Source: Rhodobacteraceae bacterium CG17_big_fil_post_rev_8_21_14_2_50_63_15
Lineage (GTDB): Bacteria; Pseudomonadota; Alphaproteobacteria; Rhodobacterales; Rhodobacteraceae
Length of the DNA stretch: 64,000 nt
Direction: 5' to 3'
Assembly: GCA_002783205.1 (NCBI GenBank)
Contig: PFEY01000050.1
Coordinates: forward strand, 28,918-92,917
The translations under genes were made by a program, and so were the position numbers. Under the pieces are notes generated by a model that was not told where the DNA came from, searched no databases, and saw only the letters and a list, made by a program, of their open reading frames with translations. Shown here in pieces: positions 1-64,000 of this stretch (its first letter is position 1; the number at the start of each line of letters is the position of its first letter).

Positions 1-2
1 AG

Positions 3-230
3 CCGCGCAAGATCGTGGATATCTTCGGAAACCGGATCGACGACCTCGACGCCTGGCAGGCTGAGCAGGAGCGCGAAATCCAGGCGCGAAAACGGATGCA
101 CAAGGCACCGGATGATAACCTCCAAAAATCCGGCATCGGCGAAATTGGTCCTGTCGGCAAATCTGTCATCAACCGCGTGATTGCACGCCCCACGCCGGTG
201 CGCCATCTGGCACCGTCATCCCATTCCTGA
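3..230 (+). CDS. C-terminal fragment of an unidentified protein, truncated by the window edge
   Basis: Frame 3 is open from the window edge to TGA at 228-230; no recognisable domain. Confidence 0.4.
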   Translation, partial: PRKIVDIFGNRIDDLDAWQAEQEREIQARKRMHKAPDDNLQKSGIGEIGPVGKSVINRVIARPTPVRHLAPSSHS

Positions 231-246
231 TTCTGAGGAGACCCTG

Positions 247-1362
247 ATGAGATTCATTCGTGAAATCATAAGTGAAAAACGCCGCACGGCCCCGGTGGAG
301 ACGTCACACCCGGTGTGGCCCGACGCCGGTGCGCCGGATGCCGCTGCGCCGGATGCCGAGGCGTGGGACGATGCCCAAAGGCGGTCAGCGGATCCGCTGC
401 CGCTTGATGCCTATGAGTTGGCACGTCATGCGAGGGTGGAGGACGCGGAACTCGATGCCGAGGTTGCCTTCGGTGATGGCGCTGATGAGCAGGTCGAGGA
501 GGAGACCTCCGATCTGTTGCCCTATCCGGCCGATGATGAGGCCGATGCGCAAGAGGAGGACTTCCATCTTGCGCTGCATCAGGACGACCGCAGCTTTGAT
601 GACACCGAAATGACCGACGGCGAGAGCGACGAGGATGATCTCGCGGACCTCGACATCTTTGCGCAAAGCGACATCAGGCAGATCCCCGATCCTTTCGAGC
701 GGCTCGCGAAAGAGCGGGTGCAGCAAAGCGTGGCGGCCGTGGCATCCCCCCCGTTTGATGGCGACGGCAACGCCGATCCCGATGTCTCGCTTGTGGTGGT
801 CGGGCGGGCGCCGCAGGCGGACACCTCGGCACATCGCATGACCGAGGAACCGTTGTCGGTTGCCGTTCCGGCCCCTGCTGCGGGTCGCGGATCGAACCGG
901 TCCGGCCGCGTCAAGACGCGGCTCCTGGGATTCTCGACAGGCTCTCTGGAACAGACCGACATGTTCGCCGAGAGCCGGAGCGTCACCGCCGATCCATTCC
1001 CGGTCGGCTGGTTGGTGGTGGTGTCCGAACTTGGCCGCGGCGCCTCGTTTGCCCTTCAGGACGGCGTGTCAAAGGTTGGCCGGGGCACGGATCAGACCGT
1101 GTGTCTGAATTTCGGCGACAACAGCATCTCGCGCGATAATCATCTCTCGATCGCCTACGATTCAGAGCAGAACAAGTTCTTTATCGGACATAGCGGCAAG
1201 TCGAACCTGGTTCGCCTGAACAACAAGCCGCTTCTGAGCACGGAGGAGTTGATCTCGCGGGATCAGATCCGGCTTGGCGAGACGACACTCCGGTTCATCG
1301 CGCTCTGTGAGAACGATTTCACGTGGCACGCGCCAGACGAAAAAGCCAGGAAGCATGGCTGA
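247..1362 (+). CDS. FHA-domain protein with a long acidic, low-complexity N-terminal region
   Basis: C-terminal GWLVVVSELGRGASFALQDGVSKVGRGTDQ...SISRDNHLSIAYD...LVRLNNKPL...DQIRLGETTLRFI matches the FHA fold pattern (GR, SRxH, variable N, L/G strand). Start taken as ATG 247. Confidence 0.85.
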   Translation: MRFIREIISEKRRTAPVETSHPVWPDAGAPDAAAPDAEAWDDAQRRSADPLPLDAYELARHARVEDAELDAEVAFGDGADEQVEEETSDLLPYPADDEADAQEEDFHLALHQDDRSFDDTEMTDGESDEDDLADLDIFAQSDIRQIPDPFERLAKERVQQSVAAVASPPFDGDGNADPDVSLVVVGRAPQADTSAHRMTEEPLSVAVPAPAAGRGSNRSGRVKTRLLGFSTGSLEQTDMFAESRSVTADPFPVGWLVVVSELGRGASFALQDGVSKVGRGTDQTVCLNFGDNSISRDNHLSIAYDSEQNKFFIGHSGKSNLVRLNNKPLLSTEELISRDQIRLGETTLRFIALCENDFTWHAPDEKARKHG

Positions 1363-2290
1363 GACGGCCAAATACGTCTATGATGCGGCCTCCGCGATCA
1401 TCCGGGGGCGGCGCGAGTATCAGGAGGATGCGCTGGCCGTGGATTTCCCGGCTGGCGCAGGGCTCGGTTTCGTCGTTCTGGCTGACGGTATGGGCGGACA
1501 TTCGTCCGGCGATGTCGCAAGCATGATCGTCGTGACGGAAGTCTTCAGCGAGTTGAAGCTGCGTGCCAATGACGCCGCGCAACTGGAATCCGAAATCGGC
1601 CTGATTCTGCATTCCGCTGTGACCTGTGCCAATGACTGCGTTGGCCGGATGGCCGACGACAGGCCTCAGATGCGGGGCATGGGCGCAACGCTTGTCGCGC
1701 CAATCGTGATCGACAATCGGCTCTACTGGATTTCGGTCGGCGATTCCCCGCTCTACATGTTTCGCGGCAATCGCCTGTTCCGGCTGAACGAGGAGCATTC
1801 CGTCGAAAGCCGGATGAAGCGCCTCGTCGATAGAGGCGAAATGGCGCGAGAGGCGGCGGAGGCGCATCCGGATCGGGGCTGTCTGACATCGGTGCTGATT
1901 GGCGGAGACATTCCCGAAATCGACTGTCGCGATACGCCGATCGAATTGAGACACAACGACATCCTGATTGCTGCCAGCGATGGGCTTCAGTTCCTCAGCG
2001 ATCAGGAAATTGCCCTTATTGTCCACGACGCCCGCGCCCTGCCAAGCGCCGAGATCAGCGCCAGACTGATCAAGCGGATTACCGATCTGAATGATCCCGA
2101 GCAGGACAATGTCTCGCTTTGCGTTCTCAAGGTGCAGGAAAATCAGAGGCTTGACCGGCCCGCCGATGTCAGCCACGCGCCCACGCCTGTCGCAGAGGTG
2201 GACACGACCCGGATGGCGATGCTTTCGCGGATGAATGGAACCACAAGGATCTGGACCAGAAACTGTTTTCAGGGACGTGACCGGCAATGA
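1355..2290 (+). CDS. PP2C-family Ser/Thr protein phosphatase
   Basis: GRREYQEDALAV, LADGMGGHSSGDVAS, GMGATLV, VGDSPLYMFR, ASDGLQFLSDQEI and DPEQDNVSLCVL are PP2C motifs. Overlaps the FHA gene end by 8 nt. Confidence 0.92.
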   Translation: MAETAKYVYDAASAIIRGRREYQEDALAVDFPAGAGLGFVVLADGMGGHSSGDVASMIVVTEVFSELKLRANDAAQLESEIGLILHSAVTCANDCVGRMADDRPQMRGMGATLVAPIVIDNRLYWISVGDSPLYMFRGNRLFRLNEEHSVESRMKRLVDRGEMAREAAEAHPDRGCLTSVLIGGDIPEIDCRDTPIELRHNDILIAASDGLQFLSDQEIALIVHDARALPSAEISARLIKRITDLNDPEQDNVSLCVLKVQENQRLDRPADVSHAPTPVAEVDTTRMAMLSRMNGTTRIWTRNCFQGRDRQ

Positions 2291-3543
2291 GTTTGCCCGA
2301 TTTCAAGGATACGACGGAGCGTCTCCAGCTTGCGCTGAACGACGACATGGTGCCGCACGCCTTTCTCAAGGCGGGCAGGGATCTGCTCGCGCATTTGACG
2401 AGACCGACGCAGATTGCGGTTCTGGGCTTTGCCGGTGTCGGCAAGACGAGTGTGCTCAACATGATCCTTCGCGACGCCGTCATGCCGGATCTCGGGGCGG
2501 TGCCGATCATCGAACTGGTCCACGGCGAGCATGTCCGGGTGACGTATGAGCCGTTGACCGCCCCTGCCGAGCGCCGGGACGGTCTCGCGTCCCGCGAGAC
2601 TATGCCGCTGCGAACGTTCCGCGTCATTCAGGAGTTGCCCCTGCCGCAACTGGAGAGGTGCAACCTGATCGAGGTCAACATTCCAGAGGATGCCGGGCAG
2701 CAGACGGATCTTCTCGACTGGGTGACGCAGAAGGCAAATGTCGCGATCTGGTGCGCGGAGACTTTTGACGACCACGACAGCAAGATCTGGTCCACGGTGC
2801 CGGATCGGCTGAAGGATCACAGCTTTCTTGCGCTCACCAAGGCGGATCGGCTTCAGATGAAGGGGCTGCTTGCCGATCAGGTCTCTCGCTTCGAGAGCCA
2901 GTTCGCGGACGAGTTTCTTTGCCTCTATCCGGTGGCAACCAAACAGGCGATGGCCGCATGTGCGTCTGGAACCGTCACACGGGCCCGGCTCTGGCAGGAA
3001 AGTGGCGGCAAGGCCCTGGCGGACGGCGTTGCGCGCGAGATCGCAACCGGCAAGCTTGCCGACAGGGATCATGCGGACGTGCTGCTCAGCCGGATCGGTC
3101 TTGCGGGCACGCCGCGCGCGCGCCGCGTGGCGCCGGAGGAGGTCGCGCCTCTGGAAACAGCCGAGGAGGCACCCGAAAAATCCGCGGCGCAGCCGGTCAT
3201 GCCGCCTGCGATCGCGCAGATGGGGCGCGAGGAGGCCGTCGAGATGGCGCTGTCGCTTCTTCAAGGCTGCGCCAATGAGATGTGCGCCGGGGGCACCGAC
3301 CAGAAGGCGGCGGCGCCGGACCGGATTCTTGCGCAATGCGCGCAGACCGCGCAGGCGCTGGCCACCTTGTTGATGGACACGCAGCCGGACGATCCCGAAA
3401 TCGATGCCCTTCGTGAGGATGCTCTGGAGAGCGAGCAGGTGATCATGCTGCTCGTGCTCGAGCGTAACGAGACGGCCGCCAGCGATGCGATCTCGGTTCT
3501 GCTCCAGTTGAAAAAGGAAATTGCGGTATTGGGTGCGCAATGA
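2287..3543 (+). CDS. P-loop GTPase-like protein 1
   Basis: Walker A GFAGVGKTS and G4 TKAD; canonical DxxG not evident. ATGA overlap with PP2C gene. Confidence 0.75.
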   Translation: MSLPDFKDTTERLQLALNDDMVPHAFLKAGRDLLAHLTRPTQIAVLGFAGVGKTSVLNMILRDAVMPDLGAVPIIELVHGEHVRVTYEPLTAPAERRDGLASRETMPLRTFRVIQELPLPQLERCNLIEVNIPEDAGQQTDLLDWVTQKANVAIWCAETFDDHDSKIWSTVPDRLKDHSFLALTKADRLQMKGLLADQVSRFESQFADEFLCLYPVATKQAMAACASGTVTRARLWQESGGKALADGVAREIATGKLADRDHADVLLSRIGLAGTPRARRVAPEEVAPLETAEEAPEKSAAQPVMPPAIAQMGREEAVEMALSLLQGCANEMCAGGTDQKAAAPDRILAQCAQTAQALATLLMDTQPDDPEIDALREDALESEQVIMLLVLERNETAASDAISVLLQLKKEIAVLGAQ

Positions 3544-5777
3544 AACATGAACTTCGAGACCGGCCTCTGATGCTGGATGAATTTCTCTTCTCCTTCGGAC
3601 CGGGAGAGCTTGCCGACACCGCCGCGCGGGACCATTCCGAGCCTTGTGGCGTGATGATGGACGCGCCACGCAGACAGGCAGAGCAGAGGGAAGTCGAGGT
3701 TCCGATGGCGGCGGCGGAACCGGCTGCGTTCTTCGCGCAGCCGGATTATCTCAATGCCGGTCTGGAGCCGCTGCGTGAGTTTGCGGATCGCGTCCGGCGC
3801 GTGGACAGCGCGCTTCAGGCGCTCCAGGATCTCTCGGGCGATGCCGCTGGGCGTGCCGTGACCCGCCTGATCCGTGACCTGAATGATTTCGAACCCGCCG
3901 TGACGTTTCTGGGGCAGGTCAAGGCGGGCAAGACATCTTTGGTGAACGCGATGGCGGGCTGGTCCGATCTCTTGCCCTCGGATGTGAACCCGTGGACCTC
4001 TGTTGTCACCTCCCTGCATCTCGCGCCCGGCGCGGAACGCCGGGAAACCGGGGCGCGATTCCAGTTCATGGAGGAGGAGGAATGGGACCGGCTGGTGCAC
4101 AAGGGCGGACGGTTGGGGGAACTTGCCAATCGTGCGGGCGCGAGCGGAGAGCTGGAAACGATCAGGCAACAGATCGAGATGCTGCGCGAGAAGTCCCGCA
4201 AGCGGCTGGGCAACAAGTTCGAGATGCTGCTGGGCCAGGAGCATGAATACGGCTATTTCGACAAGAACCTGCTGGAGCGCTACATCTGCATTGGCGATGA
4301 TTTCTTTGATGACAATCCCGTCGAGGACACCGCCAATCAGGGGCGCTTTGCGGATATAACGCGCTCGGCCGATCTCTACCTCAACAGCAACCGCACCCCG
4401 TTTCGCATGTGCCTGCGCGATACGCCGGGCATCAACGATACCTTCATGATGCGCGAACAGGTGACGATCAACGCCGTGCGGTCAAGCCGCATCTGCGTTG
4501 TCGTGTTATCCGCCCAACAGGCTCTGACATCGATCGACATGGCCTTGATCCGGATGATCTCGAACCTGAAGGCGAGGGATGTCGTGATTTTCGTGAACCG
4601 GATCGACGAATTGCACGACCCCGCAGAGCAGATCCCGGAAATCGAGGCGAGCCTGCGCCGGGTGCTGGCCGATCACAAGGGTCCGGAAAATGCCGAGGTC
4701 GTTTTTGGAAGCGCCTATTGGGCCAACATGGTCCTGACCGAAAATCTCGAGCGGATGCACGCTGCGAGCACCGAAACACTGATGAAGTATGCCGAGCAGG
4801 CACTGGATGCCTCGACATTCGATCAGTCGCCTGCGGCGATGATCTGGCACCTGTCCGGCCTGCCCAAACTGAATCGGATCATATCCGAGCGGATTGTCAC
4901 GAAACTGGGCGACCCCACGCTGACCAAGATCGCAAGCTCTGCGGTCACGATCGCGAGCGGGCAGGAGGCCGCCAACAAGGTGCGCGTCCAAGGCCATGAG
5001 CACGCGGGATCGATCAGCATGTATGCGGTCCGAAGCGAGCTTGATGCGCTCGCGCAGCGGCACAGGGCCACTCTGGGGCAGACCATTGATGACATCATCG
5101 CGGCCTATCAGTCCCGCGCAGATCGGGCCCATGCAAACTTTGTCGAACGGGCGACCCATTCCCTGATCACCCATCTTGAAACCAACGGCGAGGGTCAGGT
5201 CTGGTCTTACAGCCCGACCGGGCTCCGGATGTTGCTCAAGTCGGCCTATGTTCTGTTCGCGACCCGTGTGCAAGCTGCGGCCAAAAGCCAATATGCACTG
5301 GCCGTCGAGGACATTGCCGAGCTTTATTTCAAGGCGTTTGGCAAGGCTGTCGAGGGAATCGAGCTGACGGTTCCAGAGGTGCAGGACCTTCCGGCCCCGG
5401 TCAGCATCGCACAGACCATCGCTCTGGATTTCAAGGATGGGTGGTGGGTGTCCTGGTGGCGGCGGACACGCGGCTACAAGGCTTTTGCCAAGCAGTTCAA
5501 CGCGCTCGTGCTGGCGGAAACGCAGGATTTCATGAGCCAGCTCAAGACCGTCCAGACGGCGCAGATCCGCGCCCAGATGATGGAGACGCTGAACGCATTT
5601 CTCGAGCAGAACCGCGACATCATGATCGAGATCGGCAGCGGCCATGAGGATACCGAAGGGCTGCAACGCAAGTGCCTGAGGTCAGAGCCGCATGACCGCC
5701 AGGACAGGATCGAGACCATCATTGCCGGGTTGAAATCCCAGTGCCGGCAAATCGGGACGGAGGGGCCAGAGGCATGA
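3540..5777 (+). CDS. Dynamin-family GTPase (745 aa)
   Basis: G1 GQVKAGKTSLVNA, G3 DTPGIND, G4 NRID, long helical C-terminus. ATGA overlap with previous gene. Confidence 0.85.
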   Translation: MKHELRDRPLMLDEFLFSFGPGELADTAARDHSEPCGVMMDAPRRQAEQREVEVPMAAAEPAAFFAQPDYLNAGLEPLREFADRVRRVDSALQALQDLSGDAAGRAVTRLIRDLNDFEPAVTFLGQVKAGKTSLVNAMAGWSDLLPSDVNPWTSVVTSLHLAPGAERRETGARFQFMEEEEWDRLVHKGGRLGELANRAGASGELETIRQQIEMLREKSRKRLGNKFEMLLGQEHEYGYFDKNLLERYICIGDDFFDDNPVEDTANQGRFADITRSADLYLNSNRTPFRMCLRDTPGINDTFMMREQVTINAVRSSRICVVVLSAQQALTSIDMALIRMISNLKARDVVIFVNRIDELHDPAEQIPEIEASLRRVLADHKGPENAEVVFGSAYWANMVLTENLERMHAASTETLMKYAEQALDASTFDQSPAAMIWHLSGLPKLNRIISERIVTKLGDPTLTKIASSAVTIASGQEAANKVRVQGHEHAGSISMYAVRSELDALAQRHRATLGQTIDDIIAAYQSRADRAHANFVERATHSLITHLETNGEGQVWSYSPTGLRMLLKSAYVLFATRVQAAAKSQYALAVEDIAELYFKAFGKAVEGIELTVPEVQDLPAPVSIAQTIALDFKDGWWVSWWRRTRGYKAFAKQFNALVLAETQDFMSQLKTVQTAQIRAQMMETLNAFLEQNRDIMIEIGSGHEDTEGLQRKCLRSEPHDRQDRIETIIAGLKSQCRQIGTEGPEA

Positions 5778-6700
5778 CCGAAGAACACCTGATCCACCTC
5801 GCGCCGCAGGGCGCCATTCGCAAGCCGCGCCTCGTGCTGATGGGCGAGTTCAGCGCCGGAAAGAGCACGCTTTCGAACATCCTGCTGGGCAGCAATCCGT
5901 TGCCGATGCGGGTGACGGCAACGCGCCTTCCGCCCGTCATCATCTCCCATGGCCGACCCGCAGCCTTCAGCATCGGCAAGGACGGCGTCAGGGGTGAGAT
6001 CACGCTTGATGCTCTCGAGACGGTTTTGCTGAGCGAGACCCGGTCGATCGAACTGTTCATGGACTCGGAAGTCCTTGAGCTTTGCGACATCGTTGACATG
6101 CCGGGCATTTCGGACCCGGACATGCCGCTGGATGTCTGGCAGGACGTGGTCGGCAAGGGCGATCTCGTGATCTGGTGCACCCATGCAACCCAGGCCTGGC
6201 GCAAGTCTGAAGCGGCGATCTGGGAGAGCTTGCGCAAGGAGACTTCGGGCCGCAACCTGCTTTTGGTCACACAGTTCGACAAGTTGCGAACCCCGCGCGA
6301 TCAGGACAGGGTTCTCAAACGGGTCGCGCGCGAGACCGAAGGGCTGTTTGAAAGTATCTATCCGGTCTCGCTTCTGATGGCGCTGGAGGCCGGAGAGGAT
6401 TTCGAGATCTGGAAGCAAAGTGGTGCGGCGGACTTTATCGAGCACGTTGTCGGCAGTCTCATCGAGCTTGGACAAGGCCACGCGGAGGTTCCCGATCCGG
6501 CATCGCCCGGCAGGGACGATCGCGCGAGGGTCGCCATCGCCGGATCGACGTCTCTTGACATGACCCGTGACGGCTTGGCACCGGAGGCGACGCTCTTGCC
6601 AAGCGACGGTGGCGTGCGGCCAAGGCGCGTTCGGCTGAATCCAGACGCCGGTTCGCGTCGAAACCCAGATCGCCGGACCGCAGCAAGCGGTGGATACTGA
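5774..6700 (+). CDS. Dynamin-like GTPase 3
   Basis: G1 GEFSAGKSTLSN, G3 DMPGISD, G4-like TQFD. ATGA overlap with previous gene; start taken at MTEEHLIHL. Confidence 0.82.
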   Translation: MTEEHLIHLAPQGAIRKPRLVLMGEFSAGKSTLSNILLGSNPLPMRVTATRLPPVIISHGRPAAFSIGKDGVRGEITLDALETVLLSETRSIELFMDSEVLELCDIVDMPGISDPDMPLDVWQDVVGKGDLVIWCTHATQAWRKSEAAIWESLRKETSGRNLLLVTQFDKLRTPRDQDRVLKRVARETEGLFESIYPVSLLMALEAGEDFEIWKQSGAADFIEHVVGSLIELGQGHAEVPDPASPGRDDRARVAIAGSTSLDMTRDGLAPEATLLPSDGGVRPRRVRLNPDAGSRRNPDRRTAASGGY

Positions 6701-6812
6701 CCATGACTGGCGAGACCGGTCCGGGCGTTCTCGCCGCATCGCGCGGGGGGGGGCACCCGGACGGGCCTTGCCAGGCAGGACAAAATCAAGGGGACGGCCG
6801 GAGGCTGTGATC

Positions 6813-7196
6813 ATGACAATCAAGGCGCAACTGGATCAACTTCGGGAGACCTCTTTCGGGTGCGTTCTAACCGCATTCGGAGATCTCTCCTCGGGTCTCA
6901 TCCTGCGGTCCAGTTCGGAGACGCCCGTTCCGCGCGAAGTTCTGGACGCCCTGTGTGACGACGCGACCCGCAGCCTTGCCGTTGCCAGCCGCCACACCCG
7001 ACCGGACGCGACAGCGGCCAGTGTCTATGGCACGTCAGTCGTTTCCTTCACGGCCCAGCGATCGCATGTGTTCGTCCGCCATGACCCGGAGGCGGGCGAT
7101 CTGATCTGTGCCGTCATCGAGAAGGCTCAGGCCATCGCTCCTGTCCTGCAATCGGCACGGGAAACGGCGGCAAGGATCGCGGAAGCCGGATCATGA
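6813..7196 (+). CDS. Small uncharacterised protein (127 aa), possibly roadblock/LC7-like
   Basis: Conserved operon position; FGCVLTAFGDLSSGLILRSSS...VLDALCDDATRSLAV loosely resembles roadblock domains. Confidence 0.5.
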   Translation: MTIKAQLDQLRETSFGCVLTAFGDLSSGLILRSSSETPVPREVLDALCDDATRSLAVASRHTRPDATAASVYGTSVVSFTAQRSHVFVRHDPEAGDLICAVIEKAQAIAPVLQSARETAARIAEAGS

Positions 7197-7969
7197 CACA
7201 AGTCGCGCTTTCGACTCCTTTGTCTGCGTCGGGTCCGGCCCGGCTGGACGGTTTGCTGCGCCGGTTTGCGACACCCGCTGGCCGTCTCGCGCGGAGGTCT
7301 GCAACGCTGCCGGACGATCCGCGGGCACGGCTCGACGCCTTGTTGCAGGAAATCGACGAAATCATGCTTCCGCGTCGGATCGAACTGCGGATCGATGGCA
7401 AGACGCTCGCGCATCTGTCTGCATATAGTCGTCGGCTCGCCAGCGTGGAAATCGTGGCGCGCCCCGGATCACGCCCGACAGGAGAGACGATCGCTTCGGA
7501 TTTCGCCGATCGCCTGCTGGAGATTGCCGCAACGCCCGGAACCCTCACATGCAGATCCGCGCGCCACCAGAACAGGCCGCGGGCAAATGACAGCACCTGC
7601 TCCGTGGGCGCGCTGAAAGCGGCCCTCGGATTCGACGTGCAGAGATCCGAGATCGTCCGTCTGACCGAGATCATGACGCCGATCGCGATTGCAAAACTCG
7701 ATTGGGTTGGTGATCCCGGTCAGGGCCAGTTCTCGGGAGAGGGGGCCTGGCGTCAGATGCTGGAACAGCACGCCCTGATATTCCTCGGTCGCGCTGGCCG
7801 CAAGACGTTCAACCGGCAGGCCGGGGCTGGACGGGCGGAAGGGATCGCGATTCCCTTGTCTGCGGAGACGATCATCGTCCTGGCCCGTTTGTCCGATCGT
7901 GGTCTCGCAGCGATCCTGCCCTATGAGGCCGGGCTCAAGGCGATCGCCTTCTGGCAGGCAGCCGGGTGA
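7193..7969 (+). CDS. Uncharacterised protein of the FHA/GTPase operon
   Basis: 258 aa ORF with ATGA overlap to the upstream gene; no recognisable domain. Confidence 0.6.
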   Translation: MTQVALSTPLSASGPARLDGLLRRFATPAGRLARRSATLPDDPRARLDALLQEIDEIMLPRRIELRIDGKTLAHLSAYSRRLASVEIVARPGSRPTGETIASDFADRLLEIAATPGTLTCRSARHQNRPRANDSTCSVGALKAALGFDVQRSEIVRLTEIMTPIAIAKLDWVGDPGQGQFSGEGAWRQMLEQHALIFLGRAGRKTFNRQAGAGRAEGIAIPLSAETIIVLARLSDRGLAAILPYEAGLKAIAFWQAAG

Positions 7970-8325
7970 GCGCAACAGTGGCCAAGTCAGCCGTCAGAGG
8001 TTCGACAGCGCGTTCCCCGGAACCTATGCGACCAGGCCGAGCGGTTAATGAGAGGCAAGAACGCGTCAGTTTCAAGCATCCGGGCAACGCATCGGCAATG
8101 CCGGCGGGCAGGGGGGGCCCGCCGCTGCGGCGTGCCGTCGATCAGGATGTGCCCGACAAATCCGCGCCCATGCGATGAGACAGGCGGTTGCCCGGCATTC
8201 TGAATACCGGGTTGCGAAGCTATTCCTTTGATCCAGGCCAAGGCGCCGCACCACCCATGAGATTAAAAAATGTTGCATGATATGGCGTATAAGGCGATAG
8301 TTCGTCAAAGCATTAGGAGGATGGA

Positions 8326-8739
8326 ATGATCCAAAAGATTCTCTGCCCGACCGACGGTACCGACCATTCAGCCATGGCCGTCGCACAGGCCGCCGAATTG
8401 TCGGCGAAATATGACGCGGCTTTGACGATTTGCGTTGTTAATGTTGCCCATGGCGGTGTCCGTGGCCCGACCATAAGCCATTGGACCCAAGATGAAGTGC
8501 AGAAGATCCTCGACGATTCTGTCGCGCTCGCCCGCAAGCATGGTGCCACCAACCCACATTCGGTGGACATCATCAGCCGCGAGGCGGCCGCAGGTATCGT
8601 GATCTATGCCGAAGAGAATGCCTTTGACCACATCGTGATGGGCACCGGCGACAAGCGCGGCATGTCGCGGCTGATGCTTGGCTCGGTGGCGGCGGATGTA
8701 TCGGGTCGGGCGCATTGCTCGGTGACGGTCGTCCGCTGA
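8326..8739 (+). CDS. Universal stress protein, UspA family
   Basis: MIQKILCPTDGTDHSAMAVAQAAELSAKY...DHIVMGTGDKRGMSRLMLGSVAADVSGRAHCSVTVVR. Confidence 0.93.
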   Translation: MIQKILCPTDGTDHSAMAVAQAAELSAKYDAALTICVVNVAHGGVRGPTISHWTQDEVQKILDDSVALARKHGATNPHSVDIISREAAAGIVIYAEENAFDHIVMGTGDKRGMSRLMLGSVAADVSGRAHCSVTVVR

Positions 8740-9138
8740 CAGCGACGCGGACCAAGGTGAAAGCGGGCGGCGACGCTGCAGAGCTTGAATAGCCTAGCCG
8801 GGATAGCCGCAACCTGCACTCGGAGCCGAGGCGCGCTTGGGCGAGCGGTTGCGGACGATCAACCTGCTGGTAGGCCCGAGGTTGAGGCCGACCTCGTCAA
8901 CCCGCATTTCGTGGATCCCGAAGGGGGGCGCTGCGTGACATCCAGGCGGCACTTTGGCCGGCGAAATGGTGGGAAAGTTCAAATCGAATCGAAACTCCTT
9001 GACCGCGGACCGAGCCGGCATCGGCTGTAGTCTGATTTGTGATGCGCAGCACTCAGTGCATGGCGTTTCCGATCAGGGAAGTTCCGCGCATTCACAGTCC
9101 GACCGGTCGCCAAGCGAACTGGTTTCTCTGATACTCGG

Positions 9139-10446
9139 TCAGATATCGACCGTGTTTTCATGTTCCCAGCTTGAGAAATGCGACACATAGGACGTCCATT
9201 CCTGATGCTTGAGTTTCAGATAGGCGGATGAAAACTCGGTGCCCATCATTGCTTTCAGCGTCTTGTCCTTGTCGTATTCGCGCAGCGCGTCCAGAAGGTT
9301 CAGTGGCAGTTTCGGTGTGCCACGCACTGTATGGCCTTGGGTATACATGTCGATGTCATAGCGTTTGCCCGGATCGGCCTTGCTGCGCAGCCCGTCAAGC
9401 CCGGCGGCGATGATCACCGCCTGCAACAGGTAGGGGTTTACCGCGCCATCGGGCAGCCGCAGCTCAAAGCGCCCCGGTCCGGGGACGCGCACCATATGGG
9501 TGCGGTTGTTGCCGGTCCAGGTCACGGTATTGGGGGCCCATGTCGCACCAGAGGTGGTGCGCGGCGCGTTGATCCGCTTGTAGCTGTTGACGGTCGGGTT
9601 GGTGATGGCCGCAAGGGCGCTGGCATGTTTCATGATGCCGCCCAGGAAATTGCGGCCGCGATCGGAAAGCCCGAGTTCCTTGCTGTCATCGGCGAAGGCG
9701 TTCTTCTTGCCGTCCATGTCCCAGACCGAGATATGGGCGTGACAGCCGCTACCGGTCAGGCCCTGAAACGGCTTGGGCATGAAAGTGGCGCGCAATCCGT
9801 GCTTTTCAGCCACCGACTTGAGCATGAATTTGAAGAACGAATGCTTGTCGGCGGTCGGCAGCGCGTCATCATATTTCCAGTTCATCTCGAACTGGCCGGT
9901 CGCGTCTTCGTGGTCGTTCTGATAGGCTTCCCACCCGAGATCGAGCATATAGTCGCAGACCTCGGAAATCACATCATACTGGCGCATCACCGCTTGTTGA
10001 TCGTAGCAGGGTTTTACTGCATTGTCGTGGGGATCGGCGATTTTTGTGCCATCGGCGGTCAGCAGGAAGAATTCGGGTTCCACCCCGGTCTTGATTCGCA
10101 GGCCTTCCTTTGCGGCCTCGTCGACCAGAGAGCGCAGCACGTTGCGCGGTGCCTGATTGACCGGCCTGCCTTCCATTATGCAATTGGCGGCGACCCAGGC
10201 GACCTCGGGCTTCCATGGCAACTGGATCACCGAAGTGGGGTCGGGCACCGCCATCATGTCGGGGTGGGCGGCGGTGAGGTCAAGCCAGGTGGCAAAACCG
10301 GCAAAGCCCGCGCCATCTTCGATCATATCGTTGATCGCCTGCGCCGGAACCAGCTTGGCGCGCTGGCCACCGAACAGGTCGGTATAGGAGATCATGAAGT
10401 ATTTGACGCCTTTTTCTTTGGCGAATTTTGCCAGATCCTTGGCCAT
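9139..10446 (-). CDS. Type III-like glutamine synthetase / gamma-glutamylmethylamide synthetase (GlnT/GmaS type)
   Basis: Glutamine synthetase motifs (EPEFFLL, GSGCHAHISVWD, NRTHMVRVPGPGRFELRLPDGAVNPYL), next to mgs/glx-type genes. Confidence 0.85.
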   Translation of the reverse strand: MAKDLAKFAKEKGVKYFMISYTDLFGGQRAKLVPAQAINDMIEDGAGFAGFATWLDLTAAHPDMMAVPDPTSVIQLPWKPEVAWVAANCIMEGRPVNQAPRNVLRSLVDEAAKEGLRIKTGVEPEFFLLTADGTKIADPHDNAVKPCYDQQAVMRQYDVISEVCDYMLDLGWEAYQNDHEDATGQFEMNWKYDDALPTADKHSFFKFMLKSVAEKHGLRATFMPKPFQGLTGSGCHAHISVWDMDGKKNAFADDSKELGLSDRGRNFLGGIMKHASALAAITNPTVNSYKRINAPRTTSGATWAPNTVTWTGNNRTHMVRVPGPGRFELRLPDGAVNPYLLQAVIIAAGLDGLRSKADPGKRYDIDMYTQGHTVRGTPKLPLNLLDALREYDKDKTLKAMMGTEFSSAYLKLKHQEWTSYVSHFSSWEHENTVDI

Positions 10447-10476
10447 GAACAGTAACTCCCTGTCGTTTTTTGTGGG

Positions 10477-11823
10477 TCAGAAGCCGGTTTTTCCCGGAAT
10501 CCAGTTGGTGCCGGCTAGAGGAACCCCGGCCATGGCGGCGGCTTCGACCGTCAGTGCCACCAGATCTTCGGGTTCCAGATTGTGGACATGGCTCTTGCCA
10601 CAGGCGCGGGCGATGGTCTGCGCCTCCAGCGTCAACACCTTGAGATAGTTGCGCAGTCGGCGCCCGGCATTGATCGGGTCGAAGCGCGCCGCCAGTTCAG
10701 GGTCTTGCGTTGTGATCCCGGCCGGGTCCTGGCCTTCGTGCCAGTCGTCATAGGCCCCGGCGGTGGTGCCAAGCTTGTTGTATTCAGCCTCTAACGCGGG
10801 GTCGTTGTCGCCCATGGCAACCAGCGCCGCCGTGCCGATCGACACCGCGTCGGCCCCAAGCGCCAGCGCCTTGGCGACATCTGCGCCGGTGCGAATGCCG
10901 CCCGAGACGATCAGTTGCACGGTGCGGTGCATCCCAAGATCCTGCAATGCCTTCACTGCTTGCGGGATGCAGGCAAGAATCGGCTGGCCGACGTTTTCGA
11001 TGAACACTTCCTGGGTGGCCGCCGTGCCGCCCTGCATTCCGTCCAGCACCACCACATCGGCCCCGGCCTTGACTGCCAGCGCGGTGTCGTAATAGGGGCG
11101 CGCACCGCCGATCTTGACATAGATCGGCTTTTCCCAATCGGTGATCTCGCGAATTTCGAGGATCTTGATTTCCATGTCATCCGGGCCGGTCCAGTCGGGG
11201 TGACGGCAGGCCGAGCGTTGGTCGATGCCCTTGGGCAGGCTGCGCATTGCCGCCACACGGTCCGAAATCTTCTGCCCCAGCAACATGCCGCCGCCGCCGG
11301 GTTTGGCACCTTGGCCGACCACCAGTTCGATCGCGTCGGCGCGGCGCAGATCGTCGGGGTTCATGCCATAGCGCGACGGTAGGTATTGATAGACGAGCTT
11401 GGTCGAGTGACCGCGCTCTTCTTCGGTCATGCCGCCGTCGCCGGTGGTGGTCGAGGTGCCTGCCAGCGATGCCCCGCGCCCCAATCCCTCTTTTGCCGGA
11501 CCCGACAGCGAGCCAAAACTCATGCCGGCGATAGTGATCGGAATATCAAGTGTGATCGGGTGTTTGGCAAAGCGCCCCCCCAGCACGACCTTGGTTTCGC
11601 ATTTCTCGCGGTAGCCTTCCAGCGGGTAGCGCGAGATCGAAGCACCGAGAAACAGCAGGTCGTCAAAATGTGGCAACCTGCGTTTGGCCCCGGCACCACG
11701 GATATCGTAGATGCCGGTTTCGGCGGCACGGCGAATCTCGGCGTTCACCGCCTGGCTGAAGGTCCAGGACTGGCGCGGCGGAGTGTGGGGAAACTTGCTA
11801 GCAGGAAGGTCGCTCATCGTCAT
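10477..11823 (-). CDS. mgsC: FMN-binding glutamate synthase-like protein (MgsC/GlxD type)
   Basis: GltB FMN-domain motifs: GSLSGPAKEGLGRGASLAGTSTTTGDGGM, AKPGGGGMLLGQK, VVLDGMQGGTAATQEVF, SGGIRTGADVAKALALGADAVSIGTA. Confidence 0.82.
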   Translation of the reverse strand: MTMSDLPASKFPHTPPRQSWTFSQAVNAEIRRAAETGIYDIRGAGAKRRLPHFDDLLFLGASISRYPLEGYREKCETKVVLGGRFAKHPITLDIPITIAGMSFGSLSGPAKEGLGRGASLAGTSTTTGDGGMTEEERGHSTKLVYQYLPSRYGMNPDDLRRADAIELVVGQGAKPGGGGMLLGQKISDRVAAMRSLPKGIDQRSACRHPDWTGPDDMEIKILEIREITDWEKPIYVKIGGARPYYDTALAVKAGADVVVLDGMQGGTAATQEVFIENVGQPILACIPQAVKALQDLGMHRTVQLIVSGGIRTGADVAKALALGADAVSIGTAALVAMGDNDPALEAEYNKLGTTAGAYDDWHEGQDPAGITTQDPELAARFDPINAGRRLRNYLKVLTLEAQTIARACGKSHVHNLEPEDLVALTVEAAAMAGVPLAGTNWIPGKTGF

Positions 11824-11829
11824 TCCCCT

Positions 11830-12522
11830 TCAGTAGGCCGACGCATTGTCGATGTTGAAATTGTAAAGCTTGCGGGCCGAACCGTAGCGCCTGAACTCTT
11901 CTGGCCGGGCCTTTTCGCTGGCCTCGCTGCGGGCCAATAAATCGGCCAGAAGATCAAGATGTTCTGGCCGCATCGGTTTTTCGATGCAGTCGGCCCCAAG
12001 GCTTTTCACCGAACCGCGCACGAAAAGTCGCGCTTCGTAAAGGCTGTCGCCCAGGGCATCTCCGGCGCTGCCCAGCACCACGAGGTTGCCGGTCTGCGCC
12101 ATGAAGGCCGACATGTGGCCAATGTTGCCATGCACCACGATGTCGATGCCCTTCATCGAAATGCCGCAGCGCGAGCTTGCGTTGCCCTTGATCACCAGAA
12201 GTCCGCCGCGACCGGTGGCCCCGGCGTATTGGCTGGCATCGCCATCGATGATGACCGAGCCCGACATCATGTTTTCGGCGACACCCGGCCCGGCGCTGCC
12301 CTGCACCCGGATGGTCGCCTGTTTGTTCATGCCGCCACAATAATAGCCGGTCGAGCCGCGCACCGTGATGTCAAGCGGCGCATCAACCCCGACAGCGATC
12401 GCGTGAGCGCCCTTGGGATTGAGGATCTCCCATTCGGTCTGATTGGTGGGCCGATCCTTCAGGGCGTGAAGGGTCGAATTCAATGCGCGCAGACCCTGCG
12501 ACGCAATATCAAATGTTTGCAT
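11830..12522 (-). CDS. mgsB: GXGXG-domain glutamate synthase-like protein (MgsB/GlxC type)
   Basis: Repeated GxxGxxxG beta-helix pattern (VRGSTGYYCGGMNKQATIRVQGSAGPGVAENMMSGSVIIDGDASQYAGATGRGGLLVIKGNASSRCG). Confidence 0.82.
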   Translation of the reverse strand: MQTFDIASQGLRALNSTLHALKDRPTNQTEWEILNPKGAHAIAVGVDAPLDITVRGSTGYYCGGMNKQATIRVQGSAGPGVAENMMSGSVIIDGDASQYAGATGRGGLLVIKGNASSRCGISMKGIDIVVHGNIGHMSAFMAQTGNLVVLGSAGDALGDSLYEARLFVRGSVKSLGADCIEKPMRPEHLDLLADLLARSEASEKARPEEFRRYGSARKLYNFNIDNASAY

Positions 12523-12523
12523 G

Positions 12524-13420
12524 TCAACGTTCCCAGAAATAGACGGTGGCGGGTTCGGGCTCCCAGACCCGGGCAGAGTCCAGACCCGGAAGGTTGACCA
12601 GCGCGCGGTATTCGGTGCCGAATGCCACATACTGATCCGTTTCGGCCATCACGGCGGGTTTGCAGGCGATCGGATCGCGCACCACGCCAAAGCCGTTTCT
12701 CGTGCCGACAACGAAGGTGAAAAAGCCATCCAGGTCGGTTAGCGTCGCCTCCAGCGCTTCACCAAGCGTGGCCCCCTCTTGCAGCTTGTGGCTGATAAAG
12801 GCGGCAGCAACCTCGGTGTCGTTTTCGGTCTCGAAGGTCATTCCGGCCCGGATCAGGTCGCGGCGGATCGAATTGTGGTTCGACAGCGATCCGTTGTGCA
12901 CCAGACACTGGTCCGGCCCGGTGGAAAACGGGTGGGCGCCCAGGGTAGTCACCGCCGATTCGGTGGCCATTCTTGTGTGGCCGATGCCATGGGTGCCGGC
13001 CATATGGGCGATGTCGAAGCGGGCAAGCACGTCCTTGGGCAGACCGACTTCCTTGTAGATCTCGATCTCCTCGCCGACGCTCATGACATGCGCTGCCGGG
13101 CGCAGGATCCTGACCGCGGCGCGCGCGGCGTCGAGCGATGCAGCGTCAACCGCCAGCACGACATGGGTATCGCGGATCGTGCTGGCGACCGTGCCGCCGA
13201 TCACATTGGCAAGCTCTGCATCGAGGTTTCTGAAGTCGGTTGCCGGATCGGCCGATTGCAACACCAGCTTGGCGCGGCCCTTCTGCGGGCGGCCATAGAT
13301 TGCGATCCCGGCGCTGTCGGGGCCACGGTCTGTCAGGGTGATCAGCATATCGGCCAACAACGCCCCAAGCTGGGGTTCCAGCTTGGGGTCTTTCAGAAAA
13401 AGTCCGGCGATACCACACAT
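12524..13420 (-). CDS. mgsA: Class II glutamine amidotransferase (MgsA/GlxB type)
   Basis: Starts MCGIAGLFLKD (N-terminal Cys nucleophile); GIGHTRMATES, HNGSLSNHN. Confidence 0.85.
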   Translation of the reverse strand: MCGIAGLFLKDPKLEPQLGALLADMLITLTDRGPDSAGIAIYGRPQKGRAKLVLQSADPATDFRNLDAELANVIGGTVASTIRDTHVVLAVDAASLDAARAAVRILRPAAHVMSVGEEIEIYKEVGLPKDVLARFDIAHMAGTHGIGHTRMATESAVTTLGAHPFSTGPDQCLVHNGSLSNHNSIRRDLIRAGMTFETENDTEVAAAFISHKLQEGATLGEALEATLTDLDGFFTFVVGTRNGFGVVRDPIACKPAVMAETDQYVAFGTEYRALVNLPGLDSARVWEPEPATVYFWER

Positions 13421-13712
13421 GGGTTCGACTCCTCGCAACTGTGATCGGTTCACGTTAGCACCGAAATTTACGGCGCTCAACTCCCAAGAAACAAATTTTA
13501 CCACAAGGCAATGGTGGGCGGGGCGGGCACCGAATGGCGGATTCTCAAGCCAAACGACAGGCCGCCAACAGATCACTTGACAGAATGGCTCAGCGGATGT
13601 TTCCTGATGGAAAAAAAAATTGCCGTTCAGGGAAGCCGCAACCGCAAAATGACCGGTGCGCTATGAGTGGAAATCATCAAATCAGGGATTGATAGCATCA
13701 AGGGAGGAAATC

Positions 13713-14027
13713 GTGACGGAATTTATGCAACGAACCGAGACGACGGATCTCACGCAACGCATAGAGGCAATGCATCGGCGAGATCAGTTGGTGGCATGGG
13801 CCTTCGTCATCGGGCTGTGGTTTGCGGTGATCTTCGTGGCGATTGCCACCTGGTCGCTGGCTCCGAGCAGCGCGGCGCGCGTCGTGCTGTGGATTGGCGG
13901 CGCGATCGTGCTGTTGTTCAACACCGCCGCCATCATGGCGATGCTGAAACATTACCGTGAAGACCGCGACTTCATGTATGGGCTGGACATCAAGTTTCTT
14001 GATGCCGCCCGCGCGCTGAAAGGATAG
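13713..14027 (+). CDS. Small membrane protein
   Basis: Two hydrophobic segments (LVAWAFVIGLWFAVIFVAIATW, VVLWIGGAIVLLFNTAAIMAML); AGGGAGGA-like SD before GTG at 13713. Confidence 0.65.
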   Translation: MTEFMQRTETTDLTQRIEAMHRRDQLVAWAFVIGLWFAVIFVAIATWSLAPSSAARVVLWIGGAIVLLFNTAAIMAMLKHYREDRDFMYGLDIKFLDAARALKG

Positions 14028-14030
14028 ATC

Positions 14031-14423
14031 ATGGCCAGATACAAACCGCCCGTGCAAAGCAAATTCAGCCAGATCATCGACGTGATCGTGCTTCTGGTGC
14101 TGGCGATCGGCTCCCTTTATGTGCCTTTGTTTCTGAAACTCGCAGGCAGAACCGTGGCGTCGGTGCCGCAGGACGCACCAACCTGGGAAAGCCTTGGGCA
14201 GAACCCGGTGATGGTCGAAAAGTGGCTGCAACTCGGGTTTCCCGATCCGGCCTCGGCGTCTGATCTGATCACCGCCCGGTTCGACTATTCGTTCTCCTGG
14301 AGCAGTCTTGTGGTGATGGTCGTGGTGATCGTGGGCTATTTCGCGATGATGATCCGGCTTTCCGAAACTGAATATCGCGAAGTGATAGCAGAAAAATTCG
14401 GCCAAGCCGATGGGAGGCTGTGA
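14031..14423 (+). CDS. Small membrane protein
   Basis: Two hydrophobic segments (IIDVIVLLVLAIGSLYVPLFL, LVVMVVVIVGYFAMMI); packed between adjacent ORFs. Confidence 0.7.
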   Translation: MARYKPPVQSKFSQIIDVIVLLVLAIGSLYVPLFLKLAGRTVASVPQDAPTWESLGQNPVMVEKWLQLGFPDPASASDLITARFDYSFSWSSLVVMVVVIVGYFAMMIRLSETEYREVIAEKFGQADGRL

Positions 14424-14590
14424 TGGATATCTGGAATGTGCTGGAATACGTGGCCTGGGGCGCTTCGGTGCTGTTCGGGTTTTTCATCCTTTACGACTGG
14501 TTTGTGACCAACAGCCGCTATTCCGAAGAGGTTCTGACCTCGTCGCGCGAAGGCGAGCTTGAGGCGATGACCGAAGATCAAAGGAATTAG
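14423..14590 (+). CDS. 55-aa single-TM protein
   Basis: Not in the supplied ORF track. MDIWNVLEYVAWGASVLFGFFILYDWFVTNSRYSEEVLTSSREGELEAMTEDQRN*; overlaps the upstream stop and precedes the permease. Confidence 0.6.
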   Translation: MDIWNVLEYVAWGASVLFGFFILYDWFVTNSRYSEEVLTSSREGELEAMTEDQRN

Positions 14591-14599
14591 GGGGCGGGA

Positions 14600-15988
14600 A
14601 TGGCAAACATATCAACATCTGCCCCGGAAAAGGTCGGCCTGCTGCGGGTACTGGGCCCTGCCCATGTCTGGGCGCTTGGCGTCGGCATCGTTCTGGTCGG
14701 TGAATACATGGGCTGGAACTTTGCCGTCGGCAAGGGCGGCGCCTATGCGGCGCTGATTGCCTGCTGGTTCGCGGGGCTGCTTTATACCTGCGTCGCTATG
14801 ATCGATTCCGAGGTCACCTCGACGGTGGCCGCCGCTGGCGGGCAATACACCCAGGCCAAGCATATCGTCGGCCCCCTGATGGCGTTCAACGTCGGGCTTT
14901 ATCTGGTCTTTGCCTATACGATGCTCGAGGCAGCGAACGCGATTACCATCGGCTTTCTGATGGATGCCGTGGCAACGATGACAGGGCACGAAGGGTTGGA
15001 TCAGCGCCCATTCATCGTTCTCGCGATCATGTTTCTGGCCTGGCTCAACTATCGTGGTGTGCTGGCGACGCTGACCTTCAGCCTGGTCATCACCGCCTTT
15101 GCCTTTTCTGCGGTGATCGTGCTGTTCCTGGCAACCGCCGTGCTGACCGGCGACAGCCCGTTGCGCCATGCCGATCTGATGACCGACTTGCCCTATGGCT
15201 GGGTCGGCGTGCTGGCGGCGATGCACTTCGGGCTCTGGTATTACCTGGGGATCGAGGGCACCACCCAGGCCGCTGAAGAGGTGCGCTCGCCGGCCAGATC
15301 CTTGCCGTTCGGCACCTTGGCCGGGATCATGACGCTTCTGATCGCGGCGACATTGACCTGGTATGTCTCCGCCGGATTGATGCCTTGGGAGTATCTGGGG
15401 CAGGCTGGGGTGCCCTTGTTTGATGCGGCTCGGCTGTCGGGCAGCACGCTCCTGATGGTGCTGCTGGGAATCGGGACGTTGTTTGCCACGCTGGCTTCGG
15501 CCAATGGTTGCATCAACGATGCCTCGCGCGCGTGGTTCGCCATGGGGCGCGACCACTACCTGCCCTCGTGGTTCGGCGCGGTGCATCCGACCTATCGCAC
15601 ACCGTTCCGGGCGATCGTGTTTCTGGTGCCGATTGCGCTGATCTTTGCGCTGGGCGCGCCGCTGGATCAGGTGATCACCTTCTCGATCCTGTCGGGGCTC
15701 CTGGAATATACGTTCATGCCGATCAACATGATCATGTTCCGGCGCAAATGGCCGCTTGACAGCATCAAGCGCGGCTATGTCCATCCGTTTCATCCGATTC
15801 CGGCGCTGGTGCTGCTGACGCTTTGTGGCACCACCTATTTCGCGGTGTTTCTGGGCTATGGTACGCAGCTGGTGGCAATGGTGGCATTCTATATCGTGGT
15901 GTCGCTGTGGTTCCACTTCTGGCGCTACCGCTTCGTGAACCGGGGGGCGCAATTCACCATGCCCTGGCCACGACCCAAGGGCTACTGA
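14600..15988 (+). CDS. APC-superfamily permease, ethanolamine permease-like
   Basis: About 12 hydrophobic segments; RVLGPAHVWALGVGIVLVGEYMGWNFAVGKGG resembles the N-terminus of the ethanolamine permease family. Confidence 0.85.
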   Translation: MANISTSAPEKVGLLRVLGPAHVWALGVGIVLVGEYMGWNFAVGKGGAYAALIACWFAGLLYTCVAMIDSEVTSTVAAAGGQYTQAKHIVGPLMAFNVGLYLVFAYTMLEAANAITIGFLMDAVATMTGHEGLDQRPFIVLAIMFLAWLNYRGVLATLTFSLVITAFAFSAVIVLFLATAVLTGDSPLRHADLMTDLPYGWVGVLAAMHFGLWYYLGIEGTTQAAEEVRSPARSLPFGTLAGIMTLLIAATLTWYVSAGLMPWEYLGQAGVPLFDAARLSGSTLLMVLLGIGTLFATLASANGCINDASRAWFAMGRDHYLPSWFGAVHPTYRTPFRAIVFLVPIALIFALGAPLDQVITFSILSGLLEYTFMPINMIMFRRKWPLDSIKRGYVHPFHPIPALVLLTLCGTTYFAVFLGYGTQLVAMVAFYIVVSLWFHFWRYRFVNRGAQFTMPWPRPKGY

Positions 15989-16002
15989 ACCGCGAGTCCT
16001 GC

Positions 16003-16031
16003 CAATGGCCCGCCACCAAGGCGGGCCATTC
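16003..16031 (+). terminator. Candidate terminator hairpin after the permease gene
   Basis: AATGGCCCGCC-ACCAAG-GCGGGCCATT stem-loop, weak T tail. Confidence 0.5.
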
Positions 16032-16050
16032 ATTGCTGAATGGAGGGCGG

Positions 16051-16746
16051 ATGGAAAAGCTGGCGTTTGGCACTTTGGCACTGGGGCTTGCGGCGGCGCT
16101 GCTGGGGCTCATCTGGCATCTGCGGCGGGCGGCGCAGCAACGGGCTGGACTACGCGCCTCCTATCTCGACGATTGCAAGCCGTTGTTCGACACCGGCATC
16201 AAGGCGATCGCGCTTAGTGGTTTTCCGCGCATTTCCGGTCGCTACGGTGGCCGGAGCTTCGATTTGCAAGCCGTGCCAGATACGTTGACCTTCCGCAAGC
16301 TGCCCGCGCTCTGGTTGTTGGTGACGTTGCCCGGGGCGCTACCTGTGCGCGCCACCTTCGATCTGATGCTGCGCCCGACCGGCGGCGAGCCGTTCTCGAA
16401 TTTTCACCACCTGCCCGATCAGATCACGCCACCGCCGGGCTTTCCGTTCGACTGCGCAATCCGCAGCGACAACCCATCCGAGATACCGCCCGAGGCTCTG
16501 TTGCGCCGCTATCTGGGGGTATTTTCCGAGCTGCGCATGAAAGAGTTAGTGATTTCGCCCAAAGGGTTGCGACTGGTCTGGCTGGCTGAAGAGGCTGACC
16601 GCACCCGCTATCTGATGTTCCGAGATGCCGAAATGGGTCGGGTGCCACTCTCCCCTACCATCCTGCGCCCGCTGCTTGACGCGTTGCTGGCGTTGCAGGA
16701 TGACATCGCATCTGATGCCCAAATCAAGGTAAGCCGGACTGCATGA
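16051..16746 (+). CDS. Uncharacterised protein with N-terminal TM segment
   Basis: Start at MEKLAFGTLALGLAAALLGLIWHL; overlaps the next ORF by 4 nt. Confidence 0.6.
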   Translation: MEKLAFGTLALGLAAALLGLIWHLRRAAQQRAGLRASYLDDCKPLFDTGIKAIALSGFPRISGRYGGRSFDLQAVPDTLTFRKLPALWLLVTLPGALPVRATFDLMLRPTGGEPFSNFHHLPDQITPPPGFPFDCAIRSDNPSEIPPEALLRRYLGVFSELRMKELVISPKGLRLVWLAEEADRTRYLMFRDAEMGRVPLSPTILRPLLDALLALQDDIASDAQIKVSRTA

Positions 16747-17027
16747 TGCCATCCTTCCCCCGCCCCCCCTATCCGCCGCTGGTTCTGATTGCGGCGTTGG
16801 TGCTGCCCGGCACCGGCCAGGTGCTGAACCGCGAGCCAGTGCGCGGGCTGATTTTTCTGTTCTTCATCTTGCTGCTGGGCGGATTTACCCTAAAGACCGC
16901 TGCTGCGGATGTGTCGATCGTGGGCAAGTTGGCAGGCGGAATCTTCGTTTATGCGATAGCCGTTCTTGATGCCTACAAGGGCGCCCGGATACGTTTCGAG
17001 GTCTGGCGCCACCAGGCGGGGAACTGA
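16743..17027 (+). CDS. Small membrane protein
   Basis: MMPSFPRPPYPPLVLIAALVLPGTGQVLNREPVRGLIFLFFILLLGG; ATGA coupled to the previous gene. Confidence 0.6.
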   Translation: MMPSFPRPPYPPLVLIAALVLPGTGQVLNREPVRGLIFLFFILLLGGFTLKTAAADVSIVGKLAGGIFVYAIAVLDAYKGARIRFEVWRHQAGN

Positions 17028-17099
17028 CATCTGCCCAAAAATCCGGCATGATGAATCCAGAGTTGGATGACGTGCATTACGGCGACTGAAACGACACCA

Positions 17100-17533
17100 A
17101 GCTGTTGCGCGATCCGCTTCATTCGGGCGCGTTCGGGGTGTTTGATGAGTGCTCGAATACTGAAGCTGAACCAGGCCTCGACATTGGCCTCCCGGTGCTT
17201 TCACTGACAACTTCGGACGCTGCCCTCGAACCGGCGTTGACGTTCCTTGATCCGCGCCTTCTGGGCACTCGTCTGTCCCGGTCGCGCGCCGCCGTCACGC
17301 TGGGCCTGTCGCACCCAAACGCGCGGGCTATCCGGCGCCCCCCCCCAATCTGCCCGCGATCGCCGTCAGCGTCTCGGCTTCGCGCCAATACGCATCGCGG
17401 TGTTCCATCGCCAACCGCATCGCACGTTCGCGGAACTCAGGTGAATGGCGTTGCGGTCTTTTTCTTTTGTGTCTGTTCCACGATAGGCAGTTCTCCGAGA
17501 GTTTTGCCCGCCGACAATCCCGGGGCGGTTCAA
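17100..17533 (-). mobile_element. IS3-family remnant: left terminal repeat plus frameshifted orfA
   Basis: Minus-strand HSPEFRERAMRLAMEHRDAYWREAETLTAIAGRLG then, in another frame, VWVRQAQRDGGARPGQTSAQKARIKE (IS3 OrfA pattern); TGAACCGCCCCGG terminal sequence at 17520-17532. Confidence 0.75.
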
Positions 17534-17664
17534 GATGAGACACTCGCTTGTCTCATTTGCGTCGCTTTGAGACAATTTTGCCTGACCTGGCACCACGAGA
17601 GAAATGGGCGCTCCTGCCTGCGCCAAGCGCAGCGTTATGATCGCGGCAGGAAGGGGAGGACATC

Positions 17665-18651
17665 ATGAATCCATCCAAACAGACGTTGGGCTGGATGTAC
17701 CAGACTATGGTCACCAGCAGGATATTCGAAACCACCATCGAGAAAATCTACATGGAGGGCAAGTCGCCCGTCTTCAACATGGCCAACGGCCCGATTCCCG
17801 GCGAGATGCACCTGTCAAATGGGCAGGAACCGGTAGCGGTCGGGGTCTGCGCCCATCTCGGACCAGAGGACATCGTCACGGCGACCCACCGCCCGCACCA
17901 TCAGGCGATCGCCAAGGGCGTCGATCTCGACCGGATGACGGCAGAGATCTTTGGCAAGGCGACCGGACTGTCGGGCGGGCGCGGCGGTCACATGCACCTC
18001 TTCGATCCGGCGGTGAACTTTGCGTGTGCTGGCATCATCGCCCAGGGGATGGGACCAGCCGTTGGCGCCGCACTGTCGCGCAAGATGCAGAACAAACCGG
18101 GCGTTGCCATCGCCTTCATCGGCGAGGGCGCGGCCAACCAGGGGGCCTTCCACGAGGCGATGAATCTGGCTGCGGTCTGGAAGCTCCCGATGATCTGCGT
18201 GATCGAGGATAATGCCTGGGGTATCTCCGTTGCCAAGGCGGCGGCAACCTCGGTCACGCGCAATGACGTGCGCGCTGCGGCCTACGGCATTCCGGGCCAT
18301 TACGTCGCAGGCAACGATCCGTGGAAAATCTACGAGGTGGCAGGTCAGGCGATTGCCCGCGCCCGCGCCGGTGACGGCCCCACCCTGATCGAGGTCGAGA
18401 CCTATCGCTTGGCCGGGCATTTCATGGGCGATGCCGAGGGCTATCGCCCCAAGGGCGAAAAGGACGGGCTGTTTGCCAAGGATCCAATTCCGGCGATGCG
18501 CAAGCGGTTGGAGGCGGACGGCACCTTCACGGCCGCCGAGCTGGACGCGATGCAAGCAATCGCCGACGCAACTGTGCAGGCGGCAATCCGCTTTGCCCGA
18601 GACAGCGCCGAACCAAGGCCAGAGGACGCGCTGACAGCCGTTTTCGCGTGA
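17665..18651 (+). CDS. TPP-dependent 2-oxoacid/acetoin dehydrogenase E1 alpha subunit
   Basis: GGRGGHMHLFD, IGEGAANQGAFHEAMNLAAVWKLPMICVIEDNAWGISV. Confidence 0.93.
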   Translation: MNPSKQTLGWMYQTMVTSRIFETTIEKIYMEGKSPVFNMANGPIPGEMHLSNGQEPVAVGVCAHLGPEDIVTATHRPHHQAIAKGVDLDRMTAEIFGKATGLSGGRGGHMHLFDPAVNFACAGIIAQGMGPAVGAALSRKMQNKPGVAIAFIGEGAANQGAFHEAMNLAAVWKLPMICVIEDNAWGISVAKAAATSVTRNDVRAAAYGIPGHYVAGNDPWKIYEVAGQAIARARAGDGPTLIEVETYRLAGHFMGDAEGYRPKGEKDGLFAKDPIPAMRKRLEADGTFTAAELDAMQAIADATVQAAIRFARDSAEPRPEDALTAVFA

Positions 18652-18667
18652 GCATCAGAGGGAGGAG

Positions 18668-19699
18668 ATGACGATGGAAAACGAACGCAAACTGACGATT
18701 GCCCGCGCGATGGCCGAAGCCATGGCACAGGAAATGCGCCTTGACCCGACGGTGTTCGTGATGGGTGAGGATATTGCCCAACTGGGCGGCGTCTTTGGCA
18801 ACACCCGCGGTCTGGCCGATGAATTCGGCACCGACCGCGTGCGCGACACGCCGATTTCCGAAACCGGCTTCATCAGCGCTGCGGTCGGCGCGGCGATGGA
18901 CGGGATGCGCCCGGTGGTCGAGCTGATGTTCGTCGATTTCTTCGGCGTCTGCTTTGACGCGATCTACAACCTGATGGCCAAGAACATCTACTTCTCGGGT
19001 GGCAACGTCCGCGTGCCGATGGTTCTGATGACCTCGACGGGGGGCGGCTATTCCGATGCCGGGCAACACTCGCAATGCCTTTACGGCAGTTTCGCGCATC
19101 TGCCCGGCATGAAAGTGGTCAGCCCGTCCAACGCCTATGACGCCAAGGGGCTGATGACCGCCGCGATCCGCGACAACAGCCCGGTGATCTACATGTTCCA
19201 CAAGGGCCTTCAGGGCATGGGATGGTTGGGCACCGAGGCTGCGGCCAATGTCCATGTCCCCGAAGACGCCTATGAGGTCGAGATCGGCAAGGCCGCCATC
19301 ACGCGCGAGGGGACCGACGTCACCATCGTCTCGATCGCCATGGGTGTGCATCACGCGCTGAAGGCGGCGAAGGTGCTGGAGGCCGAGGGCATCAGCGCCG
19401 AGGTGGTGGACCTGCGATCCTTGGTGCCGCTTGATCGCGACACGGTCCGCGCCTCGGTGCGCAAGACCGGACGGCTGATCGTGGTGGACGAGGATTATCA
19501 CAGCTACGGTGTGTCCGGCGAGATCATCGCCACGGTCTGCGAGGCGGGCGACATCACATTGAAGGCAGCGCCCCGGCGGATCGCCTATCCCGATGTGCCG
19601 ATCCCCTATGCCCGCGGGATGGAGCAGTTCTGCCTGCCCAACCCCGAAAAGGTCGCCGCCGCAGCGCGCGAAGTCTGCCGCACCACCGTGTCGGCCTGA
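18668..19699 (+). CDS. 2-oxoacid/acetoin dehydrogenase E1 beta subunit
   Basis: MGEDIAQLGGVFGNTRGL, DTPISETGFISAAVGAAMDGMRPVVELMFVDF, VDLRSLVPLDRDTV. Confidence 0.93.
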   Translation: MTMENERKLTIARAMAEAMAQEMRLDPTVFVMGEDIAQLGGVFGNTRGLADEFGTDRVRDTPISETGFISAAVGAAMDGMRPVVELMFVDFFGVCFDAIYNLMAKNIYFSGGNVRVPMVLMTSTGGGYSDAGQHSQCLYGSFAHLPGMKVVSPSNAYDAKGLMTAAIRDNSPVIYMFHKGLQGMGWLGTEAAANVHVPEDAYEVEIGKAAITREGTDVTIVSIAMGVHHALKAAKVLEAEGISAEVVDLRSLVPLDRDTVRASVRKTGRLIVVDEDYHSYGVSGEIIATVCEAGDITLKAAPRRIAYPDVPIPYARGMEQFCLPNPEKVAAAAREVCRTTVSA

Positions 19700-19767
19700 C
19701 ATCGCTCACGCCTCAACAGAACGAGCCGCCGCCCCATTCCGGGGGCGGTCACAAAAGGAAATTTTCC

Positions 19768-20001
19768 ATGTCAAACGACGTTCGCATCCCCGAAGACCTG
19801 TACGAAGGCGACGAGGACTCCGTGATCACAGCCTGGCTCGCCAGCGACGGGGCCCGCGTCAAACAAGGCGCCCTCATCGCCGAGATCATGACCGCCAAGG
19901 TGCAGCATGAAATGATCGCTCCGGCCTCGGGCATCCTCAAGATCCTGAAACAGCAGGACGAGGTGGTGACAAAGGGCACCGTGATCGGCCAGATATCATG
20001 A
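19768..20001 (+). CDS. Free-standing biotin/lipoyl-attachment domain protein (77 aa)
   Basis: Single lipoyl domain with candidate lipoyl-lysine in IAEIMTAKVQHEMIAPASG. Confidence 0.88.
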   Translation: MSNDVRIPEDLYEGDEDSVITAWLASDGARVKQGALIAEIMTAKVQHEMIAPASGILKILKQQDEVVTKGTVIGQIS

Positions 20002-20693
20002 CCGTCAACCCCGCCCCGGCCCCGGTCAGCCGCACTGTGCCGCTGCGCGGTGCGCGCGGCATGATCGCCGACAAGATGGTGGCCTCGCTGCACGATGCTG
20101 CGCAACTGACCCACCATGCCCGCGTCGATGTTTCGGCACTCCTTCAGGCCAAGGCCGCACTGGCCGAGGCTGGGGTCAAGATCTCGATCGAGGATCTGCT
20201 GATGGCCGCGCTGGTGCGGGTGCTGCTGCGCCACCCTGACCTCAACGGCGTGGTGAAGGGGCGCGAAATCCTGCTCTCAGAGGCGGTTGATCTGTGCGTG
20301 GCAATCGCGTTGCCCGGCAATCTGCTCGCGGCACCAGCGATCTTCCGCGCCTCGGAGATGACGCTGCCCGGGTTGCGCGCGGCACGGCAGGATCTGGCCG
20401 CGCGGGCCAAAGCCAACAAGCTGACGGTGCCCGAGATGACCGGTGGAACCTTCACGATCTCGAACCTCGGGCTCAGCCGCGTGGAACATTTCACCCCGAT
20501 TCTCAACACCCCGCAAATCGCCGTGCTTGGGGTCGGTCGGATCGTCGAGACCGCCGTGCCGGTCGATGGCGGCGCTTCGTTCCGGCCGATGGCTGGACTG
20601 TCGCTGACCTTTGATCACCGCGCCGTCGATGGTGCGCCCGCCGCCAACTTCCTGACCGACCTCTGCGACGACATCGAGGGGTATGTGCCGTGA
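19998..20693 (+). CDS. 2-oxoacid dehydrogenase acyltransferase (E2) catalytic domain only
   Basis: C-terminal LTFDHRAVDGAPAANFL (HxxxDG); no lipoyl or obvious peripheral-subunit-binding domain at the N-terminus. Confidence 0.88.
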   Translation: MTVNPAPAPVSRTVPLRGARGMIADKMVASLHDAAQLTHHARVDVSALLQAKAALAEAGVKISIEDLLMAALVRVLLRHPDLNGVVKGREILLSEAVDLCVAIALPGNLLAAPAIFRASEMTLPGLRAARQDLAARAKANKLTVPEMTGGTFTISNLGLSRVEHFTPILNTPQIAVLGVGRIVETAVPVDGGASFRPMAGLSLTFDHRAVDGAPAANFLTDLCDDIEGYVP

Positions 20694-21388
20694 TCGTGAC
20701 CACGTTCCGGACCGCCGCCGAGGGCATTGCGCGCGAGCAGGCCCTGCTGGCAGCCGCCAGACCGGCGGTGCTGCTCTGGCAGGCGCAAGACGATACCATC
20801 GTGGTGCCCCGAGCCTGGCTTAACCGCGCCGCCGTTTGCACCATCCTGCCCGACATGATGCGATCCGGCTGGCATATCCTGCCCCGCGGCAGCGGTGGCG
20901 GCGCGGTGCCGCAGGGGCCGTGCACGCTGACCCTCGCGATGATCGTGCCGCTTTCGCCGCGCGCTCGGATCGAGGACGGCTACCGCCTGATCTGCGGTGC
21001 CCTGTCCGAGGCGTTGAACCGGTTCGAAGTGGCTAGCGGCACCGGTGCGGTTGCAGGCGCCTTTTGTGATGGCGCGTGGAACGTGACTGCGGGTGGCCGC
21101 AAGCTGGCCGGGACCGCGCAACGCTGGCGCACCACGCCAGAAGGACGCATCGCGCTGTTGCACGCCTCCATTCTGATGACGCCACCGCCCGACGGGCTCT
21201 GGCCGGCGTTGGCCACGCTGCACTGCGCCGCCGGGCTCTCACAGGCACCGCTGCGGCCCGACGCCCATGTGGCCTTGAGCGAGCTTTTGCCGAAAACCAT
21301 GCGCGTTGCGGCCTTTCCGGGCGCGCTGGCACGGGCTGCCGAGGACCGCCTGTTGCGCCCGCTGACCGAAAGGCAGCGCGCCGCCTGA
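20690..21388 (+). CDS. Lipoate-protein ligase A family protein
   Basis: RGSGGGAVPQGPCTLTLAM and GRKLAGTAQR (catalytic Lys region). Confidence 0.82.
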   Translation: MIVTTFRTAAEGIAREQALLAAARPAVLLWQAQDDTIVVPRAWLNRAAVCTILPDMMRSGWHILPRGSGGGAVPQGPCTLTLAMIVPLSPRARIEDGYRLICGALSEALNRFEVASGTGAVAGAFCDGAWNVTAGGRKLAGTAQRWRTTPEGRIALLHASILMTPPPDGLWPALATLHCAAGLSQAPLRPDAHVALSELLPKTMRVAAFPGALARAAEDRLLRPLTERQRAA

Positions 21389-21420
21389 ACAACCAATGAC
21401 AACCAGTAAGGGAGGATGAC

Positions 21421-22014
21421 ATGACAATCAGATTTCACCGGCGTCGCGACAGCGGACCGGATCATGCCGGGCTGAGTCGCAGGATGTTCCTGATGACTAC
21501 CACGATGGCGGGGGTGACGACAGCCAGCCTGATTGGCGGGACACGGATCACCTACGCCGCGCCCCTCGACGAGGGACAAGGTGCCATCCTGCTGCGGATG
21601 GTGCAGGACATCTACCCGCATCCTGACCTTCTGAAGCTTGTGCATTACCAGGTCATCGCGGACACCGTGACCAAGGGGCTTGAGGCTGATGCCGACCAGG
21701 CGCGTGCCCTGACCGACGGGCTGGCAAAGATCAATGCTCAGGCGCAAGGTCTTTATGGCAAGGACTATGTCGCCATCGAGGATGCCGACATGCGCGAGGG
21801 CATCCTGCGGCACTTCCAGAATGAGGGCTTCTTTCAGGGCGTCCGCTGGACCGCCTATTTCGGTATCTACGACAACAAGGAAATCTGGCCCCTCTTTGGT
21901 TATCAGGGCTCGTCCGTCGAACAGGGCGGCTACATCGACCGAGGCTTTTCGGACATCACTTTCGTTCCACAGGGTCCGACGCTCGAAGAGCGCATGGCCG
22001 AAGTTCAGAAATAG
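21421..22014 (+). CDS. Gluconate 2-dehydrogenase subunit 3-like small subunit
   Basis: Hydrophobic Tat-like leader (SRRMFLMTTTMAGVTTASLIGG); position directly upstream of a GMC oxidoreductase. Confidence 0.7.
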   Translation: MTIRFHRRRDSGPDHAGLSRRMFLMTTTMAGVTTASLIGGTRITYAAPLDEGQGAILLRMVQDIYPHPDLLKLVHYQVIADTVTKGLEADADQARALTDGLAKINAQAQGLYGKDYVAIEDADMREGILRHFQNEGFFQGVRWTAYFGIYDNKEIWPLFGYQGSSVEQGGYIDRGFSDITFVPQGPTLEERMAEVQK

Positions 22015-22024
22015 GGAGGGCGAC

Positions 22025-23602
22025 ATGGCACAATTCGATCTCATCGACGACAGCGTTGTCGTCATCATCGGTTCGGGTGCGGGTGGCGGAACACTCGCCA
22101 ACGAACTGGCGCAAAAAGGCATCAAGTCGGTCATTCTGGAGGCTGGCAAACGCTTTCAACGCTCGGACATCGAAAACGATGAATGGGCGATGTTCAAGAA
22201 GATCTCCTGGCTTGACAAGCGCCATTCTGCGGGGGGCTGGCACGGGGCTGTCAACCATCCGACCCTGCCCACCTGGATCGTCAAGGGCTATGGCGGCTCG
22301 ACCATTCACTGGGCGGGCGTGGCGCTGCGCCTCAGGGAATACGAGTTCAAGACCCGCACCCATTATGGGGCGATCGACGGGGCCAACGTCGAGGATTGGC
22401 CGGTCGATCTGGCGGAAATGACGCCCTGGTATGAGAAGGCCGAGATGAAGATGGGCGTGACCGGCAAGACCACCGGAATGCCGCATCTGCCGTGGAACAA
22501 CGGCTTTCGGGTGCTGGCCGAAGGTTGCCGCCGCACTGGCCGCACCGATTACAATTCCGGCCCGATGGCGATCAACTCGATCGAGCGAGACGGGCGTCCG
22601 CAATGCCAGCAGATCGGTTTTTGTATGCAGGGCTGTGCGATCGGCGCGAAATGGGACACGCTGGGCACCGAACTGCCGCGCGCCGAAGGCTCGGGAAACT
22701 GCGAGGTGCGCACCGATGCCATGGCGCTGAGGATCGAACATGACGACAGCGGCAAGGTGAGCGGCGTTCTCTACGCCGACGCCGACGGCAACCAGCACCT
22801 GCAAAAGGCGCGCATCGTCTGTGTCGCTGGCAACTCCATCGAAAGCCCGCGCCTGCTGCTCAACTCCGCCTCGTCGATGTTCCCCGACGGGATGGCCAAT
22901 TCCTCGGGTCAGGTCGGCCGGAACTACATGAACCACACCACCGGCGGGGTTTATGCGGTTCTGCCGGAAAAGGTGCATATGTTCCGCGGCACATCGGTCG
23001 CGGGCATCGTCGGCGATGAGGTCCATCATGACGCCGCGCGCGGGTTCAGTGGCGGCTATTACCTCGAATTCCTGTCGCTGGGACTGCCCTTCATGGCGGC
23101 ATTTCTTGAGCCGGGAAACACCGGCTGGGGTCGCAGCGTTGCGCGGGCCCTCGAAAACTACGACAGGATGTCGGGTGTCTGGATTCTCGGCGAGGATCTC
23201 GCGCAGGAACGCAATGCCATCACCCTGCATGGCAGCGAGGTCGATCAGTATGGCCTGCCGGTGCCGATCGTGTCGAAGACCCCGCACAACAACGACTACG
23301 AGATGACGGCGCATATGTATGAGACCTCGGCCCAGATCTATGAGGCCGTCGGTGCCACCGATGTTTACGAACTGCCGTCCTATCCGGCGACCCACAACAT
23401 GGGCACCAACCGGATGCACGCCGATCCAGCCAAGGGCGTCGTGAATGCCTATGGACAGGCGCATGACATCAAGAACCTGTTCGTGTCGGACGGCAGCCAG
23501 TTCACCTCGTCGGCGGCCTGCAATCCGACGCTGACGATCGTCGCGCTGGCGATCCGTCAGGCCGAGTATATCGCGCAAGAGATGAATGCGGGCAGTATCT
23601 GA
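22025..23602 (+). CDS. GMC-family oxidoreductase
   Basis: FAD-binding VVIIGSGAGGGTLANELAQKG...VILEAG; GGSTIHWAGVALRL; SDGSQFTSSAACNPTLTIVALAIRQAEYI. Confidence 0.9.
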   Translation: MAQFDLIDDSVVVIIGSGAGGGTLANELAQKGIKSVILEAGKRFQRSDIENDEWAMFKKISWLDKRHSAGGWHGAVNHPTLPTWIVKGYGGSTIHWAGVALRLREYEFKTRTHYGAIDGANVEDWPVDLAEMTPWYEKAEMKMGVTGKTTGMPHLPWNNGFRVLAEGCRRTGRTDYNSGPMAINSIERDGRPQCQQIGFCMQGCAIGAKWDTLGTELPRAEGSGNCEVRTDAMALRIEHDDSGKVSGVLYADADGNQHLQKARIVCVAGNSIESPRLLLNSASSMFPDGMANSSGQVGRNYMNHTTGGVYAVLPEKVHMFRGTSVAGIVGDEVHHDAARGFSGGYYLEFLSLGLPFMAAFLEPGNTGWGRSVARALENYDRMSGVWILGEDLAQERNAITLHGSEVDQYGLPVPIVSKTPHNNDYEMTAHMYETSAQIYEAVGATDVYELPSYPATHNMGTNRMHADPAKGVVNAYGQAHDIKNLFVSDGSQFTSSAACNPTLTIVALAIRQAEYIAQEMNAGSI

Positions 23603-23722
23603 GCCTGGATTGTCCCGAAGGCGATACCTTCGGCGCCTGCAAGCTAGACGTGGTGACGCCTTCTGCTTGGGCCACCACGGACAGGCCGACTCATGCATCA
23701 ATACAAAAGTGAAGGAAAGACA

Positions 23723-24331
23723 ATGCGTAAAGTTCTGAGAACCGCCGCCACCGGGCTCTTGCTTGGGCTGAGTGCCCCTGCGGTGGTCAGTGCCGAGATG
23801 CCAGGCATGAAAGGAATCCCTGGCATGAGAGGCACGCAACATATCGGGATCACGGTGCCGGACATCGACGGAGCCGTCGATTTTCTCGTGGACGTGGTGG
23901 GGTGCGAATCGTTCTTTTCATTCGGGCCTTTCGGCCCGTTCGAGGATGATTGGATGACCGCGAATCTGAACGTCGATTCGCGCGCCGTCATCGAACTGAT
24001 CACCGTGGTTCGTTGTGGGGACGGGCCGGCGATGGAGGTCTTTGACTACGACGCGCCTGGCCAGAGCCCGACCCCGCCGGCCAATAGTGACATCGGCGGC
24101 TACCATGTCGCGTTCTATGTCGATGACATCGAGGTCGCGGCACAATACCTGCGCGAAAAGGGCATCGAGGTTCTTGGGGAACCCAAGCCGCTTACCGGGA
24201 CCGCGCTGGAGGGGATGCAATGGGTCTATTTCCTAGCTCCGTGGGGCATGCAGATGGAAATCGTCAGTGCGCCGGAGGGTATCGCATTCGATAAAGAGAG
24301 CGATCGCAGGCTCTGGGATCCCAGAAACTGA
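23723..24331 (+). CDS. Exported VOC (glyoxalase/bleomycin-resistance fold) protein
   Basis: Signal peptide MRKVLRTAATGLLLGLSAPAVVSAE; GTQHIGITVPDIDGAVDFLVDVVGC; GGYHVAFYVDDIEVAAQYLREKG. Confidence 0.85.
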   Translation: MRKVLRTAATGLLLGLSAPAVVSAEMPGMKGIPGMRGTQHIGITVPDIDGAVDFLVDVVGCESFFSFGPFGPFEDDWMTANLNVDSRAVIELITVVRCGDGPAMEVFDYDAPGQSPTPPANSDIGGYHVAFYVDDIEVAAQYLREKGIEVLGEPKPLTGTALEGMQWVYFLAPWGMQMEIVSAPEGIAFDKESDRRLWDPRN

Positions 24332-24426
24332 TCTGCCGCGCAGCGAAACGAAAGGCGGATCCCGTCAGACCTATGCCGGGGTCCGTCCGCAAGAGATGCC
24401 ACGCGGTGATGACCAAGGAGAATTGT

Positions 24427-25683
24427 ATGCCCCGGATATGGACACACCTTCTGCCGGCGCTCGCGGCGCTCGCCGTTTTGGTGCTGAGCGTTCAGACCGC
24501 CACCGCGCATTTTCTGACCAATTCGAACCCGAGGATCGTCCATGTGGCGCAAACGGGCGATGACGAAACGGTCATCCTGGTTCGCATGCCGGCACCGCTT
24601 GCCTTTCTCCAAGACGACTGGACGGGTCAGGACGACCCGCGCTTGCCTCCCTTCGCCATGAAACGCGACGGGGAACTGGCCCTACAGCCCATCGCCCTTT
24701 TGCGAAACGATGCCGCAGTCAAAGCCCTTCTGAAGAAATCGCTGACGCTGACGGTTTCCGGCGAACCGCTTGCGGCACGGGTCATCGGATACCGGGTCTG
24801 GGCAAGAGATACGCGACCGTCGTTCGGAACGCTGAAAACGGCGCTTGCCGCATTCGAAAAACCATACGATTCCAAGAGCGAGACTCCGCAGACGTTTTAC
24901 GATCTGACTCTCGACATCAAGATGACGGTTCCGTCCGGCGACCTGTCAAGGGAATTGCGACTCCGGTCATCTCTTGGGCAGAATTTTCGTGTCCTTGAAC
25001 GTCTCGGCAACGTGATCAAGCTGTACCGGGCGCAGGGTGTCGAAACCAAGACAACCCTCGGGGTTCTCGATGTGTCGTTTCCGGCGTTTCAGACGCGACA
25101 GGAAATACTGTTGGATGCGGCCCTGACAGGTGCCGAGCATATCTATCGCGGGCTTGATCATCTTGCCCTCGTCATTTTGATTGCCATCTCCGCTTCCGGT
25201 TGGCGTTCTGCGCTTTCCATGGCCTCCGCGTTCACGCTTGGGCATCTGATCACCCTGACCGCAGGCCTCTACGGCGTTGCCCCGAACGCTACGTGGTTCG
25301 TGCCTCTGATCGAAGTTGGCATCACGTTTTCAATCGTCGTCGCGGGGATCGCTGTCTGCTTATGGAAAGATAGGGCTTTCGGGTGGATCGGTTTGTTTCT
25401 GATCGGCCTCGTTCACGGATACGGATTTGCATCCGCAGCGTCCGAAGCGATGTTCGCCGGACAGTTCGATCCCGTGACACTCGTTGCTTTTGCCGCGGGC
25501 CTCGAGTTCTGCCAATTCGCGATATACGCGCTTGTGCTACCGCTCATCCTGTTGGCCGACCGCGTGACGGGGCACATGCGTGTGATCTGGCGCCCCGCCC
25601 TCGCCCTGGGCATCGCTGCGTCCGCCATGGTTGCGACGGGCGCACGCGTGATGGATGCCTCGAACGCGTTTTTCATGATTTGA
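24427..25683 (+). CDS. HupE/UreJ-like membrane protein
   Basis: Signal-like N-terminus then C-terminal multi-TM segment with GAEHIYRGLDHLALVILIAIS, SAFTLGHLITLT, GLVHGYGFASA. Confidence 0.75.
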   Translation: MPRIWTHLLPALAALAVLVLSVQTATAHFLTNSNPRIVHVAQTGDDETVILVRMPAPLAFLQDDWTGQDDPRLPPFAMKRDGELALQPIALLRNDAAVKALLKKSLTLTVSGEPLAARVIGYRVWARDTRPSFGTLKTALAAFEKPYDSKSETPQTFYDLTLDIKMTVPSGDLSRELRLRSSLGQNFRVLERLGNVIKLYRAQGVETKTTLGVLDVSFPAFQTRQEILLDAALTGAEHIYRGLDHLALVILIAISASGWRSALSMASAFTLGHLITLTAGLYGVAPNATWFVPLIEVGITFSIVVAGIAVCLWKDRAFGWIGLFLIGLVHGYGFASAASEAMFAGQFDPVTLVAFAAGLEFCQFAIYALVLPLILLADRVTGHMRVIWRPALALGIAASAMVATGARVMDASNAFFMI

Positions 25684-25702
25684 CCGCAGAGCGGGCCGTC
25701 GC

Positions 25703-27460
25703 TCAGCCACTGGCAGGCCGTTCCAGCCCCTCGCTCGCAATCCAGCGATTGACTGTCGCACGGCTCTTGCCAAGAATTCTGGCCGCCCGGCTGATGTTCC
25801 AGCCTGTGCTGTCAAGAGCTTCGCGAAGGGCATCATGTCCAGCGGCGTTCCGGTCCGGCGACACTGTTCTTCTGACCCGCTCGGGCAGGTCCACCAGATT
25901 GATCCGCGTGCCATTCCCGCAGATAGCCGCTTCGCGCAGGACAGATCGCATCTCGCGCAGATTGCCCGGCCAGCCGTAGGACAGCAGCTCGGCCTTGGCC
26001 TGATCGGACAGCGTCAGGCGGCTGCCGGAGGGCTCTGACAAAAGCTGCGCAAGAGCCTTTTCAAGATCCCGTTCCCGCAGCGGCGGCAGTTCTACGATGG
26101 CCTGCCCGACCAGATGCAGCAGCAAGGGATCAAGACCGTTGTCGGCGCTCATGTCCTGCCAGGACCGCTCTGATGTAAAGAAAAGATGCGGTCGCCGCGC
26201 AACCTGGACCGGCCATCCGCCCTCGTCATCGAACCGCCGCAGGAATCCCGCAAGCTCTGCCTGAAGCTCGGAATGCATGCGTTCCACATGGTGCAGCACC
26301 AGCGACGGCGGGCAGTGTTCCACCGGGTATTCGCAGAGAAAGCGTAGCCCTTCGAGCATTCCGGTGAACTCATGGGGAAGAAACGGCCGCGTGCCGTCAA
26401 TGATCCGCGTCAGGGGGGAATTCAGTCCGAGGTCATCCTGAAGCGCGCGCACAAAGCCGTCCTGGCCGACCCCCGCCTCGCCGCACACCAGCAGCGGCAC
26501 GTAATGTGCGGCCAGCTTGCGCGCGCGATCAATCAGAGCGGGAAGCGACCCACCTTGCTCGGCCAGAGTGGCGAGCACCCGTCCGGGTCGGCTGTGCAGC
26601 GCCCGCGCCCGTTCCGGAACCGCTCCGATCGACACCAGCCGTCGCGGTGGCACCAATGTCGGACCGCGCAGGGTGACGCTCACCCCCTGCAATTCCGAAA
26701 GATGCCGCCCTTCGAGTTTGCGATGCGTCTCGGGGGTCGGTCCGTCGCGCCACAACGGCAAACTGGACAGGATCGTTCCCTCCTCGTCGCAGGCAACGAT
26801 CGTCTCGAACCTGTGCATCCGGTCAGGGCTTCGCGAGATCAGTCGTGCCGTCATCTTGTCGAGATGGAACTTGCGGAACAGTCGTGCCTGAAACCGGGTG
26901 CCCGTGATCCGCAGCACCTGTTCGCACCAGGATATTTCTTCGGCCTTGCGGCGCGCAGATCCGACCAGTGTCAGCGTGCCGATGAGGTTGGCCTGCGCAT
27001 CGCGCAACGGTGCCGAACTGCAAGCAAAATCGTGGAAGCAGGAAAAGTAGTGATCCGCGCCTTGCACGGTGACGACGCGACCCACTTGCATGGCCATGTC
27101 GATTCCGTTGGTTCCGGCCGATGCCTCGGTCCAGAGCCCGCCCTTGCCCAGTCCGCAGCGATCAAAAGCCTGCGCGTCGGTATCGGGCAGGTAGCTTTCG
27201 ACCACGACCCCATCGCCATCGCTGATCAGCAGGCAATACCGGCTCTTGTCCGGCAGGATCGAGGATTTGTCGAGTTCCGGTCCGCCGCCGACCAGATCAA
27301 GGAAACGCTCGCGGCGCTCAACGATTGCGGTCTCTTGCATCCGCATCACAGGCCGGGTGCTCCGCGACACCAGCTTGTGCTGGGCGACGCATCTTTGCTG
27401 CGAGTCTTCCACGAGCGTGTGGAGGCCCCCAGGCAACAGATCTCCGAGAAGGCCAGGCAT
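25703..27460 (-). CDS. AcoR-like Fis-family transcriptional regulator with degenerate AAA+ domain
   Basis: GAF-like N-terminus, GWPGNLREMRSVLREA and C-terminal Fis HTH (NISRAARILGKSRATVNRWI); Walker A changed to GEAGVGQD. Confidence 0.82.
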   Translation of the reverse strand: MPGLLGDLLPGGLHTLVEDSQQRCVAQHKLVSRSTRPVMRMQETAIVERRERFLDLVGGGPELDKSSILPDKSRYCLLISDGDGVVVESYLPDTDAQAFDRCGLGKGGLWTEASAGTNGIDMAMQVGRVVTVQGADHYFSCFHDFACSSAPLRDAQANLIGTLTLVGSARRKAEEISWCEQVLRITGTRFQARLFRKFHLDKMTARLISRSPDRMHRFETIVACDEEGTILSSLPLWRDGPTPETHRKLEGRHLSELQGVSVTLRGPTLVPPRRLVSIGAVPERARALHSRPGRVLATLAEQGGSLPALIDRARKLAAHYVPLLVCGEAGVGQDGFVRALQDDLGLNSPLTRIIDGTRPFLPHEFTGMLEGLRFLCEYPVEHCPPSLVLHHVERMHSELQAELAGFLRRFDDEGGWPVQVARRPHLFFTSERSWQDMSADNGLDPLLLHLVGQAIVELPPLRERDLEKALAQLLSEPSGSRLTLSDQAKAELLSYGWPGNLREMRSVLREAAICGNGTRINLVDLPERVRRTVSPDRNAAGHDALREALDSTGWNISRAARILGKSRATVNRWIASEGLERPASG

Positions 27461-27726
27461 ACACTACTCGCATCTTCAGGACTGCAAGAGCTAGTGTTAC
27501 ATGAAGTCCCGAATTGCACCAAGGCCTGTTTTACAGTCATTTTTGCGGGCTTGGCGCGGCTATCTACCGAAATGAAACTGGCCCCTGGCAACAGCGCAGT
27601 CCTGCGTTGCAAATCCCAAGGCATTTGCTGCGCAGGCTTCCGCTCAAAAAGTTTGCGTCCGGGTTCTGTCCGGGGAAACGCGAGCGGATCATCTTGTCGG
27701 TGCCTGACCGCAGGGTCGTGGCGCAT

Positions 27727-27757
27727 AAAAAATGCGCGCGGGCAAGACCCGCGCGCA
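27727..27757 (-). terminator. Rho-independent terminator after the Liv binding-protein gene
   Basis: Minus strand GCGCGCGGG-TCTTG-CCCGCGCGC followed by ATTTTTTATG. Confidence 0.85.
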
Positions 27758-27779
27758 GCAAAGATTGGCGCCTGTGCGC

Positions 27780-28883
27780 TCAGCGGTAGTCGTAGCTGCC
27801 GTTGTGCCAGACATACCAGACATAACCTGGCAGGGTCACGTCACCCTTGGCGTCGAATGACAGATCGCCAAGCACCGTATTGAAGGTGCCTTCATGCAGC
27901 GACTTCGACATCGCCTCCGGGTCGGTTGCCGTGCCGGCCTTGCTCGCGGCCTGCGCCCAAGCCTGGATCGCGGCATAGGTGTAAAGCACGTAGCCTTCCG
28001 GCTCGATATCCTTGTCCTTGAACTTCTTGACCACGTCGGCGGCGCCGGGGTTCTTGCGCGGGTCGGGCGAGAAGGTCATCAGCGTCCCTTCGCCGGCGTC
28101 GCCGGTGATCGACCAGTATTCGTTGGTCACCAGCGCGTCACCCGAGACCATTTGCGTTTTCATGCCCTGGTCGCGCATCTGCCGCACGATCAGGCCCGCC
28201 TCGGTGTGATAGCCGCCGAGGTAGACGACATCAATATTGGCTTCCTTCAGTTTGGACACCAGCGCGGTGTAGTCCTTTTCGCCAGCGGTGATGGCTTCAT
28301 ACATCGCGGGCTTGCCACCGGCCGCCTCATACGCGGCGAGGGTTTCGTCGGCCAGCCCTTTGCCGTAGGCGGTCTTGTCATGCAGGATCGCGACGTTCTT
28401 GCCGGCAAACTCGCCCGCCAGCAACGCGCCTGCCACGAGCCCCTGCTGGTCGTCACGACCGCAGGTGCGGAAGATGTTCGGGCCACCTTCATCGGTGAAT
28501 TTCGGGTTGGTCGAGGCCGGGGAAATCTGGATGATGCCCTCTTCCTTGTAAACGGCCGAGGCCGGGATCGAGGAGCCCGAGCAGAAGTGGCCGGCCATGA
28601 AAACGATGCCTTTCGACACCATCTGGTTGGCCACAGCCACGGCCTGTTTCGGGTCGCAGGCATCGTCGCCGATGTTAAGCGCCAGCATTTCACCGTTCAC
28701 GCCGCCGGCGGCGTTGATGTCGGCCACGGCCTGTTCGGCACCAGCCTTCATCTGCGCCCCAAAGCTGGCATATTGCCCGGTCATCGGCCCGGCGGTCGCG
28801 ATCTGAATATCGGCCATGGCGGTGCCTGCGTCGAACATCAGACCCAGCGACAGCACGCAACTGGTTAGCAGTAGTTTTTTCAT
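27780..28883 (-). CDS. Branched-chain amino acid-type ABC transporter substrate-binding protein
   Basis: Signal peptide; IQIATAGPMTGQYASFGAQMKAGAEQAVADINAAGGVNG typical of LivJ/LivK. Confidence 0.92.
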   Translation of the reverse strand: MKKLLLTSCVLSLGLMFDAGTAMADIQIATAGPMTGQYASFGAQMKAGAEQAVADINAAGGVNGEMLALNIGDDACDPKQAVAVANQMVSKGIVFMAGHFCSGSSIPASAVYKEEGIIQISPASTNPKFTDEGGPNIFRTCGRDDQQGLVAGALLAGEFAGKNVAILHDKTAYGKGLADETLAAYEAAGGKPAMYEAITAGEKDYTALVSKLKEANIDVVYLGGYHTEAGLIVRQMRDQGMKTQMVSGDALVTNEYWSITGDAGEGTLMTFSPDPRKNPGAADVVKKFKDKDIEPEGYVLYTYAAIQAWAQAASKAGTATDPEAMSKSLHEGTFNTVLGDLSFDAKGDVTLPGYVWYVWHNGSYDYR

Positions 28884-29011
28884 GGGGTGTCATCTCCCTG
28901 ATTGTAAAGATTTCCGGCGGCGGGTTTATCCGCGTCGGGGCATTATGTGTCTCGGTCGAAGATCGTGGCCTTGATCAGCCGCTCTTGAAAAACGGTCACG
29001 GTGCAGCACAA

Positions 29012-29353
29012 TCATCTCCGATCACGCCAAGCGAATGGGTTCGCACGTTCATAGAGCCATGAATAAAGCGAGACCATCTGGTTGACCCGTTTGATGCGAT
29101 AACCCAGCAATGCCACTCCGATCAACACAGCAGAGTCTATCAAATAATAGCGTAATGTCAGCAATGTGCCATCAAAAAGCGCAAAGTGGAAAAAGCGGAT
29201 CGCAAGCCCAAGAAGCAGCGTGTAGAAAACCAGAAGCCAGATCGGCCTCCAGCTTCCTGCAAGGGCGCGCCCGGCCATGAACGCCGCACCGCCGCCGATT
29301 ACCAAGGTGACGAAGAAGAACCTAGCGAAGTCAACCTCCCAGAGGATTCCCAA
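29012..29353 (-). CDS. Small membrane protein of liv operon (DUF6867-like)
   Basis: Three hydrophobic segments; position between livF and the binding-protein gene. Confidence 0.6.
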   Translation of the reverse strand: MGILWEVDFARFFFVTLVIGGGAAFMAGRALAGSWRPIWLLVFYTLLLGLAIRFFHFALFDGTLLTLRYYLIDSAVLIGVALLGYRIKRVNQMVSLYSWLYERANPFAWRDRR

Positions 29354-29354
29354 C

Positions 29355-30083
29355 CTAATGTACTCCCCCCTCTAGATAGGCCGCGCGGATTTCCTCGCGC
29401 CCCAGCAGTTCGACCCCAGTGCCGGTCATAGTGATCTTGCCGTTGACCATCACATAACCGCGATGCGCCAGCCGCAGCGCGTGGTGGGCGTTCTGTTCGA
29501 CCAGAAACACCGTCAGCCCCTGGGTTGCGTTCAATTCGCGGATCGCGCCGAAAATCTGCTTTATGACCAGCGGTGCAAGCCCTAGGGACGGTTCATCCAG
29601 CAACAAGAGCCGCGGCTGAGCCATCAGTGCGCGGGCAATCGCCAGCATCTGTTGCTCGCCGCCCGAAAGCGTACCGCCGCGCTGATTTCTCCGCTCCTTC
29701 AGCAGCGGGAACAGGGCAAAGGCGCGTTCGATATCGCGGTCGAAATGGCTCGGGTCGGCAACCGACGCGCCGATCCGCAGGTTCTCCATGACCGTCATCC
29801 GACCGAAGATGCGGCGCCCTTCCGGCGATTGGGCGATGCCCATATGCATGATCTGGTGGGTTGGGGTGCGGGTGATGTCATGGCCTCTATACAGAATCTG
29901 GCCGCTGCGCGCCTGGGGCGAGCCGCAGATTGTCATCATCAGGGTTGATTTCCCGGCACCGTTGGCTCCGATCAGGGTTACGATCTCGCCTTCATGCACA
30001 TCGAGCGATACCCCGCGCAGCGCTTGGATCCTGCCATAGAAGGTCTCGACCTGCGAAACGGAGAGTAGGGCGGGGGCATTCAT
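29355..30083 (-). CDS. livF: ABC transporter ATP-binding protein LivF
   Basis: GANGAGKSTLMMTICG, LSGGEQQMLAIARALMAQPRLLLLDEPSLGLAP. Confidence 0.93.
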   Translation of the reverse strand: MNAPALLSVSQVETFYGRIQALRGVSLDVHEGEIVTLIGANGAGKSTLMMTICGSPQARSGQILYRGHDITRTPTHQIMHMGIAQSPEGRRIFGRMTVMENLRIGASVADPSHFDRDIERAFALFPLLKERRNQRGGTLSGGEQQMLAIARALMAQPRLLLLDEPSLGLAPLVIKQIFGAIRELNATQGLTVFLVEQNAHHALRLAHRGYVMVNGKITMTGTGVELLGREEIRAAYLEGGVH

Positions 30084-30970
30084 GTGGCAGCCCCCCCATG
30101 ACCTGGCGTTCGCGCCGCAAGGTCCTTGATCTCGTGTTCCACCGCGGTGAGATCCTCGTCCTCGACTCCCAGATAAGCCGCGATCACCTTGGGATCGATG
30201 CGAATATCGGCAGGTGATCCATCGGCGATCTTCTTGCCGTAATCGAGCACGACGATATGGTCGGAGATTCCCATCACCACGCTCATGTCATGCTCGATCA
30301 GCAAGATGCCCACGTCGCGCTCCTTGCGGATGAACAGCAGCAGATGGTTGAGCTCGTCGGATTCGCGAGGGTTGAGACCGGCGGCAGGCTCGTCAAGACA
30401 AAGAAGCTGCGGGTCGGTGCACATCGCCCGCGCGATTTCGAGGCGGCGCTGCGCGCCATAGGGCAGATCGGCCGCGGCGTCATCGGCACGATCGAGGAGA
30501 CCGGCGTGACCCAGCCAGTATTTCGCAAGCTCAACCGCTGCATCCTCGGCCCGCTTGTAGCCGCCGAGGCCCAGCACACCGCCCAAGGTAAAGCCCGAGG
30601 CCCGCATCAGCGGGTTGTGCTGCGCCACAAGCAGGTTCTCGAGCGCCGTCATGCCGCCGAACAGGCGGATGTTCTGAAAGGTGCGGGCAACCTTGGCCTT
30701 GCGCGGTATCTCGAAGTCTGCCAGCCGCTCGAGCAGGTATGAGTGGCCGTTCGCCTGAGTCATGGTGATCCGTCCAATGCTCGGCTTGTAGAATCCGGTG
30801 ATGCAGTTGAACACCGTGGTCTTGCCAGCGCCATTTGGGCCGATCAGAGCGGTGATGTCGCCATGGCGCACATCGAAGGACAGATCGTCGATCGCGGTCA
30901 GCCCGCCAAAACGCATGGTCAGGTGCTCGACCTGCAACAGCACGTCGCTGCGGGGCATGTCAGCGCACAT
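30080..30970 (-). CDS. livG: ABC transporter ATP-binding protein LivG
   Basis: GPNGAGKTTVFNCITGFYKP, LPYGAQRRLEIARAMCTDPQLLCLDEPAAGLNP. Confidence 0.93.
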   Translation of the reverse strand: MCADMPRSDVLLQVEHLTMRFGGLTAIDDLSFDVRHGDITALIGPNGAGKTTVFNCITGFYKPSIGRITMTQANGHSYLLERLADFEIPRKAKVARTFQNIRLFGGMTALENLLVAQHNPLMRASGFTLGGVLGLGGYKRAEDAAVELAKYWLGHAGLLDRADDAAADLPYGAQRRLEIARAMCTDPQLLCLDEPAAGLNPRESDELNHLLLFIRKERDVGILLIEHDMSVVMGISDHIVVLDYGKKIADGSPADIRIDPKVIAAYLGVEDEDLTAVEHEIKDLAARTPGHGGAAT

Positions 30971-30971
30971 C

Positions 30972-32291
30972 TCAGTGGCCCTCGCCTTGCGATACCAGTG
31001 CACCGGAAATGGTCTTTCGCGTCCTGAAGAAGATCGACGGTTCGCGCCCTGCGATCAACCCGCGCGGGCGCCAGATCATGATCAGCACCATCGCCAGCCC
31101 GAAGATCAGCATCCTGTATTGCTCGAATTCGCGGAACACCTCGAAGCCGCCGATCAGGGCCACCGAAGCAATCACGACCCCCATCTGCGAGCCCATCCCG
31201 CCCAGCACGACGATTGCCAGCACCAGCGCCGATTCGGTGAAGGTGAAGCTTTCGGGCGAAATGAAGCCCTGCCGTGTGGCAAAGAAAGCCCCGGCAAAGC
31301 CCGCGAACAAGGCGCCGGTGGCAAAGGCCGAAAGCTTGACCGTCGTGGTGTTGAGCCCCAACGAGCGGCAGGCGATCTCGTCTTCCCGCAATGCCTCCCA
31401 AGCGCGCCCGATCGGCAGGCGTCGCAGGCGTATGGTTACGAAGTTGGTGAGCAACGCCAGCGCGAGGATCAGGAAGTAAAGGAACACGATCCGGTGCAGC
31501 GACGAGTATTCGATGCCAAAGGTATCGGCAAAGCCACCCGGCCCGCGCTCGAACCCGACAATGCCAAAGAAATCGGGACGCGGGATGCCAGAGATCCCGT
31601 CCGGCCCGCCGGTGAACCAGTACCAGTTCAAGAGCACGATGCGGATAATCTCGCCGAATGCCAGGGTCACGATCGCCAGATAGTCACCACGCAGCCGCAG
31701 CACCGGGAAACCGAGAATGATGCCCCAAAACGCAGCAAGAATGCCCGAGACTGGAAGGCACAGCCAGAACGACCAGCCGAAATAATGCGCCAGCAACGCA
31801 TAGGAATAGGCCCCGACCGCATAGAATGCGACATAGCCCAGATCGAGCAGCCCGGCCAGCCCAACCACGATGTTCAGGCCCCAGCCCAGCATCACATAGG
31901 TCAGCACCAGGATTGACAGGTCCAGAATGTAACGGTCGGTGAAGGGCAGAAATGGCAGCACCAGCGCAAAGATCAGCGTGGCAGGCCGCACGAAGCGGCC
32001 AGAAAGCTTCAGGTTGCGCGCCCAATCCGGCATCATCCCAGCCGGACTCCAGGCCGACCTGGCACCCGGCTTGCGGTTCCACCAGATCAGGTGCAGCATC
32101 AGGCGTCCAGCCACCACCATGGCGGCGAGGCCAAGTGCCGCACTCCATCTCGGAACCAGTTTCAGCCCGCCGGGAATGGTTTCGGTGCGCAAACCGACCA
32201 TCACTCCGAAAATAACCAGGCTGATGACGGCTGTCACCACGAGGTCTGCCAAGAGCGTGGCGGCAGCGGTTCTGGGGCCCCTGAGCACCAT
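30972..32291 (-). CDS. livM: ABC transporter permease LivM
   Basis: [67 protein letters not shown]. Confidence 0.93.
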
Positions 32292-33226
32292 CAGACCTTC
32301 TCGACCTCGGGTTTGCCCAACAGCCCCTGCGGCAGAAAGATCAGCACCAGCGCGAGCATGGCAAAGGCGGCGACATCCTTGTATTCGATCGAGAAATAAG
32401 CCGACCAGAACGTCTCTATCAGGCCGATCACCAGTCCGCCCAGCATCGCGCCCGGCAAGGATCCGATGCCGCCCAGCACCGCCGCGGTGAAGGCCTTTAC
32501 CCCGGCGACGAAGCCAATGAAGAAGTCGATCACGCCATAGTAGAGCAGGAACATCAGTCCCGCCACCGCCGCAAGCGCCGCCCCCAGCACGAAGGTCAGT
32601 GAGATGGTGCGATCGACGTTTATCCCCGACAGCGCCGCCATCTTTGTGTCCTGTTCACACGCGCGCTGCGCCCGCCCCAGCGGAGTCTTGGCGATCAGCA
32701 GGGTGAAGATCACCATCAGCGAAAAGGTGATGACCACGATGAATATCTGCATGTTCGACACCTGCACCAGGAATTCACCATTCGCGTCGACCCGCCGCAT
32801 GATGGTATGGCCACCGCTGATGATCGGCTGTAACGGCTTCACCCGTGCGCCTTGCGATATCTGCACATAGTTCTGCAATACGATCGACATGCCGATGGCG
32901 GTGATTAGCGGCGCCAGCCGGAATGATCCGCGCAACGGCCGGTAGGCGACACGTTCAACCGTCCAACCGTAAACCGAGGCCACGATCATAGAGATCACCA
33001 GCACCAGGATCAGCGCCAAAATTGTCAACCCCAACCCGGTTGAGGCGGTCAACCCCAGTGCGGTGATGACAATCAGCGACACAAAAGCACCGACCATGAA
33101 GATGTCTCCATGGGCGAAGTTGATCATTCCGACGATTCCGTAGACCAGCGTATAACCGATTGCGATCAGGCCGTAGATCGACCCGAGCGTGACCCCGTTG
33201 ATCAGTTGCTGAACGAAATATTCCAT
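32291..33226 (-). CDS. livH: ABC transporter permease LivH
   Basis: [48 protein letters not shown]. Confidence 0.93.
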
Positions 33227-33372
33227 CAGACCTCCCAGCATTCTTGACGGAACCAAGACACGTCAACCACCCGGGAATGTCCCGATTCTTGTCTATTTTG
33301 GCTTGGCAGGCGCCCCCCGTGAGAGGATGCTATATGGTCCCGGATTTCTGTTCAAGGCACTTGATGTAGCAC

Positions 33373-33700
33373 TGAACCGCCCCGGTTTCAGCGGAGACCT
33401 TTAACTTCATCTGACACGATCATATCGAGCGCGTCGCGCTGTCCATGCAAGTTCTTCTCGACCTCGGCTGGTGGGATGTTCTCGATGAGACCAAGCAGGT
33501 GCCGATTGTTGAACCAATCGATCCACCCGAGCATGGCCATTTCCGGGTCCTGCTTGTTCCGCCACGGTCCCTGGCGATGGACGATCAATTCTGTCTCGGC
33601 CATCTCTCGACGCCGAGATGGCCGTTTTACGTTCTTTCAAGGGCTTCCTTGAGCAGATCTTTCTGAATGCTCAGATCCGCATACAGCCCCTTGCTTTCAG
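33373..33700 (-). mobile_element. IS3-family remnant: right terminal repeat, orfB C-terminus and orfA fragment
   Basis: Minus-strand GWIDWFNNRHLLGLIENIPPAEVEKN (IS3 OrfB end) and LYADLSIQKDLLKEALERT (OrfA-like); TGAACCGCCCCGG at 33373-33385. Confidence 0.75.
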
Positions 33701-33734
33701 GGGATTACCACTCGATCTCAGAAAAAAAGAGAAA

Positions 33735-33941
33735 TCAGTTCTTTTTCAGCGGGCAGGTCGAGAGCCCCAAGATCGAATAGAGCGGGCAGCTGGACATCAG
33801 GCCGGTCGCCAAGGGAATGATGCCGATCAGGTAAAGCCAACTGTAGGCACCATCATTGTTCATGGCATAGCCGGCAAGCAAGGCAACACCAAGAATGATG
33901 CGCAGGGCGCGGTCGATGGAACCGACATTTTTCTTGAGCAT
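33735..33941 (-). CDS. DUF2892-type small inner membrane protein
   Basis: MLKKNVGSIDRALRIILGVALLAGY...SSCPLYSILGLSTCPLKKN. Confidence 0.8.
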   Translation of the reverse strand: MLKKNVGSIDRALRIILGVALLAGYAMNNDGAYSWLYLIGIIPLATGLMSSCPLYSILGLSTCPLKKN

Positions 33942-34042
33942 GGAAAATCTCCTTGTTCGGAGGTCACAATGACCCGCGTTACAGGCTCATCATGACAGCA
34001 GTTGACACTACGGTCTGTGATCTAATCACAGATCTGCAACAC

Positions 34043-34666
34043 TCATTTGAAGTAGCGGCTATCCTTGATCTGATCCCAGGCCCAGACCACCTGTTGCAGT
34101 TGCTCCTCCTGACTGCGGTCGCCACCGTTGATATCGGGATGCAGGACCTTGATCAGAGACTTGTACGCCTTGCGCAATTCTGCCTTGGTCCAGGTGTCGT
34201 TTGCTTCCAGAATCTCGATCGCGCGACGCTCTGTCGGCGGAAGCTTGCGTTCGCCGCTTCGCGTCTTGCCTGGGTTCTGGGTGGCATTCACGCCCAGAAC
34301 CTGAAGCGGATCCTCGATGCCGAGCCGTGCCCATGCCCGCGCCTCGGGGTCGCTGAATCGGCGGGTTTCGCGTTCCCATATCTTGTCCTTGGACATCTGG
34401 GCGTTGAGTTCCGCCTCTGTGGTGCCTTCAAAGAAATTCCATTTCAGATTGTACTCGCGCACATGCTGCTGACAGAACCAAAAGTAGTCATCCAGCACAT
34501 CGGGAGCCTTGGGAGCCCGGAATTTTCCGGCGTCACCGCAGCCGGGATGATCGCAGATCCGGGTTGACGTTTCTGATTCCCCGGACATGCCTCGTCGGCC
34601 TCTCGGATTCCTCTTCTTGGCGGAGGAGACGGACATATCGAAACCGAAGGGATCGGATTTTGTCAT
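34043..34666 (-). CDS. J-domain protein
   Basis: C-terminal AYKSLIKVLHPDINGGDRSQEEQLQQVVWAWDQIK with HPD motif. Confidence 0.85.
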   Translation of the reverse strand: MTKSDPFGFDMSVSSAKKRNPRGRRGMSGESETSTRICDHPGCGDAGKFRAPKAPDVLDDYFWFCQQHVREYNLKWNFFEGTTEAELNAQMSKDKIWERETRRFSDPEARAWARLGIEDPLQVLGVNATQNPGKTRSGERKLPPTERRAIEILEANDTWTKAELRKAYKSLIKVLHPDINGGDRSQEEQLQQVVWAWDQIKDSRYFK

Positions 34667-34834
34667 GGGTCTTCCCTTTGCGAGTCAGGACGCAGAGTGT
34701 ATGCCAAAACGTGGTGAAATGAAGGGGGCGTCGTGAAAAATTTCTGTGACCGCTGGTCTGGTCACAAACGCCGGCCGGTCGGCGGCGTCATTGGCAAATC
34801 ACTGAAATTGCGACGAATGCAAGTCGGCCGATTG

Positions 34835-35158
34835 TCATTCCTGCACTCTCGGCAAAACTGGCGATGACACGGAAGCGACTGTTGCGTCCGCGTGCTCTGA
34901 CGGGAAGGCTCCAGGCTTTTGCGATGACGTGTCGCGGCGAAACACCAGCACAGATCGATAGACCGTCTGGCTGGACGTGAGACCCTGACGTTCTTCGCTG
35001 GGAAGGATGTCACTGCGCAGGTAAGCCCAGCCGTCCCGTCCCATAGTGTTCAGCAAATCCTCGAGGCCGAGCGCAAAGCGGGCTTCTGGGGCCTTGACGC
35101 CGGGGGCCTTGCGACCGCGGGTTGGTGCGGGGATGACTTTGTACTCGAAAACGGTCAT
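34835..35158 (-). CDS. DUF4177-like protein
   Basis: MTVFEYKVIPAP...LEDLLNTMGRDGWAYLRSDILP...LVFRR. Confidence 0.65.
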   Translation of the reverse strand: MTVFEYKVIPAPTRGRKAPGVKAPEARFALGLEDLLNTMGRDGWAYLRSDILPSEERQGLTSSQTVYRSVLVFRRDTSSQKPGAFPSEHADATVASVSSPVLPRVQE

Positions 35159-35219
35159 GGGCGACTCCGGGCTAGCAAAGGAGAAGATCCTACGCGACAG
35201 CGGGCGCAGTGCAAGCCAA

Positions 35220-35255
35220 AGAAACGCCCCCAAATTAAAATCCGGGGGCGTGTTT
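35220..35255 (-). terminator. Rho-independent terminator downstream of infC
   Basis: Minus strand ACGCCCCCGG...GGGGGCGTTTCTTT hairpin. Confidence 0.65.
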
Positions 35256-35274
35256 CTTCAGGGATGCGTGGCAC

Positions 35275-35820
35275 TCACTTTGGACCGGGCCCGATCATCA
35301 TGATCATCTGACGACCCTCCATTTTGGGCATGTTCTCGATGCGTCCGACCTCCTTTATGTCATCCGCAATACGTTCCAGCAACTGCCGCCCAAGGTCGAG
35401 GTGCGCCATCTCTCGCCCCCGGAATCTAAGGGTGATCTTCACCTTGTCACCACCTTCGAGGAACTTCACCACGCTGCGCATCTTGACATCGTAATCATGC
35501 GTGTCGGTGCCGGGGCGGAACTTGATTTCCTTGACCTCGATGATCTTTTGCTTCTTGCGCGCTTCGGCCTCGCGCTTCTGGGTCTCGTACTTGTACTTTC
35601 CGAAGTCCATGATCTTGCAGACCGGCGGGGTGGCATTGGGCGAAATCTCGACAAGGTCAAGTCCAGCCTTGTCGGCCATCTCAAGCGCCTCGTCGGGTGT
35701 CACGACGCCGACATTTTCGCCGTCTGCGCCAATCAGGCGGATTTCGTCGGCACGGATACGCTCATTGATACGGGGGCCGGTTTCGCGTGAGGGGGGCGCG
35801 TTGTGAGGTCTGCGGGCTAT
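35275..35820 (-). CDS. infC: Translation initiation factor IF-3, apparent ATA start
   Basis: IF-3 motifs ([50 protein letters not shown]). Frame open upstream to ATA GCC CGC AGA CCT with SD GAAGGA; the ORF-track start at 35703 would remove the N-domain. Confidence 0.92.
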
Positions 35821-36036
35821 GGCTGTGTTCCTTCGATTGTTGAACGGGCAGGTTGAATTTGACGCCGCAGGTTAAACGCGGCGCGATATGCTTTCAAGCG
35901 GCAAAATCGGCGGGGCTGAGCCGATACCAGGGGAAGTTCCCGTTGCGTCTTTTCATTTTTCTCTGCATCTGGGAAAGAGAGATCAAGCGGTCCGGGCGAT
36001 GTGCCGGGGTCCGGTTCGAATTTGAAGGAGACAACA

Positions 36037-36696
36037 ATGCGAAACCTGATTTGGGTCATTCTGGCGGTGGTAATCCTGCTGGGCGGCTATATGCTCTTTA
36101 CCGGAAAGTCTGTGACAGAGGTGGTGGAGGGCGTCACCGACTCTGCGCAAGAGGTTGAAGCGCCAGCGGCGCTGGAAGATGCTGGCGCTGCCGTCGGCGA
36201 AGCGGCGGAGCAGGCCGCAGAGACCGCAAAGGAGACCGCAGCCGAAGCGGTAGAAGCTGCAACTGACGCGACCGAGGCCGTGACGGAAGGTGCCGCTGAC
36301 GCAGCTGATGCGGTGGCCGACACCGCAGGCGCAGCCGCCGAGGCTGCCTCGAATGCGGCGACAGAGGCCGTGAATGCGGCAAGCGAGGCCGCAGGGCAAG
36401 CGGCTGACGCCGCAACCGAAGCTGCGGGCGCCGTCAGCGAGGCCGTGTCCGAGACCATCCAGAGCGCTACGGAAGCTGCTCCTGCGGTTGGTGCAGAGGC
36501 TGCGGGTGCGACGGAGATGCCAGAAGCTCTTACCCTTGACGGCTTTGACTTTGATACGGTCAGCGGCCTGATCAAGGACGCAAATCTTGGCGCCATGCAG
36601 GAAAACCTCTTGATAGAGGGGATCAAGGCCTCAGAGAATAATCCCGATCTTCTGAAATCTGCGCTGGAAGCAGCCCAGAAGGCACTTGGCTACTGA
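36037..36696 (+). CDS. Alanine-rich, membrane-anchored repeat protein
   Basis: N-terminal TM (LIWVILAVVILLGGYML), about 110 aa of A/E/T/D-rich repeat, conserved-looking C-terminal domain. Confidence 0.75.
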   Translation: MRNLIWVILAVVILLGGYMLFTGKSVTEVVEGVTDSAQEVEAPAALEDAGAAVGEAAEQAAETAKETAAEAVEAATDATEAVTEGAADAADAVADTAGAAAEAASNAATEAVNAASEAAGQAADAATEAAGAVSEAVSETIQSATEAAPAVGAEAAGATEMPEALTLDGFDFDTVSGLIKDANLGAMQENLLIEGIKASENNPDLLKSALEAAQKALGY

Positions 36697-36715
36697 TCAT
36701 CCGGAAATCACTAAC

Positions 36716-36752
36716 GAAAAACCCGCGCAGGAAGGTTCCGCGCGGGTTTTTT
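36716..36752. terminator. Bidirectional terminator between convergent genes
   Basis: AAAAACCCGCGC-AGGAAGGTTCC-GCGCGGGTTTTTT. Confidence 0.85.
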
Positions 36753-36783
36753 CTTTACAGCATCAACTAAATTCGTCGTGGCC

Positions 36784-37626
36784 TCAATCGAGGAACGCCT
36801 TTTCCACGACATACTCCTTTGGCTCCGAGTTGGCGCCTTCGCGCAGTCCGTAGCCTTCCAGCATCTCCTTGATCTCAAGGTTGAAGGCGAGATTGCCGCA
36901 GACCATGGCGCGGTCCGTCTCAGGGCCGAGGGGCGCGACACCGAGATCCTTGAAGACCTCACCATTGCGCATCAGGTCGGTAATCCGACCCATCTTGGGA
37001 CTGGTTTCACGTGTTGTAGTCGGGTAGTAGCGCAGTTTCTTGTGAAACCCTTCTCCAATCAGTTCCGCGAGCAATTCGTCCTCACGGATGGACTCGACCA
37101 AGGCCTTGCCATATTGCAATTCACCGACTTCGCGGCAGGTGTGGGTGAGGATGACCTCATCGTAATCCTGATAGGTCTGTGGATCGCGCAGAAGCGAGGC
37201 AAAGGGCGCGATACCGGTGCCGGTGGCAAAAAACCAAAGCCTCTTGCCCGGCAGGAGCGCGTCATGCACCAGAGTGCCGACGGGTTTGGGGCGCAGAATG
37301 ATCTCATCGCCGGGCTCGATATGTTGCAGGCGGCTGGTCAGCGGTCCATCCTGCACCTTGATCGAATAGAATTCCAGTTCGTCATCCCAAGACGGCGAGG
37401 CTATGGAATAGGCCCGCAAGAGCGGCTTTTCCTTGCCGGTCTTTTCATCGGTTTGCATCAGCCCGATCATGACAAATTCGCCCGAGCGAAAGCGCAGCGA
37501 GGCGGGCCGCGTTACCCGAAAGGAAAACAGACGATCGGTCCAATGAGTGACCTGCGTCACCTTTTGGGCGTCGGGAAGCGCGAGGGTTTTCTGCGCCTTT
37601 GCAGTCGATTGAGTCACGGATGTCAT
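36784..37626 (-). CDS. fpr: Ferredoxin--NADP reductase
   Basis: FRSGEFVMIGL, PLLRAYSIASPSWDDELEFYSIKV, ATGTGIAPFASLLRDP, MVCGNLAFNLEIKEMLEGYGLREG. Confidence 0.93.
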   Translation of the reverse strand: MTSVTQSTAKAQKTLALPDAQKVTQVTHWTDRLFSFRVTRPASLRFRSGEFVMIGLMQTDEKTGKEKPLLRAYSIASPSWDDELEFYSIKVQDGPLTSRLQHIEPGDEIILRPKPVGTLVHDALLPGKRLWFFATGTGIAPFASLLRDPQTYQDYDEVILTHTCREVGELQYGKALVESIREDELLAELIGEGFHKKLRYYPTTTRETSPKMGRITDLMRNGEVFKDLGVAPLGPETDRAMVCGNLAFNLEIKEMLEGYGLREGANSEPKEYVVEKAFLD

Positions 37627-37707
37627 CTCGTTCACGGTGTATCTTGCCGGCCCGATTAAACCGACATCCCTTCTTAATCTTTGATTCACGTCAGGTGAAG
37701 AAGCGAT

Positions 37708-38115
37708 TCAGCCGCGCAGCCGCGCCTGATAATCATGTGCCCGCCAGTTGGCCCGAAAAATCCACTGGTCCTGCGGTTGACGGACCGCCACCTCGTCAGA
37801 GATTTCCACCTCGTCAAAGCCTGCCCGCCGGGCCATGGCGTATTGATCGGCGATGACATGGCCGCGCGCCCGCAAGCGCCCCTGATAGCCCATCAGCCGC
37901 AACTGCCGCGCAATGGTAAAGCCACGCCCGTCGGCCGCCGTGGGAAAATCGACCCGGATCATTGCCACGTGAGTGAGCCACCGCGTCAAGTCTGCGGGGT
38001 TGGTATCATTCGGCAGATCGAGCGCGATCACGCTGTCAACCGCTTCTGCCACCGGCGTGATCGGGGCGTTCCAGTCATCCGGCGCAAAGCCTTGATCTGT
38101 GACGATGACGGTCAT
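37708..38115 (-). CDS. DUF934-family protein linked to sulfite reduction
   Basis: VDFPTAADGRGFTIARQLRLMGYQGRLRARGHVIADQYAMARRAGFDEVEI; 4-nt overlap with cysH. Confidence 0.85.
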   Translation of the reverse strand: MTVIVTDQGFAPDDWNAPITPVAEAVDSVIALDLPNDTNPADLTRWLTHVAMIRVDFPTAADGRGFTIARQLRLMGYQGRLRARGHVIADQYAMARRAGFDEVEISDEVAVRQPQDQWIFRANWRAHDYQARLRG

Positions 38116-38846
38116 GCGGAAACTCCTCTTCGCAATATCTTGCCGTTGACAAGGTGAATACCACATTCGGTCTTGGACCGGTCTCGCCAGCGGCCAGATC
38201 GTTGGTCCTCGCCCGGCCGAACCGGAGTCGTGCAGGGGATGCAGCCGATTGATGGATAACCGCGCGCGACAAGCGGATGCCTGGGCAGGCGGTTTTCCTC
38301 CATATAGGTGCGGATATCCTCTGGCGCCCAATGCGCCAGCGGGTTCACCTTGATCCGGCGCGAGTGATCCTCGACCTCGAAAAATTCGAGCGCAGCGCGG
38401 CTTCCCGACTGGTAGCGCTTGCGGCCCGTGATCCATCCGTCAAAGCCTCTGAGCGCGCGCTGCAAGGGTGCGACCTTGCGGAGGGCGCAGCAGGCATCGG
38501 TGTCACGCTGATGCAGGGTGTCGTCAGGATCACGTTCTGCAACTGCGTCGGGCGTGGCGCGGATGATCCTGAGATCACGCAGGTTCAGCCGCTCGGCGAG
38601 CTCCTGCTGATAGACCAGCGTTTCGGTAAAAAGCATCTCGGTGTCGATGAAGATCACGGGTGTTTCGCGTCGTGTCACGGAAACCATGTGCAAGAGCACC
38701 ACAGATTCCGCACCGAAACTTGACACAAGGACCAATGGCCCAACGCTCGGGTCGCGCAGGGCGTGATCAAGGACCGAAGTCGCCGAGTGGTGGCGATAGC
38801 GGTCGTTGAGCGCCTGTACGCGGGTGCTGAGGTCACTCTGCTGCAT
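38112..38846 (-). CDS. cysH: Phosphoadenylyl-sulfate reductase
   Basis: SSFGAESVVLLHM, DACCALRKVAPLQRAL, GWITGRKRYQSGSR, NPLAHW, GCIPCTTPV. Confidence 0.92.
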   Translation of the reverse strand: MQQSDLSTRVQALNDRYRHHSATSVLDHALRDPSVGPLVLVSSFGAESVVLLHMVSVTRRETPVIFIDTEMLFTETLVYQQELAERLNLRDLRIIRATPDAVAERDPDDTLHQRDTDACCALRKVAPLQRALRGFDGWITGRKRYQSGSRAALEFFEVEDHSRRIKVNPLAHWAPEDIRTYMEENRLPRHPLVARGYPSIGCIPCTTPVRPGEDQRSGRWRDRSKTECGIHLVNGKILRRGVSA

Positions 38847-40503
38847 AGGCGCGGTCCGCGTGCTCGTAGAGTGCCGACTTGAACGGGGCCATTCCCAGGC
38901 GGTTGTAGGCCTCGAGAAAGGTCTCCTCCGGCCCGTCGCGAAGATCGAGATAGGTCAGGATCAGCCGTTCGATGGCGGGCACGATCTCGTCATAGGCAAA
39001 GCCCGGTCCGGTGCGGGTGCCGATCGTCGTGGTCGCGGAAGGATCACCGCCGAGGGTGATCTGATAATTCTCCACCCCCGCCCGGTCGAGGCCGAGAATG
39101 CCGATATGACCAACATGGTGATGTCCGCAGGCGTTGATGCAGCCCGAAATCTTGATCTGGAGGTGGCCCACCTCATGCTCGATCTTGAGTTCTTCGAGCC
39201 GCAGGGCGATGCCTTGGGCCACAGGGATCGACCGGGCGGTCGCCAGTGCGCAGTAATCCATGCCGGGGCAGGCGATGATGTCCGAGGCGAGACCGATATT
39301 GGCGGTGCCCAGCCCCGCCTCTCTGAGGGCTGCATGCACCGCCGGAACATCGGCCAGAGCGACATGCGGCAACACGAGGTTCTGCGCATGACTGACGCGG
39401 ATATCTTTCTGTCCAAAGCGTTCTGCCAGATCGGCAACCAGGCGCATCTGCGAGGCCGAGGCGTCCCCCGGCGTCGCTCCATACGCCTTGAGGCTGATGG
39501 TGACGATCCCATAATCGGCATGCTTGTGCGTCGTCACATTGGTGTCAGTCCAGGCGCGAAATACCGGATCGGCTCTGCGTGCGGCGTAGTAGGGACTTGC
39601 GTCGCGTTCGGCCAGCCTGGGGGTCACGAAAGCCGCGTTGATCCGCGCAAGCCAATCCTGATCGACGCCGGCAAACGCCGCCCGACGGCGGGGAAACTCG
39701 GCCTCCACCAACGCACGGATTTCATCGAGGCCGTTTTCATGCACGGTGATCTTGATGCGCGCCTTGTACTTGTTGTCGCGCCGCCCGATCAGATTATAGG
39801 TTGCCAGCACCGCTTCGAGATAGGGCAGAAGCTCCGCACGCGGCAGGAAATCACGCAAGAGCTTGGCCACCATCGGCGTACGCCCCATGCCGCCGCCGAC
39901 CCAGACCTGAAAGCCGCGCGCACCCTCCCGATCGACGATCCGAAGGCCGATATCATGGCTCTTCATGACGGCCCGATCATTTTCACTGGCAATGACGGCA
40001 ATCTTGAATTTTCGGGGCAGGAATTGAAACTCGGGGTGATCGGTTGACCACTGCCGGATCAGTTCTGCCACCGGGCGGGGATCCTCCAGTTCATCCGCCG
40101 CAGCGCCTGCGAAATGATCCGAGGTCACGTTGCGGATGGTGTTGCCGGAGGTCTGGATGGCGTGCATTTCCACCTCGGCCAGCGCGTCGAGCATATCAGG
40201 CACATCGCGCAGTTTCGGCCAGTTGAACTGGATGTTGGTGCGGGTGGTGAAATGCCCATAGCCCTTGTCCCAACGCTCCGCCAGATAGGCCAGTTGCCGT
40301 AGCTTGGCCGGATCGAGCGAGCCATATGGGATCGCTACGCGCAGCATGTAGGCGTGCAGTTGCAGATAGAGCCCGTTCATCAGGCGTAGCGGGCGGAATT
40401 CGTCCTCGGTGAGGCTGCCGTCGATGCGCCGCTCAACCTGCGCCCGGAACTGCCGATTGCGCTCTCGGATAAAATCGGCGTCGAAGTCATTGTATTGATA
40501 CAT
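38833..40503 (-). CDS. cysI: Nitrite/sulfite reductase hemoprotein
   Basis: TRTNIQFNWPKLRDVPD, GNTIRNVTSDHFAG, C-terminal SGCINACGHHHVGHIGI. Confidence 0.92.
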   Translation of the reverse strand: MYQYNDFDADFIRERNRQFRAQVERRIDGSLTEDEFRPLRLMNGLYLQLHAYMLRVAIPYGSLDPAKLRQLAYLAERWDKGYGHFTTRTNIQFNWPKLRDVPDMLDALAEVEMHAIQTSGNTIRNVTSDHFAGAAADELEDPRPVAELIRQWSTDHPEFQFLPRKFKIAVIASENDRAVMKSHDIGLRIVDREGARGFQVWVGGGMGRTPMVAKLLRDFLPRAELLPYLEAVLATYNLIGRRDNKYKARIKITVHENGLDEIRALVEAEFPRRRAAFAGVDQDWLARINAAFVTPRLAERDASPYYAARRADPVFRAWTDTNVTTHKHADYGIVTISLKAYGATPGDASASQMRLVADLAERFGQKDIRVSHAQNLVLPHVALADVPAVHAALREAGLGTANIGLASDIIACPGMDYCALATARSIPVAQGIALRLEELKIEHEVGHLQIKISGCINACGHHHVGHIGILGLDRAGVENYQITLGGDPSATTTIGTRTGPGFAYDEIVPAIERLILTYLDLRDGPEETFLEAYNRLGMAPFKSALYEHADRAYAAE

Positions 40504-40529
40504 AATTATCTCCTAGCGTGACGGGCGGA

Positions 40530-40841
40530 TCACGCGCGTCTCAGCGTGTCGGCCTGCTTGCCGTGAAAAAGGTTGGAGGGGCCTCTGCGGCGGAAATCCT
40601 CGCGGAAATGTATCGGTTCGGGGCCTCTCGAAGTCGTGCGCACGTCAGTCAGATACACACCGACAACCTCGCTTGCCCGCGCCTGCGCCTGCAAGAGACG
40701 CAGATCCGCATCCGCCTCGTCTGTCAGCACCTCGGCGTCTGACAGGTTGCGTGACCAACGATCATCGATCGTGAGATAAACAACGTCGCCCTCGAGCAGT
40801 GCATTTGCGGTGATGACTTTGGGGTTGAAATCACGGGGCAT
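40530..40841 (-). CDS. DUF2849-family protein
   Basis: MPRDFNPKVITANALLEGDVVYLTIDDRWS...; between cysI and the SUMT gene. Confidence 0.75.
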   Translation of the reverse strand: MPRDFNPKVITANALLEGDVVYLTIDDRWSRNLSDAEVLTDEADADLRLLQAQARASEVVGVYLTDVRTTSRGPEPIHFREDFRRRGPSNLFHGKQADTLRRA

Positions 40842-40842
40842 G

Positions 40843-41622
40843 TCAGGCGAACTCCTGTCTTGAAATGTAAAGCTGAGCCTCTGCTTCACGTGGTGCGAGG
40901 CCGAGAAGGGTGAGCGCGGGACCGCTGACGTTGGCCTCGGCCAGAGCGGTTGGCAGACGCTCGAGTGTGGTCGCGATGACACGCTGGTCAGGGCGTGAAG
41001 CGTTTTCGATCACTGTCACCGGTGTTGCGCGATCCGCCCCATGCATGAGCAGGCGGCCTTGAATGAAGCGGGCAGATTTCTTGCCCATGTAGATCGCGGC
41101 CACCTCGCCGGAACGGGCCAACGTGCGCCAGTCGTGGTCGGCAAATCCCTGCATGTCGTGGCCGGTGAGATAGCGCACCGAAGTGTTGCGCCCGCGCTTG
41201 GTCATACTTTGGCCGATCGCCGCAACAGAGGCCGAGGCCGCGGTGATACCGGGAATAATCTGCCAGGCAAGGCCCGCATTGGCCACCGCGTCGATCTCTT
41301 CATCGAGACGCCCGAACATGGTTGGATCACCACCCTTGAGGCGCACGACCTGCGCGCCGGATCGTGCGTGGTGCACGATCAGCGCGTTGATGCCAGATTG
41401 AGGGGTCGAAGGTCCAAAGCCCTCTTTGCCGGCGTCGATCAGTGTCGCATTCCGATTGGCGAGACCGAGTATCTCGGCCGTCACGAGCCGGTCGTGGATC
41501 ACCACATCGGCCGTTTCAATCGCCCGGAGCGCCCTGAGCGTGAGAAGGTCGGGATCGCCCGGACCTGCGCCAACAAAGGCGACGTGGCCGGAACGGGAAG
41601 ATGCCAGGGTATCAACGCACAT
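40843..41622 (-). CDS. cobA: Uroporphyrinogen-III C-methyltransferase
   Basis: VAFVGAGPGDPDLLTLRALRAIETADVVIHDRLV, VRLKGGDPTMFGRLDEE, IPGITAASASVA. Confidence 0.93.
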   Translation of the reverse strand: MCVDTLASSRSGHVAFVGAGPGDPDLLTLRALRAIETADVVIHDRLVTAEILGLANRNATLIDAGKEGFGPSTPQSGINALIVHHARSGAQVVRLKGGDPTMFGRLDEEIDAVANAGLAWQIIPGITAASASVAAIGQSMTKRGRNTSVRYLTGHDMQGFADHDWRTLARSGEVAAIYMGKKSARFIQGRLLMHGADRATPVTVIENASRPDQRVIATTLERLPTALAEANVSGPALTLLGLAPREAEAQLYISRQEFA

Positions 41623-41768
41623 TTGAAAGGCCTTTGCAGGAGGTTTGACTTACGGTGCAATATAGGAAATATTCCCAATAAATTGCCATATACGCGCGGT
41701 AATAAGGACATCTGTTCTATAATAGATCGATGTAGAAAGAGGTGTTCCAGTTTTGGGAGATAATCGGA
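41623..41768. promoter_or_regulatory. Divergent promoter region between the cys operon and the Lrp gene
   Basis: AT-rich intergenic with inverted repeat GGAA-ATA-TTCC at 41665-41675. Confidence 0.4.
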
Positions 41769-42242
41769 ATGGCTGTTCGTCTCGATGATCTGGACCGGAA
41801 AATCCTCGTGCAACTGCAAGAGGATGGCGGGCTGTCGTTGGATGACATTGCCCGCAACGTCGGCAGTTCCAAGACCCCGGTCTGGAACCGGATTCGCAAG
41901 ATGCGCGAAGCGGGAGTGATCCGCCATCAGACCTTCATTCTCGACCCCGAGGCCCTCGGCTTCGAGGCGTGTTTCTTTGTTCTGATTCGCACATCAGAGC
42001 ATGATGCGGGCTGGCAGGCCCAGTTTCTGAAAGCCCTGAAGGAACGCCCGGAGGTCCAGGAGGCACATCGGCTCGCCGGTGATATCGATTACATCTTGAA
42101 AGTCCGCGTGGCCAATGCGCGGGCTTATGATGCGTTTTATCAGGCCCTCATTTCAGAGGTGAAGGTGCATAATGTCACGGCGCTTTTGTCGATGGAGGAG
42201 ATCAAATCGACAACCATGCTTCCGCTTCAAGTCAATCCATGA
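41769..42242 (+). CDS. Lrp/AsnC-family transcriptional regulator
   Basis: LDDLDRKILVQLQEDGGLSLDDIARNVGSSKTPVWNRIRKMREAGVI. Confidence 0.92.
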   Translation: MAVRLDDLDRKILVQLQEDGGLSLDDIARNVGSSKTPVWNRIRKMREAGVIRHQTFILDPEALGFEACFFVLIRTSEHDAGWQAQFLKALKERPEVQEAHRLAGDIDYILKVRVANARAYDAFYQALISEVKVHNVTALLSMEEIKSTTMLPLQVNP

Positions 42243-42978
42243 GGGCTTTGATAATAGGCGTGAAGTCCTTTTCCAGGAGGCTTGCGCCTCCGACCAGCGC
42301 GCCGTCCACATTGGAGATCGCAAAAATCGCGGCGGCGTTGGTGGCTTTGACCGAGCCGCCATAGAGCAGGCGGATGGCTTGCGCCCCAGAGGTGCCAATG
42401 CGCTCACCCAGCCGATCACGAAGGAAATCGTGAACCTCCGCAATCTGCGTCCGGTCGGGCGTAAGGCCAGATCCGATGGCCCAGACCGGTTCGTAGGCGA
42501 TGACAGTGTTGTCGCCAGTCGTGCCCGCGGGCAACGAGGCGTCCAGTTGATCGGCAATGATGGCGAGGGTCTGACCCGCCGCGCGCTCGGCCTCGGTCTC
42601 GCCCAGGCAAATCACGGCGATGAGTCCGGCCGCGTGGGCGGATCTTGCCTTTTCAGACACCAAAGCACTGGATTCTTTGTGGTATTCCCGGCGCTCGGAA
42701 TGTCCGACGATCACGGCCTTTGCCCCGATATCTGACAGCATCGCAGCCGAGATGTCGCCGGTGAAGGCCCCTGAACCCGCTGAGTGGCAATCCTGGGCAC
42801 CAATCTCGATGGCACTCTTGGCCATCAGTCCTGCGGCCGTCGCGATCAGGGTTGCGGGCGGACAAACAAGGATATCCACGGTCGGCGCGGGATGCGCTGT
42901 GCCTAGTTTCTGAATCTCGCGGAGACTCGCAGTCATGCCGTTCATCTTCCAATTGCCGACAACGAGTTTGCGCTTCAT
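42232..42978 (-). CDS. tpiA: Triosephosphate isomerase
   Basis: KRKLVVGNWKMNG, VIVGHSERREYH, YEPVWAIGSG, LLYGGSVKATN. Confidence 0.96.
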   Translation of the reverse strand: MKRKLVVGNWKMNGMTASLREIQKLGTAHPAPTVDILVCPPATLIATAAGLMAKSAIEIGAQDCHSAGSGAFTGDISAAMLSDIGAKAVIVGHSERREYHKESSALVSEKARSAHAAGLIAVICLGETEAERAAGQTLAIIADQLDASLPAGTTGDNTVIAYEPVWAIGSGLTPDRTQIAEVHDFLRDRLGERIGTSGAQAIRLLYGGSVKATNAAAIFAISNVDGALVGGASLLEKDFTPIIKALMD

Positions 42979-43037
42979 CGGTTTCGTCCTTTCGGAATGT
43001 TTGCGGAGGATCGACTTTAACGGCTAAGATATTCACG

Positions 43038-43671
43038 ATGGCTTTTCAACAGTCCGGGCGGCGCGTGGCATACGCGCCCAATCGCTGGCCTGACACGCCA
43101 CCAGAGTTTCGCTCGACCGTCACGCGATACTATGAAACAGCCCTTGACGTCTCGATGACCCTGCTGCGGGGAATTGCCCGTGCGATCGGTGAGGACGAGA
43201 ACTATTGTCAACGACAAGTTTGAGCGACCGATGGCGTTATTGCGCGGAAACTTTTATCCCGAACGTCCAGCTTGGGCGGGGGACAAGGATTTCGGCATTA
43301 CAACGCATACTGATTATGGCTGCCTGACCTTGCTGGCCGCCGATGGGGTGCCGGGGCTGGAAGTCCAAGGACGCGAAGGCGCGTGGCATGTGGTTACGGC
43401 CGCGCCAGGGTGCCTTGTGATCAATTTTGGTGAGATGCTGCAAATGTGGACGTCGGGTCGGGTGGTGGCAACGCCACATCGGGTCAGAGGTTCGGCGCAG
43501 GAACGGATTTCGGTGCCGATGTTCTTCAATCCCAACCACGACACGAATGTCGCGCCGATCGGCTCGGACAAAGTGATCCTGGCAGGTTATCATCTGTCCA
43601 GACGGTTCGAAGAAACCTGCCTCCATTTGAAAAAGGTCTCACCTCAGAAGTTTACATGTTGGCGAACTTGA
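43038..43671 (+). pseudogene. Isopenicillin N synthase-like 2OG-Fe(II) oxygenase remnant
   Basis: RVAYAPNRWPDTPPEFRSTVTRYYE...AIGEDENY in one frame, DKFERPMALLRGNFYPERP...THTDYGCLTLLAADGVPGLEV...TPHRV in another; N-terminal part absent. Confidence 0.8.
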
Positions 43672-44002
43672 TGGACTCGCCGCAACCGCACGCCTCTGCC
43701 ACATTGGGGTTGTTGAACCTGAATCCCGATTCCAGAAGCGAAACCTGATAGTCGATCTCGGTTCCAAAGAGAAACATCTGAGCCATGGGGGCGATCATCA
43801 CCCGCGCCCCGCCCTGTTCGACAACTTCATCAAGCGGATCTACCGCAGTCACATACTCCATGGTGTATTCCATGCCTGCGCAACCGCCCTTCTTGACCCC
43901 GATACGCAAACCCATGTGGTGATCGCGCTCCATCAGCTTCGCGATTTGTGCCGCCGCCGCCGGTGTCATCGTCACAGCCTGTTTTCCGGGAGTTCCGAAC
44001 AT
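43652..44002 (-). CDS. sufA: HesB/IscA/SufA-type iron-sulfur carrier protein
   Basis: GVKKGGCAGMEYTMEY and C-terminal NPNVAEACGCGESI. Confidence 0.88.
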   Translation of the reverse strand: MFGTPGKQAVTMTPAAAAQIAKLMERDHHMGLRIGVKKGGCAGMEYTMEYVTAVDPLDEVVEQGGARVMIAPMAQMFLFGTEIDYQVSLLESGFRFNNPNVAEACGCGESIKFANM

Positions 44003-44031
44003 GAGGCTCACCTTTCAGTTGGTTGAGTTTC

Positions 44032-44421
44032 TTACATGAAGCCCAGTTCCAGCCGCGCCTCGTCACTCATCATGTCCATCCCCCAGGGCGGATCCCAAAC
44101 GAGGTGAACATCGACCTGCTTGACGCCTGCCAGAGGTTCGATCGCATCGGCAACCCAGCCCGGCATTTCGCCTGCCACCGGACAACCCGGCGCGGTCAGG
44201 GTCATGGTGATATCGACGGCATTTTCAGAACTTATTTCAATAGTGTAAACCAAGCCGAGGTCGTAAATATTAACCGGAATCTCCGGATCATAAACGGTGC
44301 GGCAGGCCTCTACCACCTGATCGTAGAGCGGGTGATCCGTGCTTGATGGGCCAATCAGTGGAGCACCTTCGATCCGTTCGGGGTTGTTCATGGGCATCAT
44401 GTCCTGCGGGTTCCTGAGCAA
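44032..44421 (-). CDS. SufT-like DUF59 iron-sulfur assembly protein
   Basis: ACRTVYDPEIPVNIYDLGLVYTIEI, MTLTAPGCPVAGEMPGWV, VWDPPWGMDMMSDEARLELG. Confidence 0.9.
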   Translation of the reverse strand: MLRNPQDMMPMNNPERIEGAPLIGPSSTDHPLYDQVVEACRTVYDPEIPVNIYDLGLVYTIEISSENAVDITMTLTAPGCPVAGEMPGWVADAIEPLAGVKQVDVHLVWDPPWGMDMMSDEARLELGFM

Positions 44422-44505
44422 ACATATAAGGTTTATGGGCGCCCGCGTCCAGAGGATCGGTTGGAGACCTTTGACTTTGGTCGTCTGGAGGCGCTCTGCG
44501 TATCT

Positions 44506-45921
44506 TCAGACGCTGTCGGCACGGCCCGTTTTCCGTCGCCGAACGGGAACGGGGCGGACGCGCGATTCGATCATGTCATAGAGCGCGCCGGTGATGTTTT
44601 TCCCGGTCGAGGTCTCTATCCCCTCGAGTCCGGGAGAGGAATTGACTTCGAGCACCTTGACCCCGCTCTCGGAACGCAAGAGATCAACGCCGGCCATGTT
44701 GAGATCGAACACGCGCGCGGCGCGAACGGCAGTGTCGCGTTCGGGCTTGGTGATTCGCACGGGTTTGGCAGAGCCGCCGCGATGCAGGTTGGATCGGAAA
44801 TCGCCCTCGGCCCCGGTCCGCTTCATCGCGGCGACGACCTTGCCGTCGATCACCAGACAGCGGATATCCTCGCCCGCCGCTTCCTTGACGAAATCCTGCA
44901 CCAGAAAATTGGCCTTGAGGCCGCGAAAGGCGTCGATCACCGATTCCGCGGCCTTCTTGGTCTCGGCCAGAACCACGCCCTTGCCTTGGGTCGATTCGAG
45001 CAGCTTCACGATCAGCGGCGCGGGGCCGACAAGCGCCATCAGGTTGGCGGTGTCATGCGGAGAGGCGGCAAAGGCGGTGTTGGGCATGCCGATGCGCGCT
45101 CGTGCCATCAGCTGATGGGCATAGAGCTTGTCGCGGCTGGCGGTGATTCCGGCAGAGGGGTTCACGCAATAGGTGCCGATGGTCTCGAACTGGCGGATCA
45201 CGGCAGCGCCATAGGGGGTGATCGAGGCGCCGATGCGGGGGATCACCGCATCATAGCGCGGCAGCCGCTTGCCGTCGTAATGCACTTCCGGGGCCAGCGC
45301 GTTGATCGCCATGTAACAACGGGTGGTGTCGATCACCTCGACGGTGTGGCCGCGTTTCTCGCCTTCGGTGACGATGCGGCGGGTGGAATAGTTGTCCTCG
45401 CGCGAGAGCACGGCGATGCGCAGGGCGCGGCTGGGCTGGGCTGCGCGCATCCTTGCGGTGTGATAGACCTCGTAGCTGAGTTCGGGTTGCAGGAAACGGT
45501 CGGTGGCGACGATCGAGATGTGGTCCTTGAGCGCCTGACGGCCCAGTAGCATGCGGCTGGCCATGCTGGAGCGGTTGGTGAGCGTGATCTCGATCGGCCA
45601 GCTATCGCCTGCGACAGCGAGTCTGGAGGCGATGACATAGCGCAATTCCCGCTCGCCGTTCGAGGAGGTCACGTCGCGGCGGTCGATGATCGGGGCCGAA
45701 CAGGGGATGATGAGATCGTCGCGCCCCGGAATCGGATGCACGGTAAAGCGCACCTTGGGCCGCGCCGTGGGGCCGAAGGTCTCGATGTCGAAGGCATGCA
45801 GCGCCGAGGTGCGCGCGCCAGTGTCAACCTTGGCCTTGATCGCAGGCACGCCGAGATCGGGAAGGCCGACCCATTCTTCCCAGCCAAAGAGCAGGGGTTG
45901 GGGCGGGGGTGAATCAATCAT
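44506..45921 (-). CDS. Retropepsin-like (RimB/DUF-type) domain fused to RimK-type ATP-grasp ligase
   Basis: N-terminal [27 protein letters not shown]...[12 protein letters not shown]-terminal ATP-grasp [39 protein letters not shown]. Confidence 0.88.
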
Positions 45922-46004
45922 TCAGGTGAGCCTCGTTCAGGGCGTGCCAACTGCGCGCGTCATAGGCGGCAAAGCCTGTGCGCCGCAAGCCAACTCGGAA
46001 GGGG

Positions 46005-46280
46005 TTACTTGTTGATGTCCTCGCGGATCACGCGGGTCTGGTCGTCGGAGCGGCGCAGCAGGCGGCGCAGCACGATCCAGGAGAGAAGCGACAGCCCCGC
46101 AAATATGGCGAGCAACGACGTGAGGCCAAGATCGAGTGGCAGCAGCACGAGCAGCGCCACCAATGCCGCGCCGATGCCAAAGCCCAGAAAGATGAAGCCG
46201 GGGACAATCAGTTCGACGATCGCAAGGCCAAGCGCCGCCGCCAGCCAAACCCACCACAGATGCCAGAGCGCGGTTTCCAT
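46005..46280 (-). CDS. NfeD-like membrane protein
   Basis: LAIVELIVPGFIFLGFGIGAALVALL; adjacent to an SPFH gene. Confidence 0.85.
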   Translation of the reverse strand: METALWHLWWVWLAAALGLAIVELIVPGFIFLGFGIGAALVALLVLLPLDLGLTSLLAIFAGLSLLSWIVLRRLLRRSDDQTRVIREDINK

Positions 46281-47182
46281 CAGCCGCGCCCCTTGAGCAG
46301 ATTGAAGGCATTGCCGAAGGCTTCGAGCGCCTGTGCCGGCACCAGAATTGTGTGCGAGGCCGGGCCTTGGCCGAGCGCGTTGAGCGCCTCGACCTGTTTC
46401 AGAGCTACCTGATACTGCGCGGCCTCGAGCCCGTTGGCGGCGATGGCGGCGGCGACGACGCCGGTGGCATAGGCCTCGGCATCCGCCTCGATCCGGCGCG
46501 CCTTGGCACCCTGTTCGGCGGCATAAAGCTCGGCATCGGCCTGCAATTCCACGGCGCGTTTGCGGCCCTCGGCCTCGGTCACTTGCGCGCGGCGGGCGCG
46601 TTCGGCGTTGAGTTGCTGGAGCATGGCGGCGCGCGTTGCCTGATCGAGATTGACGTCGAGAATCTCGGCGCGCGTCACCTCGATGCCCCAGTCATCAACT
46701 GCATCCTCGACCAGCGCCTTGATCGTGACGATAAGTTGCGAGCGGTTGGATTGCACCTCGTCGAGATCCATCTTGCCGATTTCGGCGCGCACGATGCCCG
46801 CGACGGTCGTGGCGATGGCGCCGTCCACTTCGCGGATGCGGTAGACGGTCTTTTCGGGGAAGAGAATGCGGTAAAAGACCGAGGTCTCGACCTGCACCAG
46901 CACGTTGTCGCGGGTGATCGCATCCTGGCTGGCATTGGGCAACTGGCGTTCGAGGATCGAAATGCGGTGGCGCACCACATCGAGAAACGGCACGATGAGA
47001 TTGATGCCGGGGCCCAGCACCTTGTGGAGCTTGCCGAAGCGTTCGACCACGTATTGCTCGGATTGCGGCACGATCTTGATGCCGCGAAAGATCACGAGGA
47101 TCACAAGAAGCGCTATCAGCAGCCAGACGATGTTGTTCGAAATCAGGTCGAGAAGGATGTCTTCGGTCATGAAATGGCTCAT
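46280..47182 (-). CDS. SPFH/band 7 (stomatin/QmcA-like) protein
   Basis: IVPQSEQYVVERFGKLHKVLGPGINLIVPFLDVV, RAEILDVNLDQATRAAMLQQLNAERARRAQVTEAEG. Confidence 0.92.
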   Translation of the reverse strand: MSHFMTEDILLDLISNNIVWLLIALLVILVIFRGIKIVPQSEQYVVERFGKLHKVLGPGINLIVPFLDVVRHRISILERQLPNASQDAITRDNVLVQVETSVFYRILFPEKTVYRIREVDGAIATTVAGIVRAEIGKMDLDEVQSNRSQLIVTIKALVEDAVDDWGIEVTRAEILDVNLDQATRAAMLQQLNAERARRAQVTEAEGRKRAVELQADAELYAAEQGAKARRIEADAEAYATGVVAAAIAANGLEAAQYQVALKQVEALNALGQGPASHTILVPAQALEAFGNAFNLLKGRG

Positions 47183-47271
47183 TCGGCAAGGGGCGATGCT
47201 GGATCTTACGCGGCAGGGTAAACCGCTTTAAAGGAGGGCAAAAGATGAAAAACCTATGAGGGGAGCCAGGC

Positions 47272-48396
47272 ATGCGGTTCGGTTTCGAGAAAATGGCGCA
47301 GGATGGCGCGGCACGGGCCGGGGTGATGCGCACCCCGCGCGGCGAGATTAATACGCCTGCCTTCATGCCGGTGGGCACCGCCGCGACCGTCAAGGCGATG
47401 CTGCCCGAGAGCGTGGCCGCGACCGGGGCGGAGATCCTTCTGGGCAATACCTATCACCTGATGCTGCGCCCGGGGGCCGAACGGGTGGCGCGTCTGGGGG
47501 GGCTGCACCGTTTCATGAACTGGCAACGTCCGATACTCACCGATTCGGGCGGGTTTCAGGTGATGAGCCTTGCTGGCCTGCGCAAACTGACCGAGGCGGG
47601 CGTGACCTTTCGCAGCCATGTCGACGGATCACGGCATGAATTGACCCCGGAGCGCTCGATGGAGATCCAGCGCCTGCTGGGATCCGACATCGTGATGTGC
47701 TTTGACGAATGTCCGGCGCTGCCCGCAAGTGAGGCAGCGGTGGCCGAGAGTATGCGGCTCTCGATGCGGTGGGCGGCGCGGTCGAAGGAGGCCTTCGGCG
47801 ACCGACCGGGGCATGCGCTCTTCGGCATCATGCAGGGCGGTGTCACCCGTGAATTGCGCGAGGAGAGCGCGAACGCGCTGAAGGAGATCGGCTTTGACGG
47901 CTATGCGGTGGGGGGGCTCGCCGTGGGCGAAGGGCAGGAGGCGATGTTCGGCGTGCTGGATTATGCGCCGGGATTCCTGCCTGAGGACAAGCCGCGCTAT
48001 CTGATGGGGGTGGGCAAGCCCGATGACATCGTCGGCGCAGTCCGGCGCGGCATCGACATGATGGATTGCGTGCTGCCCACGCGCTCGGGGCGCACCGGGC
48101 AGGCGTGGACGCGGCACGGTCAGGTCAACATCAAGAATGCGCGCCATCAGGACGATCCGAGGCCGCTCGACGAGGCCTGCACCTGCCCGGTCTGCCAGAG
48201 TTACAGCCGGGCCTATCTGCATCACGTCTTTCGCGCCGGAGAGATGATTTCCGGCATGCTGCTGAGTTGGCACAACCTGCATTACTATCAGCAGATCATG
48301 GCCGAGATGCGCGCCGCGATCGCGGCCGGCCGTTTCGCCGCCTGGGAGGCGGCGTTTCATGCGGGCCGCGCGCAGGGGGATATCGAGCCGCTGTGA
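47272..48396 (+). CDS. tgt: tRNA-guanine transglycosylase
   Basis: [66 protein letters not shown]. Confidence 0.96.
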
Positions 48397-48399
48397 GGC

Positions 48400-49572
48400 T
48401 CAGCCCAGACCGAGCAGGGACAGCTTCCTCTTGAGGGGTTCGAAAGACCAGCCGTGCGATTCGAAGAAGGCGCGCACCTCGGGGGTCAGCATGCCGCGTC
48501 CGCTGGCATATTGCGGCAGATCGAAGCCGCCGCCATAGTTCAACTCCACGATGACCGGTCCCTCAGGCGTGATCGCAATGTCGGTGGACTGATAGCGGAT
48601 CGGCGCAAAGAGCTGTGCCGCGCGGGCGTTGATTTCGATCAGCTTCTGCCAGTGGGGCAGGGTCATTCCCATCAGCCCCGGCACCTGCGGGTGATCCTCG
48701 TGAAAGGCGATCTCTGGTCCCGCGCGCTCTGCGATGGTGCGGATCGCACCGGTGGCCACGTCGACCTCACAGGCCAGATTGCCGGGTCGCCAGAACGCAT
48801 CCGCGATATGTCCGCCCTGCGGCAGCTTGATCACCGCGAGCGGGCAACAGACCCCGTCCTCGCGCACCATGTTGACCATGCGCACGGTGGCGAGCGCAGG
48901 AGCGAAGCGGGCGATTTCGGGATGGTTCTCGAGCGCGGGCTGGAGGAGATAGGCATTCGCCCCCACGAAGTCGTCGAGAAACCCGGCATAGGTCATCGGT
49001 GGCTGGCCCGCGCATCTGAGATGGGTGCTGTCCGCGCCGTCGACCCGGAAGGCGCCAAAGCTGACCATGCCGTCGACGATCTTGCCGAAGACCGCGCCGC
49101 CCTGAGCGCACAGCACGTCGCGCAACGCCTCGGGAGAGGTAATCTTGGCGATCCCCGGATAGAGGCGCGGCGAGCGGTCGATCACGGCGAGGATGGGCGG
49201 AACGGGCACGCCGCCTGCGGCGAGGATCGTACCAGCCAACACCTTGTCCTCGGCTGCACCGCTCCAGGCGCGATTGTTGCACTTGTGCGTCATGTCCCAA
49301 TGCAGGTCATTCGAGATATAGGCCGCGCGCTGTTCGTCGGTGAACCGGTCATGCCGAAAAAGGCCGTGGCGGACGTATTCGACCATGTTGAGGCGGCTGT
49401 GAGACCGCGCCATCTGCCGGAATTCGCGCTGAATCTGGAACACAGAGCGGCCACTCCTGCGGGCTGCGTGCATGAGAAGTTCCTTGAGCGAGGTGTCGCG
49501 CACCTCGAGATACCTCTGATGGTCGAGCTCGACCGCAGAATGGGGGGCCTTGGCGGCTGTCTGTATGTTCAT
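48400..49572 (-). CDS. Sugar-transfer-associated ATP-grasp family protein
   Basis: NDLHWDMTHKCNNR, GAVFGKIVDG, ATVRMVNMV, STDIAITPEGPVIVELNYGGGFDLPQ. Confidence 0.75.
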   Translation of the reverse strand: MNIQTAAKAPHSAVELDHQRYLEVRDTSLKELLMHAARRSGRSVFQIQREFRQMARSHSRLNMVEYVRHGLFRHDRFTDEQRAAYISNDLHWDMTHKCNNRAWSGAAEDKVLAGTILAAGGVPVPPILAVIDRSPRLYPGIAKITSPEALRDVLCAQGGAVFGKIVDGMVSFGAFRVDGADSTHLRCAGQPPMTYAGFLDDFVGANAYLLQPALENHPEIARFAPALATVRMVNMVREDGVCCPLAVIKLPQGGHIADAFWRPGNLACEVDVATGAIRTIAERAGPEIAFHEDHPQVPGLMGMTLPHWQKLIEINARAAQLFAPIRYQSTDIAITPEGPVIVELNYGGGFDLPQYASGRGMLTPEVRAFFESHGWSFEPLKRKLSLLGLG

Positions 49573-49717
49573 TGGCTGCTCCAGTGCCGACTTTGGACCG
49601 GGATTGTCCCTGTTTCGAGGACAGTAATGCCAATGAATTATGGTGGAATTTTGGCGCAATCCGGGAATTGCATCGGCCCCCCCCCTGTCGTGGTCGATCA
49701 TCCGAGGGGGTCCGCGC

Positions 49718-50155
49718 TTAGGGACGGATGGTCTCGCGCGTGTGGAACATGTTGCCAAGCCCGTCCGAGCCGGTGATCTCGACCAGATGCTGGCCTGCGT
49801 ATTCGCCCTGTGTGATATACTCGATCTCGATCCCGACGGTGCTGCCCTTGAAACGTTGGGGCATGCCGCCTGCGCAGGTGGTCTGGAATTTCTGCAGGAT
49901 CTGACCACGGCGCTTGCGGGCCTTGCCCACATGGGCGATCTGCCCGATCTTGCCGCCTGCGCAATACTTGCCCATCATCGAGACCATCTCGGCGGCCGTA
50001 TAGCCGCCCACGGCATAGATACCTTCGACCACTGGCGTTCCACGTTTGAGCTTGAAGAAGAAGCCCTTGATGGCCTCGGCTTGCGCGGGGGCGGCCATGA
50101 CGACGAGAACGGCGGCGAGCGTTGCAAGAAGCGAAAAAAGAGATGTGCGCGGCAT
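49718..50155 (-). CDS. Small secreted protein of unknown function
   Basis: Signal peptide MPRTSLFSLLATLAAVLVVMAAPAQAEA; no recognised family. Confidence 0.6.
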   Translation of the reverse strand: MPRTSLFSLLATLAAVLVVMAAPAQAEAIKGFFFKLKRGTPVVEGIYAVGGYTAAEMVSMMGKYCAGGKIGQIAHVGKARKRRGQILQKFQTTCAGGMPQRFKGSTVGIEIEYITQGEYAGQHLVEITGSDGLGNMFHTRETIRP

Positions 50156-50410
50156 AAAAATCTTGCTTGGGTTATAGGGACGGGCGAGGCTCGCATCACT
50201 CCTGCGGGGCGTCAACCAAATCGGCGTGGAACTTTCCTCGAGCTGCGGACGCAATCGCCGCTTGCCCCTTGACGGACGCAAAGGCATTCTGCGCGGACTC
50301 TGTTGAAACCTGTGGGGTTTGGCCCCAAATAGGAACCAACGTAACGGAGAGGACCGAAGCTGCTGCAACGGCGGGGCAAGCGTCCTCTTGCCAAGAACAG
50401 GAAAACGAGC

Positions 50411-52822
50411 ATGAATGATACCCTGAACGCCTCATACCCGGTCTTGCCGCTGCGCGATATCGTGGTGTTCCCGCATATGATCGTGCCGCTTTTTGTAGGG
50501 CGCGAGAAGTCGGTCCGAGCATTGGAAGAGGTGATGGCCGATGACAAGCAGATCCTGCTTTCAAGTCAGATCGAGCCGAGCGTGGATGATCCTTCCGAGG
50601 AGGGTATCTTTCGCGTTGGCGTGCTGGCCAATGTGCTGCAACTCCTGAAGCTGCCGGATGGCACGGTGAAAGTGCTGGTCGAGGGTGTGGCGCGAGTGCG
50701 TATCACCGAATATGTTGAGAACGCCCAGTTCTTCGAGGCGCGCGCCGAGTATCTCGACGAGATGCCTGGTGACCCGACGACGATCGAGGCCCTGCTGCGC
50801 ACGGTGAGTGAAGAGTTCACTCGCTATGCCAAGATCAAGAAGAACATCCCGGACGAGGCTCTCGCGGCTGTGACCGAGTCGGAGGAGGCGGCCAAGCTGG
50901 CCGATCTGGTTGCCGGGCACTTGGGCATCGACGTGGTGCGCAAGCAGGAACTTCTGGAGACGCTGAGCGTAAGCGAGCGGCTTGAGAAGGTTTATGGGCT
51001 CATGCAGGGCGAGATGAGCGTCTTGCAGGTCGAAAAGAAGATCAAGACACGGGTCAAGTCACAGATGGAGCGCACGCAGCGCGAATACTATCTGAACGAG
51101 CAGATGAAGGCGATCCAGAGGGAACTCGGCGATGGCGAGGACGGCGAGGGCGAGCTCGCAGAGCTGGAAGATCGGATCAAGGCCACCAAGCTGAGCAAGG
51201 AAGCCCGCGAGAAGGCCGAAGCCGAGCTCAAAAAGCTCAAGCATATGAGCCCGATGAGCGCCGAGGCCACGGTTGTGCGCAATTATCTCGACTGGATGCT
51301 GAGTATCCCGTGGGGTGTCAAAAGCCGCGTGAAGAAGGACCTGCACAAAGCGCAAGAAATTCTTGATGCCGATCACTATGGACTTGAAAAGGTCAAGGAG
51401 CGGATCGTCGAGTATCTGGCAGTGCAGCAACGCAGCCAGAAGCTGAAAGGCCCGATCATGTGCCTTGTCGGTCCGCCGGGTGTGGGCAAGACCAGCCTTG
51501 GAAAAAGCGTGGCGCGGGCCACCGGGCGGGAGTTTATCCGCATTTCACTCGGTGGGGTGCGCGATGAGAGTGAGATTCGCGGCCACCGTCGGACCTATAT
51601 CGGCTCGATGCCGGGCAAGATCATTCAGGTGCTGAAAAAGGCCAAGACCACCAACCCGCTGATTCTGCTCGATGAGATAGACAAGATGGGGCAGGATTTC
51701 CGGGGTGATCCGGCTTCGGCCATGCTCGAAGTGCTCGACCCTGAGCAAAACAGCACCTTTGTGGATCATTATCTGGAGGTGGAGTATGACCTCTCCAACG
51801 TGATGTTCCTGACCACGGCCAATACCTACAACATGCCGTCGCCGCTTCTCGACAGGATGGAGATCATCCCGCTTGCGGGCTACACGGAGGATGAAAAGCG
51901 CGAGATTGCCAAGCAGCATCTCATGGCAAAACAGGTCAAGAACAACGGCTTGAAAAGGGGTGAGTTCACGCTCACTGATGACGCGCTGACGGATATGATC
52001 CGCTACTACACCCGCGAGGCGGGGGTGCGCAATCTCGAGCGCGAGATTGCGAAACTGGCGCGCAAGGCCGTCACACTCATCATCAAGGGCGAAGCGAAGC
52101 AGATTACGGTGACGCCCGAGAACCTTGGAGACTTTCTTGGTGTGCGCAAGTTCAAGTTCGGCCTTGCGGAGGAAAGCGATCAGGTGGGTGTGGTGACGGG
52201 CTTGGCCTATACCTCTGTGGGCGGCGAATTGCTCAACATCGAGGCGCTGCGTCTGCCGGGCAAGGGCCGGATGAAGACGACTGGCAAGCTTGGCGATGTG
52301 ATGAAGGAATCGATTGATGCAGCGGCCTCTTATGTGCGTTCGATCGCGCCGGTGATCGGGGTCAAGCCGCCGAAGTTCGAGAAGTGGGATATCCACGTGC
52401 ATGTGCCTGAAGGGGCCACGCCGAAGGACGGACCATCGGCGGGATTGGCGATGGTGACTTCCATCGTATCGGTGCTCACGGGCATTCCGATCCGAAAGGA
52501 TATCGCGATGACCGGCGAAGTCACGCTGCGCGGTAACGCTCTGCCCATCGGCGGCTTGAAAGAAAAGTTGCTGGCGGCGCTGCGCGGCGGGATCAAGACG
52601 GTGATCATCCCGCGCGACAACGAAAAGGATCTCGCCGAAATCCCGGATAACGTGAAACAGGGGCTCATGATTATCCCCGTCGACCACGTGCGCGACGTTC
52701 TGAAGCTGGCGTTGGTGCGCGAGCCTGAGCCGGTGGATTGGGACGAGGAGGCCGAAGAAGCGGCGGCGGCTGAAGCCGCGCTCAAGTCCGGTGGCAGCGG
52801 CGTTGGTGCAGTGGCACACTGA
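50411..52822 (+). CDS. lon: ATP-dependent protease La
   Basis: GPPGVGKTSLGKSVARATGREFIRISLGGVRDE; protease motif PKDGPSAGLAMVTSIVS. Confidence 0.98.
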   Translation: MNDTLNASYPVLPLRDIVVFPHMIVPLFVGREKSVRALEEVMADDKQILLSSQIEPSVDDPSEEGIFRVGVLANVLQLLKLPDGTVKVLVEGVARVRITEYVENAQFFEARAEYLDEMPGDPTTIEALLRTVSEEFTRYAKIKKNIPDEALAAVTESEEAAKLADLVAGHLGIDVVRKQELLETLSVSERLEKVYGLMQGEMSVLQVEKKIKTRVKSQMERTQREYYLNEQMKAIQRELGDGEDGEGELAELEDRIKATKLSKEAREKAEAELKKLKHMSPMSAEATVVRNYLDWMLSIPWGVKSRVKKDLHKAQEILDADHYGLEKVKERIVEYLAVQQRSQKLKGPIMCLVGPPGVGKTSLGKSVARATGREFIRISLGGVRDESEIRGHRRTYIGSMPGKIIQVLKKAKTTNPLILLDEIDKMGQDFRGDPASAMLEVLDPEQNSTFVDHYLEVEYDLSNVMFLTTANTYNMPSPLLDRMEIIPLAGYTEDEKREIAKQHLMAKQVKNNGLKRGEFTLTDDALTDMIRYYTREAGVRNLEREIAKLARKAVTLIIKGEAKQITVTPENLGDFLGVRKFKFGLAEESDQVGVVTGLAYTSVGGELLNIEALRLPGKGRMKTTGKLGDVMKESIDAAASYVRSIAPVIGVKPPKFEKWDIHVHVPEGATPKDGPSAGLAMVTSIVSVLTGIPIRKDIAMTGEVTLRGNALPIGGLKEKLLAALRGGIKTVIIPRDNEKDLAEIPDNVKQGLMIIPVDHVRDVLKLALVREPEPVDWDEEAEEAAAAEAALKSGGSGVGAVAH

Positions 52823-52847
52823 GCGCGGCAGGATCGAATTAGAATGA

Positions 52848-52872
52848 AGGGCACCCGATCTCGGGTGCTCTT
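52848..52872 (+). terminator. Terminator hairpin downstream of lon
   Basis: AGGGCACCCGA-TC-TCGGGTGCTCTTT. Confidence 0.6.
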
Positions 52873-52953
52873 TGCTTTGGGACCATGTTCGGCTGGTATT
52901 GATCCCGATCCCGCGCTAGCCTCTGGCGGTGGCATAACCAATCGAGGCTAGAG

Positions 52954-53382
52954 ATGAACGTGACAGCAAAGCCGACAACCCGCCGCAAGGGTGCAATGAC
53001 GCGGGATGTCGAGCAAATGGTAGAGTCGAACGTGGAAAGTCTGGTTCTGACGCAGCAATCGACGGCGGAACCGGTCGCCGATGCCGGGCCGGAAATGAAG
53101 AAACAGGAAATGCTGGACAAGGTGGTCAGCCGCGCCAAGGTGAAAAAGAACATCGCCAAACCGCTTCTTGATGCTGTGCTTGAAGTGCTGGGCGAGGCCT
53201 TGGCAGAGGGGCGCGACCTCAACCTGCCACCGTTTGGCAAGGTCAAGGTCAACCGGATCAAGGATTTGGCGCAGGCGCGCGTGATCGTCGCCAAGATCCG
53301 ACAGGCAAAATCCGCCCCACCGGGGTCAAAGTCCTCAGGTCGCCGAGGGGCGAAAGATGAGGTTGCACCTGACGCGGAGTAA
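52954..53382 (+). CDS. HU-like DNA-binding protein with terminal extensions
   Basis: Core KKQEMLDKVVSRAKVKKNIAKPLLDAVLEVLGEALAEGRDLNLPPFGKVKVNRIK. Confidence 0.82.
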   Translation: MNVTAKPTTRRKGAMTRDVEQMVESNVESLVLTQQSTAEPVADAGPEMKKQEMLDKVVSRAKVKKNIAKPLLDAVLEVLGEALAEGRDLNLPPFGKVKVNRIKDLAQARVIVAKIRQAKSAPPGSKSSGRRGAKDEVAPDAE

Positions 53383-53401
53383 CGCTAGAGAACGCGTCGG
53401 C

Positions 53402-53476
53402 GGGTGATTAGCTCAGTGGTAGAGCGCTTCGTTCACATCGAAGATGTCAGGAGTTCAAATCTCTTATCACCCACCA
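53402..53476 (+). tRNA. tRNA-Val(CAC)
   Basis: GGGTGAT/ATCACCC acceptor stem, D-arm TAGCTCAGTGGTAGAGC, anticodon arm CTTCG-TTCACAT-CGAAG (anticodon CAC), T-loop GTTCAAATC, encoded CCA. Confidence 0.95.
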
Positions 53477-53636
53477 GACTTGTCCGTCCTTGGGTCATGG
53501 CGAACCGGGTTCAAGGTGAAGAAACCTTGAATTTGACGCGACATTTTTTTGCAACTGGTCTTTCCAGCAGATCCTGAGTGCTCGGTGCTGCGGTTAGCCT
53601 CTCCAGTATGTCCCGAGATGGTGCAGGAGGTGCGCG

Positions 53637-54215
53637 ATGTCAGAACAATGGTCCGAGGTCTATATCCTGCGCCACGGTCAAACTGAATGGAACGCTGCAG
53701 GACGCATGCAGGGATGGCAGGACAGTGTGCTCACGCCAGAGGGTCGGGCGCAGGCGGAGCGACAGGGCCGCGTTCTGGCGCGCGAAGATCTGAAGGCCTT
53801 TGAGGCATGGTGCAGTCCGCAGGGTCGCGCGATTGCAACTGCGGCCATTGCCGTCGTCGGACGGGTGGCGCAGATTCGCAGCGATGATCGTTTGCGCGAG
53901 ATCAGCCTGGGTGATTGGGAGGGTTGCCTGCGTGCCGATATCCCGGAACTGTCCGGCGTGGACGATGCTGGCGGCAGTGGATTTCTGGGCTACGATCTCG
54001 CCCCGAACGGAGAGGGTCTGGCGGCGCTCTACGCGCGCTGCCGGGCTTTTCTCACCGAACGCCGCGCGCCCATGGTGATCGTGACCCATGGCGTCACGTC
54101 GCGCGTGCTGCGGCTGGTGTTGACCGGGCAGAGTCTTTCCGCGATCGACCGGGTTGGTGGCGGGCAGGGCGTGGTGTATCACCTCGCAGGCGGCGTTCAG
54201 CGGGTTCTGGAGTAG
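53637..54215 (+). CDS. Histidine phosphatase family protein
   Basis: VYILRHGQTEWNAAGRMQGWQDS, REISLGDWEG, IVTHGVTSRVLRLVL. Confidence 0.9.
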   Translation: MSEQWSEVYILRHGQTEWNAAGRMQGWQDSVLTPEGRAQAERQGRVLAREDLKAFEAWCSPQGRAIATAAIAVVGRVAQIRSDDRLREISLGDWEGCLRADIPELSGVDDAGGSGFLGYDLAPNGEGLAALYARCRAFLTERRAPMVIVTHGVTSRVLRLVLTGQSLSAIDRVGGGQGVVYHLAGGVQRVLE

Positions 54216-54362
54216 GTTTGCGGTGCTCTGCTCCGTCAGCCGCGCCCGACAATCTCGAAATGTGCTTCGGTGGGGGCTCGTCCTGCGCCGTTGATCGGTA
54301 GGGTATGGTGTGTTGGATCGGGGCCATCGCGTGCTTCTCCTTGATGCAAGTCCTGGAGCAAT

Positions 54363-55244
54363 CTACAGCGTTTCTGCGGCAATGTGCTGCCAGTCTTTCA
54401 TGCGGGCGCGAAACCATGTGCGTTGTCGCTTGGCATACTGCCTTGTCGCGGTGGTGACGGCCTCGCGCGCTTGATCAAGCGGGATCTCGCCGCGCAGATG
54501 AGCCATCAGGTCCTGAGCTCCAATGATCTTCGACGCAGGGCGCGTGGCGTCCCATGTGGCAAAATTTGCGCGCACTTCGTCCAGCGCGCCAGCCTTCAGC
54601 ATTGCATCGAAGCGTCGGGCAATGTGGACATCAAGCCAATCCTTGGCCGCCTCGATCAGAAGTGAGGTGCAGCCGGAGAGGGGCAACAAAGCGGGCGGTG
54701 TTGTCTCCTGCCAGGAGGCGAGGCCCCGACCGGTGGCATGCAGCACTTCCCAGGCGCGTTGGACACGCACCGGGTTCGCCCTGTCGATGCGCGCGCGGGT
54801 CTCGCCATCGAGATCGGCCAGCAGCCGGTCCAATCCTTCGGTCTTGAGCAGCTTGTCAGCCCTGAGCCGCAACGCCAGAGGCGTTGCAGGGATTTCGGCC
54901 AACCCCTCGGTCAAGGCCGAGAAGTATAATCCGGTGCCGCCGACGATGATGGGGCGCTCCGCCCTGCGCAGCACCTGCTCAACCTCTCGCAGCCAGTGTC
55001 CGGCGGAATAATCCGCCACTGGCGGCACATGACCATAGAGCATATGCGGCTGCGCGGCTTCTTCCTCGGGGCTGGGTCGAGCGCTAAGAATCCGCCAGTT
55101 CGCATAGACCTGTAGCGCGTCAGCATTGACAATGACGCCTCCCTGCGCCCGAGCAATCGCAAGAGCGAGGGTCGATTTTCCGCTGGCGGTCGGTCCTGCG
55201 ATCAGCACCGGGCGGTCGGGGTCTATGGTCCGGGAAATGTCCAT
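54363..55244 (-). CDS. miaA: tRNA dimethylallyltransferase
   Basis: [54 protein letters not shown]. Confidence 0.95.
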
Positions 55245-55385
55245 GCGGTGCGGTTATCCCGGAGAGTTCTCTTTGACGAGGCGGTTTTGCGCCCTTTTGG
55301 TCGAGACGCCTGGTTTCCCCGATTGCACCTTGGTGACATTTGCGACATTTTGCGCGCGATTGACCTGACGCAGCGGAGACTCCCG

Positions 55386-56117
55386 ATGACGATCCCGACT
55401 CCCACCCGCGCAAAGTTCACGCGCGTCATGCTCAAGATTTCCGGCGAGGCGCTGATGGGCGATCTGGGTTACGGATTGCATCCGCCCACGGTCGAACGGA
55501 TCGCGCGGGAGGTCAAGAGCGTGCATGATCTCGAGGTCGAGATCTGCATGGTGATCGGCGGCGGGAATATCTTTCGCGGTTTGCAAGGCTCGGCGCAGGG
55601 GATGGAGCGCACAACCGCCGATTACATGGGAATGCTGGCGACGGTGATGAACGCGCTTGCGATGCAGTCCGCGCTGGAAAAGATTGGCGTCTTTTGTCGG
55701 GTGATTTCGGCGATTCGTATGGATGAAGTGGCAGAGCCCTATATCCGCCGCCGCGCTGTGCGGCATCTTGAGAAGAAGCGTGTCTGCATCTTCGCAGCCG
55801 GAACGGGCAATCCCTATTTCACCACGGACACCGCGGCCACGCTGCGCGCCAACGAGATGGCCTGCGAGGCGATCTTCAAGGGCACCAAGGTGGATGGTGT
55901 TTATGACAAGGACCCGATCAAACATGCGGATGCCAAGCGTTATGACCGCGTCACTTATGACGAGGTGCTTGCGCAACATCTTGGGGTAATGGACGCCTCT
56001 GCCATAGCCTTGGCGCGCGACAACAACCTGCCAATCATCGTCTTTTCACTGGATGAACCAGGAGGTTTCAAGGGGATTCTCGCGGGCGAGGGGACCTATA
56101 CAACCGTTCATGGTTAA
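55386..56117 (+). CDS. pyrH: UMP kinase
   Basis: [50 protein letters not shown]. Confidence 0.96.
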
Positions 56118-56165
56118 GGCAAAACAGGCGGCAAAGGATATGACCGCAACAAGGACTCGACAAAG

Positions 56166-56729
56166 ATGGCGGATGATACTGAAATTGACTTGGCCGGTCT
56201 GGAGCGTCGGATGGACGGTGCGATCGGAGCGCTCAAGACCGAATTTGCGTCGTTGCGGACCGGCAGAGCCTCGGCTTCGATGCTCGAACCGGTGTTGGTC
56301 GATGCCTATGGCACCAAGACGCCCATCAATCAGGTTGGCACCGTCAACGTGCCCGAGTCGCGTATGGTGACGATAAACGTCTGGGACAAGAGCCTCGTCG
56401 GCAAGGTTGAAAAGGCGATCCGTGAGAGCGGGTTGGGAATCAACCCGCAACTCAACGGCACGATCATCATGCTGCCAATCCCTGAACTGAACGAGGAGCG
56501 ACGCCGCGAATTGACCAAGGTTGCCTCGCAATATGCGGAACATGCTCGCGTTGCCGTGCGCAACGTGCGCCGCGATGGAATGGACCAGATAAAAAAGGCC
56601 AAGACCGGCAGCATGTCCGAGGATGACCAGAAATTCTGGGAGACCGAGGTGCAGGATCTGACGGATCGTTTCATCAAGCTGGTGGATGAAGCCCTCGACC
56701 ATAAACAAGCTGAAATCATGCAGGTTTGA
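56166..56729 (+). CDS. frr: Ribosome recycling factor
   Basis: [45 protein letters not shown]. Confidence 0.97.
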
Positions 56730-57472
56730 CGATGACCTATGCGCCTGCGGCAAAAGAACAGCCCGTGAGTGATGGCCCTCGTCATGTAGCGATCATCATG
56801 GACGGCAATGGCCGTTGGGCTCAGGCGCGCGGTCGGCCCCGTCTTTTCGGGCATCATGCCGGTGCGCGGCGCGTTCGCGAGATTGTCGAGGCCTGCCCTG
56901 GACTAGGCGTGGATTATCTGACGATCTTTGCCTTTTCCACGGAGAACTGGAAACGCACCCAAACAGAGGTGGCGGGCCTGATGAGCCTGTTTCGTCGATA
57001 CATCATGAAGGAAATGCAGGAATTCGTGCGCTACAATGTGCGCGTGCGGTTCATCGGTGACCGTCTGCGGCTTGAAGTGAAGTTGCGTGCGCTGATGGAT
57101 GAAGCCGAAGCGATGACCAGGGACTGCTCCGGACTCAACCTGACGATCGCGATCAATTACGGCGGGCGTGACGAAGTGGCGCGTGCGACCAAGCGGCTGG
57201 CGGTGGATGTGGCCGAAGGTCGGCTGAAGCCGGAGGATGTCGATCTGGAGACCCTGCCGCGTTACCTTGATACCTGCGTGCTCCCCGATCCCGATCTGGT
57301 GATCCGAACCAGCGGTGAGGCGCGCATCTCGAACTTTCTTCTATGGCAATCGGCTTACGCGGAATACGAGTTCATCGACACGCTCTGGCCAGATTTTTCG
57401 GCAAGGATTTTTTCCGAAGTGCTGATGCAATATGGAGCGCGTGAGCGTCGGTTCGGGACCGTGCGCGCATGA
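56726..57472 (+). CDS. uppS: Isoprenyl (undecaprenyl) diphosphate synthase
   Basis: [67 protein letters not shown]. Confidence 0.97.
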
Positions 57473-58248
57473 CTGCTTCCCCGCGATGGTCTGATCTGGT
57501 GCCCCGGCTGTTGTCGGGTGTCGTGATGATCGCGGTCGGAGCGGGGGCGATCTGGGTCGGCGGGCTGAGCTTTGCGGCGCTCGTTTCTGTCTTGGCTGGG
57601 CTGATGATCTGGGAAGGTGCGAGCATGTTCGGCGCTCTCGATGCAGTGCGTTCGGGCGTGCTGGCGACGATGGCCTTGGCGCTTGCACTCTGGCTCCCGG
57701 GGATGATGGCGCTGCCGTTGCTTTTGGCGGCAGCATTGGTTGCGGCAAGCACGATCGAACGCGAGCGCGGGCCGTTTCTGGCTCTGGCGCTGTGGTCGCT
57801 TGTGGGGTGCTACGCGATGGGCCTCCTGCGCGCTGAGGCGGGGCTCATCTGGGTGCTCTGGCTGGTGGCGGTGGTGGTCATCTCCGACGTGGCAGGCTAC
57901 TTCATGGGGCGGATCCTCGGGGGCGCAAAGTTCTGGCCGCGCGTCAGCCCCAAGAAAACATGGTCCGGCACCATTTCCGGCTGGGTTGGATCAGGGGTGA
58001 TCGGTCTTTTGTTCGCCGAACCCACCGGGGCAGGCTTGGTGCTGGTGCCCGTCTCGATGTTTGTCGGCTTTGCCGGGCAGATGGGCGATATAGCAGAAAG
58101 TGCCGTCAAGCGTCTTCGTGGCATCAAGGACAGCTCAAACCTCATTCCCGGCCATGGCGGCGTGCTCGACCGGTTTGACGCGATGCTGGGGGCGGCGCTG
58201 GTCGTGATGTTCCTCTGGATGGTCGGCGTTTTGCCTAGTGTGACATGA
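57469..58248 (+). CDS. cdsA: Phosphatidate cytidylyltransferase
   Basis: DVAGYFMGRILGGAKFWPRVSPKKTWSGTISG; C-terminal KDSSNLIPGHGGVLDRFDAML. Confidence 0.96.
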   Translation: MTASPRWSDLVPRLLSGVVMIAVGAGAIWVGGLSFAALVSVLAGLMIWEGASMFGALDAVRSGVLATMALALALWLPGMMALPLLLAAALVAASTIERERGPFLALALWSLVGCYAMGLLRAEAGLIWVLWLVAVVVISDVAGYFMGRILGGAKFWPRVSPKKTWSGTISGWVGSGVIGLLFAEPTGAGLVLVPVSMFVGFAGQMGDIAESAVKRLRGIKDSSNLIPGHGGVLDRFDAMLGAALVVMFLWMVGVLPSVT

Positions 58249-59417
58249 AGAGGATTTCAATTCTTGGCGCGACCGGGTCAATCGGGCAGAGCACGATTGA
58301 CCTTGTTGCGCGCGCGCCAGAAGATTTTAAGGTTGTAGCGCTGACCGGGGGCCGCAATGTCAAGCGGCTGGCAGCCGATTGCATTGCGCTCGGAGCAGAA
58401 GTTGCCGTGACGGCGCATGACGATCTGTTGCCGGATTTGCGCGCTGCCCTTGAGGGAACCGGGATCGAGGCGGCGGCGGGTGTCCAGGCGTTGATCGAGG
58501 CTGCCCGCCGTCCGGCAGATTGGGTGATGTCGGCGATTGTCGGGGCCGCGGGACTTGCCCCCGGCCTTGCGGTCCTTGAAGAAGGCACGACGCTGGCCCT
58601 TGCAAACAAGGAGTCTCTGGTCACTGCCGGACCACTCCTGCTGGAAACTGCGCGCCGCACGGGGGCAAGGATCTTGCCGGTGGACAGCGAACATTCGGCG
58701 ATATTTCAGGCGTTGGTCGGTGAGGACAAGACCGCCGTGTCGCGGGTGATCATCACCGCTTCGGGGGGAGCGTTCCGGGACTGGCCGCTGGACCGGCTGG
58801 CCAAGGCCACGGTTGCAGAGGCCTCGTCACATCCGAACTGGGATATGGGGCAACGGATCACGATCGACAGCGCTTCGATGTTCAACAAGGCGCTGGAGAT
58901 GATCGAGGCGCGCGAATTCTTCGATTTCGCGCCCGACCAGATCGAGGTTCTCATTCATCCGCAATCGGTGGTGCATGCACTTGTGGGGTTTTGCGATGGC
59001 GGGTTGATGGCGCATGTCGGCCCGCCCGATATGCGCCACGCGATCGGTTATGCGCTGAACTGGCCCGCGCGTCGGGCACTGCCGGTCGCGACGCTGGATC
59101 TGGCCGCTGTCGGCCGGCTCGAATTTCACACCCCCGATCTCATGCGCTATCCGGCGCTTCGACTGGCGCGCGAGGTGATGACCCGGCGTGGCGTGTCAGG
59201 CGCGATCTTCAATGCCGCAAAGGAACGCGCGCTCGATCATTTCATTGCGGGGCATATCGTGTTTACCGACATGCAGAGCGTGGTCGAGGAGGTTCTGGAC
59301 GCGCTCTGCGATGCCCCCGAGGCGCGGAATGCCGGGTTGACCCTTGATGTTGTGGCCCGGATGGACCATCTGGCAAGAATGCGCGCCGATCAGGTCGTGA
59401 GTGCACGAAAAACTTAA
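58245..59417 (+). CDS. dxr: 1-deoxy-D-xylulose 5-phosphate reductoisomerase
   Basis: ILGATGSIGQSTIDLV, LANKESLVTAG, PVDSEHSAIFQ, HPNWDMGQRITIDSASMFNKALE. Confidence 0.97.
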   Translation: MKRISILGATGSIGQSTIDLVARAPEDFKVVALTGGRNVKRLAADCIALGAEVAVTAHDDLLPDLRAALEGTGIEAAAGVQALIEAARRPADWVMSAIVGAAGLAPGLAVLEEGTTLALANKESLVTAGPLLLETARRTGARILPVDSEHSAIFQALVGEDKTAVSRVIITASGGAFRDWPLDRLAKATVAEASSHPNWDMGQRITIDSASMFNKALEMIEAREFFDFAPDQIEVLIHPQSVVHALVGFCDGGLMAHVGPPDMRHAIGYALNWPARRALPVATLDLAAVGRLEFHTPDLMRYPALRLAREVMTRRGVSGAIFNAAKERALDHFIAGHIVFTDMQSVVEEVLDALCDAPEARNAGLTLDVVARMDHLARMRADQVVSARKT

Positions 59418-59426
59418 GGATAGAGC

Positions 59427-60776
59427 GTGGATATTCTAACTATTTTGCCGCAATTCGGTAATGCTTTCATGACGATAATCGCCTTTGTCGTGGCGCTTTC
59501 GGTGATTGTGGCGGTGCATGAATATGGCCATTACATCGTTGGTCGCTGGTCCGGGATCAAGGCCGAGGTGTTCTCTTTGGGCTTTGGGCCGGTGCTCTGG
59601 TCGCGCATGGATCGGCACGGCACGCGGTGGCAGGTGGCGGCATTGCCATTTGGCGGTTTCGTGAAATTTCTCGGCGATGCTGATGCGGCGAGCGGCAAGG
59701 ATTCCGCAGTGATGGCCGCAACTCCGCCAGAGCGTTTGCGACAGACCATGCATGGGGCCCCCCTCTGGGCGCGCTCCGCCACGGTGGTGGCGGGGCCGGT
59801 CTTCAATTTCATTCTGTCGATTGTCATATTTGCCGCAGTCATGATGGCTCAGGGCAAGACCGCCGATCCACTTACAGTCGGCGCCTTGCGGCCGCTCCCC
59901 GTAGAGGGGTTGAGCCTTCAGCCGGGCGATCGGGTGCTGGCCATCGAGGGCCGTGCGCTGCCTGCGTTCGGGAAGGATGAGGCATTCGCTGCGTTCATCG
60001 ATGATCTGCCCAGACGTGCCTTGCTTGCCTATGAAGTCAGCCGCGAAGGAACCGCGTTGCGCGTTTTGGGGCCACAGCTCATGCCGCCGATTGTCAACGG
60101 CGTCGCCCCGCAATCGGCCGCATTTGCCTCGCAGATTCAGCCGGGGGATGTGATCACCGCAATCAACGATACGCCAATCGTTGCCTTCTCGGAATTGCGC
60201 GCCTTTGTCGAGGGCTCGGAGGGCGCGACGTTTGATCTGCATCTCTGGCGTGCGGGTGGCGAGACCCTTGTTGTGCCGATCACTCCGCGGCGGGTGGACG
60301 AGCCACAGGGCGAGGGTGGCTTTCGCACCGAATGGCGGGTCGGCATTATGGGCGGGCTGGCTTTTGAGCCCGCGACTGCGAGCCTTGGTCCGATTGCGGC
60401 GGTGAGTGATGCGGTCGGGCAAACGCTGGAGATCATTCAGGGCTCGCTGTCCGGACTCTATCATATGGTCACTGGTGCGATCAGCAGTTGCAACATGTCC
60501 GGTCCCATCGGCATTGCGCAGGTCTCTGGCGCGATGGCCAGTCAAGGCGCGCAAAGCTTCATCTGGTTCATTGCCGTGCTCTCGACCGCAGTGGGGCTGC
60601 TCAATCTCTTTCCTGTGCCTGTGCTCGATGGCGGGCATCTGGTGTTTTATGCCTACGAGGCGGTAGCGGGACGTCCGCCAAGCGATCGGGCGCTGCGCGT
60701 TCTGATGAGCATCGGTCTCACGCTGGTTTTGTCGCTGATGGTGTTTGCGCTGTTCAACGACATCTTCTGCCCGTGA
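59427..60776 (+). CDS. rseP: RseP-type site-2 protease
   Basis: VAVHEYGHYIVGRWSGIKAEVFSLGFGP (HExxH), PDZ region, LLNLFPVPVLDGGHLVFYAYEAV. Confidence 0.96.
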   Translation: MDILTILPQFGNAFMTIIAFVVALSVIVAVHEYGHYIVGRWSGIKAEVFSLGFGPVLWSRMDRHGTRWQVAALPFGGFVKFLGDADAASGKDSAVMAATPPERLRQTMHGAPLWARSATVVAGPVFNFILSIVIFAAVMMAQGKTADPLTVGALRPLPVEGLSLQPGDRVLAIEGRALPAFGKDEAFAAFIDDLPRRALLAYEVSREGTALRVLGPQLMPPIVNGVAPQSAAFASQIQPGDVITAINDTPIVAFSELRAFVEGSEGATFDLHLWRAGGETLVVPITPRRVDEPQGEGGFRTEWRVGIMGGLAFEPATASLGPIAAVSDAVGQTLEIIQGSLSGLYHMVTGAISSCNMSGPIGIAQVSGAMASQGAQSFIWFIAVLSTAVGLLNLFPVPVLDGGHLVFYAYEAVAGRPPSDRALRVLMSIGLTLVLSLMVFALFNDIFCP

Positions 60777-60804
60777 GCGCCGTACCGGTGGAGCGCGGTG
60801 TGAT

Positions 60805-62130
60805 TTGAGTATTTGCAGAACAGTGAAAACGCCGGGCCTTTTCGGGTTCCGAGGCGGCTCTGTCCTTGTCAGGGAAGACGCCGGGGCTTGGTTGTTGAGC
60901 AACAGGCTCATCAAAGGGCTGGTGTTTCTGGTGATGGTGCTCATTGCCCCGCTGGCGCAGTCCGAAGAAACGGTTTTCAGAGGTCTTGCACGCGTCGACG
61001 CGGTAGCGAGCGCGATTACCGACACGCGGCGGGGGATCGAGGTGCATCTGCGCCTGAGTCAGGGCGTGCCCTACCGGGTCTTCACGCTCGATACGCCGGC
61101 GCGTCTGGTCCTCGATTTTCGAGAGGTGGACTGGGGTGGTGCGAAAGCGGCCGGGCTGATCTACGGGATGCGCGCCAAAGGCCTGCGTCTGGGGCAGATC
61201 CGGCCCGGCTGGTCGCGCATGGTGGTCGATCTGGCTGCACCGCATGTTCTGGAGGAAGCCGGGCTGAACGTTGATCGCCAGACGGGTGTGGCCGAGCTGC
61301 GGGTCGTGCTGGGGCCGCCAAATGCAGAGGCCTTTTCTGCTGCTTCAGGCCCACCTGATCTGCCGGGTTGGGATCTGCCGGATCCGCAGTCAGCCCTTCA
61401 TTCAGGGCCGCGCGCAACAGGTGATTCCAGTTTCACGGTGGTGCTTGATCCGGGTCATGGCGGGATTGATCCCGGGGCTGAGGTGGAAAGCGCCATAGAG
61501 AAAGACCTGATGCTTCAATTTGCCCTCGAATTGCGAGAGCTTCTCTTGCGGGCTGGCGGGTTCGAGGTGGTTTTGACGCGCGAGGCGGACGAGTTCGTCT
61601 CGCTGGAGCGGCGGGTGGCCTTGGCGCATCGGGCGGAAGCCGACGTCTTCATCTCGTTGCACGCTGACGCATACTCGGATGCACGGGCGCGCGGAACATC
61701 GGTCTACACTCTGTCTGACACGGCGTCCGACGCGGCGAGCGCAGCGCTGGCCGAGCGTCACAATCGCACCGATATTCTGGCCGGGGTTGATCTGAGTGGC
61801 CAGGATGACATCCTGGCCGATGTCCTCATCGACCTCGCGCGCATAGAGACTGCACCGCGCGCCGAACGGCTGGCCGACGCAATCATTGACGAATTGACAT
61901 CGCGAAAGTTGCCCCTCTTGACCCGACCGCTGCGGCAAGCGGGCTTTTCTGTGCTGAAGGCGCCGGATGTTCCGTCGGTGCTCATCGAGGTTGGATATCT
62001 GTCGAGTCCTCGTGACCTTGCAAATCTGCGCGATGCGGTCTGGCGTGCCGGTGTGGCCGAGGCGTTGCGCGACGCGCTGAGTGCATGGCGTCAGGAAGAT
62101 ATGGCGCGTGCCGGACTGGTTCGGCAATGA
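60805..62130 (+). CDS. N-acetylmuramoyl-L-alanine amidase with AMIN domain
   Basis: VVLDPGHGGIDPGAE, LTREADEFVSLERRVALAHRAEADVFISLHADA, PSVLIEVGYLSSPRD; start uncertain (TTG 60805, GTG 60823 or later). Confidence 0.9.
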   Translation: MSICRTVKTPGLFGFRGGSVLVREDAGAWLLSNRLIKGLVFLVMVLIAPLAQSEETVFRGLARVDAVASAITDTRRGIEVHLRLSQGVPYRVFTLDTPARLVLDFREVDWGGAKAAGLIYGMRAKGLRLGQIRPGWSRMVVDLAAPHVLEEAGLNVDRQTGVAELRVVLGPPNAEAFSAASGPPDLPGWDLPDPQSALHSGPRATGDSSFTVVLDPGHGGIDPGAEVESAIEKDLMLQFALELRELLLRAGGFEVVLTREADEFVSLERRVALAHRAEADVFISLHADAYSDARARGTSVYTLSDTASDAASAALAERHNRTDILAGVDLSGQDDILADVLIDLARIETAPRAERLADAIIDELTSRKLPLLTRPLRQAGFSVLKAPDVPSVLIEVGYLSSPRDLANLRDAVWRAGVAEALRDALSAWRQEDMARAGLVRQ

Positions 62131-62239
62131 GCCTTGGTCAGAGTCTTGGGCAACAATCGGCTGAGAGGCAGGCCTGTTCCCTTTTGACCCGACAGGCCGG
62201 GATGCCTATATCGAGCGATCAGGAGGTGCGGGTGAAGTA

Positions 62240-64000
62240 GTGTTACGTCCGATTCTATCTCTCTTGGGAACCGTGTTCAGCCTGATCACCCTTGCCGTGG
62301 TGATTGTCGGGCTCAGTCTCGGTGCGGTTCTGCATATCTATGGCAAGGATCTGCCGAGTCACGAATCGCTTGCCAATTACACTCCCCCCACCATCAGCCG
62401 GATTTATTCCGGCGAAGGACGGATCATCGACGAATTCGCGCAGGAACGTCGCCTGTTCACGCCCGCCGCCGATATTCCCGATCTGGTGAAACAGGCCTTC
62501 ATCAGTGCGGAGGACAAGAACTTCTACATACATGGGGGCTATGACGCCCTGGGCATTGCCTCGGCACTGGTGGATGCGGTCAAGTCGCGCGGACGCAACG
62601 TGCGCGGTGCCTCGACCATCACGCAGCAGGTGATGAAGAACTTCCTTTTGTCGGGTGATCGGCAGATGGAGCGCAAGATCAAGGAAATCATCCTTGCCAC
62701 CCGGATCGAGGAGACGCTGAGCAAGGAAAAGATCCTCGAGCTCTATCTGAACGAGATCTTTCTGGGTCAGAACAGCTATGGGGTGGCGGCCGCGGCGCAG
62801 ACCTATTTCAACAAGAACCTGCGCGATCTGGCCCCGCATGAGGCGGCGATGCTGGCCTCGATGCCAAAGGCGCCGAGCGACTATCACCCGGTTCGCCAGA
62901 AGGAGCGCCTGCTTGAGCGGCGCAATTTCGTGCTCCGGGAGATGTGGGAAAACGGCTATCTCTCGCAGGCGGAATACGAGGCCGAACGCGCGCAGCCGCT
63001 GCGCTCGGTGCAGAACGGGGATTTCACGCCTTTCAGCGCCGAATTGCCGCCCCGTGATTATTTTACCGACGAGATCCGTCGGCAGCTCAGTCTCGAATTC
63101 GGCGAGGGCGAATTCTTTACCGGCGGGCTGAGCGTGCGGGCGACCATCGACCCGGACATGCAGGTGCATGCCGCGCGAGCGCTGCGCCGTCAGCTCGAAG
63201 CCTATGACCGCGGGCAGGGGCGCTGGCGCGGCACGGGCCTCAAGCTGCCGCCCGAGGTTCTCGGCAACGAGGCCGACTGGGGCCCGGCGTTGGCCGCACT
63301 CGTGGTGCCGCGCGACATCGATCTGGACGGGCCATGGCGGCCGGCGGTGGTGCTGGAGCCGGGCGATCAGGCGATGCGGATCGGCATCGAGGGGATCGAG
63401 GGAGTGCAGGAGGTGCCGCGCAAGGACATTTCCTGGCTGCGCGGCGATTTCAACGCGACCTTCGCGCCGGGCGATGTGGTGCATGTGCGCGCCGTCAATG
63501 ACGACAGCGGGGCCGTTTCGCATTGGAGCCTGCGGCAGGTGCCCGAGGTGCAGGGCGGGTTCATGGCGATGGATGTCAACACCGGCCGTGTGATCGCGAT
63601 GCAGGGCGGGTTCTCCTATCAGGCGTCGGTGTTCAATCGTGCGACACAGGCGATGCGCCAGCCGGGTTCTGCGTTCAAGCCCTTCGTCTACGCCGCTGCG
63701 CTCGACAGTGGATATTCGCCGGCCACGATCGTGGTCGATGCCCCGATCGAGATCAACACGCCGCAGGGCCTGTGGCGCCCGCGCAATTCCTCGAACAAGT
63801 TCTACGGCCCGACACCCTTGCGCACCGGCATCGAGCAGTCGCGCAACCTGATGACCATCCGCCTCGCGCAGGAAGTGGGGATGGATGTCGTTGCCGCTTA
63901 TGCCGAACGTTTCGGCGTCTATGAGCGGATGGGGCAGTTTCTCGCCAATTCGCTGGGGTCGGAGGAAACCACGCTCTACAACATGGTGGCGGCCTACGCG
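62240..64000 (+). CDS. mrcA: Penicillin-binding protein 1A, truncated by window end
   Basis: Open frame to window end: AFISAEDKNFYIHGGYDALGI, RGASTITQQVMKNFLLS, ELYLNEIFLGQNSYGVAAAAQTYF, QPGSAFKPFVYAAAL; absent from ORF track because no stop. Confidence 0.93.
   Translation, partial: MLRPILSLLGTVFSLITLAVVIVGLSLGAVLHIYGKDLPSHESLANYTPPTISRIYSGEGRIIDEFAQERRLFTPAADIPDLVKQAFISAEDKNFYIHGGYDALGIASALVDAVKSRGRNVRGASTITQQVMKNFLLSGDRQMERKIKEIILATRIEETLSKEKILELYLNEIFLGQNSYGVAAAAQTYFNKNLRDLAPHEAAMLASMPKAPSDYHPVRQKERLLERRNFVLREMWENGYLSQAEYEAERAQPLRSVQNGDFTPFSAELPPRDYFTDEIRRQLSLEFGEGEFFTGGLSVRATIDPDMQVHAARALRRQLEAYDRGQGRWRGTGLKLPPEVLGNEADWGPALAALVVPRDIDLDGPWRPAVVLEPGDQAMRIGIEGIEGVQEVPRKDISWLRGDFNATFAPGDVVHVRAVNDDSGAVSHWSLRQVPEVQGGFMAMDVNTGRVIAMQGGFSYQASVFNRATQAMRQPGSAFKPFVYAAALDSGYSPATIVVDAPIEINTPQGLWRPRNSSNKFYGPTPLRTGIEQSRNLMTIRLAQEVGMDVVAAYAERFGVYERMGQFLANSLGSEETTLYNMVAAYA

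Follow-up and report, generated by a model that had tools for sequence, protein, structure and literature searches.

What switches on a bacterial dynamin? To our knowledge, bacterial dynamins are known mainly as products of gene pairs within operons, and we know of no established trigger for them. The left end of the 64,000-nucleotide stretch of DNA analyzed here (hereafter, the window) raises this question because a dynamin gene is embedded there among genes for a kinase, an FHA-domain protein, a PP2C-type phosphatase and several further conserved proteins.

An operon of eight genes

The first-pass annotation described seven same-strand genes at window positions 247-7969, with five overlapping junctions. 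All seven ORFs were found on the plus strand, with ATG starts at 247, 1355, 2287, 3540, 5774, 6813 and 7193 and with TGA stops throughout. The FHA and PP2C genes overlap by 8 nt (1355-1362), and ATGA overlaps lie at 2287, 3540, 5774 and 7193, so that the five coupled junctions had been placed correctly; the gap at 6701-6812, between the genes here denoted GTP3 and Sm6, is the sole non-overlapping junction among the seven ORFs. The same annotation saw no kinase in the window and guessed that one might lie beyond the left edge. Indeed, a Hanks-type Ser/Thr kinase gene ends 16 nt before the FHA start and is the eighth gene of the operon, although its last codons do occupy window positions 1..230 (plus strand); the full gene spans C106:27714-29147, that is, window positions -1203..230. 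A scan for promoters and terminators gave a result no better than chance.

The order kinase-FHA-PP2C-GTPase-dynamin-GTPase-small protein-small protein is retained in essentially all of 30 loci from independently fetched GTDB genomes, all from Rhodobacterales. This recurrence is far beyond chance, and the claim of a single conserved system, for which co-occurrence elsewhere had been set as the test, thus stands. Over 101 genera of the family, genes for the dynamin, the FHA protein and the small proteins go together (Fisher p 6e-12 and 3e-16), and they do so even in genomes with a split or rearranged operon: in L065 and L074 the gene set is rearranged yet together, and in L075 it forms two divergent half-operons. 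As expected of joint inheritance, protein distances correlate among all eight families (r 0.79-0.96; for the six DLP pairs tested, 0 of 2000 permutations equaled the observed value). In some genomes (L060, L076), the module of DLP, the large dynamin-like GTPase, and GTP3 lacks an adjacent kinase, FHA or PP2C gene, and phospho-control is therefore not obligatory.

GTPases and Roadblock-type proteins

All three GTPases had been described as dynamin-like, with the P-loop motifs GFAGVGKTS, GQVKAGKTS and GEFSAGKST. The motifs are as written, and the description holds for DLP (3540..5777, plus strand) and GTP3 (5774..6700, plus strand), which score 47 and 41 bits, respectively, against a Pfam Dynamin_N cut-off of 27 bits, but not for GTP1 (2287..3543, plus strand), which scores 13 bits and has no conserved G3 motif (DxxG). 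DLP is a true bacterial dynamin-like protein, comprising a Dynamin_N domain with G1-G4, all invariant, and a long C-terminal part, and its profile matches CjDLP1 and Nostoc BDLP, bacterial dynamins with solved structures. The nearly invariant C-terminal WWxxWW of DLP is, judging from its conservation, a candidate membrane-contact site. GTP3, the product of the partner gene of DLP, carries a Dynamin_N domain with conserved G1-G4 but is short. GTP1, a paralogue of GTP3 (hhalign 99.9%) that keeps the G1 P-loop and the G4 TxAD, looks like a pseudo-GTPase that has lost G3. DLP::GTP3 fusions seemed to be present in G058 and G051, where open frames are long, but we rejected them: the L064 frame is a high-GC wrong-frame read-through, and L069 contains two separate ORFs with a 4-nt overlap. 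The Pfam families matched by the three GTPases do not include the SrfC type (Virul_fac), and a search for SrfB produced no match either here or in any control genome.

Bacterial dynamins act mostly as operon-encoded pairs (PMC6104087). As in the pairs Cj-DLP1/2, LeoABC and DynA/DynB, the gene for a large dynamin adjoins one for a second dynamin-type GTPase; unlike in those pairs, the partner is short, a third GTPase is degenerate, and the operon includes phospho-switch and Roadblock genes.

The two small proteins, left as "unknown" in the first-pass annotation, turned out to be Roadblock-like, Sm6 firmly and P7 by its C-terminal half. By sequence alone, both matched nothing in Pfam or PDB profiles, and none of the 24 Sm6 or 24 P7 members matched any Pfam Roadblock family; the likeness emerged from structure prediction. 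The Sm6 model (127 aa; 6813..7196, plus strand; pLDDT 89) has the alpha-beta2-alpha-beta3-alpha Roadblock fold and matches Roadblock, MglB and LAMTOR structures in Foldseek (TM about 0.5-0.8), with MglB and MglC among the bacterial matches; Sm6 is thus predicted to be a Roadblock/LC7 protein. P7 (258 aa; 7193..7969, plus strand) has a predicted fold that matches LAMTOR/Ragulator subunits, with the Roadblock likeness limited to the C-terminal half (best model pLDDT 79.7, others 67-72). With moderate confidence, we predict that this half is Roadblock-like, and P7 as a whole is perhaps a tandem Roadblock/longin protein. Comparison of the Sm6 and P7 profiles detected no sequence relation, and we therefore do not claim that P7 is a duplicated Sm6.

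Roadblock-fold proteins are also encoded alongside GTPases in MglA/MglB and other Roadblock-GTPase modules. In contrast to MglA/MglB, the GTPases of the present operon are dynamin-type or degenerate rather than Ras-like, and an MglA homologue is absent from it. The arrangement suggests that regulation by Roadblock proteins may extend beyond Ras-type GTPases to those of the dynamin type, for which we found no precedent.

Kinase, FHA adaptor and phosphatase

In alignments of homologues, the kinase (Pkinase 3.2e-31), PP2C, DLP and GTP3 keep all their catalytic motifs, and the five metal-binding aspartates of PP2C (1355..2290, plus strand; D23, D42, D128, D207, D249) are invariant in 36 of 36 sequences. 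The FHA adaptor (247..1362, plus strand) consists of an acidic unconserved N-terminus, an invariant basic motif RSGRVKTRLLGF containing T224, and a C-terminal FHA domain. The assignment of this domain, made in the first-pass annotation, is not backed by the Pfam FHA model, which stays under its cut-off (a weak match of 21 bits comes from the related YscD_cpl model), but it is upheld by the predicted pThr-binding residues Arg279, Ser295, His299, Asn320 and Asn325, each invariant in all 36 FHA homologues. T224, located before the FHA domain within an otherwise unconserved region, is invariant in the same 36 sequences, and a T-x-h-h-G motif occupies a comparable position in 4 of 5 FHA proteins from other families. 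This conservation pattern suggests that T224 may be a phosphosite; alternatively, it could be a docking site.

Across the loci, the kinases are of two types, transmembrane, which form one clade, and soluble, to which the kinase of the window belongs. Genes for periplasmic proteins adjoin transmembrane kinases in 11 of 19 loci versus 0 of 12 for soluble kinases, and response regulators are found near transmembrane kinases in 1 of 19 loci versus 6 of 12 for soluble ones, counts that ignore phylogeny, with each kinase type representing one side of a branch.

The GlnH-GlnX-PknG-OdhI pathway reported in Corynebacterium (PMC9769921) offers one parallel. As in GarA/OdhI under PknG, the FHA domain of the adaptor is preceded by a Thr (a likeness of layout, not of compared sequence), and in the other branch of the operon family the kinase comes with periplasmic binding-protein input; unlike in that pathway, the partners are GTPases rather than metabolic enzymes, and the phosphorylation is putative. 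A second parallel is the T6SS threonine-phosphorylation trio PpkA-PppA-Fha (PMC3953482), in which a Ser/Thr kinase, PP2C and an FHA reader are likewise encoded together and which likely shares the pThr-gated assembly of a membrane-associated machine. The operon differs in that it contains no T6SS genes, its machine would be the dynamin/Roadblock complex, and its reader has its own invariant Thr before the C-terminal FHA domain.

A possible phosphothreonine switch and its alternatives

The phospho-switch controlling membrane-acting GTPases that was suggested in the first-pass annotation is consistent with all these findings, and we infer, with about even confidence, that the operon encodes a single phosphothreonine switch that controls a complex of dynamin-type GTPases and Roadblock proteins at the inner (cytoplasmic) membrane. 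The kinase would receive an envelope or cell signal, in one branch via its own periplasmic domain and the adjoining binding proteins, and in the branch of the window via response-regulator or quorum-type neighbors. It would then phosphorylate the FHA adaptor on the invariant Thr224, or else partner proteins, whereupon the FHA domain would bind pThr and thereby assemble or release the GTPase complex; the binding could be in cis, on the model of GarA/OdhI, or in trans, like that of T6SS Fha to pTssL. The Roadblock proteins and GTP1 might serve the catalytic pair, DLP and GTP3, as a platform or a GAP-like regulator, oligomers of DLP would act on the inner membrane by tethering or remodeling it, most likely to maintain it under stress, and PP2C would reset the switch.

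We found no description of a system with such make-up in the open-access literature: the parts are known (kinase/FHA/PP2C, paired dynamins, Roadblock) and are joined here in one Rhodobacteraceae operon. More tentatively, threonine phosphorylation that is reversible and is read by the FHA adaptor might control dynamin-type GTPases through Roadblock proteins, a hitherto undescribed bacterial counterpart of phospho-/Roadblock-regulated membrane traffic control that would have arisen in Rhodobacteraceae when an older kinase-FHA-PP2C module joined a dynamin/Roadblock module. The operon is a complete candidate control circuit for one bacterial dynamin, with a kinase, an eraser, a reader, a putative phosphosite and Roadblock regulators, and makes the question of dynamin activation directly testable. 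Its carriers include genera with cultured marine bacteria (sequenced plasmid copies are available from Leisingera and Ruegeria), and Leisingera caerulea, Roseovarius and Yoonia are examples of cultured carriers.

Among the alternatives, the best surviving, albeit unlikely, is defence against phages or membrane attack, whereby infection or membrane damage would activate the kinase, and DLP would seal the membrane or delay lysis, as B. subtilis DynA does, or abort the cell. DynA is reported to confer population-level phage resistance on B. subtilis (PMC8844932); the operon is patchily distributed (26 of 101 genera, and missing from some species of the genus of the window), with some copies borne on plasmids; and PADLOC models match both DLP (LeoA, LeoBC) and the kinase (PD-T4-6). 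However, the LeoA model matches weakly, at 36 bits and across about a fifth of its profile, and LeoBC very weakly (23 bits over about half), so that, with no specific match over most of the length of either model, LeoABC membership was rejected, and the PD-T4-6 match is to the kinase domain. Neither PD-T4-6 (kinase-only) nor KKP (kinase-kinase-phosphatase) defence fits an operon with a single kinase and seven other conserved genes. Furthermore, none of 50,697 phage records matched the operon, and a phage-borne element was accordingly rejected; in Yoonia/Loktanella the locus has identical neighbors across species and is therefore stably inherited; and the flanking genes named in this analysis are metabolic, sensory or transport genes.

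Somewhat less probable still is a role in cell polarity or surface attachment, in which the Roadblock proteins would regulate the GTPases as MglB does MglA, and input from the kinase and response regulators would place the complex at a pole. The MglB and MglC matches of Sm6 would fit such a role, as would the receiver-domain regulators that adjoin the operon both in the window and at five related loci, with a LuxI synthase in two, and the PilJ-domain proteins near it in others. Yet the GTPases are of the Dynamin_N and not the Ras/MglA type, structural genes for motility or pili were not recognized in the cluster, and the Roadblock assignment of Sm6 has no sequence-level counterpart in Pfam.

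We consider improbable a nutrient-sensing platform, that is, a Ragulator-like membrane scaffold of Roadblock proteins and GTPases that would relay a signal without membrane remodeling. The LAMTOR/Ragulator matches of Sm6 and P7 and the binding-protein genes next to the transmembrane kinases, which recall the Corynebacterium pathway, speak for it. Against it, the operon includes no downstream metabolic target, and DLP, with its invariant G motifs, has the full length of a dynamin. Full-length dynamins are usually membrane-acting.

Finally, that the operon is an orphan regulatory remnant of a T6SS locus, despite its matching trio, can be practically dismissed because no TssC/VipB was found in the genome, which is 94.5% complete, although the search did detect it in an E. 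coli control; this extends the earlier observation of no T6SS structural gene in the window. Nor was one recognized among the assigned genes of the 30 loci, where the trio has its own partners. Elsewhere in Alphaproteobacteria (L077-L081), homologous FHA and PP2C genes, with a kinase nearby in 4 of 5 loci and the T-x-h-h-G motif in 4 of 5, accompany MotA/ExbB-like, vWA and trypsin-FHA genes rather than T6SS, and, unlike in the operon, no dynamin or Roadblock genes were detected nearby. In TerY-P type triads, a vWA protein adjoins a kinase and PP2C; no vWA match was found within the operon. The vWA genes of the distant loci are those of L078 and L080.

The eight-gene operon and its conservation

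Re-examination of the (+) strand genes at window positions 247-7969, in a draft genome of 3.34 Mb, upheld all seven genes of the first-pass annotation (FHA, PP2C, the smaller GTPase GTP1, the large dynamin-like GTPase DLP, the smaller GTPase GTP3, the 127-aa Sm6 and the 258-aa P7) and their overlaps (1355-1362; ATGA at 2287, 3540, 5774 and 7193). The kinase that had been guessed to lie upstream of the left edge was found by fetching the contig (C106, of which bases 28918-92917 make up the window) leftward: window positions 1-230 are the 3' end of an eighth gene, which encodes a Hanks-type Ser/Thr kinase (Pkinase, 3.2e-31) and is spaced 16 nt from the FHA gene. RefSeq names these genes one by one (serine/threonine-protein kinase, FHA domain-containing, PP2C, hypothetical, dynamin family twice, hypothetical twice), and we found no description of the eight-gene system in a library of open-access papers. 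This system is real and conserved, apparently undescribed so far and, by its parts, a new combination of known kinds.

A single scan of GTDB genomes with DLP yielded 30 loci (flanks up to 10 kb), all from Rhodobacterales, in which the order kinase-FHA-PP2C-GTP1-DLP-GTP3-Sm6-P7 recurs, apart from truncations at contig ends (L033, without Sm6 and P7; L043, without P7) and three variants: solute-binding-protein genes inserted between kinase and FHA (L042, L049) and an inverted kinase gene downstream of the operon (L047). Because these loci were retrieved through peptide patterns of the query, the set is biased to nearer relatives. In a more neutral sample of 101 Rhodobacteraceae genera, DLP or a relative is present in 26, the FHA protein in 18 (17 with DLP) and Sm6 in 20, all with DLP (Fisher test for co-occurrence with DLP, p 6e-12 for FHA and 3e-16 for Sm6). 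The refuting condition set earlier, lack of co-occurrence in other genomes, does not apply. At the order level, 60 of 150 genomes, all of a single family, encode DLP, and outside that family none was detected at E <= 1e-20 in the class (289 genomes) and phylum (299 genomes) samples. Across 28 loci, the eight families have correlated pairwise protein distances (0.79-0.96), consistent with joint inheritance and also with simple vertical descent.

The best evidence for one function is that the gene set stays together despite shuffling. A Ruegeria locus (L074) and L065 share the arrangement DLP-GTP3-Sm6-P7-DLP2-GTPase-kinase-FHA-PP2C-two solute-binding proteins, and Leisingera sp. S132 (L075) carries two adjacent half-operons in opposite orientation, DLP-GTP3-Sm6-P7 and kinase-two binding proteins-FHA-PP2C-GTP1. 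Dynamin pairs without adjoining kinase, FHA or PP2C occur in Rhodobacter sp. CZR27 (L076) and in genome G003 (L060), the latter with FHA and Sm6 genes elsewhere in the chromosome. DLP2 is a second dynamin-like family, paired with its own GTPase (L060, L061, L062, L065, L067, L074); in some cases it stands in tandem with DLP, in others at a separate place accompanied by Sm6/P7-like genes of its own (L061).

GTPases and Roadblock-like proteins

Every G motif of DLP is invariant, and at the profile level DLP matches bacterial dynamins of known structure (CjDLP1, 5owv, 2e-8; Nostoc BDLP, 2j68, 2e-7); a WWxxWW motif close to the C-terminus is almost invariant and is missing from the DLP2 paralogues. 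GTP3 conserves G1, G2, G3 and G4. Its paralogue GTP1 (hhalign, 99.9%) retains G1 and TxAD and appears to be a pseudo-GTPase that descends from an active enzyme, because it has no G3 while the DLP2-associated homologue in L065 retains DLPG. The AlphaFold2 model of Sm6 (pLDDT 89; topology alpha-beta2-alpha-beta3-alpha) has as top Foldseek matches in the PDB a Streptomyces Roadblock/LC7 protein, Asgard Roadblocks, MglB and LAMTOR subunits. The P7 model (pLDDT 80; sister models are poorer) matches p14/MP1 and MglB over ~110-120 columns with probability near 1, and its C-terminal half has the helix and strand order of Roadblock.

Phospho-signalling components and kinase inputs

The five metal-binding aspartates of PP2C and the pThr-pocket residues of the FHA domain are invariant in 36 homologues, the latter with an unusual spacing, SRxNH; Pfam detects this domain solely via the related YscD_cpl model. 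The N-terminal 200 residues of the FHA protein are acidic and unconserved, except for one basic stretch, RSGRVKTRLLGF, containing Thr224, ~30 residues ahead of the first FHA strand and a threonine in 36/36 homologues. A T-x-h-h-G motif occupies a similar place in four of five FHA proteins from other alphaproteobacterial families, one of which has three copies. GarA and OdhI (for the latter, PMC9769921) are FHA proteins under PknG, and in T6SS pThr14 of TssL is bound by Fha (PMC3953482); by analogy with either, Thr224 is a candidate phosphosite and is proposed as the switch residue.

The kinase glycine loop, K97, E133, HRD and DFG are kept in 30-31 of 31 kinases. Those of the Yoonia, Loktanella, Litoreibacter, Defluviimonas and Gemmobacter loci contain a hydrophobic segment, probably transmembrane, and a large, probably periplasmic C-terminal part with sub-threshold PDZ matches; kinases of the window, Roseovarius, Seohaeicola and Sinirhodobacter lack the segment and are probably soluble. 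One branch of the DLP tree (support 100/99) separates the two kinds of loci. Genes for periplasmic proteins (PstS-like/OmpA, LysM/solute-binding, PilJ, rhodanese) lie near 11/19 transmembrane-kinase loci versus 0/12 soluble ones (p 0.001), and receiver-domain regulators near 1/19 versus 6/12 (p 0.007), a two-clade pattern rather than many independent events because these p values ignore phylogeny. In L044-L051 and L072 the downstream genes, recurrent neighbours of the transmembrane-kinase form, code for an OmpA fusion with a PstS-like phosphate-binding domain and for a secreted protein with a PilJ domain.

Known systems, origin and flanks

Phage defence is a possible role of the operon, but it draws no support from phage records or from the neighbour genes, which are stable. 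No T6SS structural gene had been seen in the window, and TssC/VipB was not found in the genome; the operon's GTPases have no match to the SrfC family of SrfABC in Pfam, the Leo system is only weakly matched, and MglA/MglB differs in GTPase type. A search for SrfB gave no match, nor did it give one in any control genome. Outside the family, FHA profile matches point to loci of other Alphaproteobacteria (L077-L081) where an FHA-PP2C pair, mostly accompanied by a nearby kinase, is encoded beside MotA/ExbB-like, vWA, other FHA and trypsin-FHA proteins, with no dynamins; these may represent another kinase-controlled envelope system. We infer that an older phospho-signalling module was likely joined to a dynamin/Roadblock module within Rhodobacteraceae.

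Left of the window, upstream of the operon's kinase gene and on its strand, a run of four genes (C106:22442-27518; L003:2443-7519) encodes, in this order, a LuxI-type synthase, one receiver-domain protein, a HisKA kinase and another receiver-domain protein; neither receiver protein has a Pfam match in its C-terminal ~240 aa. A tRNA-Thr(cgt) on the - strand (L003:2049-2124; C106:22048-22123) immediately precedes the LuxI gene, and a universal stress protein gene follows the operon by ~356 nt. A LuxI-HK-receiver group likewise adjoins the operon in Seohaeicola (L026).
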